Source of the DNA: Minisyncoccota bacterium
Lineage (GTDB): Bacteria > Patescibacteriota > Minisyncoccia > Phycocordibacterales > UBA12079
Direction of reading: 5' to 3'
Assembly: GCA_023129575.1 (NCBI GenBank)
Contig: JAGMBS010000010.1
Coordinates: forward strand, 1 to 36,599
DNA length: 36,599 nt
The notes beneath the pieces were generated by a model. That model worked only from the letters and a program-made list of their open reading frames with translations. It was not told the origin of the DNA and made no database searches. A program made the position numbers and the translations under genes. Below, one piece after another: positions 1-36,599 of the stretch. Position 1 is the first letter of the stretch, and every line of letters starts with the position of its first letter.

Positions 1-6
1 ATAAAA

Positions 7-43
7 CAAATAAAAAAATCTGCCATTTGGCAGATTTTTTTAT
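7..43. terminator. Rho-independent-terminator-like hairpin
   Basis: AAAAAATCTGCCATTTGGCAGATTTTTTT: perfect inverted repeat followed by T run. Confidence 0.7.
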
Positions 44-165
44 TTGTTTTATTTAATCGGTATTAGGTATCAAGTATTAAGTATTAAGAAAAAAAAGAAA
101 AAATCGCTTTGCGATTTTTTCTTTTTTAATTCCTGATTTAAGATATAGGATTTATGATTTAAGAA

Positions 166-195
166 ACGAACGGCTCAACCCGTTGAGCCGTTCGT
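166..195. repeat. Palindromic element, GGCTCAAC/GTTGAGCC family
   Basis: ACGAACGGCTCAAC-CC-GTTGAGCCGTTCGT, perfect 14-bp arms. Confidence 0.85.
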
Positions 196-307
196 CGGAC
201 TTGAAATTTTGTCTCGTTTCAGGTATAGTCAGCGGCAGATTGTCCGTTGACAACAGAAAATATAAACGAAACAACAAAAACACAACCCTTACATAAGGAG
301 GATGATT

Positions 308-937
308 ATGCTGTTTATCACATTGGAAGGCGGCGAAGGCGCGGGAAAAACAACTCAAATGATGAATATGGCGGAGATGTTTTTTGAACCTAAAAAACTT
401 CCGTGGGTTATAACTCGCGAGCCGGGCGGAACGGAAATTGGAAAGCAAATTCGTCAAATTCTCAAATCAACAAATAATACAGTTCTGGCGCCGGAAGCGG
501 AATTATTTCTTTTTCTGGCGGACCGAACGCAACATATCAAGCAAATTATTACCCCCGCGTTAAATCGGGGGGACATTGTCATTTGCGACCGATATCTTGA
601 TTCGACTTTTGCCTACCAAGGCGTCGCGCGAAATCTGAAAGTGGATTTGGCGGGGCTTCATCAATTATTTGATGTTCCAATTCCGGACATTACTTTTTTG
701 CTTGATTTGCCAATCGGTCTTGGTTTGTCTCGCGCTTGGCATCAAATCATCAATGGAAAACGCGATTACACCCAAGCGCGCTTTGAGAACGAAAAATTTT
801 CTTTTCACGAAAATTTGAGGCGGGGGTATTTGCGTTTAGCGAAACAAGAACCGCATCGCTTTTGCGTTATTGACGCGAAACAAAGCGAGGAAAAAGTTTG
901 GCGCGACATCCAAAAAATTCTAAACACATTTTTCTAA
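308..937 (+). CDS. tmk: Thymidylate kinase
   Basis: MLFITLEGGEGAGKTTQ P-loop, DRYLDSTFAYQG; AAGGAGG at 294-300 favours ATG 308 over the listed 302. Confidence 0.93.
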   Translation: MLFITLEGGEGAGKTTQMMNMAEMFFEPKKLPWVITREPGGTEIGKQIRQILKSTNNTVLAPEAELFLFLADRTQHIKQIITPALNRGDIVICDRYLDSTFAYQGVARNLKVDLAGLHQLFDVPIPDITFLLDLPIGLGLSRAWHQIINGKRDYTQARFENEKFSFHENLRRGYLRLAKQEPHRFCVIDAKQSEEKVWRDIQKILNTFF

Positions 938-955
938 TCTAAAAGGAGGTTTAAA

Positions 956-2299
956 ATGAAAGTTTATTTAATGAATTGGAAAATTCAGAACCCGATTGAG
1001 GCGATTTCCCACGCGGCCTTATCCTGTTATCAGGAAAAAATGCCCGAGTGGGGAAAGAAAATCAATGTGGAAAATGCCCTGTTTAAAACAGGACACCACA
1101 CCACAATGCAGCACACGGATTTCTCCTTCTTTATTGAAGGAATTTCTGTAGGAGATGTAACCTTTGGACTTCACCTGGCTAATCCGTTTTATAATACCAG
1201 TCAAAGGTCCGGGCGTTTTTGCGGAAAAATGTTTTCTAATCCCAACTACCGACGAATTGTGAAGTATCTTGATCATTGGGCTATCGGATTTGACCAAAAA
1301 GAAAGCATTGTGAATTATGTTAAATCAGCCCTTAATGTTTATTCTGAAAATATTCAGAAAGCTACTCTGCGAGCGGATGAATTCATCCGGATTGAACGGC
1401 CAAATGCCAACGAAAAATATCGGCAACAAAACGCTCCCAAAATCGCGCAAGAACAATTAAGGGTTTTTGTTCCGATTATTTTCCCGACGGCTCTGGAATA
1501 CACAATCAATCTCTCTGTTTTGACGGCACTGTATCGGTCGGCTTGGTCGCCTATTATGAAAGAAGTGACCAGACAAATGGCAAATTTGGTTGTGGATAAA
1601 TGGCCGGAACTTTCTTTTTTGTTTGTTGAAAAAAGAGTAAGAGAAGATGTTTCGGTTGATTTTTTTTCCGGTAGGCGGCATAGAGGTGTTTTAACAAAAC
1701 CTCGACTCCATCTTGTTTCTAAAGGAGACGAGAGATTCTTTGTAAAACCGGAACCGCAGGATCTGCACCCGGTTGATTTACTTCATTTTTTGCCTAAATA
1801 TATGGTAAATAATGTGGAAGGAATCAAAACTCTTATTGAGATTTCTGTCGCCACAATGGGACAGGACCAACGGCATCGGACTATTCGACGGAGCCAGCCG
1901 GGTTTTTCCGGTAATTTTTATTTGCCGCCTATTCCCGATAGTTTGGGACTGAAAAAAGAAGCGGCTGAAATACTTAATCATTGGTTGGAACTCAGCCGGG
2001 ATTTGCCTGTTTCATTGGCGACAACTTTAGCTCCTTACGGAGCGATGGTGAAATACGGGAAAGACGCTTCCTATAATGCTGCCACTCACGAATTGGGGAA
2101 ACGGCTCTGCTGGTGCGCGCAGGAGGAAATTTACCATCTCGCTCGTTTTCTGCGGAAACAGATCGGAGAACAATCGCCCTTGCTGGGGATGTTTACCGTC
2201 CCTTGCGTTATCTCCGGAAAATGCGGAGAAGGTGCTCGCTGTTGCGGACGGGATTTAAAGAAAATGGAAAATGATCCTTTTCCGGAACGGCGGATTTAG
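956..2299 (+). CDS. ThyX-like (FAD-dependent thymidylate synthase family) protein with two ThyX-like halves
   Basis: N half HTTMQHTDFSFFIEG...NPFYNTSQRSGRF; C half MGQDQRHRTIRRSQ...ELGKRLCWCAQEEIYHLARFLR; AAAGGAGG SD upstream; adjacent to tmk. Confidence 0.75.
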   Translation: MKVYLMNWKIQNPIEAISHAALSCYQEKMPEWGKKINVENALFKTGHHTTMQHTDFSFFIEGISVGDVTFGLHLANPFYNTSQRSGRFCGKMFSNPNYRRIVKYLDHWAIGFDQKESIVNYVKSALNVYSENIQKATLRADEFIRIERPNANEKYRQQNAPKIAQEQLRVFVPIIFPTALEYTINLSVLTALYRSAWSPIMKEVTRQMANLVVDKWPELSFLFVEKRVREDVSVDFFSGRRHRGVLTKPRLHLVSKGDERFFVKPEPQDLHPVDLLHFLPKYMVNNVEGIKTLIEISVATMGQDQRHRTIRRSQPGFSGNFYLPPIPDSLGLKKEAAEILNHWLELSRDLPVSLATTLAPYGAMVKYGKDASYNAATHELGKRLCWCAQEEIYHLARFLRKQIGEQSPLLGMFTVPCVISGKCGEGARCCGRDLKKMENDPFPERRI

Positions 2300-2317
2300 T
2301 TTTTAGTTCTTTAGCCA

Positions 2318-2358
2318 AAAAACCCGAAAATTGTCGCCAGACAATTTTCGGGTTTTTA
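2318..2358 (+). terminator. Rho-independent terminator
   Basis: AAACCCGAAAATTGTCGCCAGACAATTTTCGGGTTTTT. Confidence 0.85.
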
Positions 2359-2405
2359 TTTGTATTAGTTAGAAAGAATATAATTTTTGTGATAATATTA
2401 TTTTT

Positions 2406-5400
2406 ATGAAAGAAAAAAACAATCAACAAAAAAATCAAAAACTTGGAAGCTTAGCTTCCAAGTCGGAGACGGCAAAAAACGAAGAAGAGGTTTTGGAATT
2501 TTGGCGGCAGGCGAAAATTTTTCAAAAGTCCGTCCAAAAAGACGCGCCGCAGGGCGACTTTGTTTTTTACGACGGCCCGCCTTTCGCGACCGGTCTGCCT
2601 CATTACGGGCATATTTTGGCGGGGACAATTAAAGACGCCGTGCCAAGATACCAGACAATGCTTGGCAAAAAAGTGCGGCGAAAATGGGGTTGGGACTGCC
2701 ACGGCTTGCCGCTGGAAAACTTAGTGGAGGAGGAATTAAATCTAAAAACCAAAAAGGACATTGAGGACTACGGCATAGAAAAATTTAATGAAGCGGCGAA
2801 CAGCAGAGTTCTTTATTACGCCAATGATTGGGAAAAAATAATTCCGCGTATGGGACGCTGGGTGGATATGAAAAATCCATACCGCACGATGGATACGAAT
2901 TATACGGAATCGGTCTGGTGGTCGTTTAAGGAAATTTTTAAGAAAGGTTTAATTTACGAAGGGTTTAAGTCAATGCATTATTGTCCGCGCTGCGGAACGA
3001 CTCTTTCAAATTTTGAAGTTAATCAAGGATATAAAGATATTAAAGATTTGTCGGTGATTGCAAAATTTGAATTGGACCCTATCAGAACTAACGGTTTAAA
3101 GAAACCTACTTCTAACAGGGCAAGTGAGCCGGGCACTTTTGTCCTCGCTTGGACGACCACCCCGTGGACACTTCCTGGGAATACAGCATTAGCTATAAAC
3201 AAAGATATTGTTTATAGCAAATTCCAAATAACAAATTCCAAAACACAAACAAACCTGCCTGCCGGCGAGGCAGGTTCAAATGACCAAAATCCAAAATTCA
3301 CAACAGATGAATTTTACATTATTGCGAAAGAGAGATTGGCTGATGTTTTGAAAGATGATGAGTATAAAATAATTAAAGAATTCAAAGGTTCAGATTTAAT
3401 TGGCAAAAAATATAAACCGGTCTTTGATTATTACTTGGACGAAGAATTTGAAAACAAAGAAAATGCGTGGAAAATTTACGGCGCCGATTTTGTAAATATG
3501 GAAGAAGGGACGGGCATAATTCATATTGCCCCGGCATTTGGCGCGGACGATTTGGATTTGGCGCGCAAAGAAAATATTCCGGTTGTCCAGAATGTTAATT
3601 TGGAAGGAAAATTTAAGCCGGAAGTTCGAGATTTTGCCGGTTTGCCGGTTAAACCGAAAGGCAATCATCAATCCACGGATATTGAAATTATAAAATATCT
3701 GGCCGGCAAAAATTTATTATTCGCGAAAGAAAAAATAGAACATTCTTATCCGCATTGTTGGAGATGCGAGACACCCTTGTTAAATTACGCGACCTCGTCC
3801 TGGTTTTTGAAAACGATCGCCATCAAAGATGAAATCATCGCGGAAAATAAAAAAATAAAATGGGTGCCGTCCGATATCAGAGACGGCCGTTTTGGAAAAT
3901 GGCTGGAGGGAATGCGGGACTGGGCGATTTCGCGGTCGCGGTATTGGGGCGCGCCTTTGCCGGTTTGGAAATGCGCGGAATGCGGCGAGACAAAAATTAT
4001 CGGTTCCGTTGAGGAAATCAAAAAAGAAATAAAAGAGAATAGCAGCCAGAACAGATATTTCACAATTCGCCACGGCGAGGCGGAAAATAATATTTTACAG
4101 GTTTGTTCTAAGAATAAAAATGATGGTTATCATTTAACTGAAGGAGGTAAAGAGCAAATTAAAAAATCAGCTCAAGAATTAAAAAATAAAGGAATTGATT
4201 TAATTATTTCGTCTCCCTATATTCGCGCCAAGGAATCGGCTGAAATTTTGGCGAAAGAATTGGACACCCCAAAAATTGTTGAAGACGACCGGATACAAGA
4301 AATAAACAATGGCGCTCTTGGCGGCAAGTCCTGCTCGGAATACCGCGCGTTTTTTGAAAACGATGGAGAAAAATTTACAAAGACGCCGGATCAGGGCGAA
4401 AATTTTAATGAGATTAAAAAAAGAACAGGTGAATTTTTATCTGATATAGACAAAAAATATTCCCAGAAAAATATTTTAATAGTCGCCCATGAAAATATAT
4501 TATGGCTGTTGGAAGCGGCGGGGCAAGCGTTGAATGTTCAAGAAACGGTCAGATTGAAAAAACAAAAAGGTTTGCCCGCAAACGCGCAATGGCAAGAAAT
4601 TGATTTTACGCTGCTGCCTCATAATAGGAATTATGAATTGGATTTGCACAAACCTTATATTGATGAAATTGAATTTGATTGTGATTGTGGCGGAAAAATG
4701 AAAATAATTGGCGAAGTTTTTGATTGTTGGTATGAATCGGGTTCAATGCCTTTTGCTTCCAAACATTACCCTTTTGAAAATTTGGAGATTTTTAATCCTG
4801 AAAAAAACATTGGTTTTCCGGCGGATTTTATCGCCGAGGGCTTGGACCAGACGCGGGGCTGGTTTTATTCAACTTTGGTTTTGGCCGCCGCTCTTTTTGG
4901 CAAGACCCCTTATCAAACCGTGATTGTCAACGGAATGGTTTTGGCGGAAGACGGACAGAAAATGTCAAAATCAAAAAATAATTTTCCCGACCCGCTCGTT
5001 ATTGTTGATAAATATGGTTCGGACGCTTTAAGATATTATTTACTATCGTCTCCTTTGATGAAGGCGGAAGATTTAAGCTTTTCTGAAAAAGGCGTGGATG
5101 AAATTCTAAAGAAAATAATTTTGCGTTTCAAAAATGTTTATTCTTTTTATGAATTATATGAAGGGACGAAAACGGCCGCTGTGGATTTGCGTAAAAGTCC
5201 AAATGTTTTAGATAAATGGATTTTGGCGCGACTGGGAGAATTGACAGGCGCTGTCGAAAAGAATATGGATAATTATGAATTGGATAAAGCCACTCGCCCG
5301 ATTTCTGATTTCATAGACGATTTGTCCACTTGGTATTTGAGAAGGTCGCGAGACAGGTTCAAAGGCGGAGATGAAGAGGACAGGAATTTTGCGATTGCGA

Positions 5401-6140
5401 CTACAAAATATGTTTTGGAAAATTTGGCGAAAGTTTTTGCCCCCTTTATGCCTTTTGTGGCGGAAGAAATTTGGCAAAAAGTGACGGGAAATAATTTTGA
5501 GGATGAAAATAAATCTGCGCATTTGGAAAAATGGCCCTCCTTCGCTCCCTTCTCCGCTGAAGCTACGAAGGGCAAGAAAGTTACGGAGGGCAGGCCCACA
5601 TTTGGACGTGAGACGTCCAAGTCAATTTTGGAAGAAATGGAGGAGGTTAGAAAAATTGTTTCTTTAGGATTGGAAACTCGCGCGAAAGCGGGAGTGAAAG
5701 TTCGACAGCCCTTATTCAAACTAAAAGTGAACCCAGTTAAATTTAAAAGTTTAACGGGTCAAGAAAACGAAAAACTAAAAAGAAAAGAAGGATTATTGGA
5801 ATTGGTGAAAGATGAATTAAATGTAAAAGAAATTGTTTTTGATGCAAAAATTGAAAACGAAGTTGAATTGGATTTAGAAATTACTCCCGAATTGCAAGCG
5901 GAAGGGGACTTCCGAGAATTTTTGCGAAATGTCCAGAAATTCAGAAAAGAGGAAAAATTAACCCCGCAAGATATTATCAATTTGATAGTTGAAACGGACG
6001 AAAAAGGAAAAAATTTGATAGAAAAATTTGCATCCGAACTCAAAAAAACCGCCGGAATTAAAGACATCCAATTTACCTCCGCCCCCGCCGGCCGGGAAAT
6101 AAAAATTAACAACCTAATCTTCAAGATTAAAATTGTCTAA
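2406..6140 (+). CDS. ileS: Isoleucyl-tRNA synthetase with internal histidine-phosphatase domain and several palindrome-encoded inserts
   Basis: YDGPPFATGLPHYGHILAGTIKD, GWDCHGLPLE, KMSKSKNNFPDP; continuous 1244-aa ORF; RHGEAENN insert. Confidence 0.97.
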   Translation: MKEKNNQQKNQKLGSLASKSETAKNEEEVLEFWRQAKIFQKSVQKDAPQGDFVFYDGPPFATGLPHYGHILAGTIKDAVPRYQTMLGKKVRRKWGWDCHGLPLENLVEEELNLKTKKDIEDYGIEKFNEAANSRVLYYANDWEKIIPRMGRWVDMKNPYRTMDTNYTESVWWSFKEIFKKGLIYEGFKSMHYCPRCGTTLSNFEVNQGYKDIKDLSVIAKFELDPIRTNGLKKPTSNRASEPGTFVLAWTTTPWTLPGNTALAINKDIVYSKFQITNSKTQTNLPAGEAGSNDQNPKFTTDEFYIIAKERLADVLKDDEYKIIKEFKGSDLIGKKYKPVFDYYLDEEFENKENAWKIYGADFVNMEEGTGIIHIAPAFGADDLDLARKENIPVVQNVNLEGKFKPEVRDFAGLPVKPKGNHQSTDIEIIKYLAGKNLLFAKEKIEHSYPHCWRCETPLLNYATSSWFLKTIAIKDEIIAENKKIKWVPSDIRDGRFGKWLEGMRDWAISRSRYWGAPLPVWKCAECGETKIIGSVEEIKKEIKENSSQNRYFTIRHGEAENNILQVCSKNKNDGYHLTEGGKEQIKKSAQELKNKGIDLIISSPYIRAKESAEILAKELDTPKIVEDDRIQEINNGALGGKSCSEYRAFFENDGEKFTKTPDQGENFNEIKKRTGEFLSDIDKKYSQKNILIVAHENILWLLEAAGQALNVQETVRLKKQKGLPANAQWQEIDFTLLPHNRNYELDLHKPYIDEIEFDCDCGGKMKIIGEVFDCWYESGSMPFASKHYPFENLEIFNPEKNIGFPADFIAEGLDQTRGWFYSTLVLAAALFGKTPYQTVIVNGMVLAEDGQKMSKSKNNFPDPLVIVDKYGSDALRYYLLSSPLMKAEDLSFSEKGVDEILKKIILRFKNVYSFYELYEGTKTAAVDLRKSPNVLDKWILARLGELTGAVEKNMDNYELDKATRPISDFIDDLSTWYLRRSRDRFKGGDEEDRNFAIATTKYVLENLAKVFAPFMPFVAEEIWQKVTGNNFEDENKSAHLEKWPSFAPFSAEATKGKKVTEGRPTFGRETSKSILEEMEEVRKIVSLGLETRAKAGVKVRQPLFKLKVNPVKFKSLTGQENEKLKRKEGLLELVKDELNVKEIVFDAKIENEVELDLEITPELQAEGDFREFLRNVQKFRKEEKLTPQDIINLIVETDEKGKNLIEKFASELKKTAGIKDIQFTSAPAGREIKINNLIFKIKIV
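2441..2463. repeat. Palindrome inside ileS (ACTTGG/CCAAGT family)
   Basis: ACTTGGAAGCT-T-AGCTTCCAAGT, perfect 11-bp arms, within the codons for KLGSLASKS. Confidence 0.85.
3252..3276. repeat. Palindrome inside ileS (CCTGCCTGCCGGC family)
   Basis: AACCTGCCTGCCGGCGAGGCAGGTT encoding NLPAGEAGS. Confidence 0.85.
4045..4635 (+). other. In-frame histidine phosphatase (phosphoglycerate-mutase-like) domain inside IleRS
   Basis: RYFTIRHGEAENN (RHG 4068-4076), IISSPYIRAKESAEILA, IQEINNGALGG, ILIVAHENILWLL. Confidence 0.88.
5534..5622. repeat. Composite palindromic insert inside ileS
   Basis: GCCCTCC(5534)...GGAGGGC(5591) with inner CCTTCG/CGAAGG, followed by ATTTGGACGT-GAG-ACGTCCAAGT; encodes PSFAPFSAEATKGKKVTEGRPTFGRETSKS. 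Confidence 0.8.
5722..5774. repeat. 53-nt palindromic element copy A (in ileS)
   Basis: TAAAAGTGAACCCAGTTAAATTTAAAAGTTTAACGGGTCAAGAAAACGAAAAA; 52/53 identical to 22631-22683. Confidence 0.95.
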
Positions 6141-6146
6141 TCGCGT

Positions 6147-6758
6147 ATGCATCATATTTATCAAACGGAGGGGATAATTTTAGGGAGCGCTAATTTTGGA
6201 GAAGCGAATAAACATCTCTTTATTTTGACAAAAGATTTTGGGCTTATTAAAGTTGCCGCGCAGGGTTTGCGGCGCCAGAAATCAAAATTGCGCTGCAGTT
6301 TGCAGGATTTTTCTCTTTCGGAATTGTCTTTGGTCCGCGGCAGGAATATCTGGCGAATAACCAACGCCGCCCACAAACAAAATTTTTATAATTCGCTTTC
6401 CGCTGACACGGAAAAATTAACTGTCGCGCTTCAGATGTTAATTTTGCTTAAAAAATTATTGCCGGGCGAAAGTCCCAATCAGACCCTTTATAAAATAATC
6501 AAACAGGCGTTGCTGTTTTTGGAACGAGAACAAATTTGCTCCGCGGATATCGGCGCTTTTGAAAATATAATTTTAATCAGAATTCTGCGTAATTTAGGTT
6601 ATTTTGACGAACAAAAAGAAATAAATAATCGGGCGGTCTATAAAAACTTCCTAAAATCATTTGAATGCGACAGGGCTTTATTGGACGAAATGAATAAAAT
6701 AAAACCGGACGCTATCCGCGACATAAACAACGCTTTAGCCGCCACCCATCTTTGGTAA
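6147..6758 (+). CDS. recO: DNA repair protein RecO
   Basis: N-terminal OB fold YQTEGIILGSANFGEANKHLFILTKDFGLIKVAAQGLRRQKS. Confidence 0.85.
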   Translation: MHHIYQTEGIILGSANFGEANKHLFILTKDFGLIKVAAQGLRRQKSKLRCSLQDFSLSELSLVRGRNIWRITNAAHKQNFYNSLSADTEKLTVALQMLILLKKLLPGESPNQTLYKIIKQALLFLEREQICSADIGAFENIILIRILRNLGYFDEQKEINNRAVYKNFLKSFECDRALLDEMNKIKPDAIRDINNALAATHLW

Positions 6759-6809
6759 CCTTGGATTATTTCTCTTTTGTTTGCTTTCGCTTGATGCTAT
6801 ACTTTAGTT

Positions 6810-8777
6810 GTGAATAATTTTAATCAAATCCAACAGGATAGTCGGGTTCAAAAAAATAAGCGGTCCGGGATTGAGCGGCTTAAAAAATCCCTTTACAAAA
6901 GAAAAAAACAGGGGCTGAGAAAGAAAATAATCGGGCTTCGGTCGCGAAAATTTCAAATCGGAGAAAACTGGGAAAAACAACCCGCCGCTGATAAAAAGAT
7001 TGAACAGTTCAAAAAAAAACCAAAAGAGAAAATGTCTTTTTTTAATAAACTTTTAGTTTTTTCCGTCTGCTTTTTTTTGGTTTCTTTAGGGGTGGCAGTT
7101 TATGTGTTTTACGGCGGGGTGAATATTATTTCCACCGAAAATGTGGATATTTCGATAAATGGACCCTCGGCGATAGGTGGAGGCGAAGAACTGGCCTTTC
7201 AGGTAACTATTCAAAATAATAATTCTCTTGATCTGGAACTGGCGGATTTAATAATAGAGTATCCGAAAGGCGTATTATCAACGGACGGCAGTTTTACGGA
7301 ATTAACGCAAGTGAGAAAGTCACTGGGAACAATTCCGGCGGGCGGCAGCGTGACCAGTTTGTTCAAGTCGTCTTTGTTCGGGTGTGACAATGACCAAAAA
7401 GACATTATTGTCACGATTGAATATCGCGCCCAAGGTTCCAACGCGATTTTTTTTAAAGAAAGGAAGTATGAGGTTTTAATAGATTCGGCGCCGGTCGGTT
7501 TGACCGTTAATTTTCCCACGGAAGTAACGGCGGGGCAGGAATTTGAATTCTCGGTGGATATATTTTCCAACTCCAATAATCTTGTGAAAGATTTTCTGGT
7601 GCGGGCGGATTTTCCGTTCGGTTTTGATTTTAAGGGTTCCAATTTGAAACCGATTTATAAAGATAATGTCTGGGAACTGGGGGATTTGCCGCCGAATTTT
7701 CGCCGGACTCTGAAGATTACCGGTGTCTTGGAAGGACAAGATGAAGAGGAAAGATTTTTTAGATTTTCCGGAGGCGCGCGGGACAAAGCGAATGAAAATG
7801 AAATTAGGGCTGTCTTAATTGCCGCCGAGCAATCTATTTTTATTAAAAAAGCGCTGATTGGTTTGGAGCTTGTTCTCAACGGCGATTACGGTCCCGAGTA
7901 TATCACTGCCAGCGGAAAAAATATCCGAGCCGACATTCTTTGGTCAAATAATTTGCCGGTTAGATTAATCGACGGGAAAGTTACGGTTCGCTTAAACGGA
8001 CTTGTGTTAAATCAATCTTCCGTTTCCTCGCCCCAAGGTTTTTATAGTTCCATTGATAACACAATTTTATGGGACAAAAAAAATAGCCCGCAATTGGAAC
8101 TTTTGAACCCGGGGACGAGTGGAAATTTCAGTTTCAGTTTTTCCCCGCGCGCTTTGTCTTTTATTTCCAATTCCGGGCTAAAAAATCCTGAAATCGCGAT
8201 TGAAGTAACCGCGAGCGGAAATCGGCTGTCAGACAATGATTCGGTTGAAAAAGTGAGCGCGGTTCTCGTCAAAAAGGTTAAAATAAATTCAGATTTGCTT
8301 TTGACGGCGCGAACGCTTTATTCCGCCGGCAGTTTTGAGAACAGCGGCCCTATCCCGCCCCGGGCGGATAAAGAAACAACTTACACTATTATCTGGACGG
8401 TTACCAATACGGCCAATGATATTTCTGACGCCCGAGTGCAGGCGTTTTTGCCGTCGTATGTTCGTTGGCTGGGCGTAAGCAATCCGAGTTCCGAAAATAT
8501 CTCGTTTAATCAAGTGGGAGGAGAAATAATTTGGGAAGTCGGAAATGTCCAAACCGGCAAAGGGATAGCCACCGCGGCGAAAGAAGTCAGTTTTCAAGTG
8601 GCGCTTTTGCCCAGTTTGAGCCAGGTTGGTTACGAACCGGTTTTAGCGGATGATATTTATGTAAGCGGGCGGGATAATTGGACCGGCGAGCCGTTAAAAT
8701 ACGCGGTCCGGCCGGTGACCACCCGTTTCAGCACCGAACCCCTTTTTAATTTGGGCGACGAAATGGTCAGGGAATAA
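6810..8777 (+). CDS. Membrane-anchored extracellular protein with DUF11/CARDB-like repeats
   Basis: K/R-rich N-terminus, TM segment LLVFSVCFFLVSLGVAVYVFYGG, then beta-rich NNNSLDLELADLIIEYP / VTNTANDISDARVQAFLPSYVRWLG; GTG start 7 nt after TATACT. Confidence 0.7.
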   Translation: MNNFNQIQQDSRVQKNKRSGIERLKKSLYKRKKQGLRKKIIGLRSRKFQIGENWEKQPAADKKIEQFKKKPKEKMSFFNKLLVFSVCFFLVSLGVAVYVFYGGVNIISTENVDISINGPSAIGGGEELAFQVTIQNNNSLDLELADLIIEYPKGVLSTDGSFTELTQVRKSLGTIPAGGSVTSLFKSSLFGCDNDQKDIIVTIEYRAQGSNAIFFKERKYEVLIDSAPVGLTVNFPTEVTAGQEFEFSVDIFSNSNNLVKDFLVRADFPFGFDFKGSNLKPIYKDNVWELGDLPPNFRRTLKITGVLEGQDEEERFFRFSGGARDKANENEIRAVLIAAEQSIFIKKALIGLELVLNGDYGPEYITASGKNIRADILWSNNLPVRLIDGKVTVRLNGLVLNQSSVSSPQGFYSSIDNTILWDKKNSPQLELLNPGTSGNFSFSFSPRALSFISNSGLKNPEIAIEVTASGNRLSDNDSVEKVSAVLVKKVKINSDLLLTARTLYSAGSFENSGPIPPRADKETTYTIIWTVTNTANDISDARVQAFLPSYVRWLGVSNPSSENISFNQVGGEIIWEVGNVQTGKGIATAAKEVSFQVALLPSLSQVGYEPVLADDIYVSGRDNWTGEPLKYAVRPVTTRFSTEPLFNLGDEMVRE

Positions 8778-8801
8778 TTAAGAGATTAATTTAATAATAT
8801 T

Positions 8802-10172
8802 ATGGCGGAAAAAAATAAAATTATGGAAAAAATCGTGTCTTTGTGCAAACGGCGGGGATTTATTTATCAGGGCTCGGAAATTTACGGAGGTCTGGGGGGA
8901 ACTTACAGTTGCGGGCCTTTGGGCGCGGAATTGAAAAACAACATCAAACAACTGTGGTGGAAAAAATTTGTGCAAGACCGGAGCGATATTGTGGGAATGG
9001 ACGGTCCGATTTTATTGCATCCGAAATTATGGGAGGCGTCCGGGCATACGGCGGGATTTCGGGACGCCCTGGTGGATTGTAAAGAATGCAAAAAAAGATT
9101 TCGCGCGGACCATCTTGTGGCGGACGCGCTGGGACAGGACTTGGAAGGCCAAAACGAGCAAATGTCCGAATTAATAAAAAAAGAAAAAATTAAATGTCCG
9201 AATTGCGGGAAGACGAATTGGACTGCTGTCCAGGATTTCAATTTGATGTTTAAGACCCAAATAAACAGTATTGAGGAGGATGTTTATTTAAGGCCGGAAA
9301 CGGCGGGCGCGATTTTTATTGAATTCAAAAATATCTTAGATTCCACGCGAATGACATTGCCGTTCGGCATCGCGCAAATCGGCAAGGCGTTCAGAAATGA
9401 AATCGTGGCGGGTCATTTTATTTTTCGCCTCCGCGAATTTGAGATGATGGAAATAGAATATTTTATTCACCCCCAAACGGACTGGCCGCCGTTGTTTGAG
9501 AATTGGCTGAAACAACAGGAAGAATTCATAATGGAATTGGGCGCCCGGAAAGAAGATTTACGAAGATTTGAGCACCCCAAAGAAAAATTATCGCATTATT
9601 CCCGCAAGACGGTTGATATTGAATATAAATTTCCGTTCGGTTTTAAGGAATTATTCGGTTTAGCCCATCGCGGCGATTTTGATTTAACCCAGCACTCCAA
9701 ATTCTCCAATGAAAAACTTGAATATTTTGACCAAGAAAAGAACGAACGGTTTATTCCGCATATTTTGGAACCGACTTTTGGAGTGGAGCGGAGTTTGCTC
9801 GTGGCGATTTTATCCGCGTACACCGAAGAAGAAGTTGCCGGCGAAAAAAGAATTGTTCTTAAATTTCCAAAACATATCGCGCCGGTGAAAGTGGCGATTT
9901 TGCCTTTGTCTAAAAAGGAGGAATTAACCCGTCCCGCCCAAGAAATTTTTGATAATCTCAAAAGCGAATTTGTCTGCCAATACGACGAAACCCAATCAAT
10001 CGGAAAAAGATACAGGCGGCAAGATGAAATCGGCACGCCCTATTGCGTCACTTATGATTTTGATTCCCTGGACGACAAGTCCGTGACCGTCCGCGACCGC
10101 GACACAATGAAGCAAGACCGCCTAAAAATTCCCGAATTAAAGGACTATCTAAAAGAAAAATTCACGGAATAA
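8802..10172 (+). CDS. glyS: Glycyl-tRNA synthetase (dimeric type)
   Basis: RRGFIYQGSEIYGGLGGTYSCGPLGAELKNNIK; LRPETAGAIFIEFKN; EPTFGVERSLLVAIL. Confidence 0.96.
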   Translation: MAEKNKIMEKIVSLCKRRGFIYQGSEIYGGLGGTYSCGPLGAELKNNIKQLWWKKFVQDRSDIVGMDGPILLHPKLWEASGHTAGFRDALVDCKECKKRFRADHLVADALGQDLEGQNEQMSELIKKEKIKCPNCGKTNWTAVQDFNLMFKTQINSIEEDVYLRPETAGAIFIEFKNILDSTRMTLPFGIAQIGKAFRNEIVAGHFIFRLREFEMMEIEYFIHPQTDWPPLFENWLKQQEEFIMELGARKEDLRRFEHPKEKLSHYSRKTVDIEYKFPFGFKELFGLAHRGDFDLTQHSKFSNEKLEYFDQEKNERFIPHILEPTFGVERSLLVAILSAYTEEEVAGEKRIVLKFPKHIAPVKVAILPLSKKEELTRPAQEIFDNLKSEFVCQYDETQSIGKRYRRQDEIGTPYCVTYDFDSLDDKSVTVRDRDTMKQDRLKIPELKDYLKEKFTE

Positions 10173-10214
10173 TTTTTAATTTATTTGCTTTTCGCCTCTT
10201 TGTATTTACGCAAT

Positions 10215-10242
10215 TGATTAACTCAACCCGTTGAGTTAATCA
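10215..10242. repeat. Palindrome, CTCAAC/GTTGAG family
   Basis: TGATTAACTCAAC-CC-GTTGAGTTAATCA, 13-bp arms. Confidence 0.85.
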
Positions 10243-10268
10243 GAGAAAAATAGAAAAATAACCGCAAA

Positions 10269-10303
10269 CTTAAAACTTGGACATAGTATGTCCAAGTTTT
10301 AAG
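10269..10303. repeat. Palindrome, ACTTGG/CCAAGT family
   Basis: CTTAAAACTTGGACATA-G-TATGTCCAAGTTTTAAG, perfect 17-bp arms. Confidence 0.88.
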
Positions 10304-10319
10304 AAAAGGGGCGGGGTTG

Positions 10320-10350
10320 AAAAATTGAGAGGCAAAACCTCTCAATTTTT
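10320..10350. repeat. Hairpin element, copy 1 flanking the AlbA gene
   Basis: AAAAATTGAGAGG-CAAAA-CCTCTCAATTTTT; same arms at 12180-12210. Confidence 0.85.
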
Positions 10351-10371
10351 TTGAAGAAATTGTTTTTTTGT

Positions 10372-10392
10372 AAAAAGGTGGCCGACCCCGTT
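10372..10392 (+). repeat. Island-boundary inverted repeat, left copy
   Basis: AAAAAGGTGGCCGACCCCGTT; its reverse complement with one mismatch occurs at 18997-19017. Confidence 0.7.
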
Positions 10393-10552
10393 CCTTGCTG
10401 TTTTTGTTTTGACGGAGGGTTGTTTTAGAGTTTTAGGATATGATAATGAAAAACCACATTTTCTTTAATTTTGCAAAGAAAACCCTATTTTACTCCATAA
10501 AATTAACCCCTTAAAATCTCTTAATATTTACCCTTGCAAAGAGAGATGTTTT

Positions 10553-11980
10553 TTAAATATTTTGTAATTCCTCAATATTTGCCAATTTATACTTTACATC
10601 TTTAGGATTATGAGATTTAGCTTCTATTTTCAATAGTAAACCTTTCTCTACCCATTTTCTAAACATACGCGACATCTTATGAGTTTGCACTACCCCTGTG
10701 ATATCTCTAGCTATCTTATTATTAAGATATTTCTTTTCTTCCAAATATTTCTTAATCTTTTCCCACTCTGTTGGTTGTTCCTCGTTCAGAAAAACAACAT
10801 TTACAGAATCCTCATACATTGGATAAGTAAAAAATATTGGTTGGTAAAGATTTTTCTTGTTCATTTCTATTCTCATGGCGCGCACTCCTTCATTTAAATT
10901 AAGATTTGGCGGTTCAGGAAATTCTCGCAAATGTTCAACCAGTAAATTATTTCTTTCCCCATCAGATCGGACATATCCAATATTTGATTTGGTTATATTA
11001 TATGGAAACAATCCTGGACTTAAAATTTCCAACCTATCCTCAAAAATTCTTATTTCTATATCTCTTTTTAGGTGGTAATCTCTGTGAATAACCGCATTCG
11101 TAATGGCTTCTTTGACTGCTCGTTCTGGAATTTTATAAGTATTTATAAACCCTGAACGGATTACAACACCAGATTTCAAAAGACTAAGCACATATTCTTG
11201 GGTATTTCTTATAATATCAATTATTGGTCCTCCTATAGTTTTGGGGTTTCCTAAATAATTTGGCGCTTCTCCAAATTTTTCAATTGTGCCACGCAATTGG
11301 ATAATCCTTATTGCGCATTTTGTATCCAATAAATTTGCAGGAAACTGCGCAAATAACAACACTGCCGCTCTTGTAGGGTTTAGTTGGCTATTATTATTCT
11401 TCCTAGCTAATCCTGTTTGAAATAAAATATCTTCTATTTTCCCTTCTGTAATTTTTCTATTTTTACGCCAATCTTCAAAAAAACTTGTTTGAAGAAGTTC
11501 AAAACTAACATCAGCCAACTCTTTGTCTGCTTTTTCAAAACCTTTTGCATAACTAAATTTTACAATTTCTTGCGGAATTAATTTTTTATTACTCTTATGC
11601 AAACGAATCCACACCCGATCATCTATTGAATAAAAAGATTCCGTTGCTTTAGATATGTTTAAAAGCGCTATTGTCTTGTCATCTGATATTTTAATTAAAT
11701 TTGGATTCAAATTAGAAATAGGCGGAATAATCCTTTTTATTTCTTGAAAAATTTCATCAACCAATTCTTTATTTTCTTCAATACCAAAAATTCTGTCAAA
11801 TCCTTTTAACTGTGTTTTTTCTGGATCATCAATTCCAAAAATAATAGTTCCACCATCTGTATTTGCCATAGCCACGATTGTTTGAATAGTCTTTTTTACA
11901 ACTTTTTTACCTTCAAGACGCTTAAACTCGATAGCTTGCGTCTCTTCGGGAATATTTAAAATTTCTTCCACTTTTTCCAT
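10553..11980 (-). CDS. AlbA_2/schlafen-type ATP-binding putative regulator (COG2865-like)
   Basis: EFKRLEGKKVVKKTIQTIVAMANTDGGTIIFGIDD; KEAITNAVIHRDYHLKRDIEIRIFEDRLEILSPG. Confidence 0.85.
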   Translation of the reverse strand: MEKVEEILNIPEETQAIEFKRLEGKKVVKKTIQTIVAMANTDGGTIIFGIDDPEKTQLKGFDRIFGIEENKELVDEIFQEIKRIIPPISNLNPNLIKISDDKTIALLNISKATESFYSIDDRVWIRLHKSNKKLIPQEIVKFSYAKGFEKADKELADVSFELLQTSFFEDWRKNRKITEGKIEDILFQTGLARKNNNSQLNPTRAAVLLFAQFPANLLDTKCAIRIIQLRGTIEKFGEAPNYLGNPKTIGGPIIDIIRNTQEYVLSLLKSGVVIRSGFINTYKIPERAVKEAITNAVIHRDYHLKRDIEIRIFEDRLEILSPGLFPYNITKSNIGYVRSDGERNNLLVEHLREFPEPPNLNLNEGVRAMRIEMNKKNLYQPIFFTYPMYEDSVNVVFLNEEQPTEWEKIKKYLEEKKYLNNKIARDITGVVQTHKMSRMFRKWVEKGLLLKIEAKSHNPKDVKYKLANIEELQNI

Positions 11981-12051
11981 AATTTTATCTTCTTAATTTT
12001 TATTCCTTTATTATATCACAACGGGCAAAAGCAAATGAGAGAAAAAGCAAC

Positions 12052-12210
12052 GGGCGGAAAGCTTCGCTTTCCGCCCTTGCCGTATTGCCGTAGTCCAACT
12101 ACGGCAATTTTATAAATTCCCAATGGCTCAACCCATTGAGCCGTTGGGGAGGAGTGAAAAACAAGAAAAAACGGGATTGAAAAATTGAGAGGCAACACCT
12201 CTCAATTTTT
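12052..12210. repeat. Cluster of four different hairpins
   Basis: GGGCGGAAAGC-TTC-GCTTTCCGCCC; ATTGCCGTAGT-CCA-ACTACGGCAAT; CAATGGCTCAA-CCCA-TTGAGCCGTTG; AAAAATTGAGAGG-CAACA-CCTCTCAATTTTT. Confidence 0.9.
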
Positions 12211-12327
12211 GTTTTGGCGGGGGTTTTTTGAGTTAAGTTTTGGGAGATTAAGAGATTGTGAATTGGGCGGTGTAAATAAAAGAGGGCTGACCCCATTTAC
12301 CATTTATTCTGTTTTTTGTCGGACAAA

Positions 12328-13029
12328 TTATAATCGTGCGACAAGTTCTTTATAGGCAGTAATAATATATGGTACCTGTAGCATTATAGTTTCCGTGTCA
12401 ACATTAGCCAAAGGATTATGTGCAGAAACATCACCAAGAAATTTAATTCCCTTAATTTTTTGAGCTGTTTTAGGTGTTAGAATTGGGATTCCTTTGATTT
12501 TCTCTTTTGCCGCAATGTTTATCATTTTCTCAAGACCCATCAAACCACCAGGAAAACTTTTGTCTTCAATCTTTGCCCCGATGCCGTTTTGTGCAAAAAC
12601 AATGTAAATCAATTTTTCTAAAATCTTACGTAGAAGAAAAGCTGTACACGTTCCACTTGTACCAAAATTTAAACGGAGATCATTGAGTTCAGTTCCAAAA
12701 TTTTTACCAAGCTTACTAATAAACTCTTCTGAAAATAAATCTTCTTCTATGCTCGCAACCTTTTTACTCACAGGACTAATTTTTTGAACATATCGAAATG
12801 AACAGCACTTTCCCGTACGCCTAAGAAATGACGCATTAGTAAGCGCCTTGCTTACATCAACCGGAGAAAAATTGTGCCCCCACTTCTTTGTTATACGTTC
12901 CGAAACCTCTTGTAACGAATGCCCGTCCTTAAAAAAACCTCCTTTCCAAAGCGTATCTGTGCAGAGAGAGGCATTTACGATTTTTTTATTCTTCTTTTTC
13001 ATAAAAATTTTGCTCGTCTTTTGTGACAC
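12328..13029 (-). CDS. Uncharacterised protein, wHTH-like N-terminus and DUF4145/HEPN-like C-terminus
   Basis: FLLRKILEKLIYIVFAQNG...KIKGIKFLGDVSAHNPLANVD; GTG start overlaps the upstream stop. Confidence 0.55.
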   Translation of the reverse strand: MSQKTSKIFMKKKNKKIVNASLCTDTLWKGGFFKDGHSLQEVSERITKKWGHNFSPVDVSKALTNASFLRRTGKCCSFRYVQKISPVSKKVASIEEDLFSEEFISKLGKNFGTELNDLRLNFGTSGTCTAFLLRKILEKLIYIVFAQNGIGAKIEDKSFPGGLMGLEKMINIAAKEKIKGIPILTPKTAQKIKGIKFLGDVSAHNPLANVDTETIMLQVPYIITAYKELVARL

Positions 13030-13250
13030 TAAACATAGTACTTATATATCTTCCCATCTTTTTTTCGTTTGATTTCCCCTCTTCTTAATAAATAGAGTAA
13101 ATTAACCCTTATGTCTTGAGGTTTTTCGTTAAAACCAAATATGTCTTTCAGTTCTTTTTTTATTTCTTCCGCGTCCTTGGAAGATTTATTAAGCACCCTC
13201 ATGATTTTTTCGGAAGCACTTACTTTTTGTTTTTTCTTTTTCATATACAT
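13029..13250 (-). CDS. Small winged-helix-like protein
   Basis: KIMRVLNKSSKDAEEIKKELKDIFGFNEKPQDIRVNLLYLLRRGEIKRKKDGKIYKYYV. Confidence 0.5.
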   Translation of the reverse strand: MYMKKKKQKVSASEKIMRVLNKSSKDAEEIKKELKDIFGFNEKPQDIRVNLLYLLRRGEIKRKKDGKIYKYYV

Positions 13251-13265
13251 TTATTTAGTTAGTTT

Positions 13266-13670
13266 TTAAAGCTCTTCTTCTACATATTTTTCGCCTGTGG
13301 ATGTCAACTCCCATGCTTTTTTAGTTTCTTTTTTTTCTGCCGCCTCCATTAGTAAACCATGTGCGATATTTTTGTTCACTGCATCATTGATATTTTTCGG
13401 TTTTTTTTCTTTAGCCGAACGGAATGCAATTTCAAGATCCGCGACATTAAAGCTCTTCATACTTTCCATCCGTTCAAGATAATAAGCAAGGGCCAAGGTT
13501 TTTTGGATTTCAGTTTTCAACACTTTTGTCATTAAGAATTCTTTTGCGGATAACTTCTTTGGTTTGGATGTCGTGGGCACTGCACTACGCAAGGATATCT
13601 CCAGTGTTGCAACTCGCTTTTCAAGTTCTTCTATTCGTTCTTTTATCGTTTTTTTTGTATTCATAAACAA
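13266..13670 (-). CDS. Coiled-coil plus wHTH-like protein, unknown function
   Basis: KERIEELEKRVATLEISLRS...FNVADLEIAFRSAKEKKPKNINDAVNKNIAHGLLMEAAEKKETKKAWELTSTGEKYVEEEL. Confidence 0.5.
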   Translation of the reverse strand: MFMNTKKTIKERIEELEKRVATLEISLRSAVPTTSKPKKLSAKEFLMTKVLKTEIQKTLALAYYLERMESMKSFNVADLEIAFRSAKEKKPKNINDAVNKNIAHGLLMEAAEKKETKKAWELTSTGEKYVEEEL

Positions 13671-13676
13671 TTAAGA

Positions 13677-14069
13677 TTAATTGTTAAATTGTTTGACCAT
13701 CTTTGGAATACGATGCGCGGGTATAAAGTATCGACTTCCTTTATCTTTTTTAATTTTATGTGAATCGTATAATCGCTTGAGCGTTGATTTAACGCTACCA
13801 TCTGCCATAATAGAAAGGTCAATAAGTTCACCTTGCGTGATACCATCATCTTCATTAAAAAACAACGCACGTGCTTTAACTGCAGCGAGGATAATTTCTA
13901 TCTTCTGCGCGTTACTTTTCAGAGCATTGAATGTATCGTGGAAACTGAATTCCTTGGAACTCTCATCTATAATTAAAAAAGGTTTCAGAAGCTCTGCTAA
14001 TTTTTGTCTGTTTATTGCTCTCACATCGCTTGAAAAAAGAGAGGCGAGAGGATCTGTTTTTTTGTTCAT
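13677..14069 (-). CDS. wHTH-like protein, unknown function
   Basis: DDGITQGELIDLSIMADGSVKSTLKRLYDSHKIKKDKGSRYFIPAHRIPKMVKQFNN. Confidence 0.5.
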   Translation of the reverse strand: MNKKTDPLASLFSSDVRAINRQKLAELLKPFLIIDESSKEFSFHDTFNALKSNAQKIEIILAAVKARALFFNEDDGITQGELIDLSIMADGSVKSTLKRLYDSHKIKKDKGSRYFIPAHRIPKMVKQFNN

Positions 14070-14388
14070 ATTCTCTATACTATATTACGCTAAATAAAAA
14101 AGCAACCCCAAAAACAATGTGCATTGCTTTTACACTTATGTCAAATCATCCTGCAAGAGAAAGTTAATGAATATGTGACTGTATCTAAGGGTTTTAACGA
14201 GAGATGATTATATTAGAGTATTTTGATTTTAGCTTTAAAGAAAATATAGCAGACAGAGTATTTAGTTGCATTACTAACTTATCGTTTGTAAAGATAGATA
14301 TATCCATATTTATCTACCTAATTATAGCTATAGGATAAATAATTGTGGAACTATTTTTGTATTTAATTAAACAATACAACAAAGGTCA

Positions 14389-14544
14389 TTAGAAAAGAGC
14401 TTCTATTTCCTTCACAACCCCTTTCGTTTTAACCAACGCCACAATAATTTTTTGATAGTGTTCTATGTCTGAATTTATTAAAATGCGGTCTTTGAGCCAT
14501 TTTTGCGCCGGCTGATAACCGCCAATGTGGAAATTCCAGACCGA
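14389..14544 (-). pseudogene. C-terminal relic of a type ISP-like restriction/modification enzyme
   Basis: Minus-strand translation SVWNFHIGGYQPAQKWLKDRILINSDIEHYQKIIVALVKTKGVVKEIEALF*, preceded immediately by a stop codon; not in the ORF track. Confidence 0.7.
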
Positions 14545-14550
14545 TTACAG

Positions 14551-14571
14551 AGCCCGCAATGGGGCTTTTTT
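14551..14571 (+). terminator. Terminator-like hairpin
   Basis: AGCCCGCAATGGGGCTTTTTT. Confidence 0.55.
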
Positions 14572-14614
14572 GTTTGACTGGAAAAAATACGGGTTTTATG
14601 GGAAAATGTAGCGT

Positions 14615-16156
14615 ATGGAACAAATAAAAAACAGGACTTTATTTTTTGGAGATAATTTGGATATTTTGCGGGAAAAAATTCCGGATGAAACTTTTGATTT
14701 GATTTATCTTGACCCGCCTTTTAATTCAAAAAGGGATTATAATGTTTTGTTTAAGGAAGGACTGCAAGACAGCCAAGCGCAAATCAGAGCATTTGAAGAC
14801 AGTTGGCGTTGGACCAGGGAAGCGGAAAGCGTGTTTGAAGAATTGGTTGGAGTCAAAAAATCCAAAACAAAAATAAATCAAAATATATCCGAGTTGATGC
14901 AAGCGTTAGAAAAAATGGTTGGTAGAAATGATATGTTGGCGTATTTGGTAATGATGACTGTTAGGTTGATTGAATTGCATCGGGTTTTGAAAAAGACGGG
15001 CAGTTTGTATTTGCATTGCGACCCAACCGCCAGCCATTATTTGAAAATTATTCTTGATACAATTTTTGGTAAGAAAAATTTCCAAAATGAAATTGTGTGG
15101 AGTTATAATGTCGGTGGTAAGGGTAAAAAACATTTTGCAAGAAAGCATGACATTATATTTTTTTATAGCAAAAGCGATGATTATTTTTTTGACGGCTTAG
15201 CTGTTGGTGTCCACAGAGATACAGGAACTAAAAGTTTTGGAGGTAAGATTGGAGTAGATAAAGAAGGAAGAAAATACCAAGATAAAATTGTAAGAAAAAC
15301 AGGTAAAGTATACAGATATTATTTAGATGAAGGTAAAATTCCTGAAGATGTTTGGCAAATTCAGTCAATTCAATCTCAATCTAAAGAACGACTTGGCTAT
15401 CCAACCCAAAAACCGGAGGTGCTTTTAGAAAGAATTATAAAAGCGTCATCAAACGAGGGTGATTTGGTTTTAGACCCGTTTTGCGGTTGCGGGACGACGG
15501 TTGCGGTGGCCGAGAAATTGCATCGCAAATGGGTCGGTATTGACATTACAACGCTTGCGATTAATCTTGTTAAGCATAGGTTAAGAGATCAATTTGCCGG
15601 AAGAATTATCAAAATTCATCTTGACGGCCTGCCAAAAGATATGGCGGGCGCGAAAGCATTATTTAAAAAAGACCCTTTTGAATTTGAATATTGGGTTTTG
15701 GATTTAGTTAACGCTATGCCGGCGCAAAGTAAGACAAAAGGAAATATGCGAGGCGCTGATAAAGGTATTGACGGCGTTATTACATTTGTAAAAGGAGTTG
15801 ATAATAAAGGCGACCCGGAATTCGGGAAAGCCATTGTCCAAGTAAAGGGCGGGGGCGTGCAAAGAAAAGACATCGCCACGCTTAAGGGAGATTTGGAAAG
15901 GGAAAAAGCGGACGCGGGTATTTTAATAACATTGGAAGAACCGACTCGGCCCATGAGAGAGGAGGCGGTTGGCGCCGGGGTTTTCAAATTATCTTTTAGC
16001 CCCAAAGAGTTCTCAAAAATACAAATAATTACTATAAAAGAATTACTGCGATTAAACAGACAACCCGATTTGCCCAGTTGGACAGAACCTTATTACAAAG
16101 AAGCCAAAAGAGTGGAAGAAGATTTCTCAAAAAATCAGCTTGGTTTGGGGATGTAA
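14615..16156 (+). CDS. Fused DNA methyltransferase (N4/N6, beta-type motif order) and Mrr-like PD-(D/E)XK nuclease
   Basis: [18 protein letters not shown] (motif IV) before [27 protein letters not shown] (motif I); C-term [14 protein letters not shown]...[35 protein letters not shown]. Confidence 0.85.
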
Positions 16157-16296
16157 AATTACAAAATTACGAGGTTGAAAAATAATTTTATGAACTGCTT
16201 AATTTTAGTTGGAATAGTAGGAATTATTATCGGGAGAGAAGAATATTTAGAATATCAGCGTAATAAAATATTCATTCATAATTGAACTTTTATGTT

Positions 16297-17130
16297 ATGA
16301 CTCAAGAAATTACAACAAAGATAGCGATTTTTCAAAAAAAAGAAATTCGTAAAATTATTTATAAAAACGAATGGTGGTTTTCTGTTGCTGATGTGGTGGA
16401 GGCGCTTACTGATACAGTGGATGCCAAGGATTATATTAAAAAAATGAGAAAAAGGGACAAAGAACTTAATTTCTACTGGGGGACAAATTGTCCCCTGCTT
16501 GAAATGATTGCAAAGGATGGTAGAAAAAGAAAAATTACCAGCGCAAATACAGAAGGAATTTTTCGTATTATCCAGTCAATTCCGTCTCCAAAAGCCGAGC
16601 CATTCAAACATTGGTTAGCAAAAGTGGGCTATGAGCGAGTTCAAGAAATTGAAGATCCTGAATTGGCAACCAAAAGAACAAGAATACTTTATAAACTTAA
16701 GGGGTATTCTGAAAATTGGATAGAAAAACGAATGCGCGGAATTGCTATTCGCGAAGAATTGACGGATGAATGGCAAAAACGAGGCGTAAAAGAACAAAAA
16801 GAATATGAAATTTTGACCGCTGAAATTTCCAAAGCCACTTTTGGCGTAACACCGAGTGAATATAAAAAATTAAAAAGACTGAAACGGCAAAATTTACGCG
16901 ATCATATGAATGACTTGGAATTAATTTTCAATATGCTCGGCGAGCGAGTGACAACGGAAATTTCTCAGCAAGAAAAGCCGGATACTTTTGTAAAAAACAA
17001 AAAGGTAGCAGAGAGGGGCGGAAGCATTGCTGGAAACGCTCGGAAACAAACGGAAAAAGAATTAGACAGACCGGTTGTATCAAAAGAAAACTATTTGCCA
17101 AAATCAGGAGATAAGAAAAAATTGAAATAA
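16297..17130 (+). CDS. BRO-N / DinD-like protein
   Basis: KIAIFQKKEIRKIIYKNEWWFSVADVVEALTDTVDAKDYIKKMRKRD...EGIFRIIQSIPSPKAEPFKHWLAKVGYERVQEIEDPEL; ATG 16297 preferred over TTG 16282. Confidence 0.85.
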   Translation: MTQEITTKIAIFQKKEIRKIIYKNEWWFSVADVVEALTDTVDAKDYIKKMRKRDKELNFYWGTNCPLLEMIAKDGRKRKITSANTEGIFRIIQSIPSPKAEPFKHWLAKVGYERVQEIEDPELATKRTRILYKLKGYSENWIEKRMRGIAIREELTDEWQKRGVKEQKEYEILTAEISKATFGVTPSEYKKLKRLKRQNLRDHMNDLELIFNMLGERVTTEISQQEKPDTFVKNKKVAERGGSIAGNARKQTEKELDRPVVSKENYLPKSGDKKKLK

Positions 17131-17161
17131 AATTAAAGTTTTATTTAATAAAAATAAAAAT

Positions 17162-17479
17162 ATGAACTGTTTAGTTTTAATTTTAGTTGGAATAGTAGGA
17201 ATTATTATTGGGGGTTATTTTGGTTCCAAAAAGAAAAAGTGTTTGATTTTTGGGCAAAGTAAAAAGAAGCAAGAAAACAAAGCAAAAATTTTGGAATTTT
17301 TGAGAGAGCATGGGAAAAACCTGCCTGCCGGCAGGCAGGTTACAAATAATAATGTTGAAAAATTGTGCGGGGTTTCGCACGCTACCGCGGAAAGGTATTT
17401 GAATGAATTGGAAAAAGACGGAAAACTAACTCAGCACGGCAAAATCGGACAAAATGTTTTTTACACATTGAAATTTTGA
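17162..17479 (+). CDS. N-terminal-TM, winged-helix protein with palindrome-encoded linker
   Basis: MNCLVLILVGIVGIIIGGYFG TM; ILEFLREHGKN-LPAGRQV-TNNNVEKLCGVSHATAERYLNELEKDGKLTQHG. Confidence 0.65.
   Translation: MNCLVLILVGIVGIIIGGYFGSKKKKCLIFGQSKKKQENKAKILEFLREHGKNLPAGRQVTNNNVEKLCGVSHATAERYLNELEKDGKLTQHGKIGQNVFYTLKF
17318..17341. repeat. Perfect 24-bp palindrome in the coding sequence
   Basis: AACCTGCCTGCC|GGCAGGCAGGTT encoding LPAGRQV. Confidence 0.92.
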
Positions 17480-17508
17480 TTAACTCAACCCGTTGAGTTA
17501 ATCAAAAT
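17473..17508. repeat. Palindrome overlapping a stop codon, CTCAAC/GTTGAG family
   Basis: ATTTTGATTAACTCAAC-CC-GTTGAGTTAATCAAAAT, 17-bp arms; the gene's TGA lies in the left arm. Confidence 0.88.
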
Positions 17509-17518
17509 ATAAAATTTC

Positions 17519-17547
17519 TTCACTTGGGGCTCCAAGCCCCAAGTGAA
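17519..17547. repeat. Palindrome, ACTTGG/CCAAGT family
   Basis: TTCACTTGGGGCT-CCA-AGCCCCAAGTGAA. Confidence 0.85.
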
Positions 17548-17589
17548 AGTGTTTTTAGACCTATTCCACCCAAATTGGGGCAGGTTTTA

Positions 17590-17772
17590 ATGGAAATCGC
17601 CCAAAAAGGACTTTCTTCCGGATTATTACAATTACAAAATACAACTTCGTTTTTGAAATGTTTTTTATAATTGCCTAATTTTTTTTTCAATGTCAGGTAA
17701 TTGCGTGTAAAATTCATCATTTTTTGCTTTGTTTGCCTTATGTAAGTTTTTATTTGAGGATTTATTTTTCAT
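17590..17772 (-). pseudogene. Frameshifted, truncated N-terminus of an EcoRI-type adenine methyltransferase
   Basis: ATG 17772: MKNKSSNKNLHKANKAKNDEFYTQLPDIEKK then, after a frameshift in an A9 run, LGNYKKHFKNEVVFCNCNNPEESPFWA. Confidence 0.75.
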
Positions 17773-17817
17773 AATTTTATACTCTTTTTGTTTTTTGTGT
17801 TTCCGCTTCGTTTATAA

Positions 17818-18870
17818 TTATTTGAAATAATTATTCACGGCAAATTCAAATTGTTTTAAAAAGATATTTTTGAAATAAGACAGGTTATTAATTTCGTAAA
17901 ATAATAAGCTCGCTTTTTTGTATTCAACTTCATTAACCGCCCGATACGACATAGGAACAGAATTATATGACAATAAAATTGCGTTAGCCGCCATTCTCGC
18001 GGTTCGTTTATTTCCATCTTCAAATGCTTGAATATATGAAAGCAATATCAAAGACAAAAACGCCTTTTCAAAAAAGTTTTCTTTGCCGTTAATTAATTTT
18101 ATCATCATTTCCAAGGCCTCTTCTATTTGATGTATATTATCAAGGGGTTTGTAATTTGTGCCGGTTATTCCGACCGGTGATTTACGAAGATTCTTAGAGA
18201 TATTTAAATCCTTTGTTAAAAGATAATGAATGTGTTCAATATTGGCGCGAGATAGCCGCTCAAAAACATTTTTGTTTTGCAGCGACTCGTTAAACGCGTC
18301 TTTGTGGTTTAATATCATCTGAGTTTCTTCTTTGGTTTTTTTCTCGTCGGGCTTATTATCTTTAATAAGCTGTTCAGTAGCAAGGAGAGAATAAGTATTT
18401 CCTTCAATTTGCGAGGACTTCCAAGAAAACTCTATCAAGATTCTCTCAAATTCTTTATTGATAAGGGTTTGGCTGTCATACCGCGAGAAATTTTTCACAA
18501 AATCATTATGCAATTGCGCAAGTTTCTTTTCTTCATCTTCCGAAAAAACACTTTCTTTCAAAATATCAAAAATATCAAAATCAAAATTTGTTTTTACTTC
18601 TCTTTCATCAAAAGGAACTGAAAAATATTTTTCGACATCTATTTCTTTTACAAGATTGTATCTATTTGAAATAGAATAAGAAGCGCCTCTGCCTGCTCCT
18701 TGTTTAGATATTAATTTTTTGTCTAAAATAAATTTGATATCTCTGGAAATAGTTCTTTGGTCAACCTCAAATTTATTTTTAATAAAATCATAAATTTCCC
18801 CAACACTGGATCTCTTATTTTTTTCTATATATTCCAAAACTATTTTTTGTCTTTTGCTTAAAATATTCAT
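17818..18870 (-). CDS. Fic-like protein with N-terminal HTH; motif His replaced by Gln
   Basis: SYIQAFEDGNKRTARMAANAIL; inhibitory-type motif SSQIEGN; HTH LSKRQKIVLEYIEKNKRSSVGEIYDFIKNKFEVDQRTISRDIKFI; ATG 18870 sits 7 nt after TATAAT. Confidence 0.85.
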   Translation of the reverse strand: MNILSKRQKIVLEYIEKNKRSSVGEIYDFIKNKFEVDQRTISRDIKFILDKKLISKQGAGRGASYSISNRYNLVKEIDVEKYFSVPFDEREVKTNFDFDIFDILKESVFSEDEEKKLAQLHNDFVKNFSRYDSQTLINKEFERILIEFSWKSSQIEGNTYSLLATEQLIKDNKPDEKKTKEETQMILNHKDAFNESLQNKNVFERLSRANIEHIHYLLTKDLNISKNLRKSPVGITGTNYKPLDNIHQIEEALEMMIKLINGKENFFEKAFLSLILLSYIQAFEDGNKRTARMAANAILLSYNSVPMSYRAVNEVEYKKASLLFYEINNLSYFKNIFLKQFEFAVNNYFK

Positions 18871-18887
18871 AAGCGCATTATAACAGA

Positions 18888-18985
18888 TAATCATGACATT
18901 TAAAAACCGTAATTATGACATTTTAATGTAGAAAATTTATATTTTCCTCTTAAAATAAGGGTTTTAATCATGACATTTTAAAAAA
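18888..18985 (-). promoter_or_regulatory. Direct-repeat operator-like sites upstream of the fic-like gene
   Basis: Plus-strand AATCATGACATTT, AATTATGACATTTTAA, AATCATGACATTTTAA with GACA at 18895, 18917, 18972. Confidence 0.55.
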
Positions 18986-18996
18986 CTAATAGATCA

Positions 18997-19018
18997 AACG
19001 GGGTCAGCCACCTTTTTT
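18997..19018 (-). repeat. Island-boundary inverted repeat, right copy
   Basis: AACGGGGTCAGCCACCTTTTTT, reverse complement AAAAAAGGTGGCTGACCCCGTT. Confidence 0.7.
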
Positions 19019-19077
19019 CTGTATTTTCACCCGTTATGATATAATCATTTGATAAATATGATACAATTGTTGCTGTT

Positions 19078-20346
19078 ATGAAATTCAAAAAGAAAATTTT
19101 GAAAAACGGGTTGCGGATTATCAGCGCGCCGCTGCGAGGCAATAAGACCGTGACTGTTTTGGCCTTGGTGGAAGCGGGGGCTGATTATGAAAATAAAAAA
19201 AACAACGGCCTCTCCCATTTTCTGGAGCATCTGTGTTTTAAGGGAACCAAACGGCGTCCCCAAGCCGTTGATATTTCTCTGGAATTGGATAAATTGGGCG
19301 CCCACTATAACGCTTTTACGGGCTATGAATTAACCGGCTATTACGCCAAGGCCTATTCCAAACACCAGAGCAAGATCTTGGATATTATTTCCGATCTGTA
19401 TCTAAATCCCATTTTTGACGCGCGGGAAATTAAAAAGGAAAAGGGAGTAATTATTGAAGAAATTAATATGCATGCCGATTTGCCGATGCGGCAAATCCAC
19501 GATGTTTTGCTTAAATTATTGTATGGCGAGCAGGCCGCCGGACGGCAGATTTCAGGCCCGAAAAAAAATGTCAGAAAATTCGTTAGAAATGATTTTATTA
19601 ATTACAGAAAAAATCGTTATACGGCGAAAAATACGATTATTATAATCGCGGGGGGTTTTAATGAAAAGAAAATGCTGGCTGAAATAAGGGAAAAATTCAA
19701 GAACATTAATACCGACAGAAGCCCCAAAAAATTAAAAACGGCGGAGCGACAAACAAAACCGCGCCTAACGGTTAAATACAAAAAATCGGACCAGACCCAT
19801 CTGATTCTCGGCGCGCGCGCTTTTCCAATTCTGAATAAGGACGCGCTCGCGGCCTCGTTGCTGGCGAGTGTTTTGGGGGCGGGGATGAGTTCGCGCCTCT
19901 TTCAAAAATTAAGGGATGAGATGGGCGTTTGTTATTATGTGAGCGCCTCAAATGACACTTCAACGGACCGCGGTTTTTTGGGCGTGTCTGCCGGAGTGAA
20001 TAATGAAAGATTGGAGGAAGTCGTTCAAGTCCTGTTGGAAGAATTTAAAAAGTTAAAAACGGATTTGGTCTCCGAGGAAGAATTGCGGAAAGTGAAAAAT
20101 TGCGTGATTGGAAATCTCTATTTGAATTTAGAGTCCTCTGATTCCATCGCCGAGTATTTTGGCATTCAAGAATTATTGAAAAAAGAAATTTTAACCCCGC
20201 AAGAGAAAGTTGAAAAAATTAAAGCCATTACAGCCGAGGACATTAAAAGAGTGGCGAATAAAATTTTTAAAAACGAAAAATTAAATTTAGCCATTATCGG
20301 TCCGGTTAAAAATAAAAAAACTCTCCAAAAGATTTTGAAACTTTAG
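19078..20346 (+). CDS. M16 family zinc peptidase
   Basis: NNGLSHFLEHLCFKGTKRRP (HxxEH) and GVIIEEINMHAD. Confidence 0.93.
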   Translation: MKFKKKILKNGLRIISAPLRGNKTVTVLALVEAGADYENKKNNGLSHFLEHLCFKGTKRRPQAVDISLELDKLGAHYNAFTGYELTGYYAKAYSKHQSKILDIISDLYLNPIFDAREIKKEKGVIIEEINMHADLPMRQIHDVLLKLLYGEQAAGRQISGPKKNVRKFVRNDFINYRKNRYTAKNTIIIIAGGFNEKKMLAEIREKFKNINTDRSPKKLKTAERQTKPRLTVKYKKSDQTHLILGARAFPILNKDALAASLLASVLGAGMSSRLFQKLRDEMGVCYYVSASNDTSTDRGFLGVSAGVNNERLEEVVQVLLEEFKKLKTDLVSEEELRKVKNCVIGNLYLNLESSDSIAEYFGIQELLKKEILTPQEKVEKIKAITAEDIKRVANKIFKNEKLNLAIIGPVKNKKTLQKILKL

Positions 20347-20405
20347 GGGACAAGTTTCCACATTCCATTATTTTACTTGCGAAATTAGTATGTTATACTA
20401 ATTTT

Positions 20406-21503
20406 ATGTTAAATAAAAACCGCAAAGATATTTCAATCAATATCAATTCCAGCACGATGATCAGAACCATCTTATTTGTTTTGTTGCTGTTCCTCCTTTA
20501 TTTTTTCCGCGATTTGGTTCTTATTATGTTGACGGCAATTGTCATCGCTTCCGCGATGGAGCCGATTATCAAATGGTTTGTTAAACGGAAAATACCTCGG
20601 CTTTTGTCAACCATTTTTGTTTATATCGGGATTGTTATTTTATTGGCCGGCATTGTCTTGGCTTTTCTGCCTTTGATATTGGAGGAAACGGCCAACCTGA
20701 CGGCAATGTTGCCGCAATATGTCAGTTCCGTGAATGTCTGGCATCCTATGAATAGTTTTTTGCCCCAAGCGACTCTTGAGACCTTGTCCTCGGATTTTTC
20801 CATCGGGGAGCTTTTGACGGGATTAAAATCCACCTTGGATAGCGCTTTCGGAAGCTTTTGGCAAATTGTGAGCGGTGTGTTTGGCGGTTTATTCAGTTTT
20901 ATTTTAATAATTGTATTTTCATTTTATTTTGCGGTTCAAGAACGGGGAATCGCGAGCTTTTTGCGGATTATTACCCCTGTCAAACACGAAAAATATGTAA
21001 TTGATTTATGGAAACGCTCGCAATTGAAAATCGGTTTGTGGATGCAGGGACAACTTCTCTTGGCCCTCATCATCGGTATTTTGGTTTATCTCGGGCTGAT
21101 GATTTTGGGAGTGAAATACGCTTTCCTCTTGGCTCTTTTGGCGGCGGTGGCCGAGCTTATTCCTCTCTTTGGCCCGGTTCTGGCCGCTATTCCCGCGGTG
21201 GCGATTGGCTTTATAGACGGCGGCGCGACTTTGGGTTTATTGGTGGTCGGTTTTTATGTGATTATTCAGCAATTTGAAAATCATCTTATTTATCCTTTGG
21301 TGGTTAAAAAGGTGATAGGCGTCCCGCCTCTTTTGGTGATATTAGCTCTTTTGGTGGGGGGGCAATTAGCCGGATTTTTAGGCATAATTATCGCGGTTCC
21401 TTTGGCGGCCACTCTGATGGAATTTTTGAATGATTTGGAAAAGGACAAAAAAAAGTTGTTGGAAATAGCGGAGAAAGAAAAAAAGATTATTCCGTCGGAG
21501 TAA
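20406..21503 (+). CDS. AI-2E family transporter / PerM-like permease
   Basis: Multi-TM; LLAAVAELIPLFGPVLAAIPAVAIGFIDGG and C-terminal GQLAGFLGIIIAVPLAATLMEFLND. Confidence 0.88.
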   Translation: MLNKNRKDISININSSTMIRTILFVLLLFLLYFFRDLVLIMLTAIVIASAMEPIIKWFVKRKIPRLLSTIFVYIGIVILLAGIVLAFLPLILEETANLTAMLPQYVSSVNVWHPMNSFLPQATLETLSSDFSIGELLTGLKSTLDSAFGSFWQIVSGVFGGLFSFILIIVFSFYFAVQERGIASFLRIITPVKHEKYVIDLWKRSQLKIGLWMQGQLLLALIIGILVYLGLMILGVKYAFLLALLAAVAELIPLFGPVLAAIPAVAIGFIDGGATLGLLVVGFYVIIQQFENHLIYPLVVKKVIGVPPLLVILALLVGGQLAGFLGIIIAVPLAATLMEFLNDLEKDKKKLLEIAEKEKKIIPSE

Positions 21504-21507
21504 AATA

Positions 21508-23001
21508 ATGGAAGCGTTGGATAAAAATTTTTATATTACGACCACTTTGGCGTATGTGAACGCCGATTTGCATATTGGACACGCCGCCGAATTTATTCGG
21601 GCCGATATTTTGGCGCGCCATAAAAAAGCGCTGGGTTTTGAGGTGTTTTTGAATACGGGCACGGATGAGCACGGACAAAAGATATTAAGCGCTGCGAGGG
21701 AGCGGGGGGTGGGAACGCAGGTCTTTGTTGATGAGATGTTTGAAAAAATTAAAGGCCAGATTGAAAAAATGAATGTGGATTATACGAATATTATTCGCAC
21801 CACGGATGAACGGCACCAAAAATCCGCCCAAGAATTTTGGAAAAGATGCGAGCAAAACGGAGATATTTACAAAAAAAATTATAAAATCAGATATTGCGTC
21901 GGCTGTGAATTGGAAAAAACGGATTCGGAATTAGTGAACGGAGAATGCCCGTTTCATCCCGGTAAAAAATTGGAGATCAGGGAAGAAGAAAATTATTTTT
22001 TCCGGTTTTCCAAATATCAACAGCCGCTTTTGGAGTTATACGAAAAAAATCCGGAATTTGTGAAGCCCGCTTTTCGCTTGAATGAAATGAAAAAATTCGT
22101 GGAGGGCGGATTGCAAGATTTCAGTATTTCCCGCTTGAAAGAAAAAATGCCCTGGGGCGTTCCGGTTCCGAATGACGACAGGCATATAATGTATGTTTGG
22201 TTTGACGCGCTGGTGAATTATATTTCCGCCATCGGTTGGCCGGACGAGCCGAAACAATTTGAAAAATGGTGGCCGGTTTTTCAAGTGGCGGGCAAGGATA
22301 ATCTGCGACAACAAGCGGCAATGTGGCAGGCGATGTTGATGTCAGCGGGATTATCTCCGTCAAGACAAATTCATATTTTCGGTTTCATAAATTCGGGCGG
22401 GCAAAAAATGAGCAAGAGTTTGGGAAATGTTATCAACCCGTCGGATATTATCGCCGAATACGGAACAGACGCTTTGCGGTATTTGGTTGCTCGGCATATA
22501 AATATGTATGAGGACAGCGACATTACGATGGAAAAGATTAAAGAGATTTATAACGCCAATCTGGCGAACGGTTTGGGAAATTTAGTCAGCCGAATTATGA
22601 AAATGGCGACAGATAATCTAAGTGAAAAAGTAAAAGTGGACCCAGTTAAATTTAAAAGTTTAACGGGTCAAGAAAACGAAAAAGAAATTTTGGAACATCC
22701 GGATTATTTAATTTATACAGACAAATTAAATAATTTTCACTTGAACGAAGTTATGGATTTTATCTGGCAGAAAATCAGTTCTATGGATGAAAAAATCAGC
22801 GAAACCGAACCTTATAAATTGGTAAAAAGCGCTGATAAAGACGAACAAGCAAAAGCTAAAGAAATAATCAGAGAATTAGTTAAAGAATTGCGACAAATCG
22901 CGGTTTATTTAATTCCTTTTATGCCCGCCACGGCTCAAAAAATTCAAAATTGCGTCCGAGAAAACAAAATCCCGTCCGCTCCGCTGTTTTTGAGAAAATA
23001 A
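21508..23001 (+). CDS. metG: Methionyl-tRNA synthetase
   Basis: TTLAYVNADLHIGHAAEFIRADILARHKK, TDEHGQKI, KMSKSLGNVINP. Confidence 0.96.
   Translation: MEALDKNFYITTTLAYVNADLHIGHAAEFIRADILARHKKALGFEVFLNTGTDEHGQKILSAARERGVGTQVFVDEMFEKIKGQIEKMNVDYTNIIRTTDERHQKSAQEFWKRCEQNGDIYKKNYKIRYCVGCELEKTDSELVNGECPFHPGKKLEIREEENYFFRFSKYQQPLLELYEKNPEFVKPAFRLNEMKKFVEGGLQDFSISRLKEKMPWGVPVPNDDRHIMYVWFDALVNYISAIGWPDEPKQFEKWWPVFQVAGKDNLRQQAAMWQAMLMSAGLSPSRQIHIFGFINSGGQKMSKSLGNVINPSDIIAEYGTDALRYLVARHINMYEDSDITMEKIKEIYNANLANGLGNLVSRIMKMATDNLSEKVKVDPVKFKSLTGQENEKEILEHPDYLIYTDKLNNFHLNEVMDFIWQKISSMDEKISETEPYKLVKSADKDEQAKAKEIIRELVKELRQIAVYLIPFMPATAQKIQNCVRENKIPSAPLFLRK
22631..22683. repeat. 53-nt palindromic element copy B (in metG)
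   Basis: TAAAAGTGGACCCAGTTAAATTTAAAAGTTTAACGGGTCAAGAAAACGAAAAA. Confidence 0.95.
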
Positions 23002-23168
23002 AATCTTGTTTTTAAATAAATCTATAATTGATACTTTTAATCTTCAAAAGTTATCCACATAAAAAATGTATTTATAGCGAATTAAGAGTATAATTTGCTT
23101 TAGATATTCCCGATTAAATTTTCGGGACAAAAGTTTTGGTTTATTAGTAATTTATAAATAACAAATAT

Positions 23169-24353
23169 ATGTTAAAAATAAAAAAGTTTTTTACAAACAA
23201 GGGTCCTGTCTCTGTGGTTTTGGCTGTGGTTTTGTCAGTTCTGTTTGTGGTCGGAATTGTGGAGGCGGCCACCACGATTAGCGCCAATATCAACACGGCG
23301 GGCACCTTGACGGTAACGGGAACCAGTACGCTCACCGGCGCTGTGACAGCGACCGCCGGCGTTACTTCAGGAGCGAATATCGTGAGTGATGGTAATTCCG
23401 CGGATGATTTGGGAACCACTGCGGTTAGATGGAAAGATATTTTTGTGGATGGGTTAACCGGAAATACCATCACATTAGATGGGGCGACGGGAGTCAATAT
23501 ATTAACAATAAAAGATAATGTTGCCGATGGGTTATCTGTGGTGCATGATGGTACTGATTTTTTGGTATTTGTCACCACAAATTCATCTGAACAATTTACC
23601 ATTACACCCGATACTTCGATCACAGGTGATTTTTGGGTAAACGGCTTCGCGACCACGACAGCCGCCAGCGGTAATTTTGAAACAGCCGGAACATTAACGG
23701 CGGTCGGCAATTCAGTTTTAGCTTCCGCTGACATAGGCGGTAGCTATACAGTTAACTCCGGCACGGGCGTAACAATTGACGCGACCGGCAAAGTTCAGAT
23801 AAACGGAGCTTTGGAATTAAACGGCTTCGCGACGACTACGGCAGCCAGCGGTAATATTGCCACTGCCGGAACACTCACAGTAGTAGGTAATTCCACGCTT
23901 GCTTCCGCTGACATTGGCGGCGCTTATACGGTTAACTCCGGAACAGGCGTAACAATTGACGCGACCGGCAATCTCCAAATGAACGGAGCTTTAGAATTAA
24001 ACGGCTTCGCGACCACAACAGCCGCTAACGGTAATATAGCGACAGACGGCTCTTTGATTATTGGCGGGGGAACGGCGATTGTCAAACATTTAAGCAATAG
24101 CGCTACTTTGGATTTTCCTCTTGTGGGCGCGAATAGTTGCGAGGTTCTTACTATCGCGGTTACGGGCGCGGCCGACGGCGATGTTGTAACTTTGGGGATA
24201 CCCAACAACATTATAAGCGCTTCTTCAACTTTGACGGCGGTCGGCTGGGTTTCAACAGGCGGCACGGTGACTGTTCGCCTTTGCCAAGTGGCGGCGTTGG
24301 ATACCGATGATATTCCGTCCGGAACTGTCATAGCCGATGTGTGGCAGCATTAA
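23169..24353 (+). CDS. Exported repeat-containing surface/fibre-like protein
   Basis: N-terminal hydrophobic VSVVLAVVLSVLFVVGIVEAATT; TLTVTGTSTLTGAV; DLGTTAVRWKDIFVDG; 60-aa repeats. Confidence 0.7.
   Translation: MLKIKKFFTNKGPVSVVLAVVLSVLFVVGIVEAATTISANINTAGTLTVTGTSTLTGAVTATAGVTSGANIVSDGNSADDLGTTAVRWKDIFVDGLTGNTITLDGATGVNILTIKDNVADGLSVVHDGTDFLVFVTTNSSEQFTITPDTSITGDFWVNGFATTTAASGNFETAGTLTAVGNSVLASADIGGSYTVNSGTGVTIDATGKVQINGALELNGFATTTAASGNIATAGTLTVVGNSTLASADIGGAYTVNSGTGVTIDATGNLQMNGALELNGFATTTAANGNIATDGSLIIGGGTAIVKHLSNSATLDFPLVGANSCEVLTIAVTGAADGDVVTLGIPNNIISASSTLTAVGWVSTGGTVTVRLCQVAALDTDDIPSGTVIADVWQH
23641..24060 (+). repeat. 180-bp in-frame tandem repeat (~2.3 copies)
   Basis: ACGGCTTCGCGACNACNACNGC recurs at 23641, 23821, 24001; unit NGFATTTAASGNIATAGTLTVVGNSTLASADIGGAYTVNSGTGVTIDATGNLQMNGALEL. 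Confidence 0.93.
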
Positions 24354-24390
24354 TTCACAAAATTTTATAGGTTAAAATCATATTCTAATT

Positions 24391-25782
24391 ATGTCTAAAC
24401 TATGTAATTCAATCATAATATCGTTATGTCTATTATTGCCTGGTTTGAGTTTGGCCGCCACAACCGATTTTGTCGCCGGTAGCGATGTGACGGTTGCCGA
24501 TGTTACTTACGGGGAGACAACGGCAAGTTTAACTATTGTTAGCGGCGCGAATGCCGCGAGCTGGAAACATGACGGCGGAACTTTTACCGTAACTAATCCG
24601 GGTTCTGGCGCAACGGCTTTTAAGATTACTTGCAGCAGCAGCGCTGTTTATGGTCTTAAAGTTTCCAATTCAAGCGGCACCGCGGTCGCGTGTGAAAAAA
24701 ACAATACGCCGGGGACAAGTTATGTGACGGTTCCTTCCGCTGCCGGAACTTACACAATCGCTCCGGTTAGCACTAATTTGTCCAATTCAACTCTTTATAA
24801 TAATTCTTGCGGCGCTGCCGCCTGCAGTTCAGGGTATAGCGTGTCCGGAACCGGGGCAACCGCGACTTGTGTCGCGCCCGCCGGAGGAGGAGGCGGATCC
24901 CCGGGATCCGTCTCGTTTTCGAATTCTTCGATTCCCCGAGCGCAAACCATTTATCCCGACGGCACAATAGTTTATCATGATGAAGAAACGACGGCGGGAA
25001 CAGTCGCCATAGCTGAACAGCAAGAAACGACAATTGCGCCAACGCTTGCCGTTCCGTCCGCTTTTGTTTTCACCAAGATATTAAAGAAAAGAATGGAAAA
25101 TGATGAAGTTAAAAAATTGCAGGAATTTTTGGCGTCCGACCCGTCTATTTATCCGGAGGGTCTGGCAACGGGCTATTACGGAACTCTGACGGAAAAAGCG
25201 GTTCGGCGATTTCAAGTTAAACACGGAATTGTTTCTTCTGGAACTCCTGAAAGCACAGGCTATGGTTTGGTTGGACCTTCAACACGAGCAAAATTGAATG
25301 AAATTTTTGGCGGCGGAGGAACTGTCGCGGTTTCAATGCCCACGGCCGCGCCTGCGGTCAGCGCTGAAATTTCCGCGGCCTTTAGCGTTGGAATGGGATT
25401 GGGAATGTCAAATTCTAATATAAAAAGATTGCAACAATTATTGAATTCCGATTCGGACACGGCGGTGGCTTTGTCGGGAGTTGGTTCAGCAGGACAAGAA
25501 ACGGAATATTACGGATCTCTGACGGGGGAAGCGGTTCAAAAATTCCAAATGAAATATGGTGTCGTTAATAGCGCGAGCGATGTTGGTTACGGTTATGTTG
25601 GACCCAAGACGAGAGCAAAACTGAATGAAATTTTTGGAAGCGTTACGCCTGCCGCGCCCGCGGAGAGTTCAAGCAACGCGCCAATTCCAGCAACGCCGGC
25701 TGACACCTCCGCTCTGGAGGCGCAAATACAAAGTATGATAGAGCAAGTTCAACTTCTCCAAACACAATTAAACGCGTTGTAA
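24391..25782 (+). CDS. Secreted protein with two peptidoglycan-binding-like domains
   Basis: Signal MSKLCNSIIISLCLLLPGLSLAA; VKKLQEFLASDPSIYPEGLATGYYGTLTEKAVRRFQVKHGI...GLVGPSTRAKLNEIFG and a second copy. Confidence 0.8.
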   Translation: MSKLCNSIIISLCLLLPGLSLAATTDFVAGSDVTVADVTYGETTASLTIVSGANAASWKHDGGTFTVTNPGSGATAFKITCSSSAVYGLKVSNSSGTAVACEKNNTPGTSYVTVPSAAGTYTIAPVSTNLSNSTLYNNSCGAAACSSGYSVSGTGATATCVAPAGGGGGSPGSVSFSNSSIPRAQTIYPDGTIVYHDEETTAGTVAIAEQQETTIAPTLAVPSAFVFTKILKKRMENDEVKKLQEFLASDPSIYPEGLATGYYGTLTEKAVRRFQVKHGIVSSGTPESTGYGLVGPSTRAKLNEIFGGGGTVAVSMPTAAPAVSAEISAAFSVGMGLGMSNSNIKRLQQLLNSDSDTAVALSGVGSAGQETEYYGSLTGEAVQKFQMKYGVVNSASDVGYGYVGPKTRAKLNEIFGSVTPAAPAESSSNAPIPATPADTSALEAQIQSMIEQVQLLQTQLNAL

Positions 25783-25810
25783 AAATCCGTCCGCAAAGAT
25801 AAAAACATAA

Positions 25811-25840
25811 ACGGCGGGCGCTTCGCGCCCGCCTTTGCGT
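25811..25840. terminator. Terminator-like hairpin
   Basis: GGCGGGCGCTTCGCGCCCGCC. Confidence 0.65.
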
Positions 25841-25875
25841 TTATAAAAAATTTGCGATTGTGTTATAATTCTTTG

Positions 25876-26658
25876 ATGTTTAAATACATAGACATCCACG
25901 CGCATTTGGATATGCCAGCTTTTGATAAAGATAGGGAAGAATTAATTTTGAAATTGCAAAAAGAAAATATCGGCGTGATTACAATTGCTGTTGATAAACA
26001 ATCGTCTTTCCGAGCGGTGGAATTGGCGGACAGATACGATAATATTTTCGCTTCTATCGGTTTCCACCCCGTTGACGCCGCGGAAAATTTTTGCGGAAGC
26101 GATTTTGCGGAACTTATCCAACATCCCAAAGTGGTGGCGGTCGGAGAATGCGGTTTGGATTTTTTTCGTTTGACAGGCGATTTTGAAACGGAAAAGAAGA
26201 AACAGCAGAATCTTTTTGAAGTCCAAATTAATTTCGCGGTTGAACACGACAAACCGTTAATGGTCCATTGCCGCGACGCGCATCCGGAAGTTTTAGATAT
26301 TTTGAAATCAAAAAAGAAAGAACTGGGCGATAAGTTGCGGGGAGATATTCATTTTTTCTCCGGGGACAGAGATGTCGCTAAACAATATTTTGATTTGGAT
26401 TTTTGCATTTCTTTCGGCGGGGTTTTGACATTTACGGACGCTTATGACGAAGTGGTCAGATTTGCTCCGCTGGACAGAATTATGTCGGAGACGGACGCGC
26501 CCTTTGTCGCGCCTGTCCCATACCGAGGAAAGAGAAATGAGCCGGCTTTTGTTAAATATGTTGTCGCGAAAATCGCGGAAATCAGGCGAGAGGATTTTGA
26601 AAAAGTTCGGAAAATATTAGTTCAAAACGCGTTCAGAGTATTTGCGTTAAAGGGCTAA
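25876..26658 (+). CDS. tatD: TatD family hydrolase
   Basis: MFKYIDIHAHLDMPAF, GECGLDFF, MVHCRDAHPEVLDIL, SETDAPFVAPVPYRGKRNEP; start 25876 rather than 25852. Confidence 0.92.
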   Translation: MFKYIDIHAHLDMPAFDKDREELILKLQKENIGVITIAVDKQSSFRAVELADRYDNIFASIGFHPVDAAENFCGSDFAELIQHPKVVAVGECGLDFFRLTGDFETEKKKQQNLFEVQINFAVEHDKPLMVHCRDAHPEVLDILKSKKKELGDKLRGDIHFFSGDRDVAKQYFDLDFCISFGGVLTFTDAYDEVVRFAPLDRIMSETDAPFVAPVPYRGKRNEPAFVKYVVAKIAEIRREDFEKVRKILVQNAFRVFALKG

Positions 26659-26676
26659 TTATGATAATCTGGCGGT

Positions 26677-27213
26677 ATGGAGGAAAAAAAGAAAGATAAT
26701 GAGACGGAGATTTTTGGCGCCGGCGCTGTTTACGAATTAGGCTATCTTTTGGCGCCGACCATTCCCAACGACGAGATACTATCGGAGATTGCCAATCTTA
26801 AATCAATTTTGGAAAAACAGGAAAGTATTTTTTTGTCCGGTGCTGAACCCAAACTAATAAAATTGGCTTATCCCATTACTAAAATAATTAATGGCGAAAA
26901 ACGGATATTTGAAACGGCGTATTTTGCTTGGATGAAATTTGAAATTGGCAAAGAAAAATTGGCGGGTCTGAACAAAGAACTGGACGGCTTTAAGCATCTT
27001 TTAAGATATCTTTTGATTTACGCTCCCAAAAAAGAATCTTTAACGCGCCGGCCCAAAAAGTTTTCTTTTATAAAGGAAAAGGCGGATAAAATTAAAGTAA
27101 AAGCCACCGCTGTTTCCTCTTCTATTTTAGCGAATGACGCGCAAGCGGTTTCGAAAGAAAAAGAGGCGGAAAAAGATTTAGATAAAACCATTGATAATTT
27201 AATTATTAAATAA
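26677..27213 (+). CDS. rpsF: Ribosomal protein bS6 with C-terminal extension
   Basis: YELGYLLAPTIPNDEILSEIANLKSIL...KLAYPITK...AYFAWMKFE; followed by ssb and rpsR. Confidence 0.82.
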   Translation: MEEKKKDNETEIFGAGAVYELGYLLAPTIPNDEILSEIANLKSILEKQESIFLSGAEPKLIKLAYPITKIINGEKRIFETAYFAWMKFEIGKEKLAGLNKELDGFKHLLRYLLIYAPKKESLTRRPKKFSFIKEKADKIKVKATAVSSSILANDAQAVSKEKEAEKDLDKTIDNLIIK

Positions 27214-27225
27214 TATAATGAAAAT

Positions 27226-27687
27226 ATGTTTTTAAATAAAGTAATTATAATCGGTAATTTAACTCGGGACCCGGAATTGCGGGCAATTCCGTCGGGCGCT
27301 CAAATAACAAATTTTAGCGTGGCGACTAATCGGGTTTGGAAAGATAAAGACGGGAATAAACAGGAAAGCGCGGAATTTCACAATATAACCGTTTACGGCC
27401 GGCAAGCGGAGGCCGTGGCCCAATATCTTAAAAAAGGGCAGTCGGTTTTAATTGAAGGAAGAATTCAAACGCGGAGTTGGGAAGACAAGGAAACCGGCAA
27501 AAAAATGTATCGCGCGGAAATAATCGCCGAAAGAGTTCAATTCGGGCCGAAAAAAGACGGCGCGGTCTCAAATTTTAATAGCGGTTCCAAGCCGCAAAAC
27601 AAAGGCCAAGAGAATAAACCGCGGACAAATGACGAGGGAATTGAATATCCCGAAGAGGAAATAAATCCGGAAGATATACCTTTTTAA
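27226..27687 (+). CDS. ssb: Single-stranded DNA-binding protein
   Basis: FLNKVIIIGNLTRDPELRAIPSGAQITNFSVATNRVWKDKDG; acidic C-terminus EEEINPEDIPF. Confidence 0.97.
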   Translation: MFLNKVIIIGNLTRDPELRAIPSGAQITNFSVATNRVWKDKDGNKQESAEFHNITVYGRQAEAVAQYLKKGQSVLIEGRIQTRSWEDKETGKKMYRAEIIAERVQFGPKKDGAVSNFNSGSKPQNKGQENKPRTNDEGIEYPEEEINPEDIPF

Positions 27688-27763
27688 AATTTCGGAGAGA
27701 GGTCGTTCCTCGAGGAGGAGTTTGCGACGGGAGAGGTGTGACCTCAAGAAGAAATTTTAAAAA
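27681..27763 (+). other. Nested inverted-repeat element between ssb and rpsR
   Basis: TTTTTAAAATTTC (27681-27693) / GAAATTTTAAAAA (27751-27763), inner GAGGTC (27699-27704) / GACCTC (27740-27745). Confidence 0.65.
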
Positions 27764-27798
27764 GAAATTAAAAATTAAAAATTAAAAATTCTTTAATT

Positions 27799-27999
27799 AT
27801 GCAACAATGTTTTTTTGCGCAAAATAATACCAAGCAAATTGATTATAAAGACGTGGAGACGCTCAAAAAGTTTATCAATCCCCACGGCCGGATTTTAGCG
27901 CGCAAACGCGCCGGCCTCTGCGCCAAGCATCAAAGACAGCTCGCCCAAGCAATCAAGCGGGCGCGCTTTCTCGCCCTGTTGCCTTACACTTCGTGTTAA
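27799..27999 (+). CDS. rpsR: Ribosomal protein bS18
   Basis: [52 protein letters not shown]. Confidence 0.95.
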
Positions 28000-28130
28000 T
28001 GTTATTTGTAAATAACAAATAGAAAGTAAAAAAACAAAAAATCCGGAAACAACTTTTGTGGGAGTATAAATGTTCATCTCTCCCTAAGAAAGTTAGTTTG
28101 CGAATTTTTCGTTTTTTTTAATCTAAATTT

Positions 28131-28156
28131 GAACGGCTCAACTTGTTGAGCCGTTC
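28131..28156. repeat. Palindrome, GGCTCAAC/GTTGAGCC family
   Basis: GAACGGCTCAAC-TT-GTTGAGCCGTTC. Confidence 0.85.
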
Positions 28157-28200
28157 GTTATTGCTGGGCAATTTGTTATAAAATATGGTATAATGCGAGA

Positions 28201-28473
28201 ATGATACCTCAATATTTGCAGCCGTTTTTATGGTCTTCCGATATTTCCAAATTGGATATTCGGAAGAACAAAAAAAGAATTATCACGAATATTCTTAATC
28301 TGGGCGACCGGCGCGCCACGGATTGGCTGTTTGGAGTTTATAATAAAAAAGAAATCAAAGAAGTTGTTTCGGATTTCTTGCCGGGTGAATGGAATAAAAA
28401 ATCTCTGAATTTTTGGAGATTATTTTTTGGCATAACAAGCGGTAAAATTGAAACAAGAATAATCCCGACATAA
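28201..28473 (+). CDS. DUF6922-like putative antitoxin
   Basis: YLQPFLWSSDISKLDIRKNKKRIITNILNLGDRRATDWLFGVYNKKEIKEVV; directly upstream of an AbiEii-like gene. Confidence 0.65.
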   Translation: MIPQYLQPFLWSSDISKLDIRKNKKRIITNILNLGDRRATDWLFGVYNKKEIKEVVSDFLPGEWNKKSLNFWRLFFGITSGKIETRIIPT

Positions 28474-28504
28474 AATTAAAAATTTTGTTCGGGAACAAGA
28501 TAAT

Positions 28505-29140
28505 ATGTTTTATAATATTTTAGATAAAAATAGAGTGGCTGTTCTTCCTCTCTTAAAAAATTTCAAAAAAGATTTTTATTTAGCGGGCGGAACGGCCTTG
28601 GCATTGCATCTCGGGCATCGGGACAGTATTGATTTTGATTTTTTTCGCCAAAAAGATATTAAGACCCAAGAATTGTTTGAGAGAATAAAAGAAGTTTTCA
28701 AGGAGCATAAAATTTTGAAAATACAGGATGAACACAATACTTTAGCCGTTATTATTGACGAAAACATAAAATTAAGTTTTTTCAGTTATAAATATAATTT
28801 GATTGAGGATTTGATTGACGAGCCAAATTTGAAATTGGCCTCCGTGGCGGAGATTGCTTGTATGAAATTGTCCGCGATTACCGGGCGGGCCGGCAATAAA
28901 GATTATATTGATTTGTATTATATTTTGCAAAATATGCCCTTGACCGATTTATTGGAGAAGGCCGCAAAAAAATTTCCGGACCTGGACAGAAATTTGATTT
29001 TGAAGAGTTTGGTGTATTTTGACGACCTGGAAATGGAACCGATTATGTTTAAAAACAATAAAGAAATTGATTTTGAGACAGTCAAAGATTTTCTTAAGAA
29101 AAAAGTTTTTGAAGATTTTGGAGGCAAGGCCTCTCAATAA
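28505..29140 (+). CDS. AbiEii/AbiGii-like nucleotidyltransferase toxin
   Basis: FYLAGGTALALHLGHRDSIDFDFF; ASVAEIACMKLSAITGRAGNKDYIDLYYIL. Confidence 0.85.
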   Translation: MFYNILDKNRVAVLPLLKNFKKDFYLAGGTALALHLGHRDSIDFDFFRQKDIKTQELFERIKEVFKEHKILKIQDEHNTLAVIIDENIKLSFFSYKYNLIEDLIDEPNLKLASVAEIACMKLSAITGRAGNKDYIDLYYILQNMPLTDLLEKAAKKFPDLDRNLILKSLVYFDDLEMEPIMFKNNKEIDFETVKDFLKKKVFEDFGGKASQ

Positions 29141-29280
29141 AAAATCTATATTTTGAGCCGTTCGTTTTTGTTTGCAATAACTTTTGATTTGGGGTAATAT
29201 CCAAAATAGGTTTAGGTTCTTTAAATTCAAGGCAGATACTTTGTCTTTTTATTTTAATTTTTTATCAAAGGAGGAGATTA

Positions 29281-29630
29281 TGTCATGTTGGGTAAATGGG
29301 GGAAAATGCCTTCATGGTTTTGATGGGGGAATTTTGTCGGCAAAAATGTCCTTTTGTGCAGATTGCTCGGAGTTTTCTTTAAACAGAGAAGAAGTATTTG
29401 AAAAACAGGATAATTTAGAAAGGGGCAAACTCCCCCCGGGATTTATTTCTGAGGAAGACCAGGGAGAAATTTGTAATCGTGGAGAGATGCTTCAGGCCTT
29501 GGTAGTTGAGAAGATTACCAATCTTAAATTGTCAATAAGTCGAGGGGAAGTGAAAACGGAGAAGATATATGATATCAGAAAAGAAATGATTATCTTGGGG
29601 CTTCTTGGAGAAATCTTCACGAACCTTTAA
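29281..29630 (+). CDS. Cys-containing uncharacterised protein
   Basis: AAAGGAGG SD ~5 nt upstream of ATG 29281; MSCWVNGGKCLHGFDGGILSAKMSFCADCSEFSL. Confidence 0.55.
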
Positions 29631-29648
29631 CTGAATGTTCTCAAATAA

Positions 29649-29682
29649 GGCGGATGTTGGCTTGCCAGCATCCGCCTGCTTT
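29649..29682 (+). terminator. Terminator
   Basis: GGCGGATGTTGGCTTGCCAGCATCCGCCTGCTTTTTT. Confidence 0.8.
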
Positions 29683-29721
29683 TTTATACCAGTCACCGGC
29701 TACTTGATACTTGTTACCAGT

Positions 29722-30753
29722 TTACTCCTTCATTTTCTCCCTAATCTTTTTCAAAATTTCGCCGGCGAGTTTTTTGTCTTCTTTCAAAAATTGGCGAGTG
29801 GCGTCATAGCCCCGCCCCAATTTCAGATCGCCGTAACTATACGATGAGCCCGCTTTGGAAACGATTCCGTATTTTTCCCCCAAAGCGATGAGTTCGCCCT
29901 CTTTGGAAATTCCCTCGTTGTAAATCAAATCAAATTCCGTCATTTTGAAGGGGGCGGCGACTTTATTTTTAACCACTTTAACTCGGCACCGCCCGCCCAC
30001 GATAGCATCGCCTTTTTTAATTTGAGCGATTCGCCTAATATCCAATCTAACCGAACTGTAAAATTTCAACGCTCGCCCGCCGGGAGTTGTTTCGGGGCTG
30101 CCGAACATCACTCCGATTTTCATTCTGATTTGGTTTATAAAGATAACCACCGTCTTGCTTTTAGCGATAATGGCGGTTAATTTCCGCAGGGCTTGCGACA
30201 TCAGACGCGCCTGCCGGCCGATATGGTGCGCGCCCATATCGCCCTCAATTTCATCTTTGGGCGTTAGAGCGGCGACGGAATCAATCACAATCACATCAAT
30301 TTTTCCGGAACGCACCAAACTCTCCGTAATATCCAAGGCCTGTTCGCCGGTGTCCGGCTGGGAAACCAGCAAGTTTTTTATATCCACGCCCAACTTCTCG
30401 GCGTATTCGGGGTCCAAGGCGTGTTCGGCGTCCACAAAGGCGCAAATCCCGCCTTTTTGTTGGGCTTGCGCGGCTACTTGCAATGCCAGAGTTGTTTTCC
30501 CTGAGGACTCCGGACCGAAAATTTCCACCACTCTTCCTCTCGGCAAGCCGCCGATGCCTAAAGCGTCATCCAATCCTATTGACCCGGTTGGAATGGCTTC
30601 AATCCCGACTTTGGGCGCGTCCCCGAGACGAATAATCGCGCCTTCTCCAAATTTGACGCGAATTTGCGCGATGGTGTCTTCAACAGCAGTGTCTTTTTTG
30701 TCCGGGACTTTGGGCTTCGCCGCTTTTTTCGTCTCCTTTTTTTTCTTTATCAT
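29722..30753 (-). CDS. recA: Recombinase RecA
   Basis: [62 protein letters not shown]. Confidence 0.98.
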
Positions 30754-31139
30754 ATTTTATTTTTATTTGTTAATAATATTTTCTGTGGAATTGGCGTATA
30801 AATTAGTTCCAATAATTTTTGGTTTTCTCTTTGGTATTTGTCTCGAGTTGAGATTTTAATAAGATTATAGCCCTCGGACAAAAGTATTTTTTCATTAAAA
30901 TTGCCGGCTTGGTCCGTGAAAATTTGCCGGTCGTTCAAACTGATATGGGAAATATTTTTGGCTCGGCCGCTAATAACGATACTGCCGCTGTGTTGGGTTG
31001 AACCGTTCAAAGGCGAGATTAGTTCAAGAATTGGCCCCTGAATATAATCGCGGGTTTGATAGTAAGCATAACCAAGCGTGGCGGAAAGAACAAGAACAAG
31101 GGAAAAAATTTTTGCGTAGCTTTTAATTAAATTATTCAT
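30750..31139 (-). CDS. Membrane-anchored glucodextranase-B-like domain protein
   Basis: N-terminal [61 protein letters not shown]. Confidence 0.6.
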
Positions 31140-31153
31140 GCTGTTAAAAATTT

Positions 31154-33355
31154 TTAATGGCTAAATTTTCGTTGTTTTGTTTCCTCCGCGGTCGGATCTC
31201 TTTCCTCAGTCGCGAGAACCGGCCGCGGTTTGGAGCCGTCGGCCGGGCCGATAATGCCGTTTTCTTCCAGCTTATCCATCAGACGCGCCGCTCGCGCGTA
31301 GCCCACCCGCAATTTTCTTTGCAAATACGAGGTGGATGCTTTACCGGCGGCCAAAATTGTTTCTTTGGCGTCTTCATAAAGAAGATCATCCTCCTCGTCA
31401 TCATTGCCGCCGTGATCGCCGCTAAACGAGAGCGTATCAAAAAGAGGATTTCTGTCTTTGTCCGCCGCGTCAATATCCACTTCGTCGGGAATCTCGTTTT
31501 TGTAGGCCTCTTTCAAAAATGTCGTCACTTTCTTTAATTCTGTTTCTGAGATAAACGCGGATTGGATTCTTTTCGGTTTTGACATTTCCCCCGATATATA
31601 AAGCATATCCCCGGCTCCCAAAAGTTTTTCAGCTCCGCCGACATCAAGAATAGTGCGAGAGTCCACTTGCGAGGCCACTTGAAGCGCGATACGAGAGGGG
31701 ATATTGGCTTTAATCAGACCGGTGATGACATTAACGGACGGGCGTTGCGTGGAAAAAATCAGGTGGATTCCGATGGCTCGGCTCATCTGCGCCAAACGGA
31801 CAACCGCCGCTTCCAATTCTCGCGGATAGGCCTGCATAATATCGGCTAACTCATCTATAATAATAACTATATAAGGCATTGTTTCGGGCAAATCCGTTTC
31901 ATTTATTTCTTTATTTTTGGAGGCCTGATTGTAGGCGGGGGCGACAATATTTTTATGATAGGACTGAATGTCTCTGACGCCGGCGGACTCCAAAATATCA
32001 TAACGGCGGTCCATTTCTTTCAAGGCCCATTTGAGAGCCAAAATTGTTTTTTTGGCGCCGGTAATTACCGGGGTAAGCAAATGGGGGATGCCTTTATATT
32101 GCGTCAATTCCACTCTTTTTGGGTCTATCATTATAAATTTTAGATTTTCAGGCGTGGCTCTGAAAAGAAGGGAATTAATCAAAGCGTGAATGGTAACCGA
32201 TTTCCCGGCGCCGGTCGCTCCGGCGATTAGTAAATGGGGAGCTTTCGCCAAATCTATAAAATTAACTTGGCCGGAAACATCCTTGCCCAAAGCGACTGTC
32301 AGAAGTTGTTTGTTTTGTTTATATTCTTTAGTCGCGAATAATGTCGCCAAGCCGACCGTGGTTCTCGCGCTGTTGGGAATTTCAATTCCCACCAATGATT
32401 TTCCGGGAATGGGCGCTTCAATTCTGAGCGGGTGGGCCGCCAAGGCCAGCGACAAATCATTTTGCAATCCCATTATTCGCGACAGCTTAATTCCTTCGGC
32501 CGGTTTCAGAGCGTAACGGGTGACGGACGGTCCGATGGATATTTCGTCCATCTCGACATTGATGCCGAAATTTTTAAGAGTTCTTTTTATGATATTTGAA
32601 TTGGCTTTAATATCTCCGACTTCCGGCCGGCCCTTGTCCTTTTCCAAAAGCGACAGAGGGGGGAGGGATGTCTTTCTTCCAAAATATTCAAAGATCTTAT
32701 TTGAGAGGGAACCGCTTTGAGCGGGGAGGTCTTTTTCAAATTCGTTCTCGGATTTATTTGAGGGGTGCGTTTTTTTTGTCTCGCGAGAATTGTTTATTTC
32801 TTCCGGGCTTTCTTCAATTTCTTCTTCATAATATTCCTCTTTCTCTTCTTTTTTTCTGGATAGTCTGTTTTTTAGAATTTGTCGCCAAAAGGCGATGCTC
32901 TTGAATTTTAAATGCGTGTCAAAAATAACCAGCAGGGAAATTAAAAACAAGGCGCTCAGGAAAATCAAACTAACATACAAGTCAAATAATTTTAACAGCG
33001 GAGCTGAAATAAACCCGCCCGCCAACCCGCCCTTGCCGGCGAAAAGCAAACCAATAATTCCCAGTCCGGACAAAAATAAAATTAACGAGCCGGCAATTTT
33101 TATAAAAGCGAAATTGGATTTGATGTCTTTCAAACTTGAGTAGCCCAAAATGAACAGGATCGCGGGCAAAAGAAAATACCCAATTCCGAATAATCTGTCT
33201 AAAATCGCGTAAAGCGTTTCTCCCACCGCTCCGCCGTTATGAAATGACGCCAGCACAAAAAAAACGGCCAGCGCAAAAAAAATTATAGCCAGGACTCCTT
33301 GTAATGTTTCTTCTTTTAATTTTCGGATAGGATTTTCTCTTTTATTTTTTTTCAT
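31154..33355 (-). CDS. ftsK: DNA translocase FtsK/SpoIIIE
   Basis: N-terminal TMs; HLLIAGATGAGKSVTIHALINSLL; FIMIDPKRVELTQYKGIPHLLTPV; gamma-like wHTH C-terminus. Confidence 0.96.
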   Translation of the reverse strand: MKKNKRENPIRKLKEETLQGVLAIIFFALAVFFVLASFHNGGAVGETLYAILDRLFGIGYFLLPAILFILGYSSLKDIKSNFAFIKIAGSLILFLSGLGIIGLLFAGKGGLAGGFISAPLLKLFDLYVSLIFLSALFLISLLVIFDTHLKFKSIAFWRQILKNRLSRKKEEKEEYYEEEIEESPEEINNSRETKKTHPSNKSENEFEKDLPAQSGSLSNKIFEYFGRKTSLPPLSLLEKDKGRPEVGDIKANSNIIKRTLKNFGINVEMDEISIGPSVTRYALKPAEGIKLSRIMGLQNDLSLALAAHPLRIEAPIPGKSLVGIEIPNSARTTVGLATLFATKEYKQNKQLLTVALGKDVSGQVNFIDLAKAPHLLIAGATGAGKSVTIHALINSLLFRATPENLKFIMIDPKRVELTQYKGIPHLLTPVITGAKKTILALKWALKEMDRRYDILESAGVRDIQSYHKNIVAPAYNQASKNKEINETDLPETMPYIVIIIDELADIMQAYPRELEAAVVRLAQMSRAIGIHLIFSTQRPSVNVITGLIKANIPSRIALQVASQVDSRTILDVGGAEKLLGAGDMLYISGEMSKPKRIQSAFISETELKKVTTFLKEAYKNEIPDEVDIDAADKDRNPLFDTLSFSGDHGGNDDEEDDLLYEDAKETILAAGKASTSYLQRKLRVGYARAARLMDKLEENGIIGPADGSKPRPVLATEERDPTAEETKQRKFSH

Positions 33356-33418
33356 TTTTGTTATTTAATTGCTCCTAAATAATAACATATTTTGCGGACA
33401 AAATCATAATGAATCCTG

Positions 33419-33430
33419 CCTGCCGGCAGG
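33419..33430. repeat. Partial CCTGCCTGCCGGCAGG palindrome, intergenic
   Basis: CCTGCCGGCAGG. Confidence 0.7.
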
Positions 33431-33449
33431 TAAAATTAAATCAAAGTCC

Positions 33450-33522
33450 AAAGCTCAAATTACTCAAATCAAATCTAAAATCTAAAATCCAAATGTCAAA
33501 AAAAGTTTTAGTTTTTGTCATT
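33450..33522 (+). repeat. Direct repeat/hairpin, left of the wHTH gene
   Basis: AAATTACTCAAATCAAATCTAAAATCTAAAATCCAAATGTCAAAAAAAGTTTTAGTTTTTGTCATTTGG. Confidence 0.8.
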
Positions 33523-33571
33523 TGGATTTCATTTGGAATACTTTGGATTTTGAAATTTCTAATAACCTCCC

Positions 33572-33690
33572 TTGTTTTTTTATAAAAGACAATTATAATG
33601 GACACATAAAGTTAGCAAAAGGACACTTCAAATAATTATTAAAGACAGAAAAAAACAAAAGGACATAATCAAATCATTAAAAGACATAAA
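33572..33690 (+). promoter_or_regulatory. Promoter overlapped by phased (A)AAGGACA repeats
   Basis: -35 TTGTTT 33572-33577, -10 TATAAT 33594-33599; GACA cores at 33588, 33601, 33622, 33644, 33662, 33683. Confidence 0.6.
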
Positions 33691-34440
33691 ATGAATTCTC
33701 TAAAAACCATTGAAAAAAAGAATAATAATGATTTATATTTGGTGTTTTTCTCTAAAAAAATAGAGAAAATTGTTGCGGCGCTTTATCTTTTGACAAGTTA
33801 TTTCCCCAAAGACGAAATCCTAAAATGGAAATTGAGGAAACAAGGTATCCAACTTTTGTCTGATACAATGTCTTTGACTAAAAAACAAGTTCTTTATAAG
33901 GACAAGATTTTGTCCGACGTAAGAAATGCCATTTTGGAAATAATTTCTTTTTTAGAAATCGCTCTAACCGCTAAAATCATTACAAATATGAATTTAAATG
34001 TGTTTAAAAAGGAGCTTGAGTTTCTTTTAAAATTAAACAACAATAATCTGAAAGACATAAGTGAACAAAATTTGTCCGGATTAAGCGGGGACTTTTTTAA
34101 AATAAAGGACAAAGATTTACGCTTCGGGAAAACAAGAGAGTCCCTGCTAAAGGACAGTAATATATATAAAGGACATTATAAAGGACAAACTGCGTGGCTG
34201 TCTCCAACTCTTGCTGTGGCGAAAAAACAAGGTATTTCTAATATTGAGAAAAGACAATCTCGTCGGGAAAATATATTAAAATTATTGCGTAAAGGACAAA
34301 AATTGACCATAAAGGACATATCGCGAGAAATAAATAATTGCGGCGAGAAAACTGTTCAAAGGGAATTGCAGGCGATGCTAAAAGACGGCCTTCTTAAAAA
34401 AGAAGGCGAGAGAAGATGGAGCCGGTATTCACTAAAATAA
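33691..34440 (+). CDS. C-terminal winged-helix putative transcriptional regulator
   Basis: RRENILKLLRKGQKLTIKDISREINNCGEKTVQRELQAMLKDGLLKKEGERRWSRYSLK. Confidence 0.7.
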   Translation: MNSLKTIEKKNNNDLYLVFFSKKIEKIVAALYLLTSYFPKDEILKWKLRKQGIQLLSDTMSLTKKQVLYKDKILSDVRNAILEIISFLEIALTAKIITNMNLNVFKKELEFLLKLNNNNLKDISEQNLSGLSGDFFKIKDKDLRFGKTRESLLKDSNIYKGHYKGQTAWLSPTLAVAKKQGISNIEKRQSRRENILKLLRKGQKLTIKDISREINNCGEKTVQRELQAMLKDGLLKKEGERRWSRYSLK

Positions 34441-34456
34441 GTTCAAAATCCAAAGT

Positions 34457-34523
34457 GTTCCAAATTACTCAAATCAAATCCAAAATCCAAATGTTAAAAA
34501 AAGTTTTAATTTTTGTCATTTGA
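34457..34523 (+). repeat. Direct repeat/hairpin, right of the wHTH gene
   Basis: TTCCAAATTACTCAAATCAAATCCAAAATCCAAATGTTAAAAAAAGTTTTAATTTTTGTCATTTGA. Confidence 0.8.
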
Positions 34524-34524
34524 C

Positions 34525-34605
34525 GAGGTCCGACCTCTGAATTGCTACTGAAGTTTATGTTCTATATCACTATTCATTATTTAACCGCGATTGAGGTCGG
34601 ACCTC
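34525..34605. repeat. Pair of GAGGTC-N-GACCTC palindromes
   Basis: GAGGTCCGACCTC at 34525-34537 and GAGGTCGGACCTC at 34593-34605, reverse complements of each other. Confidence 0.75.
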
Positions 34606-34695
34606 TTTGATTTTTCCTTGCATTTTACAACCCGTTATTATACTATGATGCGGTTATATCCCGTTCTTTCCGAGCGAGTTATCCACAGTATTTCT

Positions 34696-34723
34696 TTGCA
34701 AGCGCGCTCTTGCGAGATATAAT
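34696..34723 (+). promoter_or_regulatory. Sigma70-like promoter
   Basis: TTGCAA-16 nt-TATAAT; predicted TSS ~34730. Confidence 0.6.
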
Positions 34724-34729
34724 TATCTG

Positions 34730-35087
34730 ACAACTTTCCGATTAAAAACCGGAGGGAGAAGTTGTTAATTTGTGTTCGTTGAAAATTAAATCCCGTTAGA
34801 GATAAGAAGCCAAAAAACTTCTGTAATCTTTAACGGGATAAATAACAGAAGACATAAAAAAATAAAAAATTGAATGTGTTGTTTAAATTCAGTCGTAAAT
34901 TTAAGTGACGCAATAACAAATAAAAAAACGAAATTATCAATTTGATTATTAGCAAAACGCAAAATTATTTTTTTCCAAAAAAACAAATTTTGTTTTTTTG
35001 GAAATAAAATTTTTGTGTTATTGGTTTCTTAAAATACATTAATAATTTTTATCAGTAATTAATTTTAAGAAATCTTAGAAAAAATTT
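34730..35087 (+). other. Long structured 5' leader of the surface-protein gene
   Basis: Hairpins 34730-34765, 34790-34839, 34972-35004 (perfect 16-bp arms), 35025-35072. Confidence 0.5.
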
Positions 35088-36599
35088 ATGAGTATATTTC
35101 AACTTAAGAAATCTGCAACGGCGAAAGTCGCTTCAGTTTTCGTAGGTGGCGCGATGGCTCTTAGTTTGTGTTTAGGTGTCGGAGTTGTTCCGGCTCAAGC
35201 GCAAACTATAGAAGAACTTACAGCGCAAATTAATAGTTTGCTTGTGACGATTGCGGCTTTGCAAGCGCAATTGGCAACACTGTCGGGAACTCCGGCGGCA
35301 ACAGTATCCTACTCTTTCACTAAGAACCTTTCCAAAGGGGGCAGCGGAGCGGATGTTTTGAATCTGCAAAAGGTTCTTAATATGAGCGCGGACACGCAAG
35401 TGGCTGCGACAGGAGTCGGTTCAACCGGAAACGAAACGGAGTATTTTGGTTCGTTGACCAAGGCGGCTGTCATCAAATATCAGAACAAGTATATGTCTGA
35501 AATTTTGACGCCGGTCGGTTTGACGGCGGGCACGGGTTATGTTGGTCCATCCACGCGAGCTAAATTGAATACAATGACAACTCCTGTTACTCCGGTCACA
35601 CCAGTTACACCGGTTACGCCAGTGGTAACGCCTGTTGGAACGGGCTTGACAGTCACGGCGGGAGTTCAACCCACGGCAACCTTGGCGCCGTATCTTGCGG
35701 CGAGAGTGCCTTTCACAAAGGTTGTTTTGACGGCCAGCGCGGACGGAGACATTGTTGTTAATTCCCTAAAAGTAGAAAAAGCCGGCTTGGTTCAAGATGC
35801 CGCTTTTGTCGGAGTTATTCTTTTGGATGAAGATGGAACGCAGCTTGGCATCGCCAAGACATTGAATTCACTTCACCAAGCAACAATTGGCGATGTCTTC
35901 ACGGTTAAAGCCGGAACATCCAAGACGGTTACAATTGCCGGCAATATGCATGCAACTATGACTAATTACACCGGTGAAGTGGGCGGAATATCCGTTATTG
36001 CGGTGAATACGTCAGCGACGGTGAACGGTTCTTTCCCAATTATGGGAACTCACCACACAATGAACAACACTCTTACAATCGGAACAGTTGATGCCGCTCG
36101 GGGGGTTAACGACCCGAACGCTTCGGCGACAAAAGAAGTTGGTGTAACCGACTACACCTTTGCCGCTGTCAAGATAACGGCCGGTTCAGCTGAAAAAGTT
36201 AGAATTCATTCTTTGCGATGGAATCAATCAGGTTCAGTGGGTTCTTCAGACCTTGAAAATCTCAAGACCTATGTTGACGGAACGGCTTATGATTTGACAG
36301 TATCTTCCGACGGCAAATATTACACGGCCAATTTTGGCGATGGGATTGTAATTGATAAAGGTCTTTCCAAAGAGATCTCAATTAAAGGTGATATTGTGAG
36401 CGGTTCAGGCCGAACAGTTGTCTTTGACATTTACAAAGATACCGACCTTCATGTGACCGGCGAAACTTACGGCTATGGAATCACGCCGGCGGAATCAGGC
36501 GCAGCGGATGCGGCAACGGCGACATCGCAATTCACGACTGGGACACCTTGGTATGACAACGCTCATGTAACAGTTTCAGATGGTTCTATAACTGTTTCA
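35088..36599 (+). CDS. Surface/S-layer-like protein with peptidoglycan-binding-like domain (partial, runs off the window)
   Basis: MSIFQLKKSATAKVASVFVGGAMALSLCLGVGVVPAQAQTIEEL...GSGADVLNLQKVLN...YFGSLTKAAVIKYQNKY...GYVGPSTRAKLN...TPVTPVTPVTPV; open to the last base. Confidence 0.85.
   Translation, partial: MSIFQLKKSATAKVASVFVGGAMALSLCLGVGVVPAQAQTIEELTAQINSLLVTIAALQAQLATLSGTPAATVSYSFTKNLSKGGSGADVLNLQKVLNMSADTQVAATGVGSTGNETEYFGSLTKAAVIKYQNKYMSEILTPVGLTAGTGYVGPSTRAKLNTMTTPVTPVTPVTPVTPVVTPVGTGLTVTAGVQPTATLAPYLAARVPFTKVVLTASADGDIVVNSLKVEKAGLVQDAAFVGVILLDEDGTQLGIAKTLNSLHQATIGDVFTVKAGTSKTVTIAGNMHATMTNYTGEVGGISVIAVNTSATVNGSFPIMGTHHTMNNTLTIGTVDAARGVNDPNASATKEVGVTDYTFAAVKITAGSAEKVRIHSLRWNQSGSVGSSDLENLKTYVDGTAYDLTVSSDGKYYTANFGDGIVIDKGLSKEISIKGDIVSGSGRTVVFDIYKDTDLHVTGETYGYGITPAESGAADAATATSQFTTGTPWYDNAHVTVSDGSITVS

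Follow-up and report, generated by a model that had tools for sequence, protein, structure and literature searches.

Palindromes within ileS of a Patescibacteria genome include members of a hairpin family probably spread by a RAYT-like transposase

REPs usually lie outside genes. Intragenic REPs have been described before, and so have in-frame palindromes of the RPE type, which occur even in rickettsial IleRS. The elements RPE-1 to RPE-7 of Rickettsia and the WPE of Wolbachia are, like those described here, in-frame palindromes in housekeeping proteins, IleRS and PheRS-beta among them; one site can carry different groups (PMC3767692), and RPE-4 and RPE-6 have been termed CGTC REPs (PMC3733652). 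Intragenic REPs of Proteobacteria and Opitutus similarly lie in DNA repair, ligase and tRNA synthetase genes, and the REPs at roughly one position of recB differ between two Xanthomonas (PMC3733652). In REP/RAYT systems (REPtrons, REPINs), as here, 20-40 nt hairpins flank a cognate single-copy Y1/HUH gene, and inverted doublets, several families per genome and compensatory stem changes are likewise shared (PMC2817692, PMC6006769, PMC8266576). TnpA-Y1 subclass 2.6, mostly from Bacteroidetes, is also comparable: its genes are flanked by atypical hairpins that lack GT[AG]G and have further copies in other parts of the genome (PMC6006769). That paper makes no mention of Parcubacteria, nor was a description of an internal hairpin found in it. 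A literature search, with subscription journals mostly outside it, returned no papers on RAYTs or REPs in Patescibacteria. The features of the present locus that are apparently new are a dedicated transposase, its internal hairpin, a 21-nt unit and the turnover of hairpin cores.

Palindromes of ileS and their relatives in the window

The window, the whole 36,599-nt stretch of DNA that was analysed, carries an ileS gene whose product has its relatives in Candidatus Paceibacterota / Patescibacteria; the host does not belong to the Rickettsiales. The original prediction was that five palindromes keep the ileS reading frame, and all five are read in frame at the positions predicted. A sixth palindrome (3078-3119) and a copy in metG (22639-22669) had been missed. 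The features are:

2406-6140, + strand: ileS, isoleucine--tRNA ligase, 1244 aa (ORF list; TIGR00392 852.6 bits, PF00133 436.8 bits)
2441-2463, + strand: RAYT-type hairpin ACTTGGAAGCTTAGCTTCCAAGT in the ileS N-terminal extension, encoding LGSLASK in frame 0
3078-3119, + strand: imperfect palindrome in ileS encoding PIRTNGLKKPTSNR (alignment)
3252-3276, + strand: CCTGCCTGCCGGC-family palindrome in ileS encoding NLPAGEAGS
5534-5591, + strand: composite weak palindrome in ileS encoding PSFAPFSAEATKGKKVTEG (alignment; fold z=-1.1)
5600-5622, + strand: RAYT-type hairpin ATTTGGACGTGAGACGTCCAAGT in ileS encoding FGRETSK
5730-5760 (within 5722-5774), + strand: 31-nt palindrome AACCCAGTTAAATTTAAAAGTTTAACGGGTC in ileS, in-frame insertion NPVKFKSLTGQ
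10275-10297, - strand: intergenic ACTTGG-N11-CCAAGT family member ACTTGGACATACTATGTCCAAGT (10269-10303 region)
17318-17341, + strand: CCTGCCTGCCGGC-family copy, in frame in ORF 17162-17479 as NLPAGRQV
17522-17544, + strand: ACTTGG-N11-CCAAGT family member with another core, ACTTGGGGCTCCAAGCCCCAAGT (17519-17547 region), adjoining the 3' end of ORF 17162-17479
22639-22669, + strand: metG copy of the 31-nt ileS palindrome, encoding DPVKFKSLTGQ (ORF 21508-23001; direct repeat D8)
33415-33427, + strand: intergenic CCTGCCTGCCGGC-family copy

The ileS palindromes are not one thing: two are ACTTGG-N11-CCAAGT hairpins, and the other four belong to separate families that are not transposase-linked. Several unrelated RPE-like families in one housekeeping gene had indeed been expected, as had relatives of the hairpins between genes, which proved to be members of the ACTTGG family (10269-10303 and 17519-17547) and of the CCTGCCTGCCGGC family (33415). 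A single family for all five was rejected because CCTGCCTGCCGGC elements are depleted in ORFs (7/15 coding, P=6e-5) and abundant in genomes with no Y1 gene (G163, G136 and G040). This family has 13 forward matches genome-wide (control 0) and occurs in 86/191 genomes of the class.

Alignment of IleRS sequences identified segments missing from all or nearly all relatives, namely PFSAEATKGKKVTEGRPTFG, the region of TNLPAGEAGS and, as a clean gain of 33 nt, NPVKFKSLTGQ, and so an ancestral IleRS feature was rejected; the inserted peptides are absent from distant IleRS, and this check thus did not refute the original prediction. The 3078-3119 palindrome is common only to one relative (G003 / JAGLSI010000001). 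The metG/ileS direct repeat D8 is 96% identical over 57 nt, and its 31-nt palindrome is missing from the MetRS of three relatives. For KLGSLASKS an insertion is unprovable because the copy falls in a variable N-terminal extension, although in ligA this 23-mer forms a clean insertion of 21 nt. A placement of the inserts in loops, which had also been proposed, agrees with the modelled C-terminal region of IleRS, in which residues 1045-1074 and 1109-1119 form low-confidence loops.

One explanation for these palindromes is chance or base composition, and in an AT-rich genome the 5534-5591 element would fit it: its single-stranded DNA folding is weak against dinucleotide shuffles (z=-1.1) and no second copy was found in the 304 kb of genome examined. 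The same measure gave z=-6.0 for both 2441-2463 and 5600-5622, z=-3.0 for 3252-3276 and z=-2.5 for 5722-5774. In the 202 kb of the genome that was sampled, perfect palindromes (stem >=9, loop <=8) number 129, whereas order-2 Markov sequences have 21-37, an excess over the composition null on which the original prediction had staked its case. Further counts are 35 matches against 0 in the control, and 388 against 5 across 144 genomes of the class. We regard a chance origin as very improbable overall, and for the repeated families it is already refuted.

The 23-nt hairpin family and its probable transposase

The ACTTGG-N11-CCAAGT element is a sharply bounded 23-nt hairpin with about 34 copies in the genome, i.e. 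tens rather than the more than 100 of REP/RAYT systems, and 27 of the 34 lie in frame within ORFs, whereas REPs of those systems are mostly intergenic and intragenic REPs of Proteobacteria and Opitutus are a minority of copies. About 19 ORFs carry it, including those for ArgRS, PheRS-beta, LigA, PyrG, GAPDH, MnmA, MiaA and others, and elements specific to aminoacyl-tRNA synthetases were accordingly rejected. There is no GTAG head as in REPs (GTAG within 8 nt of the hairpin in 0/30 copies), and a shared CGTC tag was also rejected, since CGTC is present in 16/30 copies because one core contains ACGTC. All 30 of 30 copies are flanked by A...T. The cleanest case is ligA, in which a copy of the 2441-2463 23-mer lengthens the gene by exactly 21 nt (7 codons). 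In MiaA and TGT, however, the hairpin occupies native sequence and the length is unchanged, and plain insertion therefore does not explain every copy. All 27 coding copies are read in open frames, and two of them are in frame 1, against 6.5 expected (P=0.015). Cores covary, with 93% of inner-stem cells paired and at most 38% when slid. Seven exact 19-mer copies of the 2441-2463 hairpin exist in the genome (control 0), and the 5600-5622 hairpin is identical at 22/23 nt to hairpins around and inside a transposase gene:

G000:C23:785-1486: full-length Y1 transposase, 233 aa

This is the only full-length Y1/HUH gene in the genome, which has one more distant Y1 gene. Two hairpins of the 5600-5622 type lie upstream, two are internal and read in frame as LGRETSK, and one lies downstream, so that, as in a REPtron, the gene is flanked by its own cognate hairpin. 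The enzyme scores 27.1 bits against PF01797 (cut-off 23) and, unlike the enzymes of described REP/RAYT systems, falls under the curated cut-off of NCBIfam NF047646 for REP transposases (25 bits; cut-off 80). Sequence searches of the PDB gave weak matches only (E about 0.5 or worse); with an AlphaFold model (pLDDT 86.5) the best match was 4er8, a RAYT bound to a REP hairpin, followed by IS608/ISDra2. Sequence and model thus point to a Y1/HUH tyrosine transposase that belongs to the REP branch. The IS200/IS605 family shares the enzyme fold (2a6m, 2xm3) but is built of autonomous multi-copy units that have a hairpin at either end; no such unit was found here, the ratio of hairpins to full-length transposase being about 34 : 1.

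The arrangement recurs in 25 genes of the same RAYT family (about 25 genes in 11 genomes), where an upstream hairpin is present at 22/25 (0.18 expected) and an internal hairpin at +140..205, a difference from REP/RAYT systems, at 19/25 (0.08 expected). Hairpin identity is 0.979 within a RAYT locus and 0.482 between loci. The HUH motif (H85-x-H87) and Y145 are invariant in the 25 relatives, 22 of which match only NF047646, and the same hairpin/transposase layout recurs in further families within the class. Among 16 loci, the upstream hairpin is inverted relative to the downstream one in 7 and has the same orientation in 9, a split that supports no general rule of inverted flanking.

The reading we favour is a REP/RAYT-like system with hairpins that coding DNA tolerates: one RAYT-like transposase (TnpA-REP, Y1/HUH) probably spreads the 23-nt family, whose mobility we infer and to which the two ACTTGG...CCAAGT elements of ileS belong. 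A cognate RAYT for the 2441-2463 core was not found in this genome. The original comparison with selfish RPEs holds for in-frame palindromes but has to be amended in that two of them are tied to one particular Y1/RAYT-like transposase. A rival account has selfish palindromes that lack an enzyme of their own, are scattered by some other means and are simply tolerated in proteins, as in Rickettsia. These could produce the same phenotype, as RPEs occur in frame in IleRS, PheRS-beta and DNA polymerase/repair genes, different groups sharing a site (PMC3767692). No RAYT link was shown for the CCTGCCTGCCGGC, 31-nt and PIRTNGL elements, the first of which is numerous in the three genomes with no Y1 gene. 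We consider this account unlikely for the ACTTGG family, as its cognate transposase gene is surrounded by the identical hairpin and also contains it; RPEs also belong to another host phylum and measure 84-192 nt in the R. japonica table, not 21 nt (PMC3767692).

Core turnover at orthologous sites

Related genera have a hairpin of similar length but different core at orthologous gene sites, the slots common to relatives being in MiaA, Dus, Exo, ArgS, Fpg and MnmA. Slot cores in G006 are identical to a RAYT hairpin of G006, and the pyrG core of G003 to one of G003; for several other slot cores no matching RAYT was found in the respective genome. Such conservation of slots over genus-level divergence, with the strong compensatory covariation, could mean that selection maintains the hairpins for a host function of their RNA or DNA structure, be it in mRNA stability, in translation pausing or as nucleoid or recombination sites, and that the transposase association is secondary. 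We think this rather less probable still than the RPE-type account, as host genes have unrelated functions, slots and frames differ between genes, many orthologues have no hairpin (LigA in G002-G004, GAPDH, TGT) and the core is identical to the transposase-borne hairpin. No near-identical strain pair with and without the hairpin was found, and we can therefore only infer recent movement.

We propose that the RAYT-like transposase, to judge from its fold and gene anatomy, would bind the single-stranded hairpin carried upstream of, within and downstream of its own gene, and that hairpin copies may be cut and joined into new target sites that are single-stranded, for example during replication. 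The net gain would be 21 nt, as in the clean case, and because this is 7 codons between a preserved A and T, the frame is kept. Copies would persist in a gene if they are read in a frame free of stops, as is the case throughout, and if the peptide lies in a loop, as in two modelled proteins. When the core of a lineage changes, old slots appear to take the new core, perhaps by in-place replacement or by re-targeting. A bolder possibility, which we hold only tentatively, is an in-place, transposase-directed and frame-preserving rewriting, in which essential genes keep their slots over genus-level times and one hairpin is written over another whenever the RAYT of a lineage changes specificity, the internal hairpin of the transposase gene belonging to the specificity switch. 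If this is true, the 7-residue peptides at equivalent protein sites are lineage-specific and come from the transposon.

One small genome holds both a mostly genic hairpin family and a transposase with the same hairpin, and a single enzyme and a single 23-mer therefore suffice to test the mechanism directly; the matched enzyme/hairpin pairs can serve to decode how this fold reads hairpins. The findings bear on how in-frame palindromes such as RPEs spread through proteins and, in a streamlined genome, on how core enzymes come to have short peptides added or rewritten by hairpins of transposon origin.

Palindromes in ileS

The window, contig C2, comes from a 48-contig genome of 653,873 bp whose nearest named relatives, as judged from IleRS, are Candidatus Paceibacterota / Patescibacteria. 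Five in-frame palindromes had been proposed in ileS; the sequence and the ORF list place each at its coordinates with the frame kept (5/5).

2406-6140, ileS ORF
2441-2463, palindrome, ACTTGG form
3078-3119, sixth palindrome (PIRTNGLKKPTSNR), common to one relative only
3252-3276, palindrome of the CCTGCCTGCCGGC family
5534-5591, palindrome
5600-5622, palindrome of the ACTTGGACGTGAGACGTCCAAGT type
5722-5774, palindrome with the 31-nt element at 5730-5760

Compared with shuffles, four of the five fold significantly and 5534-5591 alone does not. Perfect palindromes exceeded a composition null about five-fold (129 in 202 kb of genome versus 21-37 in order-2 Markov sequences). On alignment with about 15 relatives, NPVKFKSLTGQ (a clean segment of 33 nt), PFSAEATKGKKVTEGRPTFG and the TNLPAGEAGS region were missing from all or nearly all others, and an AlphaFold model of IleRS residues 935-1244 assigned insert residues 1045-1074 and 1109-1119 to loops of low confidence that separate helices and strands, in agreement with the loop locations anticipated.

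The likeness to Rickettsia palindromic elements (RPEs) also held. RPEs are known in rickettsial IleRS and PheRS-beta, where different groups share one site (PMC3767692), and intragenic REPs, short hairpin repeats, are known too, with distinct REPs occupying roughly one site in two recB genes (PMC3733652). These are direct precedents and the kind of element is therefore already known.

The IleRS loop preceding TFVLAWTTTPWT is an insertion-prone site with lineage-specific inserts: a PIRTNGL palindrome (window 3078-3119, and related genome G003), a palindromic stretch (the IleRS of stretch L055) and a TND repeat (stretch L026). IleRS also contains an internal histidine-phosphatase domain (PF00300, 100 bits) at aa 554-714 (window 4065-4547); it is kept in nearly all aligned Paceibacteria relatives and absent from one Kaiserbacteria sequence (L061). 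PheRS beta (L100:1395-3815, contig C47 of the same genome), with an NlpC/P60 domain at aa 352-472, is this genome's second aaRS with an internal enzyme domain.

The ACTTGG hairpin family

Elements 2441 and 5600 (the latter with one mismatch) have the form ACTTGG-N11-CCAAGT, as do the intergenic elements at 10275 and 17522, which the original prediction had named as kin. A search of the genome with CTTGGA..TCCAAG gave 35 matches, nearly all of 21 nt, versus 0 for the control; A precedes and T follows the core in 30/30 copies, and the flanks beyond are unstructured. Across 144 class genomes ACTTGG-N11-CCAAGT matched 388 times (control 5), and the 11 inner bases, which the pattern did not constrain, are nonetheless paired in 93% of cells (slid partner at most 38%), with compensatory changes at all four inner stem pairs. 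Copies also form six inverted doublets, at 28-64 bp.

Classical REPs have a GTAG head and an intergenic bias; the ACTTGG family showed neither, and we have therefore filed it as REP/RAYT-like, RAYT being a REP-associated Y1/HUH transposase, rather than as a classical REP. ORFs hold 27/34 copies, a deficit against the coding fraction of 0.89 that is not significant (P=0.07), whereas REPs elsewhere have no such near-coding-fraction share. The hosts, nearly all confirmed by Pfam, are IleRS, Dus, Fpg, transketolase, an exonuclease-III-like protein, ArgRS, DNA ligase, CTP synthase, GAPDH, MnmA, ComEC, a DNA polymerase III subunit, PAP2, a glycosyltransferase, TGT, PheRS-beta, MiaA, an S74 protein and the transposase itself. 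None of the 27 coding copies, read in frame, is closed by its own stop. Frame 0 (LGRETSK, LGSLASK) is used 13 times and frame 2 (LDVSRPS, LEAKLPS) 12 times; frame 1 (TWxxxVQ) is used 2 times versus 6.5 expected (P=0.015), from few sites, not all independent. Selection on frame and peptide would purge unfavourable copies.

Other hairpin families

As the original prediction held, the ileS palindromes comprise several families, the CCTGCCTGCCGGC, 31-nt and ACTTGG families being told apart. The CCTGCCTGCCGGC family has 13 forward matches in this genome versus 0 for the reversed control, and occurs in 86/191 class genomes (control matches 4). It is enriched between genes here (7/15 copies in ORFs) and is inserted cleanly and in frame in recG (21 nt) and lepA (42 nt). 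The family has no tie to Y1 transposases, which three CCTGCCTGCCGGC-rich genomes lack.

The 31-nt palindrome has three copies, in ileS, metG and one spacer of contig C22 (window 5718-5774 and 22627-22683; L019:10252-10310), with A-rich flanks that are alike and resemble native ileS, as if the metG and spacer copies had come from ileS. Three further hairpins recur:

AACGGCTCAAC-n-GTTGAGCCGTT, dispersed, 6/8 copies intergenic: window 169-192, 28132-28155; L110:2286; L101:4325; L102:7688; L020:6717
TTGATTAACTCAACGGGTTGAGTTAATCAA, 30-nt palindrome, four copies between genes or at a gene end: window 10214-10243, 17476-17505; L020:148, L020:7750
AAAAATTGAGAGGC..CCTCTCAATTTTT, 31-nt, near hairpin clusters common to the window and contig C48: window 10312-10350, 12172-12210; L020:6652, L020:7643

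A transposase and the turnover of hairpin slots

A Y1_Tnp search of the genome found one full-length gene, with ACTTGGACGTGAGACGTCCAAGT around and within it, and one more distant gene.

C23:785-1486, transposase gene
C23:681 and 745, ACTTGGACGTGAGACGTCCAAGT upstream
C23:971 and 1250, ACTTGGACGTGAGACGTCCAAGT inside the gene, in frame
C23:1524, ACTTGGACGTGAGACGTCCAAGT downstream

Its protein is above the Pfam cut-off and does not reach the NCBIfam REP transposase cut-off. The model (pLDDT 86.5) has both LGRETSK peptides in low-confidence loops, and the PDB entry that fits it best is 4er8, a RAYT in complex with a REP hairpin. Among 25 homologous genes, all from the same GTDB family, 22 have the upstream and 19 the internal hairpin (+140 to +205; null 0.18 and 0.08), and the layout also occurs in other families of the class. 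Hairpins are 97.9% identical within one transposase locus and 48.2% between loci; the RAYTs downstream of pyrG in G003 and G004 share 73% identity but have unrelated cores. RAYT genes adjoin pyrG in three genomes (contig C23 here, G003:C15, G004:C3; one upstream, two downstream), and here and in G003 pyrG itself has a hairpin close to its 3' end, in almost the same position.

TnpA-REP is reported to cut and join its hairpin as single-stranded DNA (PMC8266576). The transposase here would likewise cut and join single-stranded hairpins, and new copies would arise in this way.

Compared with four relatives, LigA has 21 nt cleanly inserted. At the corresponding position in MiaA, Dus, the exonuclease, ArgRS, Fpg and MnmA the relatives have a hairpin whose length is equal or almost equal but whose core differs; the MiaA core is AAGCTAAGCTT here, ACACCCGGTGT in G002, CGCTCCGAGCT in G004 and CGCTCAAAGCG in G003. 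In several cases a relative's core is that of a RAYT hairpin from the same genome (G006 LigA and Fpg, G003 pyrG), and that of the G002 exonuclease nearly equals the RAYT hairpin of G002. In MiaA and TGT hairpin-free homologues are equally long, so in these two the hairpin occupies native codons. The pattern would follow either from re-targeted insertion accompanied by compensating loss or from replacement of hairpin by hairpin; that many slots within a genome have one core in common is not readily accounted for by independent drift. Apparently new are a transposase dedicated to palindromes carried in genes, a hairpin conserved within the transposase gene, a 7-codon hairpin unit and, in Patescibacteria, inherited slots that are recoded in a lineage-specific way.
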